This document shows, piece by piece, positions 1-64,000 of a stretch of DNA of 64,000 bases. Position numbers and translations under genes: made by a program. Source of the DNA: Desulfomicrobium baculatum DSM 4028 (GTDB taxonomy: Bacteria > Desulfobacterota > Desulfovibrionia > Desulfovibrionales > Desulfomicrobiaceae); the NCBI RefSeq assembly GCF_000023225.1, contig NC_013173.1, positions 3,536,501 to 3,600,500 on the forward strand, read 5' to 3'. Each line of letters begins with the position of its first letter. The stretch's first letter is position 1. The notes beneath the pieces were generated by a model that saw nothing but the letters and a program-made list of their open reading frames with translations, was not told the origin of the DNA and searched no databases.

Positions 1-418
1 GAACATGGTCCGGCTTGAGACCGAGCTTTGCGCCATCAGGGCCAAGGCGCAGAAAGTGCAGATTATGACCATGCACGGGGCCAAAGGGCTCGAATTCGAG
101 GTCGTGTTCCTGCCCGGCCTGGAAGAGGGCATCCTGCCTTTTGCGGGAATGGACATGCTCCTTGGCAAGCCCGGCGACGATCATGGGCTCGACATGGACG
201 AGGAACGCCGCCTTTTCTACGTCGGCCTGACCCGGGCCAAATCCATGCTTTTCCTGAGCCACTCGGCCAGCCGCCGCGTTTTCGGCAAGACTTTGAAACT
301 CGCCCTGTCGTCCCTGGTGCGCCGTCTGCCGCAGGACATGCTGCGTAAAAGCGCCATCAAGCGCCATGTGCGTCGTAATGAACGGCAGCTGAGCCTTTTT
401 GACCCGCATGCGCTTTAG
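1..418 (+). CDS. UvrD/Rep-family DNA helicase, C-terminal fragment
   Basis: Superfamily 1 helicase whose 5' part lies outside the window; the frame is open to the left edge. The visible 138 residues contain the late helicase motifs: a TMHGAKGLEFEVVFLPGL block (motif V region) and DEERRLFYVGLTRAK (motif VI, with the arginine finger). It ends in a basic tail and QLSLF, a common UvrD/PcrA ending. Such proteins unwind DNA 3'-5' during repair or replication restart. The next gene overlaps its 3' end by 11 nt, which suggests co-transcription with the cobamide genes without implying a shared role. Which UvrD subfamily, and whether extra nuclease domains exist upstream, cannot be seen here. Confidence 0.88.
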   Translation, partial: NMVRLETELCAIRAKAQKVQIMTMHGAKGLEFEVVFLPGLEEGILPFAGMDMLLGKPGDDHGLDMDEERRLFYVGLTRAKSMLFLSHSASRRVFGKTLKLALSSLVRRLPQDMLRKSAIKRHVRRNERQLSLFDPHAL

Positions 419-1118
419 ACTGGCTGCGCCATCCTGCGTCATCCCGGACCGGGTCGGGCCCAATTGCCGGGCGCTCTCTTCCATGGTGGGCGAGGTCGCG
501 CTCATGCTCCTTGAGACGCGTGGTTGCCTGGACTACGATGAGCTTGATCTGCCCTTGAATCTGCCTGAACTGGGGCTGACCTACCATGCCCATCTTCCCC
601 TGGATCTGCCCTGGAAGGACGGTCCGGCCGCCGTTGGCGACGCCATTTTCGCGCTTGAGCAAAAAATTGCCTTTCTCAAGCCACGCGGTTATGTGCTCCA
701 TCCTCCTGAACCCGGGAACCTCTCCGCGCTGCTGCGGCACAGGCCCGCCCTGTCTTCCATGCTCTGGCTCGAAAATACGCGTGAGGGCGATCTGAGTGGA
801 ATCTGGGATGAGATACGCGCATGTGGGCTTGGAGTCTGTCTGGATGTGGGGCACATGGTCAGTTATGGCCAAGACAGCCTGATGAGCCTGCCCGGATTTT
901 TCGAGCGCGTGCGCATTCTCCATATCTATGGCGGAGAATCAAGGAGCGGGCATGCCGGGCTGGGTCAGCTGCCCGATCCGGGCCTGCTGCGCGACATCTT
1001 GCTGCGCGTAGCGGAGGATACGACGCTGGTGGTTGAAATATTTTCTCTGGAAGAGCTCGGACGCTCCTTGAATCTGCTTCAGTCCTGGCTTCTTCAGTGG
1101 GGCATGCACCATGATTGA
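408..1118 (+). CDS. cbiR: CbiR-type cobamide-remodeling phosphodiesterase (AP endonuclease-2-like TIM barrel)
   Basis: A 236-residue protein that looks like a xylose isomerase/AP endonuclease-2 TIM barrel: YHAHLPLDLP, YVLHPPEP, LWLENTREG, VCLDVGHM and ILHIYGG are the metal-ligand strands (His, Glu, Asp, His). CbiR enzymes hydrolyse the phosphoribosyl linkage of cobamides, releasing cobinamide phosphate so that the lower ligand can be exchanged. The assignment rests on fold motifs plus the 8-nt overlap with cobU, which handles cobinamide. ATG at 408 is chosen because it begins MRFRLAAPS, a sensible barrel start; an in-frame TTG at 399 is the alternative. If it is not CbiR, it is another sugar-phosphate isomerase/epimerase-like barrel. 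Confidence 0.72.
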   Translation: MRFRLAAPSCVIPDRVGPNCRALSSMVGEVALMLLETRGCLDYDELDLPLNLPELGLTYHAHLPLDLPWKDGPAAVGDAIFALEQKIAFLKPRGYVLHPPEPGNLSALLRHRPALSSMLWLENTREGDLSGIWDEIRACGLGVCLDVGHMVSYGQDSLMSLPGFFERVRILHIYGGESRSGHAGLGQLPDPGLLRDILLRVAEDTTLVVEIFSLEELGRSLNLLQSWLLQWGMHHD

Positions 1119-1617
1119 TCTGGTCCTTGGCGGCAACAAATCCGGCAAATCCGATTTCGGGCTCGAGCTCCTGTGCCGGGGGCCGCGCCCCTGGACGCTT
1201 GTGGCCACGGGAAAATCCCGTGACCTTGCCTTTCGGCGACAGATCACTACCCACCGTCAGAACCGGGATGCGGATATCGCGGTGCGGGAAGTGGACACCG
1301 ATCTGGCCGGCGCGCTTGGAGCCCTTGCTCCCTCAGGCGGCAGCGTTCTGGTCGACAGTCTTGATTTCTGGATGTTTTCGCTGGCGGGCAGCCGGGATGA
1401 CGGCAAGCGGATGAGAGAGGAATTTTTCGCCGGCCTTCGGGATTGGAGGGGGGGAAATCTGATTTTGGTATCGACTGAAATGGGGCTGGGGCCTCTTGCA
1501 TTCGACGGTGAAATACGGGCATTTGCCCGCGATCTGGGTCAACTCAACCGTGAAATTGCCAGTGTCAGTACAAGTGTGTATCTGGTCGTTGCCGGGTTGG
1601 CCCAAAAACTCAAGTGA
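1111..1617 (+). CDS. cobU: Adenosylcobinamide kinase / adenosylcobinamide-phosphate guanylyltransferase
   Basis: CobU phosphorylates adenosylcobinamide and then adds GMP to give AdoCbi-GDP in the nucleotide loop assembly of cobalamin. The 168-residue protein starts with a P-loop (GGNKSGKS), followed by RRQITTHRQNR carrying the histidine that is guanylylated in the family, VLVDSLDFW (Walker B-like) and the typical C-terminal block VSTEMGLGPLAF...LGQLNREIASVS...VVAGLAQKLK. Length is near the family norm of about 180. The ATG overlaps the cbiR stop by 8 nt, so the pair is probably translationally coupled and would act as a salvage/remodeling unit. Confidence 0.9.
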   Translation: MIDLVLGGNKSGKSDFGLELLCRGPRPWTLVATGKSRDLAFRRQITTHRQNRDADIAVREVDTDLAGALGALAPSGGSVLVDSLDFWMFSLAGSRDDGKRMREEFFAGLRDWRGGNLILVSTEMGLGPLAFDGEIRAFARDLGQLNREIASVSTSVYLVVAGLAQKLK

Positions 1618-1624
1618 GAAGGTC

Positions 1625-2650
1625 ATGGCCTATTTTCGAAAGCTGGATCCGAAGCTTGCCAAGCTTCAAGAATTGCTGAATAAAAATGAGCGTTGGCTGA
1701 TCCTCATCAATGCCGATCCCGACGCCTTGGCCTCGGCCATGGCGTTGAAGCGCATCCTCGCAGGCCGTGTCGAACAGGTCGCCATCGCCCATGTCAACGA
1801 GATCACCAGGCCCGACAATCTGGCCATGATCCGCTTGCTGCGCATCGCCACCAAGAAACTCAATCCGCTTCTTTTGGCCCAGTACGACCGTTTCGCCCTG
1901 GTCGACTCCCAACCGCATCATCACCCGGATTTCGCGAACATCCACTTTTCCGTGGTCATCGACCACCACCCGAAAGTCGCGGGCACGCCCGTGGAAGCCG
2001 ATTTTGTCGAGATCGTGTCCGAGTACGGGTCCAACGCGACCATCATGACCGAATATCTCTACAACCTGGGACTGCGTCCGGGGAAGCTGCTGGCCACGGC
2101 CCTCTTGTACGGGATCAAGACCGACACCCAGAGCTTTGAGCGCGAGTTTCACGACAACGACATGAAGGCTTTTCGCTACCTCTCGAAATTCTACAACAAG
2201 CCCCTGCTGCACAAGATCATCCGCTCGGAGTTCCGCCTGGAGTGGCTTAAGTATTTCACCCAGGCCTTCCGCAAGATGCGGGTCACCGGCAAGACTATCA
2301 CCATCTTTATGGGTAAGGTCGATTCTTCCGACATTTTGGTCGTTCTGGCTGATTTTTTCCTGCGCGTGCACGGGCTGTCCACGACTGTGATCAGCGGCAT
2401 CAGCGAGGACAAGCTCGTTATCGTCTTTCGCGGTGACGGCTTGCGCCGCGACATGGGCAAATTCGCCAAGCGCCTGTTCGGCGACGTGGGTTCCGCCGGA
2501 GGACACAAGTCCATGGCCCGGGCCGAGATTCCCATGGAGAAGCTGGGCTGTCAGCACGCCAGCCAGTTTGTGTGGGAACGACTGCATGGTGGCGTGGATG
2601 TGAAGAAAAAGAAGAAAGAGCCGGAGACTTCTCCGAACGGGGCCTCATAA
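1625..2650 (+). CDS. DHH/DHHA1 family phosphoesterase (NrnA-like)
   Basis: A 341-residue protein with INADPDALAS (metal-binding DHH motif near residue 30), ALVDSQPH, VVIDHHP (the DHH motif) and GGHKSMARAEIP, the glycine-rich DHHA1 substrate motif near the C-terminus. NrnA-type members degrade nanoRNA, pAp or cyclic dinucleotide products. The ATG at 1625 follows GAGAAGG at suitable spacing and starts just after the cobU stop; a longer in-frame reading would overlap cobU by over 100 nt and is rejected. The protein ends in a lysine-rich tail (VKKKKKEPE). It lies 32 nt upstream of polA and is probably co-transcribed. The exact substrate cannot be told from sequence. Confidence 0.85.
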   Translation: MAYFRKLDPKLAKLQELLNKNERWLILINADPDALASAMALKRILAGRVEQVAIAHVNEITRPDNLAMIRLLRIATKKLNPLLLAQYDRFALVDSQPHHHPDFANIHFSVVIDHHPKVAGTPVEADFVEIVSEYGSNATIMTEYLYNLGLRPGKLLATALLYGIKTDTQSFEREFHDNDMKAFRYLSKFYNKPLLHKIIRSEFRLEWLKYFTQAFRKMRVTGKTITIFMGKVDSSDILVVLADFFLRVHGLSTTVISGISEDKLVIVFRGDGLRRDMGKFAKRLFGDVGSAGGHKSMARAEIPMEKLGCQHASQFVWERLHGGVDVKKKKKEPETSPNGAS

Positions 2651-2682
2651 CCGACACCCGCTTCCCCCAAACCGGAGGGCGC

Positions 2683-5268
2683 ATGAGTTTGCAAACAAGG
2701 CTCGGACTGAAAACCGAGCCGCTTTTTTTGATCGACGGTCACGCCTTCATCTATCGCGGTTTCTACGCATACCCCGATTTCAAGCGCTCCGACGGGTTTC
2801 CGACCAGCGCCATGTATATCGTCTTCAAGCTGGTCCTCAGGCTCCTGCGCGAAGAGAATCCGTCCCACCTCGTTTTCGTCACCGACGGCCGCGCCCCCAC
2901 CTTCAGGCATGAACTTCTGCCCACCTACAAGGCCAATCGGCCGCGCATGCCCGAAGGGCTGGCCGCGCAGCTCGAACCGTTGAAGGCGGGGCTTCGGCTG
3001 CTGGGCATCCGCGTGCTCGAGGCCGAGGGCGGGGAAGCCGACGACTGCATCGCCTCCCTGGCCGGCCGTTTCAAGGAAGAGCGCAGCGTGGTCATTGTCG
3101 GCGCGGACAAGGATCTGCGGCAGTGTCTGGACGAGAACGTGGTCATGTGGGACCCGGCCCAAGGCAAGGAGAAGCTTGTCACCCGCGAGGGCTTTGTGGA
3201 GGAGACGGGACTGCAGCCGGATCAGTGGGCGGATTTCCAGGCCATGACCGGAGACGCGGCGGATAACATTCCCGGCATCCCGAAAGTCGGGCCCAAGACG
3301 GCCATGGGTTTCTTGCGCCGCTTTCCAAGCCTTGATTTGCTCAAAAAGAATTTCGACCGCCTCACGGCCAAGGAACAGACCCTGCTCTCCCCGCACATGG
3401 AGCAGGTCTTTGTGTACCGGAAACTGACCACGCTTCGCACGGACATGTGCACGGAGTTCGGTCTTGACGATCTGGCTGTGGGAGAGGTCGACGGCGGGGC
3501 GCTGGATTTTTTCAAGGAATATGAATTCCGCTCCCTCTTGTCCGAATTTCAGGCCCTTGCCCGTAAAAACGGGCGCGCCAAGGCGTCTGGCGCTCAGGAG
3601 CAGGCGGCGGTGGCCGCTCCGGTCCCGGACGGGGAGCAAACATCCGGTCCGGTGCGGGTCGAACCCCGCCTGGCCCCACGCCTTGAGCCCATGGCCGGAA
3701 AGGACGTGGGCCTTTACGCCGAGGGCGAAAAGTGGATTCTGGGCACGGATGCGGAAGAGCTTTTGTTCATGGGCGCGGCCTCGGATTTGTGCCGCGCGCT
3801 GACTGGGGCGCGCGTGTACGTGACGTCGTACAAGAGCGTGCTTGAGCAGGGCCGCCTTGATCTTTCGGGCTGCGCCGAAATTTTCGACATAGAGCTTGCC
3901 GCCTATCTCCTGAGCCCGGAAGAGCGCAATTACTCCCTGGAGCGAATCCGCGACGGGCTGGGCGACGAGATCGACGTGCACCGGGAAAATCACGGCCAGG
4001 CAGTGCTGGCAGTAGGCCGCCTGCTGCATGCGCGGCTCGCGGGCTCGGAGTTGCTTGGGCTGCTGCAAGATCTTGAATTGCCTCTGACCGAGGTGCTGGT
4101 GCGCATGCAAAAACGCGGCATCCGCATTGATGCGGCCAGGTTCCATGATTTTCTCGGCATGGTCCAGGCCGAGCTGGATCGGTTGACGCGCACGATTCAT
4201 GAGCAGGCCGGAGAAGAGTTCAACATCCGCTCCAGCCAGCAGCTGGCCGAAGTGCTTTTTTCCCGACTGGGCCTGGCCTGCAAGCAGAAGACTCCCGGCG
4301 GGGCGCAATCCACGTCCAGCAGCGTGCTTGAAGGATTGGCCGCGGAGCATCCCATCGTCGCCGATGTGCTGGAGTTCAGGATGTACGAGAAGCTGCGCTC
4401 CACGTATCTTGAGCCCATGCCGCAGCTGGCCGATAAGAACGGGCGCATCCACACCACCTTCAACCAGCTGGCCACGGCCACTGGCCGCCTTTCAAGCAGC
4501 AACCCGAACCTGCAGAACATCCCCATTCGCGGAGCGCTTGGTCCGCGAATGCGCTCCTGTTTCGTGGCCTCGCCCGGCAACCGGCTTGTGGCTGCGGACT
4601 ATTCGCAGATCGAGCTTCGGGTTCTGGCGCACATGTCCGGAGACCAGACCCTCACGGAGGCCTTTGCCGCCGGTGACGACATCCACGCCCGCACGGCCGG
4701 GATTCTCTTCGACACGACCGAGGTCAGCGCCGACGAGCGGCGCAAGGCCAAGACCATCAACTTTGGCCTGCTCTACGGCATGGGCCCGCAGAAGCTGGGG
4801 CGGGAGCTGGGCATCAGCCTGAAGGAGGCCAAGGAGTTCATCGCGGTCTATTTCAGCAAATTGTCCCGCGTGCGGGAGTTTTACGAGGAAATCGAAGCCG
4901 GGGCCAAGTCCCTCGGCTATGTGACCACTCTGGCCGGGAGACGGCGCATGCTGCCCGAGATCAATTCCCGCAATACGAACATGGCCCAGCAGGCCCGGCG
5001 TATGGCCATCAATACCGTGGTCCAGGGTTCGGCGGCGGATATCATCAAAAAGGCCATGCTCGAAGTGGACAAGAGTCCGGTTATTGGCGAATTAGGCGCG
5101 AGCCTGATCCTGCAGATTCACGACGAACTGCTGCTCGAGGCCCCTGCGGCCCGGGCCCGGGAAGTGGGCGAGGCCGTGGCCGGGATCATGGCTTCCGTGT
5201 ACAGCCTCAGCGTGCCCCTCGTGGTTGACTGGGGCGTTGGCGATGACTGGAGCGCGGCTCACCAATAA
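2683..5268 (+). CDS. polA: DNA polymerase I, apparently without proofreading activity
   Basis: Repair and Okazaki-fragment polymerase of 861 residues. The N-terminal 5'-3' exonuclease has FLIDGHAFIYRGFYA, EADDCIASL, GADKDLRQ and GDAADNIPGIPKVGPKTA. The C-terminal polymerase has motif A ADYSQIELR (Asp about 639), O-helix RRKAKTINFGLLYGM (about 686-700) and motif C QIHDELL (Asp about 814). The middle domain, where E. coli has the catalytic DTET, reads MAGKDVGLYAEGEKW (about 335-349), so exonuclease motif I is lost; proofreading is therefore unlikely, as in Taq-like enzymes. The start at 2683 follows GGAGGG; a longer in-frame reading overlaps the DHH gene and is rejected. Confidence 0.96.
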   Translation: MSLQTRLGLKTEPLFLIDGHAFIYRGFYAYPDFKRSDGFPTSAMYIVFKLVLRLLREENPSHLVFVTDGRAPTFRHELLPTYKANRPRMPEGLAAQLEPLKAGLRLLGIRVLEAEGGEADDCIASLAGRFKEERSVVIVGADKDLRQCLDENVVMWDPAQGKEKLVTREGFVEETGLQPDQWADFQAMTGDAADNIPGIPKVGPKTAMGFLRRFPSLDLLKKNFDRLTAKEQTLLSPHMEQVFVYRKLTTLRTDMCTEFGLDDLAVGEVDGGALDFFKEYEFRSLLSEFQALARKNGRAKASGAQEQAAVAAPVPDGEQTSGPVRVEPRLAPRLEPMAGKDVGLYAEGEKWILGTDAEELLFMGAASDLCRALTGARVYVTSYKSVLEQGRLDLSGCAEIFDIELAAYLLSPEERNYSLERIRDGLGDEIDVHRENHGQAVLAVGRLLHARLAGSELLGLLQDLELPLTEVLVRMQKRGIRIDAARFHDFLGMVQAELDRLTRTIHEQAGEEFNIRSSQQLAEVLFSRLGLACKQKTPGGAQSTSSSVLEGLAAEHPIVADVLEFRMYEKLRSTYLEPMPQLADKNGRIHTTFNQLATATGRLSSSNPNLQNIPIRGALGPRMRSCFVASPGNRLVAADYSQIELRVLAHMSGDQTLTEAFAAGDDIHARTAGILFDTTEVSADERRKAKTINFGLLYGMGPQKLGRELGISLKEAKEFIAVYFSKLSRVREFYEEIEAGAKSLGYVTTLAGRRRMLPEINSRNTNMAQQARRMAINTVVQGSAADIIKKAMLEVDKSPVIGELGASLILQIHDELLLEAPAARAREVGEAVAGIMASVYSLSVPLVVDWGVGDDWSAAHQ

Positions 5269-5298
5269 CCATTTGCAAACATCTTTTGCGGATACGAT

Positions 5299-6471
5299 AT
5301 GCTCAATAAATTACGATTGCTGACCCCCGGTCCCACTCCCCTACCGGAGGAGGTTCGCCTGGCCCTGGCCAAGGACATGATTCACCACCGCAAGCGCGAT
5401 TTCGTGCAGATCATGGAGCGCATTCAGCCTGGCCTCAAGTACCTGTTCGGCACCGCGCAACAGGTTCTGCCCCTGTCCTGTTCGGGCACGGGAGCCATGC
5501 ACGCGGCCGTGACCAATCTTTTCGCGCCCGGCGAGAAAGTGCTCGTGGTCGAGGGCGGCAAGTTCGGAGAGCGCTGGCGGGAGATCGCCCAGGCGCGTGG
5601 TCTTGTCGTCACCTCCCTGGTTCTTGAAAACGGCCAGGCCGTGGCGGCCGAGGAGGTGCGGGCGGCTCTGACGGCGGATCCTGCGCTTTGCGGCGTGCTG
5701 GTCCAGGCCTCGGAGACGTCCACCGGGGTGCTGCACCCCGTGCACGAGCTCGGCCAGGTGACCCGTGACAAGGACGTGCTCCTTGTTGTCGACGGCATCT
5801 CGGCTGTCGGAATTTCGCCATGCCCCATGGACGCCTGGGACATCGACTGCCTGCTGACAGGGTCCCAGAAGGGCCTCATGCTCCCGCCGGGTCTGGCCCT
5901 TTTGGCCTTGAGCGCCCGCGCTTGGGACAAAGTGCGCAGCGTGGGTCCTACTGACTTCTATTTCAACCTGCTGGCCGAGCGGGACAAGAGCCTGGGTCAC
6001 CAGACCCTTTTCACTTCCCCGGTCAATCTGCTGCAGGGGCTGGCCGTGAGTCTTGATCTGTTCAAGGAACAGACCCTGGAGGCCGTGTACGCCAAGCAGT
6101 GGGCGCTGACGTCCATGGCCCGGGCCGGGGCGACAAGCATGGGGCTTGAGCTTTTGGCCACGACGCATTTCACCTGGGGACTGACCGCCATCAAGCTGCC
6201 GACAGGCATCGATGGCGGCGAAGTGCTCAAAGTAGCGGCAGAGCGCTGCGGCGTGGTCATGGCCGGGGGGCAGGGCGAACTGAAGAAGAGCCTGGTCAGG
6301 CTCGGCCATATGGGCCATGTGGATTGGAGCGATGTCCTGGCGGGGCTTTACGCTCTGCGTGAAGGCCTGCATGCGGCCGGTGGATATTGCGCCGCAAGGA
6401 CGTATCTGGAAGACGCAGCCAGTGCCTATGCAGAAGCGCTGCGCGACGGTTGCCCCGAATATCGGGCGTAA
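5299..6471 (+). CDS. PLP-dependent class V aminotransferase (alanine/serine-glyoxylate type)
   Basis: A 390-residue fold-type I enzyme beginning LRLLTPGPTPLPEEVRLAL, the signature N-terminus of the alanine-glyoxylate / serine-pyruvate aminotransferase group. HHRKRDF, SCSGTGAMHAAV (phosphate-binding turn), VVDGISAVG (PLP-ring Asp) and GSQKGLMLPPGL (Schiff-base Lys) follow in order. It could transfer amino groups between alanine, serine or aspartate and glyoxylate or pyruvate, or act in a phosphoserine-like route; the substrate is not resolvable here. It follows polA after 30 nt and precedes DUF1844 by 9 nt, so it heads or continues a forward operon ending in argC. Confidence 0.85.
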   Translation: MLNKLRLLTPGPTPLPEEVRLALAKDMIHHRKRDFVQIMERIQPGLKYLFGTAQQVLPLSCSGTGAMHAAVTNLFAPGEKVLVVEGGKFGERWREIAQARGLVVTSLVLENGQAVAAEEVRAALTADPALCGVLVQASETSTGVLHPVHELGQVTRDKDVLLVVDGISAVGISPCPMDAWDIDCLLTGSQKGLMLPPGLALLALSARAWDKVRSVGPTDFYFNLLAERDKSLGHQTLFTSPVNLLQGLAVSLDLFKEQTLEAVYAKQWALTSMARAGATSMGLELLATTHFTWGLTAIKLPTGIDGGEVLKVAAERCGVVMAGGQGELKKSLVRLGHMGHVDWSDVLAGLYALREGLHAAGGYCAARTYLEDAASAYAEALRDGCPEYRA

Positions 6472-6480
6472 GGAGCGATT

Positions 6481-6786
6481 ATGAACGAAGAAAAAAAATT
6501 GGCCGAAGAATACGAAGATTTGTCCTGTTCCTGTCCGGAAATGCCGCAGCTGGATTTCGGGACCTTTGTATTGTCCATGAGTTCCTCCGCCTTGGTTCAC
6601 CTGGGCGAGGTGCCTGAGCCCGAAAGCGGACAGCTCATGGAGAACGTGCTGGCCGCAAAGCAGACCATCGATATCTTGTGCATGCTTGAGAGCAAGACCA
6701 GGGGCAATCTGACGGATCAGGAAGCCCGGCTGCTTCGGGACATGCTTTTTGAACTGCGCATGAAATACGTGCAGAAGGCGAAATAG
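6481..6786 (+). CDS. DUF1844 small cytoplasmic protein
   Basis: A 101-residue acidic protein with the DUF1844 core: LDFGTFVLSMSSSALVHLGEVP, then LMENVLAAKQTIDILCMLESKTRGNLT, then LLRDMLFELRMKYV. The family is widespread in delta- and other proteobacteria and has no established function. An AAGGAGCG ribosome binding site sits 6 nt before ATG. Spacing of 9 nt on each side ties it to the aminotransferase and argC, so it is part of this operon. No catalytic motif is visible; a predicted mostly helical adaptor is an inference only. Confidence 0.85.
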   Translation: MNEEKKLAEEYEDLSCSCPEMPQLDFGTFVLSMSSSALVHLGEVPEPESGQLMENVLAAKQTIDILCMLESKTRGNLTDQEARLLRDMLFELRMKYVQKAK

Positions 6787-6795
6787 GGAGCAACA

Positions 6796-7845
6796 ATGGT
6801 GAAGCGCGTCGGTCTGGTCGGGGTTACCGGCTACACGGGAATGGAGTTGACCCGCATCCTGCTTGGCCATCCCGGCCTGCGTCTGACCCAGGTCACGTCG
6901 CGCAAGGAGGCCGGACAGCCCCTGCAAAATATTTATCCCTTCCTGCAGGGCACGGAGCTTGGCGATCTTGAAATAACTGCTCCGGACAGCGCTTTTCTGG
7001 CCGCGAATTGCGATCTTGTCTTTCTGGCCGTTCCTCACTGCACGGCCATGGAGATGGCCGCCGAGCTACGCGGGCACGGGACAAAGGTCGTGGACTTGAG
7101 CGCCGATTTTCGTCTGCGCGACCATGTGGAGTACGAGAGCTGGTACGGCGTGTCCCATACCCAGTCCGCTCTCCTGGCCGAGGCCGTTTACGGTTTGCCG
7201 GAACTTTACGCCGAACGCATCGCCGGGGCCTCCCTGGTTGCCAATCCCGGCTGCTATCCGACATCCGCCATCCTGGCCCTGTACCCGGCCTTGGCTGCAG
7301 GACTTATCTCGCCCGAGGACCTGGTCATCGATTCCAAGTCCGGAACCACCGGTGCCGGGCGCAAGGCGGGCGTCGGCACTCTTTTCTGCGAAGTCTCGGA
7401 CACGTTCCGGGCCTACAATCTGACCAAGCACCGCCACACCCCTGAAATCGAACAGGAGCTGGGCCTGGCTGCCGGCCGCGAAATACGTCTCTCCTTCAAC
7501 ACGCACCTCTTGCCCATCAACCGTGGCATCCTGACGACCGCCTACGCCAAACTCTCCCCCGGCGTCGGCCTGGAGCACATCCGTGCCTGTTATGAGGCGT
7601 TCTATGCAGGCAAGCGGTGGGTGCGTCTCTTGCCCCAGGGATCCCTGCCTGAAACCAGGTGGGTGCGCGGCACCAATTTCTGCGATCTCGGACTGGTCAC
7701 GGACCCGCGCACGGATAGACTCATCGTGGTCTCGGCCATAGACAACCTTTGCCGCGGCGCTTCGGGCCAGGCCGTTGCCAATGCCAACCTCATGCTGGGC
7801 CTGAAAGAGGATATCGGCCTGCCCTTTGCTCCACTCATGCCTTAG
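6796..7845 (+). CDS. argC: N-acetyl-gamma-glutamyl-phosphate reductase
   Basis: ArgC reduces N-acetylglutamyl phosphate to the semialdehyde with NADPH, the third step of arginine synthesis. The 349-residue protein has the N-terminal Rossmann motif VGLVGVTGYTGMELTRIL, the catalytic cysteine block LVANPGCYPTSAIL (Cys about 153), SGTTGAGRKAG, the KHRHTPEI histidine loop and HLLPINRGILTT. Length matches the family. An AGGGAG ribosome binding site precedes ATG. It is the last gene of the forward operon; only 11 nt separate it from the first EAL-HDOD gene, so read-through is possible. No other arginine gene is in the window. Confidence 0.96.
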   Translation: MVKRVGLVGVTGYTGMELTRILLGHPGLRLTQVTSRKEAGQPLQNIYPFLQGTELGDLEITAPDSAFLAANCDLVFLAVPHCTAMEMAAELRGHGTKVVDLSADFRLRDHVEYESWYGVSHTQSALLAEAVYGLPELYAERIAGASLVANPGCYPTSAILALYPALAAGLISPEDLVIDSKSGTTGAGRKAGVGTLFCEVSDTFRAYNLTKHRHTPEIEQELGLAAGREIRLSFNTHLLPINRGILTTAYAKLSPGVGLEHIRACYEAFYAGKRWVRLLPQGSLPETRWVRGTNFCDLGLVTDPRTDRLIVVSAIDNLCRGASGQAVANANLMLGLKEDIGLPFAPLMP

Positions 7846-7856
7846 AGGTTTTGTCC

Positions 7857-9104
7857 ATGTCGGAACAAATGCCCGAACAGTTCTACGACAGGATCTATGT
7901 AGCCAGGCAGCCCATTTTCACGGCGGAAATGAAAATCTGGGGCTATGAGCTTCTTTTCAGGAGTGGAGAGGTCCAATCCGCCGTGTTCACGGACGGCGAC
8001 CAGGCCACGACCCAGGTCATCGCCGATGGATTCGCCCTCGGCTCCCGGGGCATGGGCGCTAAAATCAAGGCGCTGATCAATTTTCCGCGCAATGTCCTTG
8101 TGGGCCACGCGCCCTATGTGCTTCCTTCCGAGCGTTGCGTGGTGGAAATACTGGAGACGGTCTCGCCCGAGGATGAGGTCATGGAGGCCTGCCGGGAGCT
8201 GAAGAGAAACGGCTATACCCTGGCTCTGGATGATTTTGTGGGAGAGCCGGGTTTTGAGCCTTTGTGCGAGATTGCGGACATCATCAAGGTCGATATTCTG
8301 GGCAAGACGCCAGGTGAAGTCATGGCCATCGTCAAGGGCCTGCGCGGGTACAAGGCCCGCCTTCTGGCCGAGAAGGTCGAGAACCTTGATATGTTCAACG
8401 TCTGCAAGCGTCTGGGATTTGAATATTTTCAAGGGTATTTCTTCAGCAAACCCGAGATCATCCCCGGGCGCAAGCTCTCTGCCACGCAGAGCACCAAGAT
8501 CAAACTCCTGAAGGAACTCAATGAAACCGAGACGGAATTGTCCCGGCTGGTGGAGATCATTCAGACGGATCTGTCCATTTCCTATCGCCTGCTCAAGTAC
8601 ATCAATTCCGCCCGTTTCAGCCTGCGCGGTAAAATCGAGTCCATCCAGCGTGCCGTGAACATGCTCGGACGCCAGAATCTGCGTCAATGGCTGCAGGTGG
8701 TCATTCTGTCCGACATCAACTCCACGGACAAGGGTCAGGAGCTGGTCCGCATGTCCGTCTTGCGTGGTCGCTTCCTCCAGCTTTTGGCCGGGGCTGCCCC
8801 TGCGCCGTTTCCCATGGACAGCATGTTCGTGATGGGCTTTTTTTCCGTGCTTGACGCGATTTTGGACCAGCAGATGGCGCAGGTCCTTGACGAGATTTCC
8901 CTGGATCCGGACATCAAGACCACTCTGGTCGACACACATAGCGTGCACTCCGTCTGGATCGGGCTTTTGAATGAGCTTGATCGCGGCAGATGGGACGAGC
9001 TGGAGAAAAAGGCGCAGCAGATGGGCATTCCCATGGAGTTTGTCCACAACGCCGCCAGCGAGGCTGCGCTGTGGACCGACGAAGTCATGGGAGGTGCGTC
9101 CTAG
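7857..9104 (+). CDS. EAL-HDOD signalling protein (YuxH/CdgJ type), copy 1
   Basis: A 415-residue protein with an N-terminal EAL-like domain (about 10-210) and a C-terminal HDOD domain (about 215-405). The EAL signature is degenerate: GYELLFR replaces EALxR. Several catalytic-site positions persist, however: the Asn of INFP, the LDDF pair, the Lys of IIKVDIL, the Glu of LLAEKVE and FQGYFFSKP. HDOD is an HD-like domain without the catalytic HD. Members of this architecture can hydrolyse c-di-GMP or merely act as effectors in motility and adhesion. It is followed by a close paralogue, evidence of local tandem duplication. The start at 7857 is the ATG that aligns with the start of copy 2. Confidence 0.9.
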   Translation: MSEQMPEQFYDRIYVARQPIFTAEMKIWGYELLFRSGEVQSAVFTDGDQATTQVIADGFALGSRGMGAKIKALINFPRNVLVGHAPYVLPSERCVVEILETVSPEDEVMEACRELKRNGYTLALDDFVGEPGFEPLCEIADIIKVDILGKTPGEVMAIVKGLRGYKARLLAEKVENLDMFNVCKRLGFEYFQGYFFSKPEIIPGRKLSATQSTKIKLLKELNETETELSRLVEIIQTDLSISYRLLKYINSARFSLRGKIESIQRAVNMLGRQNLRQWLQVVILSDINSTDKGQELVRMSVLRGRFLQLLAGAAPAPFPMDSMFVMGFFSVLDAILDQQMAQVLDEISLDPDIKTTLVDTHSVHSVWIGLLNELDRGRWDELEKKAQQMGIPMEFVHNAASEAALWTDEVMGGAS

Positions 9105-9180
9105 GGAGGGCCCCAAATGCCCTTGGGGGCTGATTCAAGGTCTGCGAGCTTTCGCGCTCATCAATAAGAAGGACCCGCTG

Positions 9181-10422
9181 ATGGAAGAGACGTATCCGGA
9201 ACAGCTTTACGACAAGTTTTTTGTCGCCCGTCAGCCCATATTCACGGCACAGATGCAGATATGGGGCTATGAGCTGCTTTTCCGTCACGGAGAAAACATT
9301 CAGGAGGCGGTGTTCACGGACGGGGACCAGGCCACGACGCAGATCATAGCCGACGGCTACAATCTTGCGGTGCAGGGGCTGCGCAAGGGAGCCAAGGCTC
9401 TGGTCAATTTTCCGCGCACCCTCCTCGTCGGCCGGGCGCCCTATGTCCTGCCTGCCGACCAGTGCGTGGTGGAGATCCTGGAGACCGTAAGGCCAGAGCC
9501 CGAAGTCATCAGCGCCTGCCGGGAGCTCAAGAAGAGGGGATACACCCTTGCTCTGGATGATTTTGAAGGCGGACCGGGCCTTGAACCCTTGTGCGAGATG
9601 GTCGACATCATCAAGATCGACATCCTGGGCAAGACTCCGGCCGAGGTTGTGGCCATTATGGAGGGTGTCAAAAAGTACGATGCGACGCTGCTGGCCGAGA
9701 AAGTGGAGACCCTCGACGTTTTCAGGGTTTGCAAGCAGCTCGGCTTTACGTATTTTCAAGGTTTTTTCTTCAATCGCCCCGAGGTGATCCCCGGGCGAAA
9801 ACTTTCTGCCACGCAAGTCAACAAGGTCAAGCTGTTAAAGGAATTGAGCGTCCCGGACGTGGATTCCTCCCGTTTGGTGGAAATCATCCAGACGGATCTG
9901 GCCATTTCCTACCGGTTGCTCAAATACATAAATTCCGCATTTTTCGGTCTGCAGATCAAGATCACGTCCATTCCGCGCGCAGTTTCCATGCTCGGATGCC
10001 GTAACCTGCGGCAATGGCTGCAGGTGGTCATCCTGTCCGATGTGAGCACACAGGACAAGGCGCACGAACTGGTCCGCATTTCCGTGCAACGTGCCCGTTT
10101 TCTGCACCTTTTGGCCCACAGGCACCCCACGCCCTTTGACCAGGACAGCATGTTCCTGCTGGGCTTTTTCTCCCTGCTCGACGCCATTCTGGACCAGTCC
10201 ATGGGGCTGGTGCTGGAGGAGATTCCTTTGGAGCCGGGCATCAAGCGGGCCCTGATTGATCCGGATGATCCGAGTGCGGTCTGGCTCGACTTGCTTGACG
10301 AGATAGATCGCTGCAACTGGGACCGTCTGAGCAGGAAGGCTGCGCAGCTGGGGGTTCCCATCGATCTCGTCAACAGGCTCTCCGCCGAGGCCTCGATCTG
10401 GGCGGTCTGGGTCATGAGTTGA
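9181..10422 (+). CDS. EAL-HDOD signalling protein (YuxH/CdgJ type), copy 2
   Basis: A 413-residue paralogue of the preceding gene. It is nearly colinear over its whole length, with identical blocks such as VARQPIFTA, DGDQATTQ, VVEILETV, FQG and LRQWLQVVILSD. It has the same GYELLFR degeneracy and the same retained LDDF, IIKIDIL and AEKVE motifs. An AGAAGGA ribosome binding site lies before ATG at 9181; the 76-nt gap after copy 1 contains a GC-rich stem (GGCCCC/GGGGGC) that may separate expression. The most divergent parts are the last 60 residues and the segment around 55-70, suggesting different partners. Read-out specificity is unknown. Confidence 0.9.
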   Translation: MEETYPEQLYDKFFVARQPIFTAQMQIWGYELLFRHGENIQEAVFTDGDQATTQIIADGYNLAVQGLRKGAKALVNFPRTLLVGRAPYVLPADQCVVEILETVRPEPEVISACRELKKRGYTLALDDFEGGPGLEPLCEMVDIIKIDILGKTPAEVVAIMEGVKKYDATLLAEKVETLDVFRVCKQLGFTYFQGFFFNRPEVIPGRKLSATQVNKVKLLKELSVPDVDSSRLVEIIQTDLAISYRLLKYINSAFFGLQIKITSIPRAVSMLGCRNLRQWLQVVILSDVSTQDKAHELVRISVQRARFLHLLAHRHPTPFDQDSMFLLGFFSLLDAILDQSMGLVLEEIPLEPGIKRALIDPDDPSAVWLDLLDEIDRCNWDRLSRKAAQLGVPIDLVNRLSAEASIWAVWVMS

Positions 10423-10515
10423 GCGGGTTATGGCGAATGTGCTTGAATTTTCCCCATAAAATAAGTGTAACGATTTAAAATTATTCCAAACAGAATTAAC
10501 TTTCAAGGTGATCGC

Positions 10516-11298
10516 ATGGTTGAGCTTTTTTCGTATCCCGCGTTTTTTTACACCATGGCCCTTGTTCTGGGGTTGTGCCTGGGCAGCTTCTACAATGTCT
10601 GCGTGCACCGCTATCTGGTGGGCGCGTCCGTAATCAGGCCCGGCTCGCATTGCCCGGCCTGCGGACATGTGCTGTCCTGGTGGGAAAACATACCGGTCCT
10701 GTCTTACGTCCTGCTCGGGGCGAAATGCCGATCCTGCAAAGGGAAAATTCATTGGCGATACCCGGCCGTGGAGCTTCTTTCCGGAATTCTGGCCCTTCTT
10801 TTCGCGGTCAAGTTCGGCCCGACCGCGCAGTGGCTGACCTACATGGTCTTTCTGGGGATTTTCCTGGTGGCTGCCTTCATCGATCTGGACTCCTTCATCC
10901 TGCCCGACGTTTTGACCTATCCGGCGGCCATCCTGGCCTTGTCCACCCCGCTCTTTCTGCCCGTGGACTGGCTTGAGACCATGCTTGGGGGGCTTTGCGG
11001 CGCGGGAATCTTTCTGCTCCTGCAGCAGGCCTACCTGCGTCTGCGCGGGATCGATGCCCTCGGCACGGGCGACATAAAGCTCATGCTCAGCCTCGGGGCC
11101 CTGGTCGGCCTATCCCTGCTGCCGCTCATGATCCTCCTTTCCGCCCTGTGCGCGCTTGCGATCGCCGTGGTCTACCTGCGACGCCCCGAAGGCCAGGGCC
11201 TGCGCACGGCCATTCCCTTTGGCCCGTTTCTCTGCCTCGGAGCGGTCCTGACCCTGCTCTGGGGTGAAGATCTGTTGCTGATGATCATGAATTTATGA
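10516..11298 (+). CDS. pilD: Type IV prepilin peptidase / N-methyltransferase
   Basis: A polytopic inner-membrane aspartic protease of 260 residues that cleaves type IV prepilins after glycine and N-methylates the new N-terminus. The N-terminal methyltransferase domain has GSFYNVCVHR and the zinc-type pairs CPAC (about 49-52) and CRSC (about 74-77). The protease part has AAFIDLDSFILPD and GTGDIKLM, the two catalytic Asp regions. About seven to eight hydrophobic segments follow. It stands alone behind a 93-nt AT-rich leader with an AAGGTG ribosome binding site. A pilin with a fitting cleavage site is encoded at 41.0 kb. Confidence 0.93.
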   Translation: MVELFSYPAFFYTMALVLGLCLGSFYNVCVHRYLVGASVIRPGSHCPACGHVLSWWENIPVLSYVLLGAKCRSCKGKIHWRYPAVELLSGILALLFAVKFGPTAQWLTYMVFLGIFLVAAFIDLDSFILPDVLTYPAAILALSTPLFLPVDWLETMLGGLCGAGIFLLLQQAYLRLRGIDALGTGDIKLMLSLGALVGLSLLPLMILLSALCALAIAVVYLRRPEGQGLRTAIPFGPFLCLGAVLTLLWGEDLLLMIMNL

Positions 11299-11358
11299 GG
11301 CGGGGCGTGCGTCGACCGGGGCGATTACAGACCCATTTCCGCGATACGGCGGCTTTTA

Positions 11359-12174
11359 TCAGGGCAGGAAGGCTTTGGCGATGAGGTAGAGATCGGCGAA
11401 GGGAGTCCCGGATTTGAGGGCGGACATCATCTGCATGGACAGATCCATTTTCATCTCGGTCGCTTCGATGATTTCCTTTTTGACCAGATTGAGCCTGAAT
11501 TTGACAAAATCGTAGTCGAAACCGTCATTGATGAGCATCAGGCCGTCTTTGAAATACTGGGACGAGATGTATTCCTGAAACGCGATGAGATATTCGACTC
11601 CGTTCCTGCGGGCCAGCATGCAATAGAAGATGAGGTTTATGATCAGCGCCTCGATTTTCAGCTTGTGGTCGATGTTCAGGAATTTGGCCTTGTTCAGCTC
11701 GGCGTTGTCCAGATTCTTCAGCATGAGCTGGGCGACTTCGAAGACCTGCTTTTCAAAAATGGGCGCGATGTGGAATTTGGACAAAAAGCGGATCATCACT
11801 TTCTGCGGATTCTCTTTAGACACGATGCCCAAAAGACCGATGGCCATGAGCACGTATTTACGGTGCAATTCGGCCAGGATGTTTTTTTTTCTGACCTGAG
11901 CCAGTTCCTCGCAGCGTTTGGCCGAAAAAGAGGAGGCGGCCAGTTCGAGCAGAAACCTGACGTGGGGTTCGCGGGTGTGCTTGGCCTCCTCCAGCAGGAA
12001 TTCATCGCCCTTCTTTTTGGAATCCATGGTTTTCTTCACAGACAGCCAAAAAGCGGCCACGCCCTCAAGCGGCATCTCCATGAGGTCGAATTCCTTGGGG
12101 GCCGTCAGCGACTTGGCGCTGGCCCCAAGCAGCAATTCGGAAACCTGCTGGTTGATGTTTCCCGCGTTGTTCAT
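11359..12174 (-). CDS. Protein of unknown function, co-transcribed with the CheX-like gene
   Basis: A 271-residue soluble protein I do not recognise. It is predicted mostly helical, with leucine- and lysine-rich stretches (VRFLLELAASSF, KKNILAELHRKYVLMAIGLLGIV, LKIEALIINLIFYCMLARRNGVEYLI). It has no signal peptide, no clear transmembrane helix and no cysteine pairs. Its ATG lies only 4 nt after the stop of the CheX-like gene, so the two form an operon. By association it may act with CheX in motility or phosphatase control, but this is inference. Convergent with pilD, 60 nt apart. Confidence 0.7.
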   Translation of the reverse strand: MNNAGNINQQVSELLLGASAKSLTAPKEFDLMEMPLEGVAAFWLSVKKTMDSKKKGDEFLLEEAKHTREPHVRFLLELAASSFSAKRCEELAQVRKKNILAELHRKYVLMAIGLLGIVSKENPQKVMIRFLSKFHIAPIFEKQVFEVAQLMLKNLDNAELNKAKFLNIDHKLKIEALIINLIFYCMLARRNGVEYLIAFQEYISSQYFKDGLMLINDGFDYDFVKFRLNLVKKEIIEATEMKMDLSMQMMSALKSGTPFADLYLIAKAFLP

Positions 12175-12178
12175 GAGC

Positions 12179-12637
12179 CTATTCGAAGCAGAATTCCAGG
12201 GTGAAGGTCCCGGCTTCGCAGGAGAAGGGTATGGCGATGGCCACGGCCGAGCTCATGTGCGCGATGGTGTGGTTGTCGCCCATGATGACCGAAGGGGTGG
12301 AGCCCTGGAGTTTCAGGCCCATGTCCGCCAGACCGACGCGGGCCTGGCCGGAGATCATGTTGGTGATTTCGCCCATGGCGTCCTGCACGTCCTGCAGGAT
12401 GTCCTCTATGGCGTCTCCGAGCATCTGCTTGACGATGTGCACGGCGGTTTTGCGGTCAAAGGAGATGGAGAAGGTGCCTTGCTTGTCGCCGGTGATGCCG
12501 ATCACGGCGGAAACATCGCCCCTGGCCATTTTGTCTTTTTTGACGTAAGGCGTGCCGGCCACGACTTCAAGGGCGGCCATGGCGGAGAGGACGTCTTTGG
12601 TTGCTTTGATGAAGGGCTTGGCCAGCGATGGATCCAT
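12179..12637 (-). CDS. cheX: CheX-like chemotaxis phosphatase
   Basis: A 152-residue protein of the CheC/CheX/FliY fold. It has the hallmark helix GEITNMISGQARVGLADMG, with Glu and Asn at the ExxN spacing and a Pro 22 residues further on (GSTPSVI). It has YVKKDK and VSAVIGITGDKQGTFSISFD strands and MSSAVAIAIPF near the end. CheX removes phosphate from CheY-P or related receiver domains. ATG at 12637 follows AAGGAG; a longer reading to 12691 lacks a ribosome site. No CheY is present here, but an HPt protein is encoded divergently 338 nt away, so both may serve the same phosphorelay. Confidence 0.82.
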   Translation of the reverse strand: MDPSLAKPFIKATKDVLSAMAALEVVAGTPYVKKDKMARGDVSAVIGITGDKQGTFSISFDRKTAVHIVKQMLGDAIEDILQDVQDAMGEITNMISGQARVGLADMGLKLQGSTPSVIMGDNHTIAHMSSAVAIAIPFSCEAGTFTLEFCFE

Positions 12638-12975
12638 GGGGTTCTCCTTGAAAGGTGCGGGGATGGAAAACTTCACACCGTGGAACTTCATAAGGAAAAT
12701 TTGTGGCCGGGGTCAACCACAAGACGTGAGCAACTCCAGGATTTCTTGGCAGGCTGGAGCGCTGGTGTTGCGTTTTCTGCGATGTCTTTACGCCAGGCGC
12801 AGCACGCGTGTCTCGCTGCAAAGAGCGTGGTGGAGTTTTAGCCGAAAGGCGAACACCGCGTTCCGGGGCGTTTCCTATTGCGTGCGGCAAGAGATGCTTG
12901 CCAGTCGCGTCCGGGCTTTCTACATGGGGGCCGATTCAACACTTTCGGATTTTGCCTGGAAGCAGGGAGAAAAGC
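12638..12975. other. Intergenic region between divergent cheX-like and HPt genes
   Basis: 338 nt without a credible gene; open frames here are shadows or N-terminal over-extensions of the HPt gene. It must hold both divergent promoters. I see no strong palindrome, no repeat and no convincing -35/-10 pair. Confidence 0.5.
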
Positions 12976-13284
12976 ATGGAGCAGCGGGTCAAGGAACATT
13001 TGTGCCAGGTTTATGGCCTGGGCCTGGATGACGTCGAAGAGCTTTACGGGCTTGGTTGCCAGACAGTGGTCGCCACGCTCGGCCGCCTTGAGGCTGCCTT
13101 TTTGCGATCCGACGCGCAGGAGCTCGCGGACGCGGGGCATATGCTCAAAGGGGCTCTTTTCAACATGGGGCTGCTTGAACTCGGGGAACTGGCCAGAGCG
13201 CTGGAGCTGGCCGGCAAGGCCGGACGCATGGAAGAGGCGCGCGCCGTGTACGACGCGCTCCGCCCGGCCCTGAAATTCTTCTGA
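12976..13284 (+). CDS. Stand-alone histidine phosphotransfer (HPt) protein
   Basis: A 102-residue helical protein with the HPt motif ELADAGHMLKGALFNMGLLELGELARALE. The histidine (about residue 55) corresponds to the phospho-accepting His of AHxLKG. HPt proteins shuttle phosphate between receiver domains of hybrid kinases and response regulators. The start at 12976 is chosen for the AGGGAGAA ribosome site and for the normal HPt length; the frame is open about 56 codons further upstream but that stretch is low in sense. A terminator follows 26 nt after the stop, so it is monocistronic. Partner kinase and regulator are not in the window. Confidence 0.82.
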   Translation: MEQRVKEHLCQVYGLGLDDVEELYGLGCQTVVATLGRLEAAFLRSDAQELADAGHMLKGALFNMGLLELGELARALELAGKAGRMEEARAVYDALRPALKFF

Positions 13285-13309
13285 GATTCGCAGCAATTCC
13301 GGTTTTCTT

Positions 13310-13330
13310 TGCCCGTACCGGGCATTTTCA
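13310..13330 (+). terminator. Rho-independent terminator after the HPt gene
   Basis: TGCCCG / CGGGCA stem with a TAC loop (13310-13324), followed directly by TTTTC. Short but well placed 26 nt after the stop codon. Confidence 0.65.
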
Positions 13331-13361
13331 AAAATAGGATTTCCGCCTGCATGGCGGCCAC

Positions 13362-14090
13362 TCAGTCGTGGTGATGGTGAGGTTCGTCGCCGAGCGGATG
13401 GGCGTGCACGTGACGGTGCGGCAAATGCGGCACGTCGGTGACGAGGCGGCCGTTTTTTATGGTCATGAACTGCGTCGTTGTCCGCGCCAGGAAGTCCCAG
13501 TCATGGGAAATGATGATGCGGGCCGTGGGCAGGCTGTCCAGAATTTCGATGATGCGCTCCCTGGTCTGCGGGTCCAGGCCGTTGGTGGGCTCGTCCAGCA
13601 GCAGGACTTTTGGCTGCATGGACAGGATCGTGGCCAGGGAAACCAGCTTTTTTTCCCCTCCGGACAGGCGGTGGGTCAAACGACCCTCGAATCCGTCCAG
13701 TCCCAGTTCCTTCAGGGTCTGCAAGGATCTTTTCCGCGCCTCGTCCACGGACATTCGCAGATTCAAGGGGCCAAAAGCCACGTCATCGAGCACCGTGGGG
13801 TTGAAGAGCTGGTCTTCCGCGTTCTGCAGGACCATGCCGACCTCGCGGCGCAGGGCGCGAAATTCCTTTTCCCCGCGCACCGGTTCGCCATGGAAAAGGA
13901 CCTGGCCGCGTTGCGGGCTCATGAGCCCCATGACGATATGGAAAAGGGTGGTCTTGCCGCTGCCGTTGGTGCCGTAAAGCCCAATTTTCTGTCCCTGGGC
14001 AAAGGCGAAGTTCACGTCATGTAGTACCGCGCCTCCCGAAGGGTAGGCAAAGGACACGTTTTGCAGGGCGAAAATGGGCGTTTCAGACAA
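13362..14090 (-). CDS. nikO: Nickel/cobalt ECF transporter ATPase NikO/CbiO
   Basis: ABC ATPase subunit of the ECF-type metal importer, 242 residues. Walker A is GLYGTNGSGKTTL (about 36-48), Q-loop MVLQNAEDQLFNP, signature LSGGEKKL, Walker B VLLLDEPTNGLDP, then the H-loop IISHD. The tail is histidine-rich (HLPHRHVHAHPLGDEPHHHHD), plausibly metal-binding. The start is a TTG at 14090 with a GGAG site; it overlaps the nikQ stop by 8 nt. Nickel rather than cobalt is inferred from the NikK/NikL partners; cobalt is possible. Confidence 0.92.
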   Translation of the reverse strand: MSETPIFALQNVSFAYPSGGAVLHDVNFAFAQGQKIGLYGTNGSGKTTLFHIVMGLMSPQRGQVLFHGEPVRGEKEFRALRREVGMVLQNAEDQLFNPTVLDDVAFGPLNLRMSVDEARKRSLQTLKELGLDGFEGRLTHRLSGGEKKLVSLATILSMQPKVLLLDEPTNGLDPQTRERIIEILDSLPTARIIISHDWDFLARTTTQFMTIKNGRLVTDVPHLPHRHVHAHPLGDEPHHHHD

Positions 14091-14850
14091 GGCGTATCTC
14101 CGGAAAAAAGTCCATGAGCACGAGGCCGGCCGTGGCCGTCAGCCACAGGAAGGCGAATAGCGCGTCCCTGCGGCGCGCCTTGAAGCGGACCACGGAGACG
14201 AAGCGTCCCTGAAATCCGCGCAGGACCATGGCCTGATAGACCCGGCTGGAGCGGTCGAAACTGTTGACCAGGACCATGGCCAAAAGGTTCCCGATGGTGC
14301 GGTAGGTGTGCATGCCGGTGCGGGGCGTAAACCCGCGCAGCCTGGCCGCCGTGACCAGCCGCTGCCATTCGTCGGCGATGGCGTGCAGGTAGCGGTAAGT
14401 GAAAAGGAACAGAAATACCAGCTTGGACGGCACACCAAGGCGGTCCAGGGCATGTCCCATTGTCGGGGAGTCCATGGTCGTGACCAGGGCCAGGAAGGTC
14501 AGCAGGATGGCGTTGGATTTGAAGGTCGCAAGCTGCACCAGTGCAATGCCTTCACTGCTTGCCGTCAGCGGGCCAAGGGTGAGAAATGGCGTGCCGGGCA
14601 TGGTCAGGGGTACGGTCAGCCACAGGAAAAGAATGAAGATATTGACCAGGGCCACGCGTTTGCAAAGCAGTCCAAGCGGCGGCCTGCTCAGGCTTAAGAT
14701 TGCCAGGGCCGGAATCAGCGCCGACCCGGCGGCGATGGGCTCTTCCAGCAGGGCCACGCAGCCGGAGAAAAAAGCAGCCATGACCAGGCGCACCCTGGGG
14801 TCGAGCCCATGCACCAGGGAGCGGCCATGGGCAAATGGTTCGTCAAACAC
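14083..14850 (-). CDS. nikQ: Nickel/cobalt ECF transporter transmembrane subunit NikQ/CbiQ
   Basis: The 255-residue T-component that couples the ATPase to the substrate-binding subunit. It starts FDEPFAHGRSLVHGLDPRVRLV, contains several hydrophobic helices, and has the cytoplasmic coupling motifs AARLRGF and YQAMVLRGFQGRF (ARG-type signatures). It uses a GTG start and overlaps nikL by 8 nt. It acts in the inner membrane with NikM and NikO. Translational coupling along the operon is suggested by identical 8-nt overlaps. Confidence 0.92.
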   Translation of the reverse strand: MFDEPFAHGRSLVHGLDPRVRLVMAAFFSGCVALLEEPIAAGSALIPALAILSLSRPPLGLLCKRVALVNIFILFLWLTVPLTMPGTPFLTLGPLTASSEGIALVQLATFKSNAILLTFLALVTTMDSPTMGHALDRLGVPSKLVFLFLFTYRYLHAIADEWQRLVTAARLRGFTPRTGMHTYRTIGNLLAMVLVNSFDRSSRVYQAMVLRGFQGRFVSVVRFKARRRDALFAFLWLTATAGLVLMDFFPEIRLV

Positions 14851-15451
14851 GCGGGCGGCTCTTGAAGTAGGCCCCGATGCCTACCAATCCGAAAATCCAT
14901 CCGATCCCGCCGATGATTTCCTGCAATCCCGGCCCGCTTTGGCTTTGCTCAAGCAGGGCGCGTCGTATGGGGGCAAGCTTCGCGTCGAGGGCGGCATTGA
15001 CCACGTCTTCCACGTCCGCTCGCGACAGCCCCGCCGCGCCCGGATCAGTTCTGCCCGGGCTCATTGCGCCTGCAGCCGTAACTTCCGCATGCGGCGCAAG
15101 GGGCCTCGGAGCTCCCGCGTCCATGAATTCCGCCGCGTCCACGATCCATTCATTCTGGTGCCCTTCTCCGGCCTGCAAGAGAATACGCAAGCCGGATCCG
15201 GACGTGCGGGCCTGGTCCGGGATAGAGAAGCGGAACAGCCCTGCCTCATCGGTCGTTCCCTGCAACAGCGTTTCCCCGCTGCCGGCGTCCTGAACCGCGA
15301 TGGCGCCGTGCCTGACCCGTTTTGATTTGCTGTAGCTGCATTCGACGACGACCTCGCCGCCTTCCACGTAGGCAAAGACATTGACCCGGTGCGCCAGGGC
15401 CGGGGCCGGGATCAGGAAAGTGAAAACAAGGAGCAGGAAAAAGCTACGCAC
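14843..15451 (-). CDS. nikL: NikL-type accessory subunit of the nickel importer
   Basis: A 202-residue envelope protein with a signal peptide (FFLLLVFTFLIPAPALA), an Ig-like beta domain (AHRVNVFAYVEGGEVVVECSYS, GLFRFSIPDQ), a low-complexity linker and one C-terminal membrane helix (IIGGIGWIFGLVGIGAYF). This is the architecture of NikL, which replaces NikN in some Nik systems. The His directly after the predicted cleavage site could bind metal. GTG start with a strong AAAGGAGG site, overlapping the nikM end by 8 nt. Some databases would call it a carboxypeptidase-regulatory-like or CbiL protein. Confidence 0.82.
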   Translation of the reverse strand: MRSFFLLLVFTFLIPAPALAHRVNVFAYVEGGEVVVECSYSKSKRVRHGAIAVQDAGSGETLLQGTTDEAGLFRFSIPDQARTSGSGLRILLQAGEGHQNEWIVDAAEFMDAGAPRPLAPHAEVTAAGAMSPGRTDPGAAGLSRADVEDVVNAALDAKLAPIRRALLEQSQSGPGLQEIIGGIGWIFGLVGIGAYFKSRPRV

Positions 15452-16070
15452 GGATTCCTCCTTTGGAGCGTGATGCGAAACGCAGGAGTTCGGGCCGGAC
15501 CCTGGACAGAAAGGATACGGTCAGCGTGGTCACGATTCCTTCGACGATCATGACCGGAACATGGGCCAGGAAGAGAAGCCTTGCGGCCTGCAGGAAACCT
15601 TCGTTCGTATAGGCCAGGGACAGGGCCGTGAGCAGACCTGCGCCGGCCACGGACAGGGCCCCGCAGCAAAACGCGCCCATTGTCCGCATCGGGCCGGGAC
15701 GGGACAGCAGCGGGCGCAAGAGCAGGAAACACAGCACGGCCGGGAAGGCCATGTTGAAGGCATTCACCCCCAGCACCGTGAAACCTCCGTACTGAAAGAG
15801 CACTGCTTGCAGCATGAGCGCCACCAGGATGGCCGGAAAGGCTGCCCAGCCGAGGATGACGCCGAGGAGGCCGTTTAAGATCAGGTGGGCGCTGGAGGGG
15901 CCGATGGGAATATGGATGAGCGAGCCGACGAAAAAGGCCGCGGCCAGGATGGCCACGGTCATGAGACGGTCGTAATCGAGGCGGTGCAGGCCCAGGGCCG
16001 TGCCGCCGACGGTCAGGACCGCGCCAAGGCCCAGAATGGCTGGAGAAAGAACCCCTTCGGAAATGTGCAC
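15444..16070 (-). CDS. nikM: Nickel/cobalt ECF substrate-binding subunit NikM/CbiM
   Basis: The S-component, about 208 residues, polytopic, with PIGPSSAHLILNGLLGVILGWAAFPAI and GVNAFNMAFPAV. In this family the N-terminus is invariant MHI-x-EG because the free amino group of Met1 and His2 coordinate the metal. Here that N-terminus appears only if translation starts at the GTG at 16068-16070, reading (M)HISEGVL. GAGAGGA lies at good spacing before this GTG. An upstream ATG at 16106 would add 12 residues and destroy the site, so the GTG start is preferred on functional grounds. Confidence 0.93.
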   Translation of the reverse strand: MHISEGVLSPAILGLGAVLTVGGTALGLHRLDYDRLMTVAILAAAFFVGSLIHIPIGPSSAHLILNGLLGVILGWAAFPAILVALMLQAVLFQYGGFTVLGVNAFNMAFPAVLCFLLLRPLLSRPGPMRTMGAFCCGALSVAGAGLLTALSLAYTNEGFLQAARLLFLAHVPVMIVEGIVTTLTVSFLSRVRPELLRFASRSKGGIRA

Positions 16071-16109
16071 GTGTCTGTCCTCTCTTCGCGTGGTTCGGCG
16101 AGGCATGAC

Positions 16110-16138
16110 AAAAAGCCGAGCATGTGTCCATGCCCGGC
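16110..16138 (-). terminator. Terminator-like hairpin between nikK and nikM
   Basis: Read on the minus strand: GCCGGGCATG / CATGCTCGGC stem (16129-16138 with 16115-16124, one G-T pair) followed by TTTTT at 16110-16114. It lies between the nikK stop and the nikM start, so it would attenuate the operon after the first gene. Confidence 0.65.
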
Positions 16139-16181
16139 ACCTGCTTGGGCCTCTAAAGTCAGGTCCGGCATGGATGAGTGC

Positions 16182-16952
16182 CTACTTGCGCGCGGGATCG
16201 ACAAACTGCGTCCACAGCACGGCGCCCAGTTCCACATTCTTGGGCGTGCCCTCGTGGTCCATCTTTTCGTTCGCCGTGTTCAGGGCCGCAAAGCCCCACC
16301 ATCCGGCGAAAGGCACGGCGTAGGTGAACACGCCGTTGGCGTCGGTTTTGACCACCTGCGTGATCATGTAGTCGTTTGGCGCTTCGTATGCGCTGTTTTT
16401 GTTGTAGAATTCCACCTCGACGTCTGCGCCCGCCACGGGCTTGCCGTCAAGAAGCACCTGGCCCTGGAAGACATTGCCGGCATAGTTGCCGAAAGGCCGG
16501 GTCAGGGGGATGATCTCGGTTTTGAGACCCAGGGGTTCGCCCCAGCCCTCCTCCTCGCCGAAGGCGGCCACCACGGCCTTGGTGTAATGGATGATGAAGC
16601 AGTCTTCGGCCGGTTCCCAGTACGGGGCGGGTTCCATGACAAACTGGTACACGCCGGGCCGTTTGACCACGTATTCGGCGGTCCAGGCCGGGTGCTCCAT
16701 GATCGTGGCGGGCTTCAGGGCATCCTTCATCTCCGTGGGCTCGCCGTCCACGAACACCTTGAACGAAGCCGGAGCGACAAGGGGCATGCCGACCATTTCC
16801 ATGGGGTGGGAAAAGGACAGGGCAAGGGAAACGGCTGCGTCCTTTTTGTCCATGACGATGCTTGATGAAGGGATGACCATTCCGAAGTGGGCCAGGGCCG
16901 CGCCTGAAAAACTCAAAATTATGGTGAGACAGAGCGCAAGAGTCTTGAACAT
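16182..16952 (-). CDS. nikK: NikK: periplasmic DUF4198 accessory protein of the nickel importer
   Basis: A 256-residue exported protein with signal peptide (MFKTLALCLTIILSFSGAALA) followed directly by HFGMVIPSSSIV. DUF4198 proteins have this mature His-Phe-Gly start, which may be a metal ligand. A repetitive beta-rich body follows, with GVYQFVMEPAPYWEP, DCFIIHYTKAVVAAFGEEEGW and PVAGADVEVEFYN. NikK genes accompany nikMLQO in sulfate reducers. The ATG at 16952 follows GGGAGGTG; the frame extends upstream but without a ribosome site or export signal. First gene of the reverse operon. Confidence 0.85.
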   Translation of the reverse strand: MFKTLALCLTIILSFSGAALAHFGMVIPSSSIVMDKKDAAVSLALSFSHPMEMVGMPLVAPASFKVFVDGEPTEMKDALKPATIMEHPAWTAEYVVKRPGVYQFVMEPAPYWEPAEDCFIIHYTKAVVAAFGEEEGWGEPLGLKTEIIPLTRPFGNYAGNVFQGQVLLDGKPVAGADVEVEFYNKNSAYEAPNDYMITQVVKTDANGVFTYAVPFAGWWGFAALNTANEKMDHEGTPKNVELGAVLWTQFVDPARK

Positions 16953-17214
16953 GGCAATGCACCTCCCGTCTTGAACGGTCCCCGGCAATACGGATCGCGC
17001 CAAGATCTGCATGTTGAAACTATGGAATTTGAAAAGCGCCTCTGAAAATAGCACGGAATCAAAAATAATAACATTCACGGTCCTCGCTATCGGGGAATCC
17101 GTGTTTTTGTCAACAGTCAGATTTTATTGAGAGTCCGGTTTCAGGAGAATAATGATGACGCCTGGAGAATGATGACGGCTTGGGTCTTTGGGGGGGATGG
17201 CGATGTCTGCGGGT

Positions 17215-17242
17215 AAAGCCCGGCGCGTGTCTCGCGCCGGGC
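17215..17242 (-). terminator. Terminator-like hairpin after the DEAD-box gene
   Basis: Minus strand: perfect GCCCGGCGCG / CGCGCCGGGC stem (17233-17242 with 17218-17227) and only three T after it. Strong stem, weak T-tract, 15 nt after the helicase stop. Confidence 0.5.
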
Positions 17243-17256
17243 CGGGTCGGGAAAAA

Positions 17257-18684
17257 TCAGGCTGGTTTGTTTCGCTTGGGGCCTGACATGGGTTTTTGTC
17301 CGGCCTTGCCGGTTTTGGGGCCAGTTTTGGCGCGGGAGTTGGTGTCGGGATTGGCACCTGGGAGCGCGGAGCCGCGTTTGCGTGCCGGAGCGGCCTTGTC
17401 CCGGGATTGAGGGGACCTGGCGGGAGCGGGCGGGGTGGAGGCGGTTGTCGTGGGCTCCTTGCGGGCGTCGGGTCCGGTCGCGAGGGGGGGCTTTCTGCCG
17501 CCTCTGCCAGGGCCAAAAGGACGCGGGGCCGGACGCAGGTTCTGCGCAGAGTCGCCTGTCGCCGGCACAAGGGCTCCGCGCACGAGCTGCACCTGCTCCA
17601 GGGCGATGTCCAGATCCTGGGCATAGCGCTTGGCCAGGCGGCTTTCCGCCTCGGTCATGAGAGACAGCACAAGGCCGGTGGCCCCGGCTCGGCCCGTGCG
17701 TCCGGCACGGTGCAGATAATCGCGGCTCTGGCTTGGCACGTCCACGTTGACCACCAGTTCCACTCCAAAGATATCGAGTCCCCGGGCTGCGATGTCCGAA
17801 GCGATGAGCGTCTGGGCCTTGCCTTTGCGGAAATCATCCAGGGCGTCCTGGCGCTGGAACTTGTCGTGCGCGCCGTGCAGGTCGGCCACGGACAGCTGAT
17901 GGTGTTCCAGGCGTTCGGCCATGCGCTCGGCGCTGGCCCCGCGGTGCACGAAGACCAGGGCCCGCTCGGGGGCAAGGCCGCGCAGCACCTTGCGCAGCCA
18001 ATCGACTTTGTCGCGTTCCTCACAGACCAGGTAGCAGTGCCGGATGGCCGGGCTGATCTCGTTTTGCGCACGCACGAACGCAAGGTTCGGGGCTAGTCCA
18101 CGAGCGATGCGGGTCGTGGCCGGACCTTCAGTGGCGGAGACGAAGACATAGCGGGTCTCGGGACCCAGCTGGCCCGTGATCTTGCGGATATGCTCAAGCC
18201 CTTCCTCGATGAGCAGGCGGTCCGCTTCGTCGAGGACCAGCCACACGGTCTCCTTGAGTTTGAGTTTCCCAAGCTCCATGAGGTGCGTCATGCGGCCGGC
18301 CGATCCGATGACCAGATGGGGTTTTTTCTTGAGTCCCTCGATCTGGCGGCTGACCGCGGCTCCGCCGATAAGGGCCTGCACGCGTACGCCAAGACCGGCG
18401 TCTTTGGCCAGGTCCGTGGCCACGCGATTAATTTGCATGGCCAGTTCGTGGGTCGGGGCCAGAACCACGGCCTGCACGTGCATGCTCTCGGCATTGATGC
18501 CCGCCAGAATGGGCAGGAGGTAGGCGAGCGTCTTGCCCGAGCCGGTCCGTGAGACCAGCATGGCCGATTTTCCGGCCATCAGCACCGGCAGCGCCGCCTC
18601 CTGCACGGGCAGGGGCGTATCGAGTTGACGGGTCTGCAGGGCCTGCACCAGGGTGGGCGGGAGTCCGAAAGAGTCGAAAGTCAT
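17257..18684 (-). CDS. DEAD-box ATP-dependent RNA helicase with a basic C-terminal tail
   Basis: A 475-residue helicase. It starts TFDSFGLPPTLVQAL with Q-motif TPLPVQEAALPVL, then motif I SRTGSGKT, Ia APTHELA, DEAD in LVLDEADRLL, motif III VFVSAT, motif V IASDIAARGLDI and motif VI HRAGRTGR. Motif Ib reads GSAGRM rather than the usual TPGR. From about residue 375 the chain is a low-complexity Arg/Lys/Pro/Gly tail of about 100 residues, probably RNA-binding. Start at 18684 chosen because it begins at the Q-motif; the in-frame extension to 18789 has no helicase sequence. Likely roles are ribosome assembly or RNA turnover. Confidence 0.93.
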   Translation of the reverse strand: MTFDSFGLPPTLVQALQTRQLDTPLPVQEAALPVLMAGKSAMLVSRTGSGKTLAYLLPILAGINAESMHVQAVVLAPTHELAMQINRVATDLAKDAGLGVRVQALIGGAAVSRQIEGLKKKPHLVIGSAGRMTHLMELGKLKLKETVWLVLDEADRLLIEEGLEHIRKITGQLGPETRYVFVSATEGPATTRIARGLAPNLAFVRAQNEISPAIRHCYLVCEERDKVDWLRKVLRGLAPERALVFVHRGASAERMAERLEHHQLSVADLHGAHDKFQRQDALDDFRKGKAQTLIASDIAARGLDIFGVELVVNVDVPSQSRDYLHRAGRTGRAGATGLVLSLMTEAESRLAKRYAQDLDIALEQVQLVRGALVPATGDSAQNLRPAPRPFGPGRGGRKPPLATGPDARKEPTTTASTPPAPARSPQSRDKAAPARKRGSALPGANPDTNSRAKTGPKTGKAGQKPMSGPKRNKPA

Positions 18685-18727
18685 ATATATCCTTTTCGGC
18701 GTGGGGCCGAGGTCATGAAAAAGGTGG

Positions 18728-18754
18728 CACCGCGCCGGAGCATCCGGCGCGGTG
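18728..18754 (-). terminator. Terminator-like hairpin after the diguanylate cyclase gene
   Basis: CACCGCGCCGG / CCGGCGCGGTG, an 11-bp perfect stem with a 5-nt loop, 7 nt after the cyclase stop; on the minus strand it is followed by CCACCTTTTTC. It may also lie in the leader of the DEAD-box gene. Confidence 0.6.
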
Positions 18755-18760
18755 GGAGAA

Positions 18761-20389
18761 TCACAGGGAGGGAGATTCCGGTTGCTCATCGCTCCAGACT
18801 ATGACCCGGTTACGGCCCAATCGTTTGGATTGGTACATGGCGCGGTCCGCCCTGTGCAGCAGTTCGGCCATGCCCTCGTCCCCGTCTTCCGGCTGCGGAA
18901 CCATGGAGGCCACGCCAAAACTCATGGTCAGGCAGGGCGCGGCATCGGAGTGGCCGTGTTCCAGGTGCAGGTCCAAGATTGCCTGACGTAGCGACTGCGC
19001 CACATGTTCGGCCCCATCGGTGCCGGTGTCGGCCAGGATGATGGCGAATTCCTCGCCTCCGAAACGTGCCACCAGGTCCGCTGGGCGGTTCATCTGCTGT
19101 TGCAGCACCGCAGCCACGGCGATGAGGCACTGATCCCCCTGCAGATGCCCGTGGGCGTCATTGTAATCCTTGAAAAAGTCAACATCTCCCAGGATGATCG
19201 AGACGGGCGTTTTGTCCCGCATGGCCCGGCGCCATTCCTGCTTCAGGGAGTCATCAAACATGCGGCGGTTGGGGATCCCCGTCAGGCCGTCCCGCATGGA
19301 CAGAAGCGTCAACTGCTCGTTGGCCCGCTTCAAGTCCTCGGTGCGCTCACGGATGGTCTGCACCATGTTGTCCAAGCTGTCGGCCAGCACCCCTACCTCG
19401 TCACCCCGGCGCAGGTCGAGGCGCTGCGCATAGTCTTCCTCCTGACGCAGCCTGGAGGCGTGATTGGTCAATTTTTGCAGGGGCCGCAGGACTACGGCCT
19501 GTAGCAGAACGTTCAATATGACCAGCACGATCAGCCCGGACGAGATCACCAGGATCATGGCGTAGCGGATGCTGGCGATGCCTTTTTGCGTGATCTCCCG
19601 GGGGAAGAGATATTGGATGCTGAAAATGGGCCTTCCCGCAGGGTCATTGTACGCGCTGCAGACCCTGACAAACTTTCCCTCTTTTCGGGTGAAGTAGTCG
19701 AGGTTGTCGATGTGTGCGGTCGTGACCCCGGATGTGCCGCAGGCCATGCGCTCCTCGACGTATGGGTAGACGATCTCGAAGGGGATGCGTGTCTGTGCGG
19801 AGAGGGTTTCGACCATGGCCGGGTTCACAAACCGTCCAACGATCAGAAAACCGTTGGACGGACCGCTTCCGTCCGAACGCAGAATCCGCCTGGTGGCGAA
19901 AAGCAGGGGGCCGCGTTCGGTATTGATGACTCCGTTGACGCCATCTTCCTCGGCCGTCATGGTCAACAGCGGGTGGTCCGGGGCGATGCGCCCCTTTTGC
20001 AGCAGTTCAAGGGCCAGGCTGCTTTGTTGAGCCGTATCACGGGCGTTGCTCCAGACGATCGTTCCGTCCTCTGCGCAATAGATCATGACGTTCACCGAAA
20101 TGCTGTCCAAGGCTTCATCGTAGAGATTGCTCGTCTTGTAGACCTCGGAGCGGGTGGTCATGAAGTCGTAGGTATCATCCCAGGTCGCCCAGTCGCGGCA
20201 GATGCGCTCCAGGTGATAGTTTTCCCGGTCGATGGCGTGGAAAATGCGTTGCAGGTTTTGTCCCGCCTCATGATTTTCAAGTTCAAGAAAGCTCGGGTAA
20301 ACGACAAAACGCTGCACGAAAAAATCCGCCACGCCGAGGGATGCGAAGAGGACGAAGATGATGGTGAACACTTTGGCGCGGATGGACAT
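18761..20389 (-). CDS. Membrane diguanylate cyclase, CHASE4-HAMP-GGDEF
   Basis: A 542-residue sensor cyclase that makes c-di-GMP. An N-terminal membrane helix (VFTIIFVLFASLGVADFFV) is followed by a periplasmic CHASE4 domain with the signature ERICRDWATWDDTYDFM, a second helix (YAMILVISSGLIVLVILNVLL, about 275-295), HAMP (RPLQKLTNHASRL) and a GGDEF domain. The active site is GGEEF and RPAD five residues before it is an intact inhibitory I-site, so product feedback is expected. DGLTGIPNRRMFDD marks the GGDEF start. It complements the two EAL-HDOD genes as c-di-GMP machinery. The ligand of CHASE4 is unknown. Confidence 0.93.
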   Translation of the reverse strand: MSIRAKVFTIIFVLFASLGVADFFVQRFVVYPSFLELENHEAGQNLQRIFHAIDRENYHLERICRDWATWDDTYDFMTTRSEVYKTSNLYDEALDSISVNVMIYCAEDGTIVWSNARDTAQQSSLALELLQKGRIAPDHPLLTMTAEEDGVNGVINTERGPLLFATRRILRSDGSGPSNGFLIVGRFVNPAMVETLSAQTRIPFEIVYPYVEERMACGTSGVTTAHIDNLDYFTRKEGKFVRVCSAYNDPAGRPIFSIQYLFPREITQKGIASIRYAMILVISSGLIVLVILNVLLQAVVLRPLQKLTNHASRLRQEEDYAQRLDLRRGDEVGVLADSLDNMVQTIRERTEDLKRANEQLTLLSMRDGLTGIPNRRMFDDSLKQEWRRAMRDKTPVSIILGDVDFFKDYNDAHGHLQGDQCLIAVAAVLQQQMNRPADLVARFGGEEFAIILADTGTDGAEHVAQSLRQAILDLHLEHGHSDAAPCLTMSFGVASMVPQPEDGDEGMAELLHRADRAMYQSKRLGRNRVIVWSDEQPESPSL

Positions 20390-20558
20390 GAAGACTCCTT
20401 GATCCTGTACAGCGATCAGTAACGAGAAGGATTATCCGAGATCGCCTGCCGGGACAAGCCGCAAGAACGCCGGACTTGCGCTGCGCACCGGGCTGGGCGT
20501 ACAGACCATGCGTTCGTCCGCGCCGGCAGGCCCGGAAACGTGTCCACAGAGGAGGCAG

Positions 20559-21185
20559 ATGCTCGAACTTTTCACCGTCGCAACCATCACCATTCTGGCC
20601 GTCATCAGTCCGGGGGCGGATTTCGCCATGGTCAGCCGCAACAGCATGATGATGTCGCGCCGGGCCGGGGTCCTGACCGCCGTGGGCATCAGCCTGGGCG
20701 TGCTGGTGCATGTCGCCTACAGCCTGCTTGGGGTGGGGCTGATCATTTCCCGCTCGGCCGTGCTTTTCAACCTGATCAAGTATCTGGGGGCGGCGTATCT
20801 CATCTTCCTCGGGGTCTCCATGCTCCGGGCCCGGCCCGCCATCCCCGGCACCGCGCCGCGCCCCGCGCTTTCCGACGCGGGCGCCCTGCGCACAGGCTTT
20901 TTGACCAACGCCACCAATCCCAAGACCACGCTCTTCGTGGTCAGCCTGTTCACGCAGGTCATCAGTCCGCGCACCCCGCTCGCGGTCCAGCTCGGCTACG
21001 GAGCGTTCATGTCTCTGGCGCACCTGGCGTGGTTCATCCTCGTGGCCTGCGCCTTTTCCTCGGCTCCGGCCCAGCGAACGGTGGCCTCCTATCGGCATCA
21101 CGTGGAGCGGGGTATCGGCGGCGTGCTGGTCTGTCTGGGTCTGACCCTGGCCCTGGCCTCGCTCAACCAGGCCTGGCCCCATTGA
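20559..21185 (+). CDS. LysE/RhtB-family amino-acid exporter
   Basis: A 208-residue inner-membrane protein with the family start LELFTVATITILAVISPGADFAMVSRNSM, then RRAGVLTAVGISLG, YLGAAYLIFLG, and GFLTNATNPKTTLFVVSLFTQ. About six membrane helices. RhtB-type proteins export homoserine, threonine or related metabolites; the substrate is not predictable. ATG at 20559 has GGAGGC 8 nt before it; the longer frame from 20508 has no ribosome site. Possibly co-transcribed with the tRNA-binding protein and EamA exporter downstream. Confidence 0.88.
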   Translation: MLELFTVATITILAVISPGADFAMVSRNSMMMSRRAGVLTAVGISLGVLVHVAYSLLGVGLIISRSAVLFNLIKYLGAAYLIFLGVSMLRARPAIPGTAPRPALSDAGALRTGFLTNATNPKTTLFVVSLFTQVISPRTPLAVQLGYGAFMSLAHLAWFILVACAFSSAPAQRTVASYRHHVERGIGGVLVCLGLTLALASLNQAWPH

Positions 21186-21215
21186 TCCACCCTTTATCAG
21201 CCAAGGAGAACTGTC

Positions 21216-21575
21216 GTGGCCTCGGAGCTCAAACCCGTCGTGAATTTTGAAGAGTCCCTGGGAATCCTGGACATTCGCGTGGGGCGGGTCGTTTCGGCGC
21301 AGCCCTGCGCCGAAACGCCAAAACCCACCCACAGGATGGTCATCGATTTTGGAAAATACGGCCAGCGCGTAAGCTACGGTCGCTTCACCGCCCATCCCCT
21401 GGACGAGGTCATCGGACGGCTGGTGCTCGCGGTGCTCAACTTTCCCCCGCGCGCCATGGGGGCTGTGGTCTCGGAAGTGCTGGTCCTGGGCGTGCAATAT
21501 CCGGGCAGGGACAGCGGCGAGGCGACCTTTGTCTCCCCGGCGGTCAACGCCAAGATCGGCAGCAAGCTTTTCTAG
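21216..21575 (+). CDS. tRNA-binding (EMAP/CsaA-like) domain protein
   Basis: A 119-residue OB-fold protein with the CsaA/YgjH arrangement: LDIRVGRVVSAQP at the first strand, MVIDFGKYGQR, VLAVLNFPPRAMGAVVSEVLVLGV and VNAKIGSKLF. Free-standing domains bind tRNA or act as chaperone-like proteins such as CsaA. It starts at a GTG with AAGGAGA 7 nt upstream. The usual final proline-glycine loop is slightly altered. Sits between two exporters; no functional link is obvious. Confidence 0.85.
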   Translation: MASELKPVVNFEESLGILDIRVGRVVSAQPCAETPKPTHRMVIDFGKYGQRVSYGRFTAHPLDEVIGRLVLAVLNFPPRAMGAVVSEVLVLGVQYPGRDSGEATFVSPAVNAKIGSKLF

Positions 21576-21582
21576 GATGCCC

Positions 21583-22428
21583 ATGAAACCCTATCTGTAC
21601 GCCCTGGGCGCGGTGCTCTGCTGGGCCAGCCTGCCGGCGGCCACGGGCAGCGGCCTGGAGAGGCTCTCGGTCACGGAGCTGCTTTTCTTCAGCTTTGTTC
21701 CGGCTGCGCTGTATCTTACTGTGCAGGAGATGATCATTTCCCGGCGCCGAGCCATCCCCTGGCCGGGCCTGAGGCTCGTCGCCCTGGGACTGGCCGGGAT
21801 TTTCGGCTACCACGCCCTGTATTATCTGGCCCTCGACCACACGCCCCTGGTGGAAGGGGCCATCCTGACCACGACCTGGTCCTTCTGGATCGTCGTCTTT
21901 TCCTCCATTCTGGACAAAAAGCGATTGTCCCCGCCTGTGCTGGCCGTGGCCCTGGCCGGGCTCGCGGGCGCGGGGCTGGTAGTGTCCGGCGGGCAGAGCC
22001 TGCAGTTTGAAGCCCGGTACCTGCCCGGCTATCTCATGGCCCTGGGTTGCGGGCTGATCTGGAGCAGCTTTTCCGTGGCCTTGTCACGCCTGAAACCCAC
22101 CCGCGACTACATGCCCGCCTTCACGGTCCTGGCCGCCCTTTTTTCAACCCTGGTCTACGCCGCAAGCGCTCCGCAGGCCCTGCCCCCGGCGGGAGCCCTG
22201 TTCTCGGCCCTGTATCTGGGCCTGGTGCCGCTCGGGCTGTCCTTCACCCTCTGGAACAGGGCCGTGACCGCAGGCAACATGACCCTCATCGGCTACCTGT
22301 CCTACCTGACCCCGCCCCTGGCCGTGCTGCTGGCCGCCCTGGTCCGGGGAGCCGCCGTGACCCCGCACGCCGTGATCGGCATGATCGTCATTCTCGCGGC
22401 GGCTTTTGTGGGCAGAAGAATGAGCTGA
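21583..22428 (+). CDS. EamA/DMT-superfamily transporter
   Basis: A 281-residue protein with ten hydrophobic helices in two EamA repeats (about 5-135 and 150-280): YALGAVLCWASLPAATG at the N-terminus, VEGAILTTTWSFWIVVFSSIL ending repeat one, and LGLVPLGLSFTLWNRAVTAGNM in repeat two. DMT transporters export metabolites or import small solutes; the substrate is unknown. ATG at 21583 is chosen because AGGA sits 5 nt upstream; ATG at 21577 is equally possible and both follow the preceding stop within a few bases, implying coupling. Confidence 0.85.
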   Translation: MKPYLYALGAVLCWASLPAATGSGLERLSVTELLFFSFVPAALYLTVQEMIISRRRAIPWPGLRLVALGLAGIFGYHALYYLALDHTPLVEGAILTTTWSFWIVVFSSILDKKRLSPPVLAVALAGLAGAGLVVSGGQSLQFEARYLPGYLMALGCGLIWSSFSVALSRLKPTRDYMPAFTVLAALFSTLVYAASAPQALPPAGALFSALYLGLVPLGLSFTLWNRAVTAGNMTLIGYLSYLTPPLAVLLAALVRGAAVTPHAVIGMIVILAAAFVGRRMS

Positions 22429-22568
22429 CCGGCACGGATTTTTTTCCCCGCGTCTTTACAGAGTGGGCAAATCCGGGCCAAGAGGTGGGCTGTGCTTTTC
22501 TCGCCGCCAGGCCCGTGGGGCTTGCCCGGCTCCGGATTGATGGTCACAAAAACCGGATCAGGTCAGCC

Positions 22569-23876
22569 ATGAACATCCCAGACGCCAATGACGGTCCCTC
22601 CGGGCTGGCCGCCGTGCATATGTCCATTGAGGACCTTTTAAGCTTCATGAACGATTTCCCGGCGCTGCTCTGGCGTATCGAAATCGCCAAATCCCGCATT
22701 GAGTTCCTGAACAACAACTACATTGTCTCCAACGGCCTGGACGGGAAGCTGCTGCTGAAAAATATTCAGTACCAGCGGGACGTCGTCATTCCGGAGGATG
22801 CCTACCTGCTTGGCGCCTTCATGGATTCCGTGAAAAAGGGAAAGACGGCGGCCACGATTTTTCGCGCGCGGTGCACGGAGAACAGGATCGCCTGGCTCAA
22901 GATCACCGGCGCGACAAATTCCTGGGATCCCCGCTATTACTACGGTTTTCTTCTCAATGTGACCGACACTGTGGAGCAGATCAAGGCCATTCTGGACAAG
23001 GACGTCAATATCGAGTCCCTGGTCGGCGACACGGGCAACGCGGTTCTGGTTTTGGACTATGATTCGCGCAAGGTCCTGTGCGTGAACGCCGCGGCATGCG
23101 ATCTGTTCGAGATGAACCGCGGGGAGTTGCTCAACTTGACACTGGGCGATCTGTACCGAGAATCCATGAAGACGGCCGTGGAGAACATGCTGGAGCAGGT
23201 TCTACTGCTGCGCAAATGGAACGGAAAGCTGGATTTTTACCAGAGCGGCAAACGTAGTTTTTTCACAGCGGAAACAGTGGTCCGGCATATGTCCTGCGGC
23301 GGCAAGCGCCTCCTGCGGGTAGAGTTTGCCAACCCCAAGATCGGCCGGGAGAGATCGCGACCGCGCCGTCTTTTTTCCGACGACTCGCGCCGGGTGCGTT
23401 TGATCCATGACTTGTCCGCAGTCAAGGATGATATTGAGGCCATCATGCGGGTGGCCTTCGAGTCCGCGCTTGTTTCAGAAAAGTACGATGCGATCATGGT
23501 TTCCGACGTGCATGTGCGCAAGAACCAGGTCTTTGTGTACTACGCCGGAAATCAGCCCATGCCGCTAGAACAGGGGCACCGGTTCGCCTATTCCGGGACC
23601 ATCGCCGAGGACATCAACCGCTTCGAGCTCTCCCACCTGACCGTGGACGACACGCAGGAGAGCATCAAACCCATCGACTGGGCGCTTTTTGTGCCCCAAG
23701 GCATTCGCTCCTACTTCGCCAAGCCCTTCTTCAGCCGCGGCACCCTGCGCACCGTCCTGATCGTGTGTTCGCGCAAACCCCACGCTTTTTCCGGAGTCAC
23801 TGTCGGCGATTTCGAGGATTTTCTGGACCCGATCAACGACGTCGTCAAAATGTGGCGGCAGTCCGGGCGACGCTGA
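22569..23876 (+). CDS. PAS-domain protein of unknown output
   Basis: A 435-residue soluble protein. Residues about 15-145 form a PAS-like unit (FPALLWRIEIAKSRIEFLNNNY, then a PAC-like IAWLKITGATNSWDPRYYYGFLLNVTD). A second PAS (about 155-265) has GNAVLVLDYDSRKVLCVNAAACDLFEMNRGELLNLTLGDLY. The last 150 residues resemble a GAF-like domain (YAGNQPMPLEQGHRFAYSG). No kinase, GGDEF, HTH or methyl-accepting motif is visible, so the output is unknown; it may bind a partner. The ATG at 22569 is the first that starts at the protein-like sequence; no strong ribosome site is visible. Confidence 0.7.
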   Translation: MNIPDANDGPSGLAAVHMSIEDLLSFMNDFPALLWRIEIAKSRIEFLNNNYIVSNGLDGKLLLKNIQYQRDVVIPEDAYLLGAFMDSVKKGKTAATIFRARCTENRIAWLKITGATNSWDPRYYYGFLLNVTDTVEQIKAILDKDVNIESLVGDTGNAVLVLDYDSRKVLCVNAAACDLFEMNRGELLNLTLGDLYRESMKTAVENMLEQVLLLRKWNGKLDFYQSGKRSFFTAETVVRHMSCGGKRLLRVEFANPKIGRERSRPRRLFSDDSRRVRLIHDLSAVKDDIEAIMRVAFESALVSEKYDAIMVSDVHVRKNQVFVYYAGNQPMPLEQGHRFAYSGTIAEDINRFELSHLTVDDTQESIKPIDWALFVPQGIRSYFAKPFFSRGTLRTVLIVCSRKPHAFSGVTVGDFEDFLDPINDVVKMWRQSGRR

Positions 23877-23898
23877 ATCCTTTGCTGAGAGGGACCTC

Positions 23899-23915
23899 TT
23901 TTGGTTCTACCAAAA
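23899..23915. promoter_or_regulatory. FadR/GntR-type operator 1 (TGGT-N3-ACCA palindrome)
   Basis: Perfect 17-nt dyad TTTTGGT-TCT-ACCAAAA, 124 nt before the start of the GntR-family gene. The TGGT-N-ACCA core is typical of FadR-subfamily sites, so autoregulation is likely. Confidence 0.6.
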
Positions 23916-24003
23916 ACGCGTTTTTATGCGCATGCATGGTGTTATGGCGCAACTACCCAGAAAAATTGTAAATAACGTTGCCATGAGTCGATATTTTCGT
24001 GTA

Positions 24004-24013
24004 TGGTTTACCA
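24004..24013. promoter_or_regulatory. FadR/GntR-type operator 2 (TGGT-TT-ACCA)
   Basis: Second TGGT/ACCA dyad with a 2-nt centre, 26 nt before the GntR start, where bound protein would block transcription or initiation. Shares half-sites with the dyad about 100 nt upstream. Confidence 0.5.
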
Positions 24014-24038
24014 AATCAATCTTTGAAGGAACCAGTGC

Positions 24039-24764
24039 ATGATGGAAGACCATGGAAGCTTGCTCAGTCAGCTTGAGCTGGTTGTTCTTGAAAGGGGATT
24101 GCAGCCTGGCGACAAACTGCCACCCGAAAGAGAACTTGCCGGACAAATGCTCGTCAGCCGCAACACGCTGCGCGGTCTTTTGCGTTCTCTTGAAGCCCAG
24201 GGCCTAGTCACTATCAAGCCGGGCAGCGGCACGTTCCTGCGCACTAGGCTGGCCGGGATTGCCCACCTCCACCGCTCGTCGCACCAGGCCGTGGCCGATA
24301 GAATCAAGGCCGCGTTTATATTCCTGCCACCGATTCTCAGCAAAGCCCTGCAAACTATTTCCGAGCCGAAACTCAAAAATCTGCAGGCCTGCAACATCGC
24401 GCTCAGTCAGGCGATGTGCGACGGGGACCCGTGCCGGGTTTGGGCGGAGATCGCCCTTTTCCTGCGTCTCATCGCCCAGGAGACCGGCAACTCTTTTCTG
24501 GTCAAGACCGTGGAACAAATGTTCAGCGTCGAGGTGTCCTTTGTTGAGCACTACTTCCAAACCGACCGCGATATCCTCGAGGATATCTTTGCCGGGCATG
24601 TCAACATCCTGCAGGCGCTACGGGAGCGAAACGCCGGCAGGATCTCCGCGCTGACCGGACAATATCTTCTGAGCATCTGCCGGGCTCTGGAGGCGGGCAA
24701 CGAATTTTCCGTCTGGGATCCCGTCGCGCACAGGGCACAGGAAGGGGATGCATATGAGCAGTGA
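24039..24764 (+). CDS. GntR/FadR-family transcriptional regulator
   Basis: A 241-residue regulator. The N-terminal winged helix (about 5-70) has LERGLQPGDKLPPERELAGQMLVSRNTLRGLLRSLEAQGLVTIKPGSGTFL, the classic GntR signature. The C-terminal FCD-like all-helical domain has ALFLRLIAQETGNSFL and FAGHVNILQALRERNAGRISALTGQYL; several of the usual metal-binding His positions are changed, so ligand binding may differ. It probably represses itself through two TGGT/ACCA dyads upstream. The next small gene overlaps its 3' end. Tandem ATGs at 24039 and 24042 are both possible starts. Effector and targets are unknown; FadR-type members usually sense small organic acids. Confidence 0.87.
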   Translation: MMEDHGSLLSQLELVVLERGLQPGDKLPPERELAGQMLVSRNTLRGLLRSLEAQGLVTIKPGSGTFLRTRLAGIAHLHRSSHQAVADRIKAAFIFLPPILSKALQTISEPKLKNLQACNIALSQAMCDGDPCRVWAEIALFLRLIAQETGNSFLVKTVEQMFSVEVSFVEHYFQTDRDILEDIFAGHVNILQALRERNAGRISALTGQYLLSICRALEAGNEFSVWDPVAHRAQEGDAYEQ

Positions 24765-25014
24765 CGTTCCGCTGAATCGACGGTTTTTCTTCAGAAAAAG
24801 TGTAGCCAGTTTTCTTGATTGCGTATGCAGCGGATGCAATAGCAAAGATGAATATTCGCTTTTAAACGATGAAAAAAATAAAATGTCCGTATTATGGAGT
24901 GATTTTACACCTGAAATGATAACATTCGAGGCAAAACGTTTTGGAGTTGATCCGGAAGACAAAGAAGAGATATTTAAAAGAATTCAGCAGGAAATGCTGG
25001 ATGCAAAGAGCTGA
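24754..25014 (+). CDS. Small AT-rich ORF of unknown function with an RRxFFRK N-terminus
   Basis: An 86-residue protein with no family I recognise. It begins SSDVPLNRRFFFRKSVASFLDCVCSGCNS: a twin-arginine-like stretch followed by a short hydrophobic patch and a CVCSGC cysteine pair, then an acidic helical C-terminus (FEAKRFGVDPEDKEEIFKRIQQEM). Base composition is markedly AT-rich compared with neighbouring genes, a sign of recent acquisition or unusual selection. The ATG at 24754 has AAGGGG 6 nt upstream and overlaps the end of the GntR gene, implying co-expression. The hydrophobic patch is too short for a convincing Tat signal; metal or cluster binding by the cysteines is speculative. Confidence 0.6.
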   Translation: MSSDVPLNRRFFFRKSVASFLDCVCSGCNSKDEYSLLNDEKNKMSVLWSDFTPEMITFEAKRFGVDPEDKEEIFKRIQQEMLDAKS

Positions 25015-25078
25015 TCTGTAAAAAATGGAGAGATAAGGGGTTTTGGCGGTGAATACATGAATCATTAATGTCGTATAA

Positions 25079-25122
25079 AAAGAGCCGGGGCGAAGTGTTG
25101 GTCGCAGGACGCCCCCGCTCTT
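25079..25122 (+). terminator. Terminator after the GntR/small-protein operon
   Basis: AAAGAGCCGGGGCG and CGCCCCCGCTCTTT pair with one mismatch around an 18-nt loop, followed by TTTAA. It separates the regulator operon from the membrane-protein gene that starts 40 nt later. Confidence 0.7.
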
Positions 25123-25161
25123 TAACCATACCACAGTTTCCAACCCGAGCAAGGAGGAGTT

Positions 25162-26574
25162 ATGGAGAGGTACGGAGAAAATTATCTTGAGGAGCGAAAG
25201 CTTGTCAAGCGCTGGCCGCAGCCGATTCCGGCGATTGTCGCCCTGGTGCTGACGCTGGTGGTGTTTTACGGCACCTGGTGGATTTTTCAGGATCCCAGAG
25301 GGCTGATGCGCATGTACACTCCTTATGTGGGGTACATGTACACCCGCTGGTGGCTGATCATGCTCATCTGGATGGTCTACATCTTCAATTTCTGGCCTTT
25401 TAAGCGCAAATGGCTGGAGACGACCCACCCCGCCATCAAGGGGGCTGTCCTGACCGGCATCTCGGTGGTCATCCTCTGGGTGCTGATCAAAGGCTTCTTT
25501 GAATACTTTCTGGGTAATTTCGGTCTGGCGTATTTCAATCCCGAGCAGTTGACCAAGCTTCCGGGCATCACAGAGTTTTTCGCCATTGAATACGCAGCAC
25601 TGGCCTGTCTCATGTTTGCCGCCATCGCCTCCTGGCTCAGCCCGGCCTGGGTCGTGGCCTTGGAGGAAGTGCCCTGGAAGGGGATGAATCAGCCGGGCAA
25701 GGGCATCAGCATTCTGGTCATGACCTTTTTTCTGAGCACCCTGGTCTATTTTGTGACCATGCATTCGCACATGGGTATCCTTTACTATCCCTGGCAGTAC
25801 TTCACCTCCATCGCGCCTCCGTATTGGGAGCAGTTTGCCGACACCGTGTCAGGCAACTTTCATGTCTCCTGGATCATGTGCGCGACCGTGACTGTGTGGA
25901 TGGTGGAGACGATTTGGGAGCGTTTTCCCTTCAAGCTGATAAAGACCAATTGGCTGCGCCGGGTGGTGGCTTTTTTCGGCATCATCGCCATTGCCTGGGC
26001 CATGCATCTCTTTCTGTATTTCGCCCAGGAGCTGACTTGGGGCGAAGCCATCCGCGGCACGCGCCGTGATTTCGCGCCGGACTGGCGTTGGCTGCATGTC
26101 GGTGAGATGGCCGTTTTCTGGCTCGTCCCGGCCCTCTTCATTAATTTCTACTGCGACAATTGGCCCCGGCGCTTCAGCCTGCCCGTCAACGTGCTCGTGC
26201 GCACGCTGGTGAGCATCGCGGCCGCAATCCTGCTCTACATCTTCTACTACGCAACGTCCCATTTCTTCCTGGGCACGCAAAAGGGATTTTCCCATCCTCA
26301 GCAGTTCCCTATGATCCCGACCATCTGGCTGATCAACATCTGGCTGGTGCATCACTGGTTCATGGACAATTGGCCCGCCTGGAAAATGGTCCCCAAGACC
26401 GCAACCGAGATCGCCGAGGACCATGCCGCCGAAGAAGTCCAGCTTGAAGGCCTGCGCTGGAGCCCTTCCCTGGGCATGGGGCTTGGAGTGGGGCTGGCCT
26501 GCGGCGTGGCGGTGTACTTCATTGTGCTGAAGGCGCTGCCGCTGGCGTATCAATCCATCACCATCATCAAATAG
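25162..26574 (+). CDS. Polytopic membrane protein of unknown function, partner of a Tat-exported MBL protein
   Basis: A 470-residue, tryptophan-rich integral membrane protein with about 11 hydrophobic helices (for example PAIVALVLTLVVFYGTWWIF, WWLIMLIWMVYIFNFW, FFAIEYAALACLMFAAIASWL, WLINIWLVHHWFMDNW). Conserved-looking loop residues include HSHMGILYYPWQYF and repeated His/Trp/Asp pairs that could bind metal or quinone. I know no function. AAGGAGGAG precedes the ATG. Only 21 nt separate it from the Tat-exported MBL-fold gene, so the two almost certainly work together across the inner membrane. A transporter or a membrane anchor for the periplasmic enzyme are both possible. Confidence 0.75.
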   Translation: MERYGENYLEERKLVKRWPQPIPAIVALVLTLVVFYGTWWIFQDPRGLMRMYTPYVGYMYTRWWLIMLIWMVYIFNFWPFKRKWLETTHPAIKGAVLTGISVVILWVLIKGFFEYFLGNFGLAYFNPEQLTKLPGITEFFAIEYAALACLMFAAIASWLSPAWVVALEEVPWKGMNQPGKGISILVMTFFLSTLVYFVTMHSHMGILYYPWQYFTSIAPPYWEQFADTVSGNFHVSWIMCATVTVWMVETIWERFPFKLIKTNWLRRVVAFFGIIAIAWAMHLFLYFAQELTWGEAIRGTRRDFAPDWRWLHVGEMAVFWLVPALFINFYCDNWPRRFSLPVNVLVRTLVSIAAAILLYIFYYATSHFFLGTQKGFSHPQQFPMIPTIWLINIWLVHHWFMDNWPAWKMVPKTATEIAEDHAAEEVQLEGLRWSPSLGMGLGVGLACGVAVYFIVLKALPLAYQSITIIK

Positions 26575-26595
26575 CCGGCCGGGCAGGGAGTAATC

Positions 26596-27771
26596 ATGAG
26601 CAACGATCAGAACACGTTCAGCCGACGCAACTTCTTCAAGGGAGCCGCAATGGGGACGCTGGGCGGGACCATTCTCGCCATGGGCGCCTATTCGTACAGC
26701 CCGTGGCGCAAGGCTTTTTTCTCCAGCGCGGAGCGCAAGATGGTCGATATCGGAGTGTGCAAGAACATCAAGGTGACGAACATTTCCGAGACAAGCTGGT
26801 TCAGCAACGCCGACCTCATGGGCGACATCAAGGGGGCGGGCGGACTGTTGGTCAACCAGTACAGCTACAACTGGCCGCCTTTCGCCGACGGCACGGGCCT
26901 CGGTAAGGGCAGCTACGAGTCCGGTATCGCCAAGATAAAGCATCTCTTGCCCCATGACCTCGAAGAGGCCTGGGCCATCACCGAGAAGCTTTCGGTGCAC
27001 CCCGAGAACGCCGGCGGCTTCGCCTGTCTCATTGAGGTCGAGGAAATGGACGGGACCCAGCACAAATACCTGCTCGACAGCGGTTGGTCCTACAAGTGGA
27101 TGGACGAATGCTTCAAGCGCGAGGGCATCGACGAGATGCTCAAGAATCGGGAAATCGAGGCCCTGTTCATTTCGCATGAGCATTTCGATCATTACTGGGG
27201 CGTTCCGGTCACGTACAAGTACGATCCGACCATCACCACCTACATTCCCGACGGCTTCTACAAGGAAGGCCTGCAGTACCTGAAGGACGCAGGGCACCAG
27301 GGCAAGGTGGTTACCGTCAAGGCCGGTCTTCAGCACGTCTCTCCGGGCTTCGCCTCCTACGTCTTCGGCGTCCCGATCATTTGCCGCGTCTACGGCGAGC
27401 AGTCCCTGTACTTCAATATCAAGGATGTCGGCCTCGTCAGCGTGACCGGGTGTTGCCACCAGGGTATCATCCAGTTTGCGGAGGCCGCCTACAAGGAAAT
27501 CCGGTACGAAAACGACCAGCTGCACGGGATTTACGGAGGCCTGCACATCTCGCCCTTTGAAGACTGGGACCCGAAGTACGATGATCTGGTCCTTTCCTTG
27601 GGTAAATATGGTTTCCAGAAAATCGGGTGCAACCATTGCACCGGCATCCTCTGCGCCAAGAAGTTCGTCGAGGCCGGATATCCGGTGGTCAAAGGGACGG
27701 CCCGCTTCGGCTCCAAGGACGCCGTTTATCTCGGCAACGGCGACAAGATCGGTTTTGGCGTAGACGTCTAA
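26596..27771 (+). CDS. Tat-exported metallo-beta-lactamase-fold hydrolase
   Basis: A 391-residue protein. The N-terminus is a Tat signal (FSRRNFFKGAAMGTLGGTILAMG), so it folds with its metals in the cytoplasm before export. The MBL core has FISHEHFDHYWGVPV (HxHxDH metal motif, about 194-208), YGGLHISPF (about 315) and KIGCNHCTGILCAKKFVEAG near the end, with a late His and three Cys. It resembles the dihydropterin-type MBL group rather than beta-lactamases. The periplasmic substrate is unknown. It follows the membrane protein after 21 nt. A perfect GC-rich hairpin 23 nt after the stop probably ends the transcript. Confidence 0.82.
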   Translation: MSNDQNTFSRRNFFKGAAMGTLGGTILAMGAYSYSPWRKAFFSSAERKMVDIGVCKNIKVTNISETSWFSNADLMGDIKGAGGLLVNQYSYNWPPFADGTGLGKGSYESGIAKIKHLLPHDLEEAWAITEKLSVHPENAGGFACLIEVEEMDGTQHKYLLDSGWSYKWMDECFKREGIDEMLKNREIEALFISHEHFDHYWGVPVTYKYDPTITTYIPDGFYKEGLQYLKDAGHQGKVVTVKAGLQHVSPGFASYVFGVPIICRVYGEQSLYFNIKDVGLVSVTGCCHQGIIQFAEAAYKEIRYENDQLHGIYGGLHISPFEDWDPKYDDLVLSLGKYGFQKIGCNHCTGILCAKKFVEAGYPVVKGTARFGSKDAVYLGNGDKIGFGVDV

Positions 27772-27794
27772 CCGCAGGATACATTATGGCTCAT

Positions 27795-27827
27795 CCGGCG
27801 GCGGCAGGTTTGCCCTGCCGCCGCCGG
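27795..27827 (+). terminator. Strong GC-rich hairpin after the MBL gene
   Basis: Perfect 14-bp stem (27795-27808 with 27814-27827) around a 5-nt TTTGC loop, without a T-tract. It may stop or pause transcription or stabilise the 3' end. It argues that the next gene starts at 27864 and not at the ATG at 27786 within the hairpin region. Confidence 0.55.
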
Positions 27828-27863
27828 TCACTGTGCGAGCCGGACAGCCTGTACGGAGTTCCC

Positions 27864-29708
27864 ATGCTTTTCGACTCTTTTCTGCCGGGGGATCTGTTCA
27901 CGCCTGACGGACAGGGCATGCAGGAGCTCTTCAGGGTCATTCTGATGCGCACGAATTTCGTGCCGGTGCTGCGTCACGTCATTGGGTGGCGTGGTCTGAA
28001 GCAGGTCCCTGGGCCAGTGGAATGCTGGACCGCCAAGGTCGAGGGCTTCGCTGGTGTGTTCGGGATTTCCTTTGGCGGCGTGGTCAATGGCCCGGATTGG
28101 GTCCGGGGCACTTTTCAGTTGCATTATTTTCCCTTTCCGGACGAGGAGCTGGTCGAACGGTGTTCGCTGCAGGCGGCGGCCTTGAGCCAGTCCGAGGAAT
28201 ACATGCCTCGCGTGCGTGATTTTATGGCCGACCCAGAGTTTGCGGCCCTTTTTTATATCGCGGACCTGATCCTGGGTGTCGATGGCGAGAAGAAGGCCCT
28301 GACGCTTGGCCTTGAGGGGCTCGACCGGTTGCGGCTGGTTTGCGAGGCGGGGGTGAGCGTCATGCGCGACGGGCGGGAGGTCGTTGTGATCGAGCCCGGC
28401 GGGCTTGATTCGGATTTTCCGGCCTTTGAGACGGCGCGCGGTTTTTTTGATGTTCTGGCGGCTTCTTTGACCTTCACTCTGGATCAGCCCCCGGCGGCTT
28501 TGCGCCAAGCCCTGGCACCGGGTTATGAATTACGGCGCTCCGTATCGGGCTGGGTTTCGGAGTCGGCTACCGATGACAACTGGCTGAGGGGCCTGGCGCT
28601 TTATTATGGGCAAGGGGATTTTAAAGGGAGCGATACGTTGGGCGACTCCATTCGCAAATTTTACCGCGTCGAACACGACTGGGCGGCCGGCACGCCCGTG
28701 CCGCAGGCGTTCGCAGGCAGTCCGTGGTGGAACTCCAATCGACTGCAGGGCGCGGCCAGCATCGACAAGAAAGCCCTCGGCGTGGACGGCAGGCCGCCGC
28801 TGATCATGCTGACCGGCTTTCTGGGTTCAGGCAAGACCAGCTTCTTGAAACATTTCATTGAATACCAGACGCAGCGCAGTCGCTTTGTGGCCGTGATCCA
28901 GAACGAGATCGGGGCCGTGGGTCTGGACGGCAAACTGCTGGACTATGCCGTGACGGAGATAGACGAAGGCTGTGTCTGCTGCACCTTGTCAGGCAGCCTG
29001 AACCGGGCCGTGAAAGGCATCATGTCGTCCTTCGATCCAGACTACATCATTGTCGAGACCACAGGCCTGGCCAACCCTTTCAACATGCTGGAGGAAATGG
29101 AAGAATTGACGGATCTGGTCCGCTTCGACAGCATCCTGACGGTGGTCGACGCGCCGAACGCGCAGCAAACCTTCGCCGAGCACTCCATCGCCATCGACCA
29201 GCTCCGGGCGGCGGATATCGTGATGCTCAACAAGCAGGACCTCGTCGATGCGGATCGGCTTGAGGCTGTCATCAAAATGGTAAAGGCGCACAACCCGCAT
29301 GCGCCCGTGTTTCCCGCCGTGGGCGGTGAGCTCCATCCGGCCCTTGTGCTGGACGTCGATGACCGCCCGCACCGGGCTGTTGGGGGCAAAAGCCACGGAC
29401 TGCATCATATTTCGCACATGCATGAAGGGCTTTGGTGCAAAAGCATTCTGCTTGAGGGCCCTCTTGAGCGTGAAAGGTTCCTTGAATCCGTAGACCGCCT
29501 CCCCGCATCCGTGTTCCGCGTCAAGGGCGTCATCGAGTTCACGGATTCCCCGCTGGCCCTGCTTTTTCAATATGTCGGTGGACGCTACGAGATTTCGCTC
29601 TTTCCCGAGCAGTCCGACCCGGACCGCTTCCTGACCCTCATCGGCAAGGGCGGCGACCCTCAGAACGCGGCTGCGGCAATCCAGGCCCTGGACGCATTCG
29701 GGACCTGA
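27864..29708 (+). CDS. COG0523/G3E-family GTPase fused to a long uncharacterised N-terminal domain
   Basis: A 614-residue protein. Residues about 310-610 are a CobW/YjiA-type GTPase: Walker A TGFLGSGKTSFLKHF (about 317-330), EIDEGCVCCTLSG with the metal-binding CxCC (about 371-373), IIVETTGLANP, VMLNKQDLVDA and a C-terminal CobW_C domain preceded by HGLHHISHMHEG, a likely metal ligand cluster. Such proteins insert or store Zn, Co or Ni. The first 300 residues match nothing I know; they contain FGISFGGVVNGPDWVRGTFQLHYFPFPDEEL and no membrane helix. Start at 27864 chosen (GGAG 5 nt before); an in-frame ATG at 27786 lies upstream of a hairpin. Most G3E proteins are 300-400 residues, so this is an unusual fusion. 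Confidence 0.82.
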   Translation: MLFDSFLPGDLFTPDGQGMQELFRVILMRTNFVPVLRHVIGWRGLKQVPGPVECWTAKVEGFAGVFGISFGGVVNGPDWVRGTFQLHYFPFPDEELVERCSLQAAALSQSEEYMPRVRDFMADPEFAALFYIADLILGVDGEKKALTLGLEGLDRLRLVCEAGVSVMRDGREVVVIEPGGLDSDFPAFETARGFFDVLAASLTFTLDQPPAALRQALAPGYELRRSVSGWVSESATDDNWLRGLALYYGQGDFKGSDTLGDSIRKFYRVEHDWAAGTPVPQAFAGSPWWNSNRLQGAASIDKKALGVDGRPPLIMLTGFLGSGKTSFLKHFIEYQTQRSRFVAVIQNEIGAVGLDGKLLDYAVTEIDEGCVCCTLSGSLNRAVKGIMSSFDPDYIIVETTGLANPFNMLEEMEELTDLVRFDSILTVVDAPNAQQTFAEHSIAIDQLRAADIVMLNKQDLVDADRLEAVIKMVKAHNPHAPVFPAVGGELHPALVLDVDDRPHRAVGGKSHGLHHISHMHEGLWCKSILLEGPLERERFLESVDRLPASVFRVKGVIEFTDSPLALLFQYVGGRYEISLFPEQSDPDRFLTLIGKGGDPQNAAAAIQALDAFGT

Positions 29709-29867
29709 ACGAACTGTGCGTGCCGGAAGTCATGGCTTTCAGGCACGGCGGTAATTTAGGCAAATTTGAAGTGAAAATATCGCGGGGAGAAGTCCGCAGC
29801 GTTGTCGATGTGCTCGCAAGAACGAGGGGCGGACGTGTTGGATTGGGTATCGGCTGGACGCCGATAA

Positions 29868-29903
29868 GAAAAAAGGCTTGCAATGTTTCCACTGCAAGCC
29901 TTT
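29868..29903 (-). terminator. Rho-independent terminator of the initiator tRNA gene
   Basis: On the minus strand: AAAGGCTTGCA / TGCAAGCCTTT, an 11-bp perfect stem (29893-29903 with 29872-29882), continuing into a run of T. It starts 9 nt after the tRNA 3' end. Confidence 0.85.
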
Positions 29904-29911
29904 GATTTCTT

Positions 29912-29988
29912 TGGTAGCGGGGGCAGGATTTGAACCTACGGCCTTCGGGTTATGAGCCCGACGAGCTACCATGCTGCTCCACCCCGCG
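29912..29988 (-). tRNA. Initiator tRNA-fMet (anticodon CAU)
   Basis: A 77-nt cloverleaf on the minus strand with encoded CCA. Initiator hallmarks are visible: an unpaired first acceptor position (C1 opposite U72) and three consecutive G-C pairs in the anticodon stem (GGG...CCC around CTCATAA). D-arm GAGCAG...GGTAGCTC and T-arm GGTTCAAATCC are present. Anticodon CAT lies at 29953-29955 on the complement. It has its own promoter and terminator, so it is a single-gene unit. Confidence 0.96.
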
Positions 29989-30003
29989 CCATGTGAGAAG
30001 AGC

Positions 30004-30032
30004 TTTCTATGTAGGTTTACAACGCTTGTCAA
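30004..30032 (-). promoter_or_regulatory. Sigma-70-type promoter of the initiator tRNA
   Basis: Minus strand: perfect -35 TTGACA (30027-30032), 17-nt spacer, -10 TAGAAA (30004-30009). Transcription would start about 8-10 nt before the tRNA 5' end. Confidence 0.7.
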
Positions 30033-30054
30033 ATGCTATATTCACTTTTTTCTT

Positions 30055-30786
30055 ATGAAAAACACAATTAATAAAATTTCTTTAATTATTCCGGTATATA
30101 ATGAAGAAGAAAATCTTCAGGATCTGTACTCGGAGATCACCCGCAGCCTTTCCGGATTGACCTGCGCCTATGAGCTTCTGCTCGTGGATGACGGCAGCTC
30201 GGACTCCAGTCTGGGCGTGATTCGTGCTTTGGCCGGGGCGGACGAGCGTGTCCGCTTTTTATCCTTTGCCAGGAACTGCGGGCAGTCCGCGGCCTTTGCC
30301 GCAGGTTTCCGCTATGCGGGCGGCGACGTGGTCGTGACCTTGGACGCCGACCTGCAGAACGATCCCGCCGATATCCCGGCCATGCTCGACGTCTACGCCC
30401 AGGGCGTGGACATGGTCATCGGATGGCGGGCCAAGCGTCAGGACAGCGTGGTCAAGCGCTGGGCCTCGCGTTTCGCCAACTGGGTGCGCAACAGGATCAG
30501 CCGTGAAACTGTCCGTGACACGGGCTGCTCTCTTAAAGTAATGCGTGCCGAGATGGTCAAGCGGATCCCCATGTTCACGGGCATGCACCGTTTTCTGCCC
30601 ACGCTCATGAAGCTTGAAGGGGCGAAGGTGGCGGAAGTGCGGGTCAATCATCGTCCGCGCAGCAAGGGCGTCTCCAAGTACGGGATCTGGGATCGGGCCT
30701 GGTCCTCGGCCTACGATCTGCTCGCGGTGCGCTGGATGCAGAAGCGGCATATCGGGTACGTGGTTTCTGATACAAACGTTAAATGA
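30055..30786 (+). CDS. Family 2 glycosyltransferase (dolichol/undecaprenyl-phosphate sugar transferase type)
   Basis: A 243-residue GT-A enzyme: ISLIIPVYNEEENLQDLY, LLVDDGSSDSSL, LSFARNCGQSAAFAAGFRYAGGD, and the DxD metal site TLDADLQNDPADIP. MHRFLPTLMKLEGAKVAEVRVNHRPRSKGVSKYG is the typical DPM1/ArnC-like C-terminal end. There is no C-terminal membrane helix pair, so it is of the soluble DPM1 type. It probably loads a sugar on a polyprenyl phosphate for lipid or O-antigen modification, consistent with the LAB_N gene next to it. The first 60 nt and leader are AT-rich. ATG at 30055 begins the beta-strand; the longer frame runs into the tRNA. Confidence 0.88.
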   Translation: MKNTINKISLIIPVYNEEENLQDLYSEITRSLSGLTCAYELLLVDDGSSDSSLGVIRALAGADERVRFLSFARNCGQSAAFAAGFRYAGGDVVVTLDADLQNDPADIPAMLDVYAQGVDMVIGWRAKRQDSVVKRWASRFANWVRNRISRETVRDTGCSLKVMRAEMVKRIPMFTGMHRFLPTLMKLEGAKVAEVRVNHRPRSKGVSKYGIWDRAWSSAYDLLAVRWMQKRHIGYVVSDTNVK

Positions 30787-30896
30787 TATTTGAAGAGTGA
30801 CCTGTTTTCCAGGCTGATCCCGGGCGCACGGTCCGGGCTGATCGGCTGGGCTGGGCGGAGCTTCATCATATGGCGCGTGCGCGCCTTGGGCGGAAC

Positions 30897-31184
30897 ATGG
30901 AATTGACGACGCAGTGGTGGCTCTTGGCCATCGGTTTTACGGGTCAGGGCTTTTTCTTCATGCGCTTTTTCTGGCAGTGGATCGTCTCCGAGCGGGAGAA
31001 AAAGAGCATCATACCCATAAGTTTTTGGTACTTCAGCCTGTTTGGCAGCTTTTTTCTGCTGACCTACGCCATCCTGCGCAAGGACATTGTTTTCATTGTC
31101 GGCCAGTCCACGGGCTCCATCATCTATACGCGCAACCTCTATCTGATCCACCGCGAGCGCAAACGGCTCCAGAGCACCGGATAG
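30897..31184 (+). CDS. LAB_N (lipid A biosynthesis N-terminal) domain membrane protein
   Basis: A 95-residue membrane protein with three hydrophobic helices matching the LAB_N domain: WWLLAIGFTGQGFFFMRFFWQWIVSEREKKSIIPISFWYFSLFGSFFLLTYAILRKDIVFIVGQSTGSIIYTRNLYLI. In some LpxB proteins this domain is fused at the N-terminus; here it stands alone beside a GT2 gene. That pairing is common in lipid A or polyprenyl-linked glycosylation clusters, where the small protein may flip or present the lipid-linked sugar. Start at 30897 is preferred (MELTTQWW); ATG at 30870 is an alternative. Its 3' end overlaps the convergent PAP2 gene by 46 nt. Confidence 0.85.
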   Translation: MELTTQWWLLAIGFTGQGFFFMRFFWQWIVSEREKKSIIPISFWYFSLFGSFFLLTYAILRKDIVFIVGQSTGSIIYTRNLYLIHRERKRLQSTG

Positions 31185-31726
31185 AGCGGGAGCAGGACCC
31201 CGGCCACAGCCAGTCCCGTGGCCCAGCCCGCCAGAATGTCCATGGGAAAGTGTTTTCCAAGATACATTCGCGAATAGCCGATCACCAGCGGCAGCGCCCA
31301 AATTGTCTTCTTGCGGAATGTGGCGAAAAGGACGAGAGCAGCCGCTGCGGAGTTGGCGGCGTGAGCCGAAGGGAAGGACGAGCCCTGCTGCTTGGTGGTC
31401 GTGAAATCCTGCGGCAGAGCGGCCCATGTCCCGGACTGCTGGAATCGCGTCTCGCCGACGCTCTGGTAGGGGCGCACCCGGCCCACGCTCTCTTTAATCA
31501 GGGAACAGGTCAGGTCGGAAGCGCCGATGCTTAACGCCAGTCCCAGGACAACGGTCGTGGACGCCCGCCCCAGCTTGAGGCAGATGGCCGCCAGCACCAC
31601 GGCCAGCGTCCAGAGCACGGCATGGCTTGAAAACAGGGGCATGAGCATATCGAAAAGCGGATTCTGCCAGCTCTGGTTGATCCACCTGAAAAGGGTCATT
31701 TCCCAGTCGGGTGTATGGAAAAACAT
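31139..31726 (-). CDS. PAP2-family membrane phosphatase
   Basis: A 195-residue inner-membrane lipid phosphatase. The three catalytic motifs are present: KESVGRVRP (KX6RP), PSAHAAN (PSGH variant with Ala) and SRMYLGKHFPMD (SRX5HX3D, with catalytic His). Likely substrates are undecaprenyl pyrophosphate or lipid A phosphate. Five to six hydrophobic helices. ATG at 31726 follows AGGAG. Convergent with the LAB_N gene (46-nt overlap) and divergent from rpmH. With the GT2 and LAB_N genes it forms a small envelope-lipid group. Confidence 0.9.
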   Translation of the reverse strand: MFFHTPDWEMTLFRWINQSWQNPLFDMLMPLFSSHAVLWTLAVVLAAICLKLGRASTTVVLGLALSIGASDLTCSLIKESVGRVRPYQSVGETRFQQSGTWAALPQDFTTTKQQGSSFPSAHAANSAAAALVLFATFRKKTIWALPLVIGYSRMYLGKHFPMDILAGWATGLAVAGVLLPLYPVLWSRLRSRWIR

Positions 31727-31798
31727 TTTTTTCTCCTTGCTCTGCCTAGTTTGGTGGAAGCGGGCGAAATTGTCCAGCGGGCAAGAGCGCTTGACATC

Positions 31799-31827
31799 TT
31801 GACGCATTAAGATTTTGCGGCTACTTT
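31799..31827 (+). promoter_or_regulatory. Possible rpmH operon promoter
   Basis: TTGACG (31799-31804), 17-nt spacer, TACTTT (31822-31827), 32 nt before rpmH. A second TTGACA begins at 31791. The -10 match is weak, so the exact site is uncertain. Confidence 0.35.
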
Positions 31828-31858
31828 CCCAGTTTACTTTTTTTGAAGGAGAAACGAA

Positions 31859-31996
31859 ATGAGCAAGAGAACATATCAACCGAGCACCACCAAGCGTAAG
31901 AGAAGTCACGGATTTCTCGTCCGCTCCCGGACCAAGAACGGACAGGCCGTGCTGCGCCGCAGAAGAGCAAAGGGAAGAAAAAGATTAGCCGTCTAG
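31859..31996 (+). CDS. rpmH: Ribosomal protein L34
   Basis: A 45-residue basic protein with the universally conserved L34 sequence: [20 protein letters not shown], then [32 protein letters not shown] precedes the ATG. It is the first gene of the conserved rpmH-rnpA-yidD-yidC-jag-mnmE order. The rnpA reading frame overlaps its last four codons. Confidence 0.98.
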
Positions 31997-32355
31997 CCTA
32001 TCCTCCCTCGTATCGACTGAAGAGACGGCCCCAGTTTTGCAGCTGTTATGACCGGGGCCGTCGTTTTTTTTCAAAGAGTTTCAGCCTCTTTGTGCTCGAG
32101 CGGGAAGACGCCGGACTGTCCTGGCGTCTTGGACTGACGGTGAGCAGAAAAATCGGCAAGTCCGTGCGGCGCAATCGGGTCAAGCGTTTGGTCCGGGAGT
32201 ACTTCCGGCTTCACCAGCACGATTTTCGCTTGTGCGCCGACATTGTCGTCGTGCCCAAGCGGGGCGTTTGCGTGGATTCCATGGACCTTGCGCAGGTGTC
32301 CTCGGAACTTGGCCCGCTGATGACAAAAATCGTGTCCCGGGTTGGAGCGGCCTAG
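31984..32355 (+). CDS. rnpA: Ribonuclease P protein component, with an apparent ATT start
   Basis: RnpA is the protein subunit that helps RNase P mature tRNA 5' ends. Reading upstream of the first GTG (32092) the frame is open and clearly encodes Rnp[32 protein letters not shown], then the RNR signature [16 protein letters not shown]. There is no ATG, GTG or TTG between the upstream in-frame stop at 31897 and 32092. The best start is ATT at 31984, reading (M)[14 protein letters not shown], with AGGGA 8 nt upstream and an overlap with the rpmH stop. That gives 123 residues, the normal size. CTG at 32017 or a base error are alternatives. A terminator hairpin lies inside the gene. Confidence 0.9.
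32024..32071 (+). terminator. Intrinsic terminator inside the rnpA coding region
   Basis: GACGGCCCC / GGGGCCGTC, a perfect 9-bp stem (32024-32032 with 32054-32062), then G and eight T (32064-32071). It is within rnpA codons, 28 nt after the rpmH stop, so it would lower rnpA and downstream expression relative to L34. Confidence 0.75.
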
Positions 32356-32373
32356 GCCTTTTGCGGAGTTTCC

Positions 32374-32607
32374 ATGCGCCATGTCTTCGTACGTATCCTC
32401 TCCTTGTATCAGTATCTGATATCCCCGCTCTATTCTCCCTGTTGCCGTTTCACTCCTTCGTGTTCCGAATATGCCCGGCAGGCCGTCTTGTCTCATGGAA
32501 TCTTTCGGGGGATGGGCCTTGCTTTCTGGCGGTTGTTGCGTTGTCATCCCCTGTGTGCCGGTGGTTACGATCCGGTTCCCACCCCTAACTTGTCAAAGAG
32601 AGATTGA
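32374..32607 (+). CDS. yidD: YidD membrane-protein insertion efficiency factor
   Basis: A 77-residue protein with the YidD signature: LSLYQYLISPLYSPCCRFTPSCSEYARQAVLSHG, GMGLAFWRLLRCHPLCAGGYDPVP, including the conserved Cys residues. It helps YidC/Sec insertion at the inner membrane through an amphipathic N-terminal helix. It starts 18 nt after rnpA and ends 5 nt before the yidC ATG, as usual in this block. Confidence 0.95.
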   Translation: MRHVFVRILSLYQYLISPLYSPCCRFTPSCSEYARQAVLSHGIFRGMGLAFWRLLRCHPLCAGGYDPVPTPNLSKRD

Positions 32608-32612
32608 AATCA

Positions 32613-34217
32613 ATGGATAGCAATAAGCGCGTCATCCTCGCTGTTTCCTTGTCCCTGCTGGTGCTTCTGGGCTGGAATTACATTTTCCCCCCGGCTCCTC
32701 CTCTGGAAACGGCCCCCCAGAATCTTTCCGCACCCAACCAGACCGCGGCGCCCGCTTCCCAGGATGCGGCGCAGGTGATGCCTTCCTCTCCAACCGTGCA
32801 GTTTATTCCCTCCAAGGGGGAAAAGCTGTCCGTGGATACGCCCCTTTATCGCGCCGTGATCAATTCTTCCGGCGGCGTGCTGGAGAGTTTTGAGCTCAAG
32901 GAATACAAGGAAACCATTGATCCGGGTTCCAAAAACATCGATCTGGTCACGGCGCAGTCGGTGACCAAAGCCCCCATGGGTTTGATCTGGAATTCCCTGC
33001 CGACCTGGGCCCAGGGTGAGTGGACCGTGCAGGGCGGCGACCTGGATTTGGCTGCTGGCCAGAGCGGCACCATTCAGCTCAGCGGCGTCGTCGGCGGCGT
33101 GCAGATGGACCGGGTGCTGACCTTCACCGGCGGCACGTACGAGGTCAAGGAAGAGGTCAAGGTCACCAACGTCACTGCGGCGCAGGTGCAGGGGCATCTG
33201 GCTTTTTCCGTGTCCAGCGTGCCGCTCACGGCCGAGAGCGACAAGTACAACATGACCAAGATCGCCTACATGGCCGCCGGCAGCCTGACCGAGGAAGACA
33301 GCCAGAAGGACCTGCAGATCGGGGTGGAGTCGACGGCTCCGGCCCAGTGGGGCGGCATCGAGAGCAACTATTTCCTCCTGGCCATGGTCCCGACCTCCTC
33401 GGACATGTTTGCCCGCGCCAAGCTTGAGGACAATGTCTACCGCATGACCGTGGCCGACCAGGTGTTGCTTGATCCGGGCATCACGCAGCTGCGCACCGTG
33501 TCCTATTATTTCGGGCCCAAGACGGAGAAGGACTTGTCCCTCATGCCCAAGGATTTGAAGGGCAGCATGCACTACGGCTTTTTTCACATCATCGCCCAGC
33601 CGCTCAACCAGTTCCTGAATTTTCTGTACGGCTACGTCGGCAACTACGGGATCGCGATCATCATTTTGACCATCATCATCAAGCTTCTGTTCTGGCCATT
33701 GTCGCACAAGAGCTACAAGTCCATGGAACAGATGAAGAAGCTGCAGCCCATGATGGCCAAGATCCGTGAAAAATATGCTGATGACCGCGAGAAGATGAAC
33801 TCCGAGATCATGCAGCTCTACAAGACCTACAAGGTCAATCCGGCCGGCGGTTGCGTGCCCATGCTGCTGCAGATTCCCGTGTTCTTCGCCCTGTACCAGG
33901 CACTGCTCGGCGCCATCGAACTCAGGCATGCGGCCTTCATCCCGACCCTGCCCTTCACCGATCTGGTCTGGCTGGCCGACCTTTCCGCCAAGGATCCCTA
34001 CTACATCACGCCGCTGATCATGGGTGCGACCATGTTCCTGCAGCAGCGTCTGTCTCCGCCCATGGGTGATCCGATGCAGGCCAAGATCATGATGTTCATG
34101 CCTGTCATCTTCACGTTCCTGTTCCTGAACTTCCCGTCCGGTCTGGTTGTGTACTGGCTGGTCAACAACGTGCTGTCCATCGCCCAGCAGTCGTACATGA
34201 TCAAGAAATCGAAATAG
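32613..34217 (+). CDS. yidC: YidC/Oxa1 membrane insertase, long Gram-negative form
   Basis: A 534-residue insertase. TM1 (VILAVSLSLLVLLGWNYIFPP) is followed by a large periplasmic P1 beta domain (about 70-320) typical of Gram-negative YidC. The conserved core has FHIIAQPLNQFLNFLYGYVGNYGIAIIILTIIIKLLFWPL, KSMEQMKKLQPMMAKIREKY (coiled coil), NPAGGCVPMLLQIPVFFALYQAL, and the final helices FPSGLVVYWLVNNVLSIAQQ. It inserts membrane proteins alone or with SecYEG. ATG at 32613 chosen; a TTG at 32604 overlaps yidD. Downstream a GC hairpin and then jag. Confidence 0.97.
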   Translation: MDSNKRVILAVSLSLLVLLGWNYIFPPAPPLETAPQNLSAPNQTAAPASQDAAQVMPSSPTVQFIPSKGEKLSVDTPLYRAVINSSGGVLESFELKEYKETIDPGSKNIDLVTAQSVTKAPMGLIWNSLPTWAQGEWTVQGGDLDLAAGQSGTIQLSGVVGGVQMDRVLTFTGGTYEVKEEVKVTNVTAAQVQGHLAFSVSSVPLTAESDKYNMTKIAYMAAGSLTEEDSQKDLQIGVESTAPAQWGGIESNYFLLAMVPTSSDMFARAKLEDNVYRMTVADQVLLDPGITQLRTVSYYFGPKTEKDLSLMPKDLKGSMHYGFFHIIAQPLNQFLNFLYGYVGNYGIAIIILTIIIKLLFWPLSHKSYKSMEQMKKLQPMMAKIREKYADDREKMNSEIMQLYKTYKVNPAGGCVPMLLQIPVFFALYQALLGAIELRHAAFIPTLPFTDLVWLADLSAKDPYYITPLIMGATMFLQQRLSPPMGDPMQAKIMMFMPVIFTFLFLNFPSGLVVYWLVNNVLSIAQQSYMIKKSK

Positions 34218-34231
34218 CGGCGTTTATGGCA

Positions 34232-34254
34232 CGGCGTCCTCTACCGGGACGCCG
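34232..34254 (+). other. GC-rich hairpin between yidC and jag
   Basis: CGGCGTCC / GGACGCCG, 8-bp stem with a 7-nt loop, no T-tract. Possibly a processing or pausing element within the operon. Confidence 0.4.
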
Positions 34255-34304
34255 GCCATGCGGCGGCGCTCGTTTTGATCTTCCGGCAACGTGAAGGAGA
34301 TTTG

Positions 34305-35180
34305 ATGAATACGTACAAGGATTTTCAGGCCAAGACCGTGGACCAGGCCATTGATGATGCGTGCCGTTTTTTTGCCGTTGAGCGCGACGCACTGGAAATT
34401 GATATCGTCAGCGGCGGGTCATCCGGAATATTTGGCCTGGGCGCCAAAAAGGCGACCATCCGGGCAAAAAGGCGCCGCCTCAGCCCGGCGCCGGAGCCAT
34501 CTTTCGTGAGTGCGGTGGCGGAACGCGATGTTCCGGCAGGCGCTCCAAAACAGGACGAGGCAGAGGGCCTGGCCGAAGCCGAAGACGCTTTGGAAGTCGA
34601 TGCCGCCGTCGATTTCGACGATGATGACGAGCCTCGGCCGGCCACGACGCTTTCCCCCGAGGAAAGGGTCCTGCTGGAAGCGGACATTCGCAAGATCATG
34701 ACCGTCCTGCTCGCGCCCATCGCGGTCAATGTGACCCTGACCATCGACGCGGCAACAAGCCCGGTCACCGTGCATATCGAAGACGAGGACAATTCGGGCC
34801 TGATCATCGGCCGCGACGGGCAGACCATCACCGCCCTGCAGTATCTGGCCAACCGCATCGTCTCCAAGTCCTGGCCGCAAAGTCCGCGCATCCAGCTGGA
34901 TGCCGGCGATTACCGGCAGAAGCAGGAGGAACAGCTCCTCGGCATTGCCCAGTTCCTGTCGGAAAAGGCGAAGAAGTCCGGGAGAGTGCAAAGCACCCGG
35001 CCCTTGTCCTCGTTTCACCGCCGGGTCGTGCACATGGCCCTGCAGGACGATCGCGGCGTGCAGACCCGCAGCAAGGGCGAGGGACATATGAAAAGGGTTC
35101 TCATCCTGCCGGTCAAGCGCGGCAAACCCGCCAGCCGTCCCCCCAGACGTCAGGAGCCCGCCCAGGCGCATCAATCCTAA
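34305..35180 (+). CDS. jag: Jag/KhpB RNA-binding protein (Jag_N-KH-R3H)
   Basis: A 291-residue protein, commonly downstream of yidC. The N-terminal Jag_N domain (about 1-52) has KTVDQAIDDACRFFAVERDALEIDIVSGGSSGIFGLGAKKATI. An acidic linker (about 80-115) follows. The KH domain has NSGLIIGRDGQTITALQYLANRIV with the GxxG loop. The R3H-like domain has PLSSFHRRVVHMALQDDRGVQTRSKGEG. A basic tail ends the protein. It binds RNA and influences cell wall or division in Gram-positive bacteria; its role here is less known. AAGGAGA before ATG at 34305. Confidence 0.93.
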   Translation: MNTYKDFQAKTVDQAIDDACRFFAVERDALEIDIVSGGSSGIFGLGAKKATIRAKRRRLSPAPEPSFVSAVAERDVPAGAPKQDEAEGLAEAEDALEVDAAVDFDDDDEPRPATTLSPEERVLLEADIRKIMTVLLAPIAVNVTLTIDAATSPVTVHIEDEDNSGLIIGRDGQTITALQYLANRIVSKSWPQSPRIQLDAGDYRQKQEEQLLGIAQFLSEKAKKSGRVQSTRPLSSFHRRVVHMALQDDRGVQTRSKGEGHMKRVLILPVKRGKPASRPPRRQEPAQAHQS

Positions 35181-35186
35181 CCTTCG

Positions 35187-35211
35187 CGGGCCTATTGGCC
35201 CGTTTTTTTTT
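35187..35211 (+). terminator. Terminator between jag and mnmE, abutting the mnmE start
   Basis: CGGGCC / GGCCCG stem with a 4-nt ATTG loop (35187-35202) followed by nine T (35203-35211). The T-tract ends only 3 nt before the mnmE ATG, leaving no room for a ribosome binding site. Confidence 0.75.
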
Positions 35212-35214
35212 ATC

Positions 35215-36588
35215 ATGAACACAAACAACGACACCATCGTGGCCATCGCCACTCCTCCCGGCCAGGGCGCCATCGGCATTGTCCGTCTGAGCGGACCCTC
35301 GGCCGGGGAAATCGCGCGCTCTCTTTTCCATTCCTCCCGCCCGGGGTTCACGGACTTCAAGCCCTACCAGCTGCATCACGGGCAACTGCGTGACGGACGA
35401 GGAAATTTTCTGGACGAAGTGCTGGCGGCTTTCATGCCTGGTCCGGGCTCGTTCACGGGCGAGGATGTTGTCGAGCTGCAGTGTCATGGCGGCGGGGCCA
35501 TTTTGCGCCGAGTGGTGGAGGAATGCCTGGCCGGTGGTGCTCGGTTGGCCGAGGCGGGCGAGTTTTCCAAGCGGGCCTTTCTTAATACGCGCATGGATCT
35601 GACCCAGGCCGAGGCCATCATGGAGCTGGTGGGCGCGCCCACCGCCGTGGCCGTGGGCCTGGCCGGGAGCAAGCTTGAGGGCCTGCTGGCGCATCGCATC
35701 GGCCAGCTTCGGGCCGGTCTTGAAAGCGTGCGCGTGCAGCTTTGCGTGGCCGTGGATTTTCCCGAAGACGAGGTCGAGTGCCTTGCGCCGCAGGACCTGG
35801 CCAGGGACATTGCCGAGATTCGCGAGGCCATGGCCGAGCTGGCCGACAATTACGACCGTGGCCGCTGCTGGCGCGACGGGGCCCTGGTGGTCCTGGCCGG
35901 GCAGGTCAACGCGGGCAAGTCGAGTCTGATGAACGCGATCCTGGGCATCAACCGGGCCATCGTGACCGACATCCCGGGCACGACGCGGGATTATCTGGAA
36001 GAGTCGGTGCAGATCGACGGCCTGCCGGTGCGGTTGGTGGACACGGCGGGCCTGCGGGCCGCGCTCGATAGCGTGGAACTCTTGGGCATCGAACGCAGCC
36101 GCGAGCTTCTGGCCCGGGCAGACCTCGTGCTGCTGGTCATCGACTCCGAGCTTGGGCCGGGGGCCGAGGATCTGGATCTGGCGGCGGAGACGGAAAACCT
36201 TCTGGTTGTGGCCAACAAGATGGATCTGGTCGCCGGAGAGCCAGCCTGGACGAGGGAAAGCCCTTGGAAAGACAAGGAGCTCTGCCGTCTTTGCGCCAAG
36301 CACGGCCAGGGCGTTTCCGGGCTGCTGGCCGCGATCCGCCGCATGGTGGCCGCCACCGGTGCTCCCGAAGCCGGAACGCTGGTGCCGAACCTGCGCCAGC
36401 ACACTGCCCTAGTCCGCGCCGCGGAAGAGCTGGCTCACCTGCTGGACGAACTGGCCGCCGGACTGCCCTACGACATCCTCTCCGTGCGCCTGGACACGGC
36501 CTGCGCCATCTTGGCCGAAATCACGGGCGAGATCACCTCAGAAGAGGTGCTTCGCGCCGTGTTCGACGGGTTTTGCATCGGGAAGTGA
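35215..36588 (+). CDS. mnmE: tRNA modification GTPase MnmE
   Basis: A 457-residue GTPase that works with MnmG to make cmnm5U34 in tRNA wobble positions. N-terminal folate-binding domain: NDTIVAIATPPGQGAIGIVRLSGP and GPGSFTGEDVVELQCHGG. G domain: G1 GQVNAGKSSLMNAI (usually GRPN), G2 IPGTTRDYL, G3 VDTAGL, G4 NKMDL. The C-terminal FCIGK carries the catalytic Cys. Helical domain intact. The ATG at 35215 matches the family N-terminus exactly, but no Shine-Dalgarno sequence is present because a terminator T-tract lies directly upstream. Confidence 0.96.
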   Translation: MNTNNDTIVAIATPPGQGAIGIVRLSGPSAGEIARSLFHSSRPGFTDFKPYQLHHGQLRDGRGNFLDEVLAAFMPGPGSFTGEDVVELQCHGGGAILRRVVEECLAGGARLAEAGEFSKRAFLNTRMDLTQAEAIMELVGAPTAVAVGLAGSKLEGLLAHRIGQLRAGLESVRVQLCVAVDFPEDEVECLAPQDLARDIAEIREAMAELADNYDRGRCWRDGALVVLAGQVNAGKSSLMNAILGINRAIVTDIPGTTRDYLEESVQIDGLPVRLVDTAGLRAALDSVELLGIERSRELLARADLVLLVIDSELGPGAEDLDLAAETENLLVVANKMDLVAGEPAWTRESPWKDKELCRLCAKHGQGVSGLLAAIRRMVAATGAPEAGTLVPNLRQHTALVRAAEELAHLLDELAAGLPYDILSVRLDTACAILAEITGEITSEEVLRAVFDGFCIGK

Positions 36589-36656
36589 CCTGCCTGACTG
36601 TGAGAGAATGACAAATGGACAGGCTGTTCAAAAATAATGAGTTGCACGGAACAAAG

Positions 36657-36704
36657 AAAATCCAGATCCGAAGCGTATTGTGCATACGTAAGGACCTGGA
36701 TTTT
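36657..36704. terminator. Bidirectional terminator between mnmE and rnr
   Basis: AAAATCCAG (36657-36665) and CTGGATTTT (36696-36704) pair, with an inner CGTAT/ATACG stem. T-tract on the plus side and A-tract on the left allow it to serve both convergent genes. Confidence 0.75.
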
Positions 36705-36743
36705 CTGCGGTGCCGCAGCAGGTTATCGTTTTCGGACGGCCTG

Positions 36744-38849
36744 TCAGGGCAGCGTGAAGTTGATCTCCACCCGCTCCAAGCTCACGGCTTCCAGCACCAC
36801 GTTCAGGGTCTGGCCCATGGCGAAGGTCTTGCCTGTGCGTTGGCCTAAGAGATCCTGGCGCTCCGGGTCGAAGACGTAGAAGTCGTCCAGGGTCGCAAGC
36901 CGCACCAGTCCATCCACGGGCATGTCCAGTAGCTCTACCCAGAAGCCGAAATCGGCAACGCCTGAAACAACCCCGCGCATTTCTTCCCCGATCCGGTCCT
37001 CCAGGGCCAGAATGGCCGATCTCTTCTGAATCTCCCGCTCCGCCTCCATGGCTTTGCGTTCCAGGGCGTTCAGCCCTTCGCAGATGCCCTGCACGTCGCC
37101 CATGCTCATTTTTTCCGGCTCACCCGCGATCAGTCTTTTCAGGCTGCGATGCACCAGCAAGTCCGCGTAGCGGCGGATGGGCGAGGTGAAGTGGCAATAT
37201 GCGACCGACGCCAGTCCGTAATGGCCGTCGTTCTCCGGCGAATACTGGGCCTGCATCATGGTGCGCAGGATGAGGCGGTTGACCAGATACTCGATGTCCG
37301 TGCCTTTGGCCGCATGGGAAATGTGCTGGAGTCCCATCTGGTTCATTTCCTTGGGCAGGCGGTCCACCAGGCTGGTGTGCGAGAGCATGCGCAGCAGGGT
37401 CTCCAGCTTTTTCTCGTCGGGCTGGGGGTGGATGCGGTACGGGAAGACGCGCTGCCGCGCGCCCATGTATTCGGCCACGCGCTCGTTGGCCGCGATCATG
37501 AATTCCTCGATCAGGCGGTGGCTGAAGAGGCGCGTTCCGGCGTGGACGCTGATGATGTCCTCGATTACGCGGACCTGGGCTTCGGGGATGTCGAAGTCCA
37601 GACAGCCGCGATCCATGCGCCGCTTCATGAAGATTTTGGCCAGTTCCTCGGCGTCGCGCAGCATGGGCAGCAGCTCGGCCGTGTCCTGGTCCGGCGTACC
37701 ATCCAGGGCGGCCTGCACCTGGTTGTAGGTCAGGCGGGCCTGGCTCATGATCACGGCATTGTAGAGCCTCGGCGCGCCGGGTTCGCCGTCCATGGAATAG
37801 GGCGTGTCCACGACCATGGCCAGTCGCGCAACTTTTGGGCGCAGGCTGCACAGTCCGTTGGACAGGGCCTCGGGGAACATGGGCTCCACGGAGAGCGGGA
37901 AATAATAGGAATTGCCGCGGGCCAAGGCCTCGACATCCAGGGGCGAGCCTTCGGGCACGTAGTGGGCCACATCGGCGATGGCCACCACCAGCCGGTAGCC
38001 ATTCTCCTGCCGTTCCACGTAGACCGCGTCGTCGAAATCCTTGGCCGTCTCGCCGTCGATGGTCACCAGGGCGAGCTTGCGCAGATCGTTGCGTTCCGCC
38101 CAGTCCTGGGGCGACGGCGTGTCTGGCAGGGCTTCGGCCTGACGCAGCGCGGGAACCGGAAACACTTCCGGGATGGAATAGCCGGTCTTGACCAGCAGTT
38201 CCTGGGTGGCCAGGTCCCGCTCCTCGCCCAGGCGGCGCAGGGCCGTGCAACGCCAAATGCCCTTTTCCTGCTCCTCGACCGGGGCTACGCTTAAGATGTC
38301 GCCCTTTTCAGGGTTGGGGACGTCGCTGGTATCGACCACCGTGTAGAAGGGCATGCGCGAGTCCGTGGGGTGGCAGAAATAGCTGTCCTGATGGATGCGC
38401 CGGCTGACCCGGACCAAGAGTTCTCGCGTGGCCCGGTCCAAAACTTCGACGACGCGTCCTTCCGGGGAGTCTTTTTTGCGCGAGCTGTCGACCACGGCAA
38501 CGACCTTGTCTCCGGGCCAGGCTCCGCCGAAATTATTGGGGTGGATGAAGAGGTCTTTTTGCTTCCTGTCATCGGCAATGAGGTACCCCACTCCGGAGCG
38601 GCGCACGTCAAGGGTGCCGGTCATGCGCGGCAGGTTGTCAATGAGGCCGTAGCTCTTGCCCATCTGTACGATCTCGCCGCTCTCGACCATCTGGGCCAAC
38701 GTGGATTTGATGACTTTCTTGAGGGAGGCGTCGGCGTCGAACAGATCGAAGATGTTCTTGCTGCGCAGCGGCGCGCCGGATTGGTGCAGGGCGGCAAGAA
38801 GGTTTTTCTTGGAAAATTTGAGTTGTTTAGCTTGTTTTTTCGGGGGCAT
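36744..38849 (-). CDS. rnr: Ribonuclease R (RNB family 3'-5' exoribonuclease)
   Basis: A 701-residue processive exoribonuclease that degrades structured RNA. Order: basic helix-turn-helix-like N-terminus, cold-shock OB domains (MTGTLDVRRSGVGYLIADD), RNB catalytic domain with VTIDGETAKDFDDAVYVER (metal-binding Asp cluster) and HFTSPIRRYADLLVHRSL, and a C-terminal S1 domain (GVVSGVADFGFWVELLDMPVDGLV). It lacks the long basic C-terminal tail of E. coli RNase R. The 5' end overlaps lpxK by 23 nt, indicating an lpxK-rnr operon. Confidence 0.95.
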   Translation of the reverse strand: MPPKKQAKQLKFSKKNLLAALHQSGAPLRSKNIFDLFDADASLKKVIKSTLAQMVESGEIVQMGKSYGLIDNLPRMTGTLDVRRSGVGYLIADDRKQKDLFIHPNNFGGAWPGDKVVAVVDSSRKKDSPEGRVVEVLDRATRELLVRVSRRIHQDSYFCHPTDSRMPFYTVVDTSDVPNPEKGDILSVAPVEEQEKGIWRCTALRRLGEERDLATQELLVKTGYSIPEVFPVPALRQAEALPDTPSPQDWAERNDLRKLALVTIDGETAKDFDDAVYVERQENGYRLVVAIADVAHYVPEGSPLDVEALARGNSYYFPLSVEPMFPEALSNGLCSLRPKVARLAMVVDTPYSMDGEPGAPRLYNAVIMSQARLTYNQVQAALDGTPDQDTAELLPMLRDAEELAKIFMKRRMDRGCLDFDIPEAQVRVIEDIISVHAGTRLFSHRLIEEFMIAANERVAEYMGARQRVFPYRIHPQPDEKKLETLLRMLSHTSLVDRLPKEMNQMGLQHISHAAKGTDIEYLVNRLILRTMMQAQYSPENDGHYGLASVAYCHFTSPIRRYADLLVHRSLKRLIAGEPEKMSMGDVQGICEGLNALERKAMEAEREIQKRSAILALEDRIGEEMRGVVSGVADFGFWVELLDMPVDGLVRLATLDDFYVFDPERQDLLGQRTGKTFAMGQTLNVVLEAVSLERVEINFTLP

Positions 38850-39918
38850 GTAAAGTCCAGGGTAGGTTGTGAAATCGATCGCCGAGCCAGTCGCGAAAGG
38901 AAATGGGCCCGGCGGTTGAAAAAGAGGTGGTCAGCTGCGGCGTCCACAGCCGATCATCGGCAAAGGGCGCCAGCTTGACGGCGTCCTTGGGCGTGCAGAC
39001 GATGTGGCCGCAGTCGTTGCGTTCGGCGGCCGCGACAATGGCCTGCCAGTCGGACAGGCCAAAAGGGTGATGATCGGGGTAGATCAGGTGGCGGACCGGC
39101 TTTTCGCCGAGATCGGTCTTGCACGTCTGACACACTTTGTCCGGATTGGCGATGGCCGTGACCAGCAGGAATCGCCGACCGTCAAGCGTGTCCTGGGTTT
39201 CGCCGGTCAGGGCGTTGGCCACGCCTCGGGCCGTGACCCGGAAAAAGAAGATGGGCTTGCCGAGGATGGCCAGCTTGATATGGGCGACCGTCTCCAGGCA
39301 ACCGTCGTCGTTGTCGAACATGGTGTTGATCAGAAACGCGTCCGCCCGGGACAGGGCGGAAACGTCCTCGCGCCATGACCCGGCGGGGATGACCCGGTTC
39401 CATTCCTCGTCCAGATCACGCGGGGACAGCAGGCACAGGTTCAGGTCGCGCTGAACGCGCAGGTGCTGATACCCGTCGTCGAGGACGAACAGATCGGCCA
39501 TTTTTCTGGCCGCGATCTTGCCGGCCCGCACCCGGTTGGGATCGACCAGGATCTGGGCCTGGGGGTGGGTGCGCTTCAAGAGCAGCGGTTCGTCGCCCGC
39601 TTCATGCGGCGGGCTTAAGAGCTGCACCGCATAGGGTCGGTGCGGCGGTTTGCCGCCGTAGCCGCGAGTCAGCACCGTGGGGCGAAGGCCCTCGTCGCGC
39701 GCCCAGTCCAGCAGCCAGGACACGACCGGGGTCTTGCCGGTGCCGCCCCAGGAGATGTTGCCGACGCTGATGCAGGGGGCGGGAGGCCTCCAGGAGGCGC
39801 GTTTGCCGGAAGCGAAAAGCCTGGCGCGCAGGCGCATCAGTCGTGCATAGGCCTTGCTTAAGGGGCCCAGGAAATGCGGGAACTGGCTTTGCAGACGAGA
39901 GATGCGGTCAGGAGTCAT
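38827..39918 (-). CDS. lpxK: Tetraacyldisaccharide 4'-kinase
   Basis: LpxK phosphorylates the 4' position of the lipid A precursor at the inner membrane. The 363-residue protein has an N-terminal hydrophobic/amphipathic stretch, Walker A SVGNISWGGTGKTPVV (about 51-66), RGYGGK, GDEPLLLKR, VLDDGYQHLRVQRDLNL (catalytic Asp region) and DHHPF near the C-terminus. ATG at 39918 lacks an obvious Shine-Dalgarno. It overlaps the start of rnr, so both share a transcript. Its presence shows a lipid A-bearing outer membrane. Confidence 0.95.
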   Translation of the reverse strand: MTPDRISRLQSQFPHFLGPLSKAYARLMRLRARLFASGKRASWRPPAPCISVGNISWGGTGKTPVVSWLLDWARDEGLRPTVLTRGYGGKPPHRPYAVQLLSPPHEAGDEPLLLKRTHPQAQILVDPNRVRAGKIAARKMADLFVLDDGYQHLRVQRDLNLCLLSPRDLDEEWNRVIPAGSWREDVSALSRADAFLINTMFDNDDGCLETVAHIKLAILGKPIFFFRVTARGVANALTGETQDTLDGRRFLLVTAIANPDKVCQTCKTDLGEKPVRHLIYPDHHPFGLSDWQAIVAAAERNDCGHIVCTPKDAVKLAPFADDRLWTPQLTTSFSTAGPISFRDWLGDRFHNLPWTLHAPEKTS

Positions 39919-39930
39919 GATTTAGGCGCC

Positions 39931-39960
39931 GAAAAGGAAAAGGGCGGCTTGCGGCCGCCC
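39931..39960 (-). terminator. Terminator after the Bax-inhibitor-1 homologue
   Basis: Minus strand: GGGCGGC / GCCGCCC stem (39954-39960 with 39942-39948) followed by TTTTCCTTTT. Starts 5 nt after the stop of the BI-1 gene. Confidence 0.8.
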
Positions 39961-39964
39961 CGGA

Positions 39965-40669
39965 TTAATTTCGGGAAGATCCGAAGAATCGCAGCAAAAA
40001 GAGAAACAGGTTGATGAAATCCAGGTACAGGGTCAGCGCGCCCAGGATGGTGCCGCGGCGGACGGCCACGGTGTCGTCCATGGGAGCGGACTCGCCCATG
40101 ACTTTGAGCTTCTGGGTGTCGTAGGCGGTGAGGCCGGTGAAGATGAGCACGCCGATGCCGCTGATGACGAAATCAAGGGCGGAGCTGGCCATGAAGATGT
40201 TCACGATGGAGGCGATGATGATGCCAATGAGGCCCATGAACAAAAAGCTGCCCCAGCCGGTCAGGTCCTTCTTGGTGGTCGCCCCGTAGACGCTCATGGC
40301 TGCGAACATGCCGGTGCAGACGATGAAGGCCTTGAAGATGGAGGCCGCCGTGTAGACCATGAGAATGGACGACAGCGTGGCACCGTTCAAGGCACTGTAA
40401 AGCAGAAAAAGCCCCGTGGCGGTAAAGGCGGACATGCGGTGCACGGCCCCGGAGATGGCCAGGACTAGGCCGAACTGGGCAATTATCAGGCCCCAGAAAA
40501 TGATGGGGTTGGCGAAGATGGCCTGGGCAATGGCGGGTGTGGTGGCCACGGCATATGCAACCACGGCGGTCAGCCCCAGCCCCAGGCTCATCCAATTGTA
40601 GACCCCGCGCAGAAAAAGGTTGGTCGCCTGCACATCGGTGCGGGTCTGGGAAACAGTCTGGAAATTCAT
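39965..40669 (-). CDS. Bax inhibitor-1/YccA-family membrane protein
   Basis: A 234-residue protein with seven hydrophobic helices of the BI-1 (TMBIM) family: NLFLRGVYNWMSLGLGLTAVVAY, FLLYSALNGATLSSIL, the signature FTGLTAYDTQKLK and LGALTLYLDFINLFLFLLRFFG at the end. Bacterial homologues such as YetJ act as pH-sensitive calcium leak channels, and YccA modulates FtsH. The conserved acidic residues (Asp of AYDTQK, Asp of LYLDF) are present. GGAGG before ATG. Monocistronic, flanked by a terminator, and divergent from pilA. Confidence 0.92.
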   Translation of the reverse strand: MNFQTVSQTRTDVQATNLFLRGVYNWMSLGLGLTAVVAYAVATTPAIAQAIFANPIIFWGLIIAQFGLVLAISGAVHRMSAFTATGLFLLYSALNGATLSSILMVYTAASIFKAFIVCTGMFAAMSVYGATTKKDLTGWGSFLFMGLIGIIIASIVNIFMASSALDFVISGIGVLIFTGLTAYDTQKLKVMGESAPMDDTVAVRRGTILGALTLYLDFINLFLFLLRFFGSSRN

Positions 40670-40775
40670 TGTTCCTCCACGTTATTATTATGTTTTTTGC
40701 TATTAATGGGCTTTGGCAGAGCAGGATATTTTGAAATTTCAAGAGAGAGGCGCGTCCTGATGCCTTATAAACTAA

Positions 40776-40871
40776 AAATCAGCCCCTTCTGATTTAGGTC
40801 ATCTGGGGCGCAAGTCAAGGATGGGCGGAGTCCAGCCCAAAAATGGGCTTGAGCTGACAAATTTTGTCAGC
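40776..40871. promoter_or_regulatory. Cluster of three inverted repeats upstream of pilA
   Basis: AAATCAG-N6-CTGATTT (40776-40795), AGCCCA-N4-TGGGCT (40834-40849) and GCTGACAAA-T-TTTGTCAGC (40853-40871), the last a 19-nt perfect odd dyad. They could be operators for pilA or BI-1, or the BI-1 leader structure. Confidence 0.5.
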
Positions 40872-40932
40872 ATAACTGTCCCAAATTTGTTCGCCTTTGT
40901 CTAACCAAACGGAAATAAAAGAAATGACATCT

Positions 40933-40949
40933 TGGCACGGATAGTGATA
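40933..40949 (+). promoter_or_regulatory. Sigma-54-like promoter of pilA (partial match)
   Basis: Perfect -24 box TGGCAC (40933-40938), followed at the right spacing by GTGAT instead of TTGCA at -12. Position fits a start about 40 nt before the pilA ATG. pilA genes are often sigma-54/PilR dependent, but the weak -12 lowers certainty. Confidence 0.35.
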
Positions 40950-40999
40950 GTAGCCCATCACAAGCATGGATATTTAACCCAACGTTATTGGAGGATTGT

Positions 41000-41395
41000 A
41001 TGAACCGGTTCAGAAAGAATGAAAAAGGCTTCACCCTGGTCGAACTTTTGATCGTTGTGGCAATTATCGGTATTTTGGCCGCGATCGCGATTCCGCAGTT
41101 TACGAAGTATAAAAGAAATGCAGCGGAAGCTTCTTGTGAAGCTGATTTGCGAAATTGTATGAATGACGCCGCAGCTAGATTTGCTGTGAATGGTACGGAC
41201 AATAACCAAACATGCGAAATTCCGGGGACCTTGCTGACAGGCGATGACTTTTCTGTTCAGAATAATGGAACTATACGCTTTGTAACTGGTAATCAGTACT
41301 ATTCGGCTCAAAATACTGAGCTAAATTATGCGGGATACGACTTCTATGTTCAGATTGATGAGGGCGCAAACGCAAATTGTACTCTTGCTCCGTAG
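41000..41395 (+). CDS. pilA: Type IV major pilin-like protein
   Basis: A 131-residue type IVa prepilin. Short basic leader MNRFRKNEKG, cleavage between Gly and Phe, then the mature helix FTLVELLIVVAIIGILAAIAIPQFTKYKRNAAE with Glu at +5. The globular part has Cys pairs (EASCEADLRNCMND, NQTCEIPG, NANCTL) that may form disulfides. Base composition is more AT-rich than its neighbours, as common for pilins. TTGGAGG precedes the ATG. Followed by a strong terminator, so monocistronic. The prepilin peptidase at 10.5 kb would process it. Confidence 0.94.
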   Translation: MNRFRKNEKGFTLVELLIVVAIIGILAAIAIPQFTKYKRNAAEASCEADLRNCMNDAAARFAVNGTDNNQTCEIPGTLLTGDDFSVQNNGTIRFVTGNQYYSAQNTELNYAGYDFYVQIDEGANANCTLAP

Positions 41396-41430
41396 TATTT
41401 TTTAGAATAATTAGTAATTGATTCTATCAA

Positions 41431-41468
41431 TAAGCCCTCGTTAATTAATTAGCGAGGGCTTAATCTTT
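41431..41468 (+). terminator. Rho-independent terminator of pilA
   Basis: TAAGCCCTCG / CGAGGGCTTA, a 10-bp perfect stem (41431-41440, 41453-41462), then ATCTTTCT. The stem is symmetric and 36 nt after the stop. Confidence 0.8.
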
Positions 41469-41615
41469 CTCAAAGGTCAGAAAAGTAAGTGAAAAGGGGC
41501 CAAGTCTCTTTTTAATTTTTGTCAAGCACCCAGATGATCTCCTCAATTTTCCACTCTTGATCGATAATCCCGCTCCGGGCATGATGGCTTTCATCATCCT
41601 CTCCAAGGAGCGCCT

Positions 41616-44018
41616 GTGAATTCATCCGATTATATCGACTTTATGGCCATCACGGCCCTGTTTCAGCAAGCCCACGCCGAATTCAGAAATTTCCTCTACG
41701 AATACGAAGTCTACACCCTGCTCTCCAAGTCCGGAGCCGAGACTCCTCCGCGTTCCCATCTGATGTTGCGCGGGGCGCGGGCTTCTGATGAGGATTTGGT
41801 GGGAATTCCCGGGGAACGGGCCGTGCTCAAGATTGTTTCTCCGACCATTGTGCATAAGACCGAGGTTGGCGGGGTGCGGATTGTGGCCAAGACGCCCCAG
41901 AGCGTGCGCTCGGCCCAGCGGCGCATGCTCTACGAGGTGCCGGAGAATTATGCGGCCTGGATCGAGCGCAACCCCGACGCCGCGCCGCCCTCCTACCGAA
42001 ATCTCAGCGGGCAGGCCTTGGTGGCAGCCATCAGCCGGGACGTGAAGGGCGTGCTGCAGGTGCAGTTCATGCCGCCGGATTCCGATACCTTCGGCCACGA
42101 GCTCATCGTGGGCCTGCGGCGCACTCGCGAGTTCGGCATGATTGTGAGCGCCGGCCTGGGCGGCACGGACACGGAGCTTTACGCCCAGCGCTTCCGCAAG
42201 GGCCAGGCCATTGTGGCCGCGTCCACCCTCATGACCGACGGCCAGACATTTTTCGAACTTTTCCGCCAGACCATCTCCTACAAGAAATTGGCCGGGTTGA
42301 CCCGGGGACAGCGCCGCATCGTCGCCGACGAGCAGCTCATCGAATGCTTCGAGAGTTTCGTGGCCATGGCCAATTTCTATTCGCCGGATAATCCGGACGC
42401 GCCCTTTGTCATCGAAGAGCTGGAGGTCAACCCCTTCGCCTTCACCGATTATCTGATGGTGCCGCTTGACGGCATGTGCCGCTTTTCCCTGCCGGAAGAT
42501 CGTCCTGTAGCGCGTCCCGTGGGCAAAATCCAAAACCTGCTGCACCCGCAGCGCATCGGCATCATCGGTGTTTCGGCCACGCGCAGGAATTTCGGGCGCA
42601 TCATCCTGGAAAACATCCTGGCCCAGGGCTTTGACCCACAAAGCGTCACCATCCTGCGCGAGGGTGCCCCGGACAAAAGCGGCGTGCAGTGCGTACCGGA
42701 TCTGGCCGCCCTGCCGCACAAGCTCGATCTCTTGGTCGTGGCCGTGGGCGCGGCCCAGGTGCCGGACCTGGTGGAGGAGATCATCAGCCGGGATGCGGCC
42801 CACGCGGTCATGCTCATCCCCGGCGGCATGGGAGAGACCGAGGACAGCCGCGAACGCGCCGCCCAGGTCGTGGCGCAGATCAATGCGGCCCACAGCAGGG
42901 GTGACGGCGGCCCGGTCTTTCTTGGCGCCAACTGCATGGGCGTGGTCTCCCGGCCCGGGCGCTACGACACGTGGTTCATTCCCGAGGAGAAGCTGCCGCG
43001 CGACCGGGGCAAGCCATACCGCCGCGCGGCTTTGGTCAGTCAGAGCGGTGCCTTCATGCTGCACCGCAGCAGCCAGTGCCCCGAATTGGTCCCGGCCTAT
43101 ATGATTTCGATGGGCAACCAGACGGACCTGACTCTGGGGGACATGGTCAGTTATTTCAAGGACTCCGATCAGGTGGATGTCATCGCTGTCTACGCCGAGG
43201 GGTTCAGCGATCTTGACGGGCTGGCCTTTTGCCGCGCTGTGCGCGAGGCCGTCATGGCGGGCAAGGAGGTGGTCTTCTACAAGGCGGGGCGTACGCCGGA
43301 AGGCAAGTCCGCCACCAGCGGCCACACTGCGTCCCTGGCCGGAGATTTCATGGTCTGCGAGTCCTGCGTGCGTCAGGCCGGAGCCATTGTGGCCCAGAAT
43401 TTCAACCAGTTTCAGGATCTTTTTCTGCTGGCCGAAACCCTGTATGGCAAGAAGATCCGGGGCAATCGGCTGGCGGCGGTCAGTGGGGCTGGATTCGAGG
43501 CTGTGGGCATGGCCGATTCCATTCAGAGCGACGACTATTCCATGCAGCTTGCGCCCTTCGCCCCCGAGACCGTGGACAAGATCGCCGCAGTGCTGCGCGA
43601 AAAACGCCTGGACGCACTGGTGGGCATCGTCAATCCGCTCGACATCAACCCGGCGGCCGATGACGACGCCCACGCCCGCATCGCCGCCATCCTGGCCGCC
43701 GACCCCGGCGTTGACGCCGTGGTCCTGGGCCTGGACCCCCTTTCCCCGGCCATGCACACCCTGGCCGAAACGGATGTCCCGGCCTTTGACCTGCACGCCG
43801 AGAGCAGCATCGCAAAGTTGCTGCCGGACGTGGCCGGTCAGAGCGACAAGCCCATCATCGGCGTCATCGACGGCGGCCGCCTCTACGACCCCCTGCGCGA
43901 CGCGCTCATGGCCGAGGGCGTGCCGGTCTTTCCGGTCTGCGACCGGGCGGTGACCGCCCTGGCCCAGTATATTCAGGCTCGGCTCTATGCCGATCTGTTG
44001 CGCGGCGGCCTTGGGTGA
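41616..44018 (+). CDS. ADP-forming acyl-CoA synthetase (acetate-CoA ligase type), beta-alpha fusion
   Basis: An 800-residue fused NDP-forming CoA ligase. The ATP-grasp part comes first (about 1-300): VLKIVSPTIVHKTEVGGVRIV, GHELIVGLRRTREFGMIVSAGLGG, FVIEELEVNPF. The CoA-binding Rossmann domain follows (about 310-440): HPQRIGIIGVSATRRNFGRIIL, then succinyl-CoA-ligase-like domains with LVSQSGAFMLH and SATSGHTASLAGD, where His is the phospho-His. This beta-before-alpha order is the reverse of the common acetate-CoA ligase fusion. It would conserve ATP from acetyl-CoA or acyl-CoA. GTG start with AAGGAG; ATG at 41643 is an alternative. Convergent with the four-helix-bundle gene (3 nt apart). Confidence 0.88.
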   Translation: MNSSDYIDFMAITALFQQAHAEFRNFLYEYEVYTLLSKSGAETPPRSHLMLRGARASDEDLVGIPGERAVLKIVSPTIVHKTEVGGVRIVAKTPQSVRSAQRRMLYEVPENYAAWIERNPDAAPPSYRNLSGQALVAAISRDVKGVLQVQFMPPDSDTFGHELIVGLRRTREFGMIVSAGLGGTDTELYAQRFRKGQAIVAASTLMTDGQTFFELFRQTISYKKLAGLTRGQRRIVADEQLIECFESFVAMANFYSPDNPDAPFVIEELEVNPFAFTDYLMVPLDGMCRFSLPEDRPVARPVGKIQNLLHPQRIGIIGVSATRRNFGRIILENILAQGFDPQSVTILREGAPDKSGVQCVPDLAALPHKLDLLVVAVGAAQVPDLVEEIISRDAAHAVMLIPGGMGETEDSRERAAQVVAQINAAHSRGDGGPVFLGANCMGVVSRPGRYDTWFIPEEKLPRDRGKPYRRAALVSQSGAFMLHRSSQCPELVPAYMISMGNQTDLTLGDMVSYFKDSDQVDVIAVYAEGFSDLDGLAFCRAVREAVMAGKEVVFYKAGRTPEGKSATSGHTASLAGDFMVCESCVRQAGAIVAQNFNQFQDLFLLAETLYGKKIRGNRLAAVSGAGFEAVGMADSIQSDDYSMQLAPFAPETVDKIAAVLREKRLDALVGIVNPLDINPAADDDAHARIAAILAADPGVDAVVLGLDPLSPAMHTLAETDVPAFDLHAESSIAKLLPDVAGQSDKPIIGVIDGGRLYDPLRDALMAEGVPVFPVCDRAVTALAQYIQARLYADLLRGGLG

Positions 44019-44021
44019 GAT

Positions 44022-44708
44022 TTACGAGCGGCGCTTCGAGCGAAGGCGGTACAGCCGTTCGGTGAAGCCGCCCTCCTGAGGGAAGTCTTCAGCCTGGGCG
44101 GCAAGCTGGCGGTCCAGAAGATGGCAGGCCAGGTTCAGGAGGGAAAGGGCGGCATTGGCAGCCAGGGTTTCAGGGGAGAGGGGTTTGGCGGGGGGAATGA
44201 ACCCTCTGGACTGACACGGACGAACACGGACGGGCACGGACCCCGGAACTGCCTGAACGCCTTGGCCTTGTGCGTTGTCCGTGGCGGTCCTTGTAAGTCT
44301 GTGTTCGTCCATTCTTTTTATTTCTTCGGCCACCCACTGCCGCACATCATCCAGCTTTGCACAGCGCCTCGCTTTGAACCGCTTTAGCGCCGGATGCTCC
44401 GCCTCAAGCTGTGGCAAACCGCGCTGGCGCAAAAAATCCTCATAATCCAGGCGAAGCTCTTCCAGGCTGGCCCGGGCCACGCTCGTCAGCTTGAGTTCCA
44501 TCTTTTTCGACGTGCCCGAAGCCTGGCTGCCCTCGGCGATGTTTTGCACGCCGGAACGGGCGGCCTGGACCATCTGGTCGTGGGTGCGGCTTCGCCTGTT
44601 TACCAAGCGTTCGCAGAACAGCACCGTCACGTCGTAGACCAGTTGCGCGACCTGAAAGCTTTTGAGGCTTCGATAACCGCCGTGCTTTGGTATAAGCGCT
44701 TCGATCAT
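44022..44708 (-). CDS. Four-helix-bundle (23S rRNA IVS-type) protein with an inserted repeat-derived segment
   Basis: A 228-residue protein. The first 115 residues match the S23/IVS four-helix-bundle family: SLKSFQVAQLVYDVTVLFCERLVNRRSRTHDQMVQAARSGVQNIAEGSQASGTSKKMELKLTSVARASLEELRLDYEDFL. An Arg/Thr/Gly/Gln-rich stretch (about 130-170: HRLTRTATDNAQGQG...RVRP) interrupts it and is encoded by an imperfect inverted repeat; a final helix (ANAALSLLNLACHLLDRQLAAQAEDF) follows. Function in free-standing form is unknown. It starts 14 nt after the acs stop without a clear ribosome site, so it may be read from the acs transcript. Confidence 0.75.
   Translation of the reverse strand: MIEALIPKHGGYRSLKSFQVAQLVYDVTVLFCERLVNRRSRTHDQMVQAARSGVQNIAEGSQASGTSKKMELKLTSVARASLEELRLDYEDFLRQRGLPQLEAEHPALKRFKARRCAKLDDVRQWVAEEIKRMDEHRLTRTATDNAQGQGVQAVPGSVPVRVRPCQSRGFIPPAKPLSPETLAANAALSLLNLACHLLDRQLAAQAEDFPQEGGFTERLYRLRSKRRS
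44211..44311. repeat. Imperfect inverted repeat inside the four-helix-bundle gene
   Basis: Left arm 44211-44242 is built of CACGGAC / GAACACGGAC units; right arm 44278-44311 is its approximate reverse complement (GTCCGTGG...GTGTTCGTCC). The arms could fold into a hairpin, and the repeat encodes the low-complexity insert of the protein. Confidence 0.6.
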
Positions 44709-44722
44709 GGTCTTCAGGAGGC

Positions 44723-46636
44723 CTAGTCTTCGACGACGGCACCTAGGTCGACCTCGAGCCCCGCTTCCCTGGCCTTCAATACCCGGCGCACGATCTTGCC
44801 GCTGCGGGTGCGGGGCAGGGCCTCCACGAACTCCACGGAGCGGATCACGGCCACGGGGCCCACTTCCTTGCGGATATGGGTTTTGAGCATGCGGATGATT
44901 TCGTTGTGGTCGTCCAGGGCTGCGAATTCCGGTTGCAGCACGATGAAGGCCTTGGCCACTTCGCCCTTGATCTTGTCCGGGATGCCGATGACGGCGGCGT
45001 CGGCCACGGCCTTGTGGGCGAGGAAGGCGTTTTCCAGTTCGACGTTGCCGATGCGGTGCCCGGCGATGTTCATGACGTCGTCGGAGCGGCCATGAATCCA
45101 GATCAGGCCGTCCTCGTCGCGGGTGGCGATGTCCCCTGCCCAGTACTTGCCGGGACCCAGGGGCCAGTAGGTCGCCTCGTGCATCTCCGGCTTGCCGAAA
45201 ATATCGAGCAGCATGGACGGCCAGGGCTTGGTCACCACCAGGTTGCCGGCGACTCCGTCCTCCACGCGGTTGCCCTCCTCGTCGACAATGTCCACCTCGA
45301 TGCCCGGCATGGGCCGGTGCACGGAGCCGGGTTTCAAAACCGAGACCGGGAAGGGCGTGATCATGCACCCGCCCGTTTCTGTTTGCCACCACGTATCGAG
45401 GATGGGGCACTGGGAGTGCCCGATATACTTGTAGAACCACAGCCAAGTGTCCGGCGAGATGGGTTCGCCGACGCTGGCCAGCAGGCGCAGGGTGGAGAGG
45501 TCGTGCATGCGCGGATACTGGTTGCCGTAGCGCATGAGCATGCGGATGACCGTGGGCGCGGTGTAGAGGACCGTCACCCCGTAGCGGGCCACGATGTCCC
45601 ACATGCGGTCGGCCTGGGGATAGAGGGGGTGCCCCTCGTACATGACCGTGGTCGTGCCGGCGATGAGCGGGCCGTAGACCACGTAGCTGTGGCCGGTGAT
45701 CCAACCCATGTCGCCGGTGCACCAGAAAATGTCCGTGGGCTTGATGTCGAAGACCCAGTCCAGCGACCGGTGCAACCCCACCATGTACCCGGCATGGCCA
45801 TGCACGATGCCCTTGGGTTCGCCCGTGGTTCCCGAGGTGTGCAGGATGAAAAGCGGATCATCGGAATTCATGATCTCGGTTGCCGCATCCGAGCGTTCCT
45901 GGCGCACCAGGGCATCGTACCAGATGTCGCGGGCCTCGCCCATGTCCACGTCCAGCTTGGCGCGATTGACCACGACCACGGTCTCCACGCAGTCGCACCC
46001 TCCCACCAGCGCCTCGTCGACGGTGGCTTTCAGGTTGACGATGCGGCCGTTTCGATAGAATCCGTCGGCCGTGACCACCAGCTTGGCCTCGACCTCGGTG
46101 ATGCGCTGGCGCAGGGCCTTGGCCGAGAACCCGGCAAAGACCGCGCAATGCACGGCCCCGATCTTGGCGCAGGCCAGCATGGCCATCATGGTCTGGGGGA
46201 TGAGCGGCATGTAGAGAACCACCCGGTCGCCCTTGCCAAGTCCCAGGGAACGCATGGCATTGGCCAGCTTGTTCACCTCACGGTAGAGCTCGTAGTAGGT
46301 GTACTTCTTGGTGTCTCCGGCCTCGCCTTCCCAGATCAGCGCCAGCTTGTTCTTGTTGGCGGTCTCGATGTGCCGGTCCAGGGCGTTGTAGACGATGTTG
46401 CACTGGGCTCCCTTGAACCAGTGGTAGCGCGGCGCTTCGGAGTCATCCAGCACCGTGTCCCATTTGTGGAACCAGTCCAGCTCCTGGGCCGCGTCTTCCC
46501 AGTAGCCAAGAAAGTCGGCCTTGGCCGAGGCCTGGGCCGTGGCGAATTCCTGCGGGTTGACATTGGCCTCGATGACCAGTTGGGGCAGGGGACGGAAGAC
46601 GAGTTCCTCGCTATAGGCCATGTCGGTTTCTTTCAT
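44723..46636 (-). CDS. acs: Acetyl-CoA synthetase, AMP-forming
   Basis: Acs activates acetate through acetyl-AMP. The 637-residue protein has [22 protein letters not shown] (P-loop), [74 protein letters not shown] and the C-terminal [13 protein letters not shown] with the catalytic, acetylatable Lys. Start at 46636 follows AAGGAG; a longer frame to 46693 lacks a site. It works in the opposite energetic direction from the ADP-forming synthetase encoded next to it. A LytTR regulator lies 116 nt upstream in the same orientation. Confidence 0.97.
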
Positions 46637-46752
46637 GGCGTTCTCCTTGCGCGGCAGGCCGCGTTTCATGCCTCGATCCATTTGTGTACTCATTTTTGTA
46701 TTCGGGGAAAGCCCATTCTCGGCTAAAGGTCTTATGCGGCAGGTAAGCGCCG

Positions 46753-47610
46753 CTAGAGCTGCAAAATTTTCTTCAGTTCGCCGATGCGCCGCCTGCTGAC
46801 CGGAAGCTCGATCTTCTTGCGCCCGGCCGTGCGCAGCATGAAATTGCCGCCGGGCATGGAGGCGATCTCCGTGACCATGTCCAGGTTGACCAGATATTTG
46901 CGGTGCACGCGGCAGAAGCGATGTGGGCGCAGCCGCGCTTCCAGGTTCTTGAGTCGGTAGGAGGTCAGGAAGCGATCCTGAGCCGTGTGCACGAAGCTGT
47001 AATCCTCGTAGGCCTCCACGTACACGATTTGCGTGTAGGGGATGAGGATGTGCCGGCCTTCCTGGTTGACAGGAAGCTTCTCGATCTCCGGGGAGCGCTC
47101 CCGGCTCATGTCCCAGGCTTGGCGCAGGGCGTTGACGAAGATCTCTTCCTCGTCGTCGCCCATGGAAAGCTGCACGGTCTCTTCGCTGATGTGCTGACGG
47201 GACTGCAGGGGCTGGGTCGGGGGCGCGGCCTTTTTGCGCGGAAGCAGCGGGCGCAGGCGCTCGATGGAGCGCGCGAAACGGTTCGCGTTGGCGGGCCAGA
47301 GCAGATAGTCGGCGGCGCCGAGTTCGAAGGCGGTGAAGGCCTGATCCTCTTCCGTGGCCAGAAAAATGAGCGCCGGAGGGTCGTCGCCCTGGGCCAGATG
47401 CGCGGCTAGTTCCATGCCGCTGACCCCGTGCGGCAGGTCCGTGCCCATGAAAAAGACATCGTAGGGAATAAAGGTCAGCATCTCCAGGGCCTCAAACGAG
47501 GACACCGCTTCCCCGAGCACGGCAATCTCCTTGACAGGGGAGAGCATGTCTCGCAATTGAGACCTGACTTCGGGGTCCGGGTGAAGAAGCAACGCTTTGA
47601 GTTTGGACAT
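46753..47610 (-). CDS. LytTR-type response regulator with a degenerate receiver
   Basis: A 285-residue protein: receiver-like domain (about 1-125) and LytTR DNA-binding domain (about 185-285) with [53 protein letters not shown]. In the receiver the phosphoacceptor position is Gly ([11 protein letters not shown] where a canonical receiver has VxLDIxMP) and the acidic pair is reduced (LHPDPEVR). It is thus unlikely to be phosphorylated in the normal way. A 60-residue charged linker joins the domains. Start at 47610 chosen; the frame to 47664 adds no domain sequence. It may control acs, which lies directly downstream. Confidence 0.88.
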
Positions 47611-47879
47611 GGCGCCAGCCTGGTCGCAGGTAATGGGAAAACGATCATATATCCTTGATTTCAAAAGTTCTCAAGTTTTGTTCGCGTCTCCAATGCCAGC
47701 CACGGGGTGAGACCGTTCTTTTTGCCGATTTTTGGCTTAACTATCTGAAGTGGTTTATTTTTATTACGTCCTGTCGAAATTTTTCCCGCCGTGCGCTCAA
47801 TGGACATCCAAAAGAAAATCAAATATAAAAAAATGTTTTATCCGTAATGAACGCGAGTCTCTCTCCCAACACAGGACAT
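47611..47879. other. Divergent intergenic region between the LytTR gene and lepA
   Basis: About 270 nt, becoming AT-rich toward lepA (runs of A and T between 47750 and 47845). No gene. LytTR-type direct repeats might be expected here; I see none that are convincing. Confidence 0.4.
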
Positions 47880-49682
47880 ATGGCAACACAAGAAAATATT
47901 AGAAATTTCAGCATCATAGCCCACATTGATCACGGCAAGTCAACCCTGGCCGACCGGATCATGGAAAAGACGGGGCTCATTTCCGATCGCCAGAAAAAGG
48001 ACCAGTACCTGGATCGCATGGAGCTGGAACAGGAACGCGGCATCACCATCAAGGCCCAGAGCGTGCGCATTCCGTACAAGGCCAAGGACGGCCGCGACTA
48101 TATCCTAAACCTCATCGACACGCCCGGCCACGTGGACTTCTCCTACGAAGTCTCGCGCAGCCTGGCCGCCTGCGACGGGGCGCTGCTGGTGGTCGACGCC
48201 ACCCAGGGCGTGGAAGCCCAGACCCTGGCCAACGTGTACATGGCGCTGGACAATGATCTGGAAGTGTTGCCCGTCCTGAACAAGATCGATCTGCCCAGCG
48301 CCGAGCCCGAACGGGTGGCGGAGGAGATCGAGGAAGTCATCGGCATCGACTGCACCGACATCGTCAAGGTTTCGGCCAAGTCGGGGCTGGGCGTGGAAGA
48401 GCTGCTTGAGCGCCTCGTGGAGCGGGTTCCGCCGCCAAAGGGCGACACCGAGGGGCCGCTTAAAGCCCTGATATTCGACTCCTGGTACGATTCGTATCAG
48501 GGCGTGGTCGTACTCTTCAGGGTGCTGGAGGGACGGGTCAAGAACGGCCAGCGCGTGCAGATGTGCGCCACGGGCAAGAAGTTCGAAGTGACCAAGCTCG
48601 GCGTGTTTTCACCGGAACCCACGGATATAAAACAGCTTGCGGCGGGCGAGGTCGGCTTTTTGTGCGCGGCCATCAAGGAGCTCAAAGACGCCCAGGTCGG
48701 CGACACCATCACCGATCCGGACAATCCCACGAATTCTCCTTTCCCCGGGTTCAAGACCATCAAGCCCATGGTCTTTTGCGGCCTTTATCCCGTGGAGCCG
48801 GGCGAATACGACACATTGAAGTCGGCGCTGGAAAAGCTGCAACTCAACGACGCGGCCCTGTACTACGAGCCCGAGACTTCTCAGGCGCTGGGTTTTGGTT
48901 TCCGTTGCGGGTTTCTGGGGCTCTTGCACATGGAGGTCATCCAGGAACGCCTTGAGCGCGAGTTCCAGGCCAAGCTCATCGCTACGGCCCCTTCGGTGAT
49001 ATACCGAGTGACCCGTATTGACGGCGTGACCTTTGACATTGACAATCCGAGCAACCTGCCTCCGCAGGAAAAGATCCAGTCCATCGCCGAGCCTTTCGTG
49101 CGCATGGAGATTCACGTTCCCAACGATTATGTGGGCAACGTGCTGGGGCTTTGCGAGGAGAAGCGCGGCATCCAGAAGGACATGCGCTACATGACGTCCA
49201 CCCGCGTGGTCATCAGCTACGAGCTCCCCTTCTCGGAGATCGTCTATGACTTCTTCGATCGCCTCAAGTCCGTGACCAAGGGCTTCGCCTCCCTGGATTA
49301 CGAGGTCATCGACTACCGGGTGGCCGATCTGGTCAAGCTGGATGTGCTCATCAACTCCGAGCCCGTGGACGCCATGGCCGTCATCGTGCACCGCTCCAAT
49401 GCGGCGTACCGGGGCCGGGCCCTGGCGCTGAAGCTCAAGCGGGTCATCCATCGCCAGCTGTTCGAGATCATCATCCAGGCCGCGGTGGGCAGCAAGATCA
49501 TTGCGCGCGAGCGGGTCTCGCCCATGCGCAAGAACGTCACGGCCAAGTGCTATGGCGGCGACATCACCAGAAAGCGCAAGCTCCTGGAAAAGCAGAAAGA
49601 AGGCAAGAAGCGCATGAAGCGCATGGGCAGCGTGGAGATTCCACAGGAAGCGTTTCTGGCAGCCCTCCAGTCAGACGAATAG
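47880..49682 (+). CDS. lepA: Elongation factor 4 (LepA)
   Basis: A 600-residue ribosomal GTPase that back-translocates stalled ribosomes. G1 [11 protein letters not shown]2 ERGITI, G3 DTPGHVDF, G4 NKIDLP; domains II-V follow with [15 protein letters not shown] and the LepA-specific C-terminal region [34 protein letters not shown]. Start at ATG 47880 gives the family-standard length; ATG at 47847 adds 11 residues with no ribosome site. Heads the lepA-lepB-comM cluster. Confidence 0.96.
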
Positions 49683-49738
49683 ATTCTTATTTTTGATAAC
49701 AACTGCGTTGGCAGATTACGTATCAGGCAGGTACAGAC

Positions 49739-50341
49739 ATGAACCCTCGTTGGCAGACAATGCTCAAAGAATACGCCGAAGCCCTTATCGTGGCGCTGAT
49801 TCTGGCGTTTTTTATTCGTTCCTTTGTGGTCCAGGCATTCAAGATCCCATCCGGATCCATGCTCCAGACGTTGCAGATCGGCGACCATCTGCTGGTCACC
49901 AAGTTCGCCTACGGCGTGAAAATCCCGTTCACCAACACCATGATCATCGAACGTGAAGGCCCGGAGCAGGGCGACATCATCGTTTTCGAATTCCCCGAAG
50001 ATCCGTCCAAAGACTTCATCAAGCGCGTTATCGGCGTTCCCGGAGACGTCATCGAGATCCGGGACAAGAAGGTTTTCCGCAACGGCGTGGAGCTGCAGGA
50101 ATCCTACATTCAGCATGTGGACTCCTCCACGTCCGTGCCGCGGCGCGACAATTTCGGGCCGGTGATGGTGCCCGAGAACAAGTACTTCGTCATGGGCGAT
50201 AACCGCGATGAATCCTACGATTCGCGTTTCTGGGGTTTCGTGGAACGCAACACCATCGAAGGCAAGGCCCTCATCCTGTACTGGTCCTGGGCCAGCCTGA
50301 CCGACATCCGTTGGGAACGCATCGGGCAGCTGGTGGAGTAG
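49739..50341 (+). CDS. lepB: Signal peptidase I
   Basis: A 200-residue type I leader peptidase with one N-terminal membrane helix (EAYALIVALILAFFIRSFVVQAF region), the catalytic Ser in FKIPSGSMLQTL (about Ser 41), the catalytic Lys in FIKRVIGVPGD, and the GDNRDESYDSRFWGFV box. It cleaves Sec signal peptides on the outer face of the inner membrane. Located 56 nt after lepA, an old and common gene order. 2 nt before the comM-like gene. Confidence 0.96.
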   Translation: MNPRWQTMLKEYAEALIVALILAFFIRSFVVQAFKIPSGSMLQTLQIGDHLLVTKFAYGVKIPFTNTMIIEREGPEQGDIIVFEFPEDPSKDFIKRVIGVPGDVIEIRDKKVFRNGVELQESYIQHVDSSTSVPRRDNFGPVMVPENKYFVMGDNRDESYDSRFWGFVERNTIEGKALILYWSWASLTDIRWERIGQLVE

Positions 50342-50343
50342 GC

Positions 50344-51879
50344 ATGATCGCCAAAGTCTCCACCGCCGCTTTGCTGGGAATCGACGGATTCTCCATCGAG
50401 CTTGAGGTGGACCTGGCGCGTTCGGGCATGCCGGCCTTCATCATGGTCGGCCTGGCTGAAGGCGCGGTGCGCGAGGCCAAGGAGCGCGTTTTCTCGGCGC
50501 TCAAGAATTCGGGCTTCAAGCTGCCGCCCAGCCGCATCACCGTGAACATCGCCCCGGCCGACGTCCGCAAGGAGGGCTCGGGCTATGATCTCCCCTTGGC
50601 CCTGGGCCTTCTGGCCGGGGCCGAAATCATCCCGCAAGAAAAGCTCTCCGGTCTGTATCTGGCCGGGGAGCTTTCGCTTTCCGGAGAGCTCAAGCCCGTG
50701 CCGGGCGTTCTGCCCCTGGCCCTGCGGGCTCGCGAGGCCGGTGCCCGGGGCATGATCGTGCCCGAGGCCAACGGCAGGGAAGCCGCCGTGGTGCAGGGCT
50801 TGCCGGTTTTTGGCTGCAAGAGTCTGGCCCAGGTCGTGCGCTTCGTGCTTGGAGAGGAATGCCTCGACCCGCTGGTTTGCGATGTGGAGGGGCTATGGGC
50901 CGAGCGCGAGCACTTCTGGCGCGACTTCTCCGAGGTCAAGGGCCAGGAGCGGGCCAAGCGGGCCATCGAAATCGCCTGCGCCGGCTCGCACAATATGCTC
51001 TTCATCGGCCCTCCGGGCAGCGGCAAGACCATGCTCTCAAGCCGCATCCCCACGGTATTGCCCCCCTTGAGCTTCGACGAAGCCCTAGAGGTGACCAAGG
51101 TCTATTCCGTGGCCGGGAAGCTGCCCCCGGACCAGCCGCTGATGGTTTCCAGGCCATTCAGGTCGCCCCACCACACCATTTCCGACGCCGGTCTCATCGG
51201 TGGCGGCCAGTACCCTCGGCCGGGAGAGCTCTCCCTGGCCCATCGGGGCGTGCTCTTTCTGGATGAACTGCCAGAATTCAAGAAGCACGTCCTTGAAGTC
51301 CTGCGCCAGCCCCTGGAAGAGGGCCGCGTGACCATCTCACGGGCCGCCGTGTCTCTTGAATACCCCGGCGACGTCATGCTTGTGGCGGCCATGAATCCCT
51401 GCCCGTGCGGCTATCTGGGCGACGAGAAGCATCACTGCTCCTGCACGCCCATCCAGGTCCAGCGCTACCGTTCTCGCCTTTCGGGGCCGCTCCTGGATCG
51501 CATCGACCTGCATGTGGAGGTTCCGGCCGTGCCGTACCGCGATTTAAAGCAGGAACAGGGCAGTATCAGCTCCGCCGTCATGCAGGAACGCATCAACGCC
51601 GCCCGCACGGTGCAGCGGGAGCGCTACGCAGGGCTGCATTTTTCCTCCAACTCCGAACTCTCCGGCAAGTGGCTAGAGCGTTTCTGTCCTCTGACCGCCA
51701 AAGAGCACGACTTCCTGGAGGGCGCGGTGCAGCGTCTGGGCATGTCGGCGCGTGCCTTTGTGCGCGTGCTGCGCATCTCCCGCACCATCGCCGATCTGGC
51801 CGGAGACGACACGCTCACGGTCACCCATCTGGCCGAGGCCATCAATTATCGGGGTCTGGACCGCCAGAGCCGGGAATAA
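50344..51879 (+). CDS. comM: YifB/ComM-family Mg-chelatase-like AAA+ ATPase
   Basis: A 511-residue ATPase. N-terminal Lon-like ChlI fold with FIMVGLAEGAVREAKERVFSALKNSGF and PADVRKEGSGYDLPLALGLL; AAA+ core with Walker A FIGPPGSGKTML, Walker B GVLFLDELPEF, and AMNPCPCGYLGD plus HHCSCTP (zinc-like cysteines). C-terminal ISRTIADLAGDDTLTVTHLAEAINYR. ComM acts as a hexameric helicase promoting branch migration in natural transformation. ATG at 50344 follows lepB by 2 nt. A role in DNA uptake with the type IV pilus genes is possible. Confidence 0.93.
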   Translation: MIAKVSTAALLGIDGFSIELEVDLARSGMPAFIMVGLAEGAVREAKERVFSALKNSGFKLPPSRITVNIAPADVRKEGSGYDLPLALGLLAGAEIIPQEKLSGLYLAGELSLSGELKPVPGVLPLALRAREAGARGMIVPEANGREAAVVQGLPVFGCKSLAQVVRFVLGEECLDPLVCDVEGLWAEREHFWRDFSEVKGQERAKRAIEIACAGSHNMLFIGPPGSGKTMLSSRIPTVLPPLSFDEALEVTKVYSVAGKLPPDQPLMVSRPFRSPHHTISDAGLIGGGQYPRPGELSLAHRGVLFLDELPEFKKHVLEVLRQPLEEGRVTISRAAVSLEYPGDVMLVAAMNPCPCGYLGDEKHHCSCTPIQVQRYRSRLSGPLLDRIDLHVEVPAVPYRDLKQEQGSISSAVMQERINAARTVQRERYAGLHFSSNSELSGKWLERFCPLTAKEHDFLEGAVQRLGMSARAFVRVLRISRTIADLAGDDTLTVTHLAEAINYRGLDRQSRE

Positions 51880-51958
51880 GGCGTTGTCCGGGTGGGTTGT
51901 CAGCGTGCGGGCCATTGGTGTAGGCTTCGCGCATGAATCTTTACTGGAGGAGTCGAAC

Positions 51959-53296
51959 ATGAGCTCTATTTTTGACGATCGTGCCTACCGGGGCACTCTG
52001 ACCCGCCGGGACTTCATCAAGCTTTCCGCCCTGGCCGCCGTGTCCACGGCCGTGGCCGGGTGCGCTGCCAATCCCGTGACCGGGCATAGCCAGCTCATGC
52101 TCATGGGCGAGGGTGAGGAAATCCAGGCCGACAGGGCCAGTTCGCCGCACCAGTTTTCCGCCGACTACGGCCTAAGCCAGGACACGGCCCTGAATGCCTA
52201 TGTCAGCGGCGTGGGCGCTCGTTTGGCCCGGGTCACGCACCGCGCGCACATGCCGTACAAATTCAATGTGGTGAACGCGACATATGTGAACGCCTACGCC
52301 TTTCCAGGGGGAAGCATCGCCGTCACGCGCGGCATTCTGGCCGAACTGGACAACGAAGCCGAACTGGCCGGACTGATCGGCCATGAACTCGGGCATATCA
52401 ATGCCCGGCACACGGCGGCGCGCATGTCCAAGAGCAAGATTCTGGGCGCGCTGGTCGGAGGTGCTTCGCTTATCGCCGGTACGGCCAGCCAGAGCCTGGG
52501 CAATCTGGCGGGGACCGTGGGCGGACTGGGGGCCAGCCTGTTTCTGGCCAAATACAGCCGCGAGGACGAGCGGCAGGCGGACGAACTGGGCATGGAATAC
52601 ATGGTCGGCGCCGGCTACACGCCTCAGGGCATGGTCGGACTCATGGATGTGCTGCGTTCCATGAGCAAGCGTCAGCCCAGCGCCATCGAGGCCATGTTCT
52701 CCTCGCACCCCATGAGCACCGAACGTTACGAAATGGCCGTGGCCCGATCGCGTACCCGTTTCGGCGGTAGCGGGAATCTGCCGGACTACCGGGAGCGCTA
52801 CATGGACTCCACGGCGAGGCTGCGCAAGCTTGGTCCCATGTTCAAGCTGTTTCAGGAAGGGGACAAGGCCATGGCCGCCAGGGAATACGCCGTTGCCCAG
52901 AGCCGCTACGCCGAGGGCCTGAAGCTGTCTCCCAATGATTATGCCGGGCTGGTCATGATGTCCAAGTGCATGATCGCCCAGAAGAACGGCAAGGGAGCCG
53001 CAGACTATGCGGCCAGGGCCAAGCGGGTCTATCCCACCGAGGCCCAGGCCCAGCACATGCACGGCGTGGCCTCCATCCTCAACAAGGATTATGCTGCGGC
53101 GCTGGCCGATTTTTCGGCTTACGAGCGGATCCTGCCCGGCAATCCCTCGACGGTTTTCATGAAGGGCTTTTCCTACGAGGGCATGAAGAACAAGCAGAAT
53201 GCGGCTCAGGAATACCATCGCTACCTGAAAGTCGTGACCCAGGGCGAAATGGCCCAGCACGCCTATTCCAGGCTAAAAACCTGGGGATACCTCTAA
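51959..53296 (+). CDS. Tat-exported M48 metallopeptidase lipoprotein with TPR-like tail (BepA-like)
   Basis: A 445-residue protein. The N-terminus is a Tat signal (LTRRDFIKLSALAAVSTAVAGC) ending in a VAGC lipobox, so it is probably a periplasmic lipoprotein. The M48 peptidase has GLIGHELGHINARH (HExxH zinc motif) and REDERQADELGMEYM (third ligand Glu). The last 150 residues form TPR-like helices (FQEGDKAMAAREYAVAQSRYAEGLKLSP; DYAAALADFSAYERILPGN). It resembles BepA/LoiP, which controls outer-membrane protein assembly. ATG at 51959 with GGAGGAG; frames further upstream run into comM. A terminator follows. Confidence 0.9.
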   Translation: MSSIFDDRAYRGTLTRRDFIKLSALAAVSTAVAGCAANPVTGHSQLMLMGEGEEIQADRASSPHQFSADYGLSQDTALNAYVSGVGARLARVTHRAHMPYKFNVVNATYVNAYAFPGGSIAVTRGILAELDNEAELAGLIGHELGHINARHTAARMSKSKILGALVGGASLIAGTASQSLGNLAGTVGGLGASLFLAKYSREDERQADELGMEYMVGAGYTPQGMVGLMDVLRSMSKRQPSAIEAMFSSHPMSTERYEMAVARSRTRFGGSGNLPDYRERYMDSTARLRKLGPMFKLFQEGDKAMAAREYAVAQSRYAEGLKLSPNDYAGLVMMSKCMIAQKNGKGAADYAARAKRVYPTEAQAQHMHGVASILNKDYAAALADFSAYERILPGNPSTVFMKGFSYEGMKNKQNAAQEYHRYLKVVTQGEMAQHAYSRLKTWGYL

Positions 53297-53314
53297 CCCT
53301 AGCGGCTCACAACC

Positions 53315-53350
53315 AAAAGAGGCCATTCGGGAACGGGTGGCCTCTTTGTT
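53315..53350 (+). terminator. Terminator after the M48 gene
   Basis: AAAAGAGGCCA (53315-53325) and TGGCCTCTTT (53338-53347) form a stem with T-rich flank. It ends 11 nt before the next ATG, so it also forms part of that gene's leader. Confidence 0.75.
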
Positions 53351-53360
53351 TGAGGGAGAT

Positions 53361-55715
53361 ATGCAGATAAAGATATTCATTTTGACGGTTATGTTCGCGT
53401 GCCTCTCCAGTCTGGGCGGCTTCGCCGTGGCCGAAGAGGCCCAGCCCGTTCCTGAGAACGTGACGGTTCTCTCCTCTTTTTTTCAGACCAAGGTCAAGGA
53501 AGTTGCCGATCTGCAAAGAGATATGGATCTTTTGCAGGCCGCGCTTGAAACGCAGGAGGAGGGCTTCAAGGCCGCCCTGGATTCTGCCCGGAGTCGCCTG
53601 CAGACTCTTGAGATCATGGCTCGGATGGTCAAGACGAACCCGTACGACATGCGCGTGGCCCTGGCCGAGGCCACGTACCTGCAGTTGACCTTGACCAAGG
53701 ATTCCCAGCCCCTTGAGGCCCTGGCCAAGGAGATAGGGTCGAAGGCGGTCACCATCGACGCCCTGCAGGAGGACTTGGAGCGCAAATGGGCCTCAGGCCT
53801 GGATAAATCCGTGCGTGACGACGTCCAGGGCATGCGCAAGAGCGTCGCTGCCGTGGACAGGCAAGCGCAGGATTTAAGGACCCGGGTGGACAAACTGCAA
53901 GCCCAGATGGTCGAAATCCAGACCCGCACCGCCGAATGGGTGGCCACCTTTCAGACCCAGTTGCCCATGATCTGGAGAGCGGAGTTTTTGGACGCCAAGG
54001 ACTTCCGGCTGCTGCCCGCAACCGGCGCGGACGTCCGCAAGGATCTCGTGGACTGGTTTTCGAACCTGAGGGTTCTGTTTGTCAGCCAGTATTCTTCCGT
54101 GGCCCAGGAGCGGGAAGACTGGGTCGGCATGTTCGTGCTTTTCTGGCTGCCCTTTATCTTTATTGGCTTTGCCGCCTATCGATTTCTGGAGGACGTGTTT
54201 GAAAACGCCCGCGCGGGCGGACGAATGACCTCGGCCTTCGGCATCCTTTGTCTGTCCCTGGCGCTGTCCCTGCTGGCCGCTTTTCTCGCCGGGCAGGTCA
54301 AGCAGACCTCCCTGCTTCTGGTCGCCACGCACGTGCTCATGCTGCTCGGGGTACAGGCCCTGGCCTGGGTTTTCCGCAACGTGCGCGGGCGGTTGCAAAA
54401 AGACAGTTTGCAGCCGTTGCTGCCGCTGGTCTTTTTGTCCCTTAGCGTGGCGGTGCTGGATATCCTGCGCCTGCCCCAATGGATGGAGCATCTCGCCTGG
54501 GTGTGCCTGGTGGTGCTCAGCAGTCTTTTTTTCGGGATGATCCAGCCCGAACTGCGCTATGAACGCCTCATCCGGCGGGTGCATCCCTATGCGATGGCGA
54601 TCCTGGTGGCCGTGGCCGTGCTCGGCTGGGGCAATCTGGCCGTGCTGGCCAGCACCCTGTGGGGCGTGCTGGCCTTGGCGGTGCAACTGGGGATCGGCGC
54701 ATCGAGCGTGGTGCGGGTGGTGTTCGAAAAACTCGACAAGACCGGCTTCAAGGCGCTGGTGGCGGATCTGGCCGTGACCTTCCTGACGCTTTTTGTCTGG
54801 CTGTTCGTGGTGCTCGGGGTCATGGCCTGGATCTCGATCAACCTTGGCACCAACGTTGTTTATGAAAAGCTGTCGACACTGGAATTGAACTGGGGTGACT
54901 TCTCCTTCAATTTCCTGCGTCTTGGCTTTGTCCTTCTGCTGTTTCAGGTTGTCCGTTCCCTGGCCCTGGCCTGGAAAACGGTCCTTGATAGCGAGAATTT
55001 GCGCTGGAAAAATATCGATCACGGCGCGGCGGCTTCGCTCCAGCGCATAGGAATCTATTGCCTGTGGCTGCTCTATGGCCTGTTGACCGTGAACCTGCTC
55101 GGCATCAGCCTGACCAATTTCGCGGTCATCGCCGGTGGTCTTTCCGTGGGCATCGGCTTTGGCATGCAGGCCATCTTCAGCAACTTCATCAGCGGACTCA
55201 TCCTGCTCTTTGACCGGGCCATTCAGGCCGGGGACGTGATCGAGGTCAACGGAGTCTGGGCCAAGGTCATGAGCGTGAACATCCGCAACACCGAGGTCCA
55301 GACCTTCGAAAACGCCAAGATATTTTTGCCCAACTCGACCCTTATCGCGAACCAAGTCACCAACTGGACGCACCGCAACGATGTGCGCATCCGGCGGGAC
55401 GTCCTTGTGGGCGTGGCCTACGGATCTGATGTGCAGCTGGTCAAGAAGATCCTGCTGGAGGCGGCCTCCGATCACCCTGCCGTCATGTCGAGCCCCGAGC
55501 CCTGGGTCATTTTCAACGATTTCGGGGCCAGCTCCCTTGATTTCATCCTGCGCTTCTGGGTGCGGCACGTTGATCTTGGTCTCTCCTCGTGTTCGGAGAT
55601 TCGCGAGGTCATCGAAGCCAAATTCCGCGAGCACGGCGTGGAGATTCCTTTTCCGCAGATGGATGTGCATATGCGTCCCGGTGACGGGGTGCTGCAGGTC
55701 AACTCCAAAGAATAA
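53361..55715 (+). CDS. Large MscS-family mechanosensitive channel (YbdG/MscK-like)
   Basis: A 784-residue inner-membrane channel. Signal peptide (IKIFILTVMFACLSSLGGFAVA) and a long periplasmic coiled-coil region (about 30-250: KVKEVADLQRDMDLLQAALETQEEG..., LRTRVDKLQAQMVEIQTR), then about ten hydrophobic helices. The MscS core follows at about 595-700: LTNFAVIAGGLSVGIGFGMQAIFSNFISGLILLFDRAIQAGDVIEVNGVWAKV with the pore-lining glycine/alanine helix, then the beta domain (NTEVQTFENAKIFLPNSTLI) and the alpha-beta C-terminus. It opens under turgor stress. GAGGGAG before ATG. Similar to the large MscK/YjeP group, although it lacks a potassium-sensing domain. Confidence 0.92.
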   Translation: MQIKIFILTVMFACLSSLGGFAVAEEAQPVPENVTVLSSFFQTKVKEVADLQRDMDLLQAALETQEEGFKAALDSARSRLQTLEIMARMVKTNPYDMRVALAEATYLQLTLTKDSQPLEALAKEIGSKAVTIDALQEDLERKWASGLDKSVRDDVQGMRKSVAAVDRQAQDLRTRVDKLQAQMVEIQTRTAEWVATFQTQLPMIWRAEFLDAKDFRLLPATGADVRKDLVDWFSNLRVLFVSQYSSVAQEREDWVGMFVLFWLPFIFIGFAAYRFLEDVFENARAGGRMTSAFGILCLSLALSLLAAFLAGQVKQTSLLLVATHVLMLLGVQALAWVFRNVRGRLQKDSLQPLLPLVFLSLSVAVLDILRLPQWMEHLAWVCLVVLSSLFFGMIQPELRYERLIRRVHPYAMAILVAVAVLGWGNLAVLASTLWGVLALAVQLGIGASSVVRVVFEKLDKTGFKALVADLAVTFLTLFVWLFVVLGVMAWISINLGTNVVYEKLSTLELNWGDFSFNFLRLGFVLLLFQVVRSLALAWKTVLDSENLRWKNIDHGAAASLQRIGIYCLWLLYGLLTVNLLGISLTNFAVIAGGLSVGIGFGMQAIFSNFISGLILLFDRAIQAGDVIEVNGVWAKVMSVNIRNTEVQTFENAKIFLPNSTLIANQVTNWTHRNDVRIRRDVLVGVAYGSDVQLVKKILLEAASDHPAVMSSPEPWVIFNDFGASSLDFILRFWVRHVDLGLSSCSEIREVIEAKFREHGVEIPFPQMDVHMRPGDGVLQVNSKE

Positions 55716-55733
55716 GTCCGCTGACTTTGACAA

Positions 55734-55771
55734 AAAGGGCCGTCCTTCCGGTGAAGGGCGGCTCTTTTTTT
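55734..55771 (+). terminator. Terminator after the MscS channel gene
   Basis: AAAAAGGGCCGTCCTT / AAGGGCGGCTCTTTTTTT: stem with one G-T pair around a 6-nt loop, ending in seven T. 18 nt after the stop. Confidence 0.8.
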
Positions 55772-56308
55772 GTGGCGCGGCAGGTGCGCGGCATGATGTT
55801 CGTATGTGCCCGCAAGCTGGAAACGCACAACCAGGAACATGCCGGAGCATTTAAATACAGGTTTTGAACACGTTAGGAACACGATTGGCAACCGGGCATG
55901 GCCGGGCAATATGAGTTTGTATATTTGTAGATAACAGTAGTAATATGTTGAAATAAAATATTTAGTTAGGAATATTGCCTTGGGTTTATTGCTCCGAAGC
56001 AGATGAGAATGTTCAAATAGCAACGCAAAAAGCAGAACATTCGCGCGCCGTGAAGTTTTGAACACGAAGCGAACAGTTCCGGGGCGTTGAGATGCCTGCG
56101 CCGTTGACCATGATTTTTATAGTGTCCGCAATGTTGCTAAATTAGCTAACTATTTGAAATAGAAGTGTTTAATATCGACATGTCGGGATTGCAGATGGAG
56201 GGAGGCCAGGGCGGATTGTATACGGAGTTACCGCGCGACAACGCGTGTCTGTCTGTGCGTAACTTTTCTTATACTCTGAAATAATTGTTTATTTTTTGAA
56301 CATTAGCG
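55772..56308. other. AT-rich non-coding island with repeated TTTTGAACA motif
   Basis: 537 nt with no credible ORF and far higher AT content than the genome around it, especially 55900-56050 and 56110-56310. GTTTTGAACACG occurs twice exactly (55861-55872, 56055-56066), TTTTGAACA again at 56294-56302, and TGTTCAAA on the other strand at 56010-56017. It could hold a small RNA, a regulatory region, or the remnant of an acquired element. Confidence 0.55.
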
Positions 56309-56767
56309 TCATTCGCGCCATGTGAATGTGAATTGGCAGCACGGATGGTCTTGCATGATGGTTTGAGAGCGCCGCATGGACAGGCAGGGACTGTAGCCGT
56401 TGGCGAACGGTTCATCGCGAGCGCAGGAGAGGATGAAACCAAGCTCGGGGTTCAGGCCCATGCCGGCATAGGCGCGTGCGTAGGCGCAGTCCGTGACAGT
56501 GAAGGTGAGAGTGGAAGCAGCCAGGCGGACGTCTCTTATGGTCAGGGCGTCATCTTCCTTCCAGCGTTCAAGGATCGTCGCGAAATGTTCCAGGGTCGGC
56601 CCATGCGGGGCCTGGCGGGCAAATGCTTGGCCCGCGGTCATGGCGTCGGCCTGGATGGCTGCGGTGAGAATTTTCTTGGCCGACTCCGGGCTCATGTTTT
56701 CCAGCAAGGAATTCCAGATTCGGGCGACAAGTCCGGCTTGGGCTGTGCGCGCGGCGATCATGCTCAT
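56309..56767 (-). CDS. ATC-hydrolase-like protein (L-2-amino-thiazoline-4-carboxylate hydrolase family)
   Basis: A 152-residue cytoplasmic protein. The C-terminal half carries the family-like end: VTDCAYARAYAGMGLNPELGFILSCARDEPFANGYSPCLSMRRSQTIMQDHPCCQFTFTW, with conserved Cys, Arg and the DHPCCxFxF box. The N-terminal half is helical (LENMSPESAKKILTAAIQAD). In characterised relatives the enzyme opens a thiazoline ring during cysteine formation; most family members have no shown substrate. AGAGG precedes the ATG at 56767. Divergent from the CULT-domain gene with only about 50 nt between starts, so the pair may share control. Confidence 0.72.
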   Translation of the reverse strand: MSMIAARTAQAGLVARIWNSLLENMSPESAKKILTAAIQADAMTAGQAFARQAPHGPTLEHFATILERWKEDDALTIRDVRLAASTLTFTVTDCAYARAYAGMGLNPELGFILSCARDEPFANGYSPCLSMRRSQTIMQDHPCCQFTFTWRE

Positions 56768-56820
56768 GGGGCCTCTTTGCTTTCGGTGGATACTGGGATA
56801 CTGGGCGGAGAATGTTCACA

Positions 56821-57225
56821 ATGGATGTTTCCGCATGTTTTCGGGAAAGCGATTTCCCCGCCCAAGGCCCGGTTTTGGAGGACATGGACAGCTCCGAACT
56901 GGACGAATCCGGCCGCAGTGCCCTGCTTTGCCGGACCTGTGGCCAACCCGTGACCCACCTCCGGGACCGGATCGCAGTGGGTGGAAAGCATGTGCATGCC
57001 CTGTTCAACCCCTCGGGCATCCTTTTCGAGGTCGGCTGCTTTGGCCAGGCTCCGGGATGCCGCTTCGAGGGGGAATTCACCCATGCCTTCACCTGGTTTG
57101 CGGGTTACGCGTGGCGTTTTGCCATGTGCCGCCGCTGCGCCGCCCATCTCGGATGGGAATACCGCGGCGCGGACGGGGGCTTTGCGGGGTTGATCATGGC
57201 CGAACTGCGGGAGTCGCAGTCATGA
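56821..57225 (+). CDS. Bacterial CULT (cereblon-type ligand-binding) domain protein
   Basis: A 134-residue protein. Its core is LLCRTCGQPVTHLRDRIAV, then HALFNPSGILFEVGCF, HAFTWFAGYAWRFAMCRRCAAHLGWEYRG, FAGLIMAEL. This matches the CULT fold of cereblon: two CxxC zinc half-sites (CRTC and CRRC) and an aromatic cage from the three Trp of FTW, YAW and LGW. Eukaryotic cereblon binds thalidomide and cyclic imides through this cage; bacterial homologues bind the same type of ligand but their role is unknown. ATG at 56821 chosen for spacing from GGAG; ATG at 56812 is an alternative. About 35 N-terminal residues are outside the domain. Confidence 0.82.
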   Translation: MDVSACFRESDFPAQGPVLEDMDSSELDESGRSALLCRTCGQPVTHLRDRIAVGGKHVHALFNPSGILFEVGCFGQAPGCRFEGEFTHAFTWFAGYAWRFAMCRRCAAHLGWEYRGADGGFAGLIMAELRESQS

Positions 57226-57273
57226 CTTGTCTTTATCTTTGGGCTGCAGACCGCAGCTCTTCGATGCCGGGCC

Positions 57274-57363
57274 TCAGCCCTGAATGCCGATTTTCGGAAA
57301 CACGACCTTGACCAGCACCACCCAGATGCCGACCAGAAGCAATATGTACAATAAGCTTTCCAT
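57274..57363 (-). CDS. 29-residue single-helix membrane peptide
   Basis: Open frame of 29 codons: MESLLYILLLVGIWVVLVK then VVFPKIGIQG. One transmembrane helix with a Lys near its end and a short polar tail. AGGGAGG lies 5 nt before the ATG, a near-perfect ribosome binding site, and the frame ends in a proper TGA. It lies alone on the minus strand between the CULT and tatD genes. I do not recognise it, but the site quality and the helix make it a credible small protein. Function unknown; small regulators of membrane complexes look like this. Confidence 0.7.
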   Translation of the reverse strand: MESLLYILLLVGIWVVLVKVVFPKIGIQG

Positions 57364-57426
57364 TCCAACCTCCCTGAAGTTGTGTCCTGACTTCTTTTCA
57401 TGCGCACGCCGGGGGGCGGAGTCAAC

Positions 57427-58275
57427 ATGCACGGGCGAAATCAAGGCATGAACGGCGCGGATTCTTTACTCGCGTCCGGTCTGCCTGACCTCGTGGACGC
57501 CCATTGCCACCTGCAGGACGGCTTTTTGCGTCACGCTCTGGAACCTGCCTTGCTTCGGGCCCGCGCCGCCGGGGTGCGCATGATGTGCTGCAACGGCACC
57601 CACGCAGGAGATTGGCGGTATGTGCTGGGGCTTGGGCGCAGCCACGCCGACATCTGCGTGTCCCTGGGTCTGCATCCCTGGTATGTGGGAGAGCGGGGGA
57701 CCGATTGGCTGGCCCGCCTTGAGGAGTTGGTGGCGGACAATCCCGTCGGGATAGGCGAGATCGGTTTGGACAACGCTTTGGACGCGCGCAACGACGTTGA
57801 GCAGGAAGAGGTTTTTTTGGCCCAGATGGAGCTGGCTGTGCGTTACAGGCGTCCCGTCACCATCCACTGCCGCAAGGCCTTCGGCCGTTTGGCGGATCTG
57901 ATCGGAGCCATGCGCGAGCGGCCGCCGTATATGATGCTGCATGCCTATGCCGGGTCCCATGAGATGGTCCCGGTTTTCGAGAAGCTGGGCTTTTACATTT
58001 CCATTTGCGCCTCCATCACCAGGACCGCGAACCGCAAGGCGCGTACGGCCTGCGTCCGGGTTTCGCCCGACAGGCTGCTGGTGGAGTCCGACAGCCCGGC
58101 CATCGCGCCCGTGGGCGTGGATTTCGAGCGCAACGAGCCTGCCTATCTGCCCATGGTGGTCGATGTGCTGGCAGAGTTGCGGGGGGAGAGACCGGAGGTG
58201 GTGGCGGCGCGGACGGCGGCCAATGCAAGGCTGTTTTTCCGGTGTTGCGCGGGCGGGGACGCGGCTGCGGAATGA
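57427..58275 (+). CDS. TatD-family metal-dependent hydrolase/DNase
   Basis: A 282-residue TIM-barrel hydrolase. LVDAHCHLQD (HxH metal motif), VSLGLHPWYVGE, VGIGEIGLDNA (metal Glu), RRPVTIHCRKAFG, MMLHAYAGSHEMV and LLVESDSP (metal Asp) in order. TatD proteins are 3'-5' exonucleases or generic amidohydrolases. ATG at 57427 follows GGAG; ATGs at 57400 and 57448 are alternatives. A palindromic repeat begins 4 nt after its stop codon. Confidence 0.92.
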   Translation: MHGRNQGMNGADSLLASGLPDLVDAHCHLQDGFLRHALEPALLRARAAGVRMMCCNGTHAGDWRYVLGLGRSHADICVSLGLHPWYVGERGTDWLARLEELVADNPVGIGEIGLDNALDARNDVEQEEVFLAQMELAVRYRRPVTIHCRKAFGRLADLIGAMRERPPYMMLHAYAGSHEMVPVFEKLGFYISICASITRTANRKARTACVRVSPDRLLVESDSPAIAPVGVDFERNEPAYLPMVVDVLAELRGERPEVVAARTAANARLFFRCCAGGDAAAE

Positions 58276-58278
58276 AAC

Positions 58279-58304
58279 GTAGGGGCAGGCCTGCGTGCCT
58301 GCCC
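58279..58304. repeat. 26-nt palindromic repeat, copy 1
   Basis: GTAGGGGCAGGCCTGCGTGC... with inner GGGCAGGC/GCCTGCCC pairing. Identical to the copy at 58624-58649. Confidence 0.75.
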
Positions 58305-58390
58305 TTGCCTTTGTGTGACGGTCTGCCTACGGACCGTGAAAACAGAACGGCCAGGCGAGCGCTGGGCATGCCCGTGTGTGGCCGCGCGGC

Positions 58391-58566
58391 GGCCTGTGGG
58401 TCCGTTCCGCCCGCGCCGTATCGAAACTCCTTCGCCGGCCTCGTAAGGGCCAATCGCCGCCCCATGAACGACGGCTAGTTTTTCGGGCGGCCCGCGACGA
58501 TTGCCCCAACGATGCCAGGCTCAGTCAGACAGTCGATCCGTCGCGGGCGGAACGGACCCACAGGCC
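58391..58566. repeat. Inverted repeat element with 25-nt perfect arms
   Basis: Arms 58391-58415 and 58542-58566 are exact reverse complements (GGCCTGTGGGTCC...CCGCCCGCG). The 126 nt between hold further imperfect complementarity around GGGCCAATCG/CGATTGCCCC, so the whole piece can fold into a long hairpin. It has the shape of a MITE-like or REP/BIME-type element; no transposase is near. Confidence 0.65.
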
Positions 58567-58623
58567 TTTGACCAGGTCGATTTTTGAAGAATGGCTTCAT
58601 GGTGTAGAGTCACCGGATGACCC

Positions 58624-58702
58624 GTAGGGGCAGGCCTGCGTGCCTGCCCTGGCCTGCCTGCCCTAGCCTGCGTGCCTGCCCTGGCCTGCGTGCCTGCCTG
58701 AA
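58624..58702. repeat. 26-nt palindromic repeat, copy 2, continuing as degenerate tandem repeats
   Basis: Copy 2 (58624-58649) identical to copy 1, followed by GCCTGCGTGCCTGCCC-like units to about 58702. The array ends 22 nt before the tcdA start. Confidence 0.7.
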
Positions 58703-58723
58703 CCTTATATTGGAGAGCGATTT

Positions 58724-59497
58724 ATGATGCGTTTTGCCCGGACCATGCAGCTTATCGGCGAGGAAGGGTTGACCAGGTTGCAAGGTGCCACCGTGGCCGT
58801 GTTCGGTCTGGGGGCCGTGGGTTCCTATGTGGTCGAGGCCCTGGCCCGGGCCGGGGTGGGAAGCCTCGTGCTTTTTGATCACGACACCGTGAGCCTGTCC
58901 AACATCAATCGCCAGCTCTTTGCCTTGCAGTCCACCGTGGGCCTGTACAAGGCCGAGGTCGCCAAGGAGCGGGTGCTGGACATCAACCCGGACTGCGCCG
59001 TGGAGGCGCGGATTCAGTTCGTGGATGGTGAGAATGTGGCCGGGCTGATGGAGCCGCGATTCGACGTGGTGGTGGACGCCATCGACGGGGTCAACTCCAA
59101 GGTCAACCTTATTGTGGCGGCCCGCGAGAAGGGGCTCGCGGTGGTGGCGAGCATGGGCGCGGCGGCCAAGCTTGATCCGTCCAAGATCAAGGCCGCGGAC
59201 ATCTCCAAGTCCTTCATGTGCCCTCTGGCCCAGATCATCCGTAAGCGGTTGCGCCGTCGGGGCGTGACATCGGGCGTGCGCTGCGTCTTTTCGACCGAGA
59301 CGGCGCAGAACAAGAACGAGCCCGTCATCGAGGAAGCGCCGGAGCAGGGCGTCAGCGGTCGGCCGCGTGCGCCCATCGGCTCCATCTCCTACCTGACGGG
59401 CATGTTCGGGCTGTTCGTGGCCAGCGAGGTTGTGCGCGTCCTGCTCGGCGGGTTCGAACCCGTCAACTGCGATAAAGACACCAAGGGGGAAGAATGA
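58724..59497 (+). CDS. tcdA: tRNA threonylcarbamoyladenosine dehydratase (TcdA/CsdL)
   Basis: A 257-residue E1-like enzyme that cyclises t6A37 of tRNA to ct6A using ATP. Rossmann motif VAVFGLGAVGSYVVEALARAGVGSLVLFDHDTVSLSNINRQLFA with the catalytic Arg, VVDAIDGVNSKVNLI, MGAAAKLDPSKIK, and C-terminal GSISYLTGMFGLFVASEVV. Start at 58724 or the adjacent ATG 58727, both after GGAG. Overlaps the next gene by 4 nt (ATGA). No CsdA/CsdE partner is in the window. Confidence 0.93.
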   Translation: MMRFARTMQLIGEEGLTRLQGATVAVFGLGAVGSYVVEALARAGVGSLVLFDHDTVSLSNINRQLFALQSTVGLYKAEVAKERVLDINPDCAVEARIQFVDGENVAGLMEPRFDVVVDAIDGVNSKVNLIVAAREKGLAVVASMGAAAKLDPSKIKAADISKSFMCPLAQIIRKRLRRRGVTSGVRCVFSTETAQNKNEPVIEEAPEQGVSGRPRAPIGSISYLTGMFGLFVASEVVRVLLGGFEPVNCDKDTKGEE

Positions 59498-60030
59498 GGG
59501 TTCGTCTGGCTCTCCTGTGCATCGCGTTGCTGCTGTTGTCCTGTTCCTCAAACCAGGACTGGCGTACGGCCAGTCGGGAATCGGCCGGAATCGCGCCCGA
59601 TCCGGCTCAGACCCCGGAGGCCGTGCTGCATGTCTATGGCGCCGACGCCTGGGGTTGGCGCGGCTGGTTCGCCATCCATACTTGGGTCGCGGCCAAGCGC
59701 ACAGGCGAGGATTCCTATACGGTCTATGACGTGGTGGGCTGGAGGGCTTCCAGGGGTAATCCGGTCGTACGCATCGCCAAGGATGCGCCGGATCGTTACT
59801 GGTACGGAGCCACGCCCCGCTTGCTCAAGGAGCTGAAAGGACCGGGCGTGGATGCGGTGATCGACGATGTGGAGCGCGCCGCGAGAAATTATCCGTGGCC
59901 AAAGGAATACAAGGCCTTTCCCGGTCCCAACAGCAACACCTTCGTGGCCTGGATCGGGCAACAGGTGCCGCAGCTGGAGCTTGATCTGCCCTTCTCTGCC
60001 ATCGGCAAAGGCTATTCCGGGCTGAACTGA
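59494..60030 (+). CDS. DUF3750 lipoprotein
   Basis: A 178-residue protein with a lipoprotein signal (LALLCIALLLLSCSSN; LLSC lipobox, Cys about 17). The body matches DUF3750: AWGWRGWFAIHTWVAAKR, YTVYDVVGWRASRGNPVVRIAKDAPDRYWYG, FPGPNSNTFVAWIGQQVP. The HTW...NSNTF...Q pattern resembles an NlpC/P60-like or DUF3750 catalytic layout, but function is unproven. ATGA overlap with tcdA shows co-transcription. A terminator follows the stop. Confidence 0.85.
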   Translation: MRVRLALLCIALLLLSCSSNQDWRTASRESAGIAPDPAQTPEAVLHVYGADAWGWRGWFAIHTWVAAKRTGEDSYTVYDVVGWRASRGNPVVRIAKDAPDRYWYGATPRLLKELKGPGVDAVIDDVERAARNYPWPKEYKAFPGPNSNTFVAWIGQQVPQLELDLPFSAIGKGYSGLN

Positions 60031-60093
60031 ACTGAGCGCTGCCCGATCACGGCAGCCGTTTTGCTTGCCGCCGCGCGTTCCGCAGGTAAAAGA

Positions 60094-60128
60094 AAACCCC
60101 GCAATCCAGGGATGTGCGGGGTTTTTGT
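60094..60128 (+). terminator. Terminator after tcdA-DUF3750, also facing wrbA
   Basis: AAACCCCGCA (60094-60103) and TGCGGGGTTT (60115-60124) pair, followed by TTG and T-rich sequence. A-tract on the left (AAAAGAAAA) lets it work for wrbA on the minus strand too. Confidence 0.85.
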
Positions 60129-60138
60129 TATAAGGCGA

Positions 60139-60753
60139 CTAGTTCTGTTTGAGCTTCAGCCCGATTTTGGCTAGGTGCCGGGCCTGGAATCTCACTCCTT
60201 CCAACTCGTTTTCCGAGGGCAGGCGCGATCCGTCGCCGCCGGCGATGGTGCTGGCGCCGTAGGGCGAACAGCCGGTGACTTCATCAAGGCGCATCTGGCC
60301 CTGGAATGTGTAAGGCAGGCCGACCACTACCATACCCTGGTGCAGCAGGAAGGTGTGGAAGGACAGGATGGTCGACTCCTGGCCGCCGTGCTGGGTCGCG
60401 GAGGATGTAAACACGCCGCCGGGTTTGCCGACAAGGGTTCCTTGCGCCCACAATCCGCCCGTGCCGTCCAGGAACTGCCGCATCTGGCCGGTCATGTTGC
60501 CAAAACGGGTGGGCGTGCCGAAGAAGATGGCGTCGGCTTCAGCCAACTCGTCCACAGTGGCCACAGGCACGTCGGCCTGGGCCTTGGCTGCGTCCAAGGC
60601 ACCCATCTTGGTCAGGATGGCTTCGTTTAACGTCTCGGGTACGCGGCGCAGGGCCACCTCCACTCCGGGGATTTCAAGCGCTGCCGCTGCGGCCGCTTCT
60701 GCCATGGTGCGGATGTGTCCGAACATCGAATAATAAATGATCAGCATTTTCAT
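60139..60753 (-). CDS. wrbA: NAD(P)H:quinone oxidoreductase, WrbA type
   Basis: A 204-residue flavodoxin-fold enzyme that reduces quinones with two electrons. [19 protein letters not shown] (FMN phosphate loop), [26 protein letters not shown] (family signature), [28 protein letters not shown] and [19 protein letters not shown]. Length matches WrbA. GGAGAG before the ATG. A TTGTGACC/GGTCACAA dyad lies 17 nt upstream, so expression is probably controlled by a dimeric repressor or an oxidative-stress regulator. Confidence 0.95.
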
Positions 60754-60769
60754 GAATACTCTCCATGCG

Positions 60770-60792
60770 TTGTGACCAGGATTGGGTCACAA
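60770..60792. promoter_or_regulatory. Inverted repeat operator upstream of wrbA
   Basis: Perfect TTGTGACC (60770-60777) and GGTCACAA (60785-60792) with a 7-nt spacer. Half-sites resemble CRP/FNR-family TTGTGA, but the spacing is wider than their usual 6 nt between TGTGA and TCACA, so another dimeric regulator is equally likely. Confidence 0.55.
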
Positions 60793-60979
60793 GTTTGTTG
60801 GTTTTGATACGTATTACTATTGACGGCCATCTTGCTATGAGTCAAGGGCGATGGGCGAAATAATTGGAAAAGCCCAGCTCTTTTCGGCTTTGATACGGAA
60901 TTTTGAGGTGCAAAGATACAAAAAAGAGGTTTTTGCGGTGAAGAGCGGGCCGACAGGAGGAGAATACGTGCCGAAAGGG

Positions 60980-62053
60980 TCAGACTTCAGCCAGCTTGCG
61001 CTCCCAAATTTTTTGCTGCGCCCTGGTCTGGGGCCAGGTCAAATTATCCTCGAAACCGTGGGCCATGTCGGGGCGGACTGAAATGATGCGTTCCAGGCCG
61101 TGCCGCGCAATGGATACGTCCACCAAATCCCCGTGTTTTCTGGCCTTGGGGGAAAAGGATGCCAGGCAGGCCGCCGCCTCGGCCAGGATCTCCTCCGTCC
61201 AGTCCTGTCCGGGGATCGGGACGCCGACAGCATTGGGGCCGGGGAAATTTTTGAGCACAAAGACGTACTGCTCGGGGCTGACCAGCTTCAAGAGTTTTTG
61301 GTTGTCCTTGTGATCCCGGCCCATGACCATCCAGTGGTCGGTGACCGCGTCCGCCTCCCTGCGCCAAAGCTGGCGGCCGACGTTGGCCAGATCGAAATAT
61401 GGGCTGAGCGGCTTCGGAAAGGCCCGCAATATGGGCCAGTAGCGCCGGGCGGATTCCCGTTCTCCCAGGCGACACCCGCCGGCCTGAGTGGGGATTTTGG
61501 TGACGCCCAGTTCCTTGGCCAGGGCGTATTGCCCTTTGCGTCCGCGTCCGACCAGGGACCGCAGTTTGGCGCGATCGACCAGGCCGGACTCCTCCATGGG
61601 CGTGATGGGGAGTAGTCCCGCGCTTAAGGGGCGCAACAGCAGGTCGCGCACATCGGCGTCGTTGCGGATGATGTTCAGGGTGTCGGCGCGTTGGGACATG
61701 GGGCGCTGCCCGAGGACCTCGCCGGAGATGAGATACGAGGCGCCGTAGACCGGCAGAAGTTCCTTGGCCCGACGCAGCATGAGGATCTTGCAGTCGACAC
61801 AGGGGTTCAGGACCTTGCCGAAGCCATGGGGCGGAAATGCGGCCATGAGGTCCACGAACTCCTGACCGACGTCGATGATGGTAATGGGAATACCGTATTC
61901 CCGTTCCCATTCGGGCACCTGGTCCGGCTTGCCGAAAAAAGGGCTGATAAAATGCAGCCCGAGAACCTTGTGTCCGAGGCTTTGCATCAGCTTGCTGGAC
62001 AGGATGCTGTCCAGACCGCCGGAAAAAAGTGAGAGCGCGTCAAAAGTGTTCAT
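60980..62053 (-). CDS. PP-loop ATPase, MnmA/ThiI-like, with two conserved cysteines
   Basis: A 357-residue protein starting NTFDALSLFSGGLDSILSSKLM, the PP-loop (SGGxDS) of ATP pyrophosphatases. KVLNPCVDCKILMLRRAKEL resembles the NPC-x-x-C motif of MnmA, and TQAGGCRLGERESARRYW carries a second cysteine, consistent with a thiol relay or zinc site. The last 120 residues (HWMVMGRDHKDNQKLLKLV, QYVFVLKNFPGPNAVGVP) look like an NFACT-R/DUF814-type RNA-binding domain. Likely a tRNA thiolation or related RNA modification enzyme; the target base is unknown. Start at 62053 because it begins at the PP-loop domain; the longer frame has no domain sequence. Confidence 0.82.
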   Translation of the reverse strand: MNTFDALSLFSGGLDSILSSKLMQSLGHKVLGLHFISPFFGKPDQVPEWEREYGIPITIIDVGQEFVDLMAAFPPHGFGKVLNPCVDCKILMLRRAKELLPVYGASYLISGEVLGQRPMSQRADTLNIIRNDADVRDLLLRPLSAGLLPITPMEESGLVDRAKLRSLVGRGRKGQYALAKELGVTKIPTQAGGCRLGERESARRYWPILRAFPKPLSPYFDLANVGRQLWRREADAVTDHWMVMGRDHKDNQKLLKLVSPEQYVFVLKNFPGPNAVGVPIPGQDWTEEILAEAAACLASFSPKARKHGDLVDVSIARHGLERIISVRPDMAHGFEDNLTWPQTRAQQKIWERKLAEV

Positions 62054-62246
62054 GACCCGTGCTGCTAGCCAAAGCCCGAAGGCGGCGCAAGGATGAAAAA
62101 TACATACAAGCCCCCCATTTTCACGCACTGCGCGGGAATTGTAAGAAATTCCGGATCGCCTGAAGAATTGTCTTCCAAAACCATATTTGCTACGAATCAC
62201 TGCTTGTCCGTTTTTCGGAAAACCCCCAACTCTCATGGAGCTGCTC

Positions 62247-63308
<1,062 letters not shown>

Positions 63309-63325
63309 GAGATTTGTTTTTTTAG

Positions 63326-64000
<675 letters not shown>

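Follow-up and report, generated by a model that had tools for sequence, protein, structure and literature searches.

Free-standing bacterial proteins consisting of a CULT domain, the thalidomide-binding domain of cereblon, have been used as crystallographic stand-ins for human cereblon (CRBN). The closest described relative of the protein examined here is MsCI4, cereblon isoform 4 of Magnetospirillum gryphiswaldense (MGR_0879; PDB 4V2Y, 5AMH), which according to the available portions of two reports binds thalidomide, deoxyuridine, and uridine (PMC4287342, PMC4449219). The residues that form its cage are named W79, W85, W99, and Y101 in the accessible text of PMC4287342. The gene divergent from the CULT gene described here belongs to PF14196, the 'ATC hydrolase' family. 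Hydrolysis of L-ATC to S-carbamoyl-cysteine has been described for Pseudomonas (PMC10821248, available part), and the PF14196, V4R, and HNOB domains have already been related to one another via a methanogen domain, with a cysteine cluster in common (PMC5847659, available part).

The CULT gene and its described relatives

The window, a stretch of 64,000 nucleotides of the Desulfomicrobium baculatum DSM 4028 genome, contains a stand-alone CULT open reading frame (ORF) at 56812..57225 on the plus strand and a PF14196 ORF at 56309..56767 on the minus strand, both at the places assigned to them in a preliminary description of this DNA. Read from its first ATG the CULT ORF encodes 137 aa; the 134 residues of the preliminary description are counted from the second, at 56821. 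Of the two, the first ATG has the stronger case as the start codon, since the second is missing in loci L008-L010 of the genus, where the first is still found 44 nt from the neighboring gene. Residue numbers below nevertheless follow the 134-aa count.

The best match of the CULT ORF in a PDB sequence search was MsCI4 (E 4.7e-25), while human cereblon chains were recovered at E values of about 1e-10 to 3e-8. No family exceeded its cut-off in a Pfam scan of the ORF, the best being Yippee-Mis18 at 19.9 bits vs 26.6, and the best NCBIfam match had an E value of only 0.14. Four putative zinc-binding cysteines form two CxxC half-sites (C37 and C40, C103 and C106), and W92, W98, W112, and Y114 align with W79, W85, W99, and Y101 of MsCI4. 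The two half-sites and the three-tryptophan cage previously noticed in the 134-residue protein are both present in alignments with MsCI4, in which the zinc and cage residues of the two proteins are the same. Outside the first ~30 residues, which were predicted at low confidence, the protein consists of the CULT domain.

A model of the protein was generated with AlphaFold2 and compared with known structures by Foldseek and VIA superposition. Block means of pLDDT were 92-99 for residues 31-130 and 49-61 for residues 1-30. The best Foldseek match was MsCI4 in complex with thalidomide, and the top five rows, all MsCI4, superposed with VIA Z scores of 20.0-20.5 at 1.0-1.6 Å. The model thereby shows the beta-tent fold of the CULT family (Z about 20 to MsCI4). 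Among the matches listed, human CRBN superposed with Z scores of 17.4-18.7 at 1.1-1.8 Å. A superposition on human CRBN had been suggested as a check; the model superposes with a Z score of about 18. The cage tryptophans are present, and the objection that they might be lacking fails.

The Desulfomicrobium protein and MsCI4 have in common a stand-alone domain, the zinc cysteines, the cage residues, and a near-identical predicted fold, at ~41% identity over the domain. Unlike MsCI4, the Desulfomicrobium protein carries the low-confidence N-terminal extension of ~30 residues, and its gene adjoins a PF14196 gene. With the thalidomide-binding domain of human CRBN it has in common the fold, the zinc site, and the cage, at 26-28% identity over the aligned part; the LON domain and the DDB1-binding region of cereblon, the CRL4 substrate receptor, are both absent from the bacterial ORF. 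Within the genus the CULT gene is under purifying selection, with dN/dS values of 0.07-0.35 across eight pairs. The gene is best read as a further representative of an established family, in which the imide- or uracil-type pocket has probably been conserved.

Candidate ligands and the search for a partner

We favor, at a probability of roughly 0.72, the reading that the protein is a stand-alone CULT ligand-binder with an imide- or uracil-like ring in its cage, and that the PF14196 gene is its neighbor through inherited synteny. The protein, probably cytosolic, would have the MsCI4 fold with a single structural zinc, and its three tryptophans would hold a small imide- or uracil-like ring, whether of a free compound or of the terminus of a damaged peptide. 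It would most likely act alone, and the divergent PF14196 gene would lie beside it as a consequence of synteny inherited within Desulfomicrobium. The class of ligand is suggested by analogy with MsCI4, to which the protein is about 41% identical.

CULT occurs in 130 of 348 genomes of the bacterium's class; it is also present in contigs labeled as several other phyla. Clustering of the genes around CULT in 119 of 120 loci (the remaining locus, L159, lacks CULT because its contig ends) yielded groups confined to single lineages, the exceptions being broad families, ABC transporters among them, whose positions vary. Immediate neighbors of at least 80 aa outside the genus, cut to 420 residues, numbered 214, from which 28, mostly near-duplicates, were removed by hand. 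A Pfam scan of the resulting 186 found no recurrent family among the first 25 listed for each of the two neighbor sets, the commonest occurring in 3/116 and 3/70. Because neighboring genes were delimited simply by the longest ORF, some of them are spurious and a weak association could have escaped notice. The candidate of a recurrent partner gene was rejected, as only lineage-local synteny was found in the 119 loci and 186 neighbors, and bacterial CULT behaves as an orphan single-domain protein. No title or abstract start in the literature covered, which excluded most subscription journals, reports a gene neighborhood or partner of a bacterial CULT protein, and the words operon and neighborhood are absent from the available part of PMC4287342. 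Gene neighborhood therefore gives no answer on the role of bacterial CULT across 119 loci, and that role is to be sought by biochemistry.

A narrower role, which we consider possible but only tentatively, is that bacterial CULT proteins, like eukaryotic cereblon, read C-terminal cyclic imides, an aspartimide or glutarimide with which a protein ends after damage or modification by PIMT. The cage identical to that of MsCI4 is consistent with such a role, as is the statement, in the accessible part of PMC13001092, that C-terminal cyclic imides bind cereblon and can be generated by PIMT (PCMT1). Furthermore, PIMT (E < 1e-30) was detected in 126 of the 130 CULT-bearing genomes of the class vs 174 of the 218 CULT-less ones (p 2e-6), a contrast that is, however, largely due to incomplete genomes and one genus. 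Two of the 13 genomes that are at least 90% complete and have no strong PIMT match do contain CULT (G034, G234), and outside genus g47 CULT is present in 2 of 4 near-complete genomes without strong PIMT. In addition, PIMT occurs almost throughout the class, and the neighbors of CULT include no recurring Pfam family. Co-occurrence with PIMT was in the predicted direction but was rejected as support for cyclic-imide reading, since nothing of it is left in near-complete genomes outside one genus.

It is doubtful that bacterial CULT binds free uracil, uridine, or another small metabolite in order to buffer or sense pyrimidines. The binding of deoxyuridine and uridine by MsCI4, as given in the available text of PMC4287342 and PMC4449219, argues for such a function, but no pyrimidine-metabolism family occurs among the first 25 families of either neighbor set, and in the part of PMC4449219 that is available its authors found no biological context for uridine.

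The divergent PF14196 gene and its genomic setting

The protein encoded at 56309..56767 (152 aa) matches PF14196 over its full length (84.2 bits vs a cut-off of 28.1, E 2e-23). Its likeness to the ATC hydrolase family consists of this match and of three conserved cysteines, C94, C115, and C144, which are invariant in an alignment (A3) of 26 sequences, all from the bacterium's class. The gene is under purifying selection within the genus (dN/dS 0.17-0.33, eight pairs), and the PF14196 tree groups the genus copies with a support of 100/99; its deeper branching, with long and poorly aligned rows (L175, L179, L182), was not used. A PDB sequence search with the protein returned no significant relative. 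By Foldseek and VIA-align, the predicted model (mean pLDDT 95) was matched, at Z scores from 10.8 down to about 6.5, to the MopR, PoxR, and DmpR aromatic sensor domains, to Bet3/TRAPPC3, and, with lower scores, to V4R and H-NOX proteins. Because the top matches have Z scores near 10 at 3.5-4.3 Å, and values below ~13 can be common for helical models, the predicted likeness to sensor domains is at most one of shared fold. A function taken from the fold match was dropped, as such Z scores in mostly helical models may reflect only a common arrangement. Of the earlier characterization as an ATC-hydrolase-like gene, the family assignment was confirmed, whereas 'hydrolase' is only a label given by family membership, the predicted fold being one common to ligand sensors. 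A ligand-binding role for the protein is as plausible as a hydrolase role.

The PF14196 proteins of two named MAG loci, L015 and L016, are identical to those of G015 and G013, by which the genus was assigned as Desulfomicrobium. Among 16 Desulfomicrobium genomes searched, CULT was found in 13 and PF14196 in 11. The two genes are divergent neighbors in 10 of the 11 PF14196-bearing genomes, equal to 10 of the 13 that bear CULT. The eleventh is G006 (63% complete), whose contig breaks off directly after the PF14196 match, and the 16 genomes include no clear instance of PF14196 in the absence of CULT. CULT without PF14196 occurs in G004, G008, and G014, and neither gene was detected in G007 or G009. 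Conservation in a single strain, which had been put forward as grounds for discarding the pair, is thus excluded by its presence in 10 of the 13 CULT-bearing genomes. Eleven genus regions of about 13-20 kb were compared, and in all eight that carry PF14196 the genes M48-MscS-PF14196-CULT-TatD follow one another in the same order. In the window this conserved block includes an MscS-type mechanosensitive channel beyond the PF14196 gene as seen from CULT (53337..55715, plus strand), a TatD-family DNase downstream of CULT (57400..58275, plus strand), and a ThiF-family protein (58724..59497, plus strand). Since the whole block is syntenic in 8/8 regions, the CULT-PF14196 pair is conserved to no greater extent than the genes around it.

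A Sir2-family gene is located between CULT and TatD in five of the eleven genus regions (L184, L187, L190, L191, L192), and no Sir2-family match was found in the other six, including L189, the nearest relative of the window. Downstream of the block, a ThiI-family match and weak NFACT-R matches are present at 60980-62248 of the window on the minus strand.

The start codons of the CULT and PF14196 genes are separated by a 44-nt spacer (56768..56811). In the genus comparison the spacer measures 44 nt in 7/10 loci and 45 nt in 3/10, and CTCTTTGCTTTC was found near the PF14196 gene start in 10/10 loci compared. Both proteins diverge to about 60% identity across the genus loci while the spacer stays at 44-45 nt; a spacer almost fixed in this way in 10/10 loci despite protein divergence would fit joint control, and joint control of the two genes through the short spacer is possible. 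A promoter region of about 50 nt common to both genes had been proposed, of which the short distance between start codons stands at 44 nt; a promoter scan of 56600-57450, which covered the sigma-70 type only, gave no match. A sigma-70-type promoter common to both genes was accordingly rejected for that interval.

Outside the genus, no PF14196 ORF was found in the examined flanks of 113 CULT loci (109 distinct), flanks that extend at least 1.5 kb on both sides in 99 of the 113 loci and are 75 bases at their shortest. Across the class, 59 of 348 genomes contain both genes (odds ratio 2.1, p 0.001), and with the genus set aside 49 genomes contain both (odds ratio 1.9, p 0.01), both values ignoring ancestry; this co-occurrence favors a link, weakly. 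Where the places of the two genes were compared by eye, in 48 of these 49 non-genus genomes (G174 was left out), none were near each other, the shortest distance among the 20 same-contig cases being about 63 kb (G089). Linkage of CULT with PF14196 beyond the genus was rejected on the 0/109 distinct loci, within the flanks examined, together with the distant places elsewhere. The setting of PF14196 in other genera was sampled in 20 loci hand-picked for spread from 120 genomes with a match. There a lolA-type gene is its divergent neighbor in 8/20 loci (L163, L167, L170, L172, L174, L177, L180, L181), and in 6/20 its other flank holds an ftsK-type gene, which is on the opposite strand. Two tested members of the lolA-type cluster match LolA, and the one tested member of the ftsK-type cluster is FtsK. 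The lolA/ftsK neighborhood is a recurrent site of the uncharacterized PF14196 family in other genera. In the genome of the window, lolA is 1.7 Mb from the pair, and the sole PF14196 match is the gene beside CULT.

These distributions bear on whether the two genes form a functional module, in which CULT would detect a cyclised amino-acid-like compound that the PF14196 protein hydrolyses or also senses, with the short spacer providing joint control. Adjacency at 44-45 nt in all ten informative genus loci, class-level co-occurrence above expectation, and two small proteins with predicted folds known from small-ligand binders would agree with a module, which we nonetheless regard as very improbable: adjacency is limited to one genus (0/109 distinct loci elsewhere, and none near in 48 non-genus genomes with both genes, down to the ~63 kb of G089), three members of the genus have CULT but no PF14196, the adjacency is explained by the block being syntenic as a whole, and PF14196 has another recurrent neighborhood. 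The functional link suggested in the preliminary description was not supported, the pair being confined to one genus whose block is conserved whole, with PF14196 found by lolA/ftsK elsewhere; a link of CULT to its PF14196 neighbor is not supported beyond synteny. Likewise very improbable is a co-regulated Desulfomicrobium pair by which a single class of cyclised amino acids or peptide ends, of the imide or thiazoline type, would be both sensed and cleared; if true, this would constitute the first natural pathway for free-standing bacterial CULT proteins. A tempting lead, the pairing of CULT with an ATC-hydrolase-like gene, is removed.

Tandem CULT arrays with altered cages

All three cage tryptophans are present in 117 of 128 CULT ORFs (113 of 124 distinct). 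The 11 altered ORFs come from L146-L149, L160, and L161 of genus g54 and from L085, whose contig is named Desulfovibrio sp. Nine are part of arrays in which two or three CULT genes stand in tandem; L160 and L161 contain an altered copy only. Genus g54, a member of the Desulfovibrionales, has two or three CULT matches in 12 of 14 genomes. These arrays represent a natural experiment that promises more for the function of CULT than does the CULT-PF14196 pair. In four of the five arrays (L146, L147, L148, L149, L085) one copy retains the full set of residues checked; the corresponding ORF of L148 keeps the cage tryptophans, has His in place of Asn63, and is missing the first CxxC in the ORF as called. 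Asn63 and Trp92 are lost in the 11 altered copies and Pro64 in eight, whereas Trp98, Trp112, and the four cysteines are kept. Judged from these substitutions, the altered tandem copies look like divergence of ligand preference after duplication.

Departures from the usual CULT gene were also observed within Desulfomicrobium. The CULT ORF of G004 (L013:1441-1728) is short by ~45 residues, including the first CxxC and the pocket Asn-Pro, and is probably a decaying copy, in a near-complete genome without PF14196. In G008 (L012:638-1863) the gene directly before CULT is a distantly related TatD paralog, with 33% identity to the TatD of the window, an arrangement unlike the other genus loci seen.
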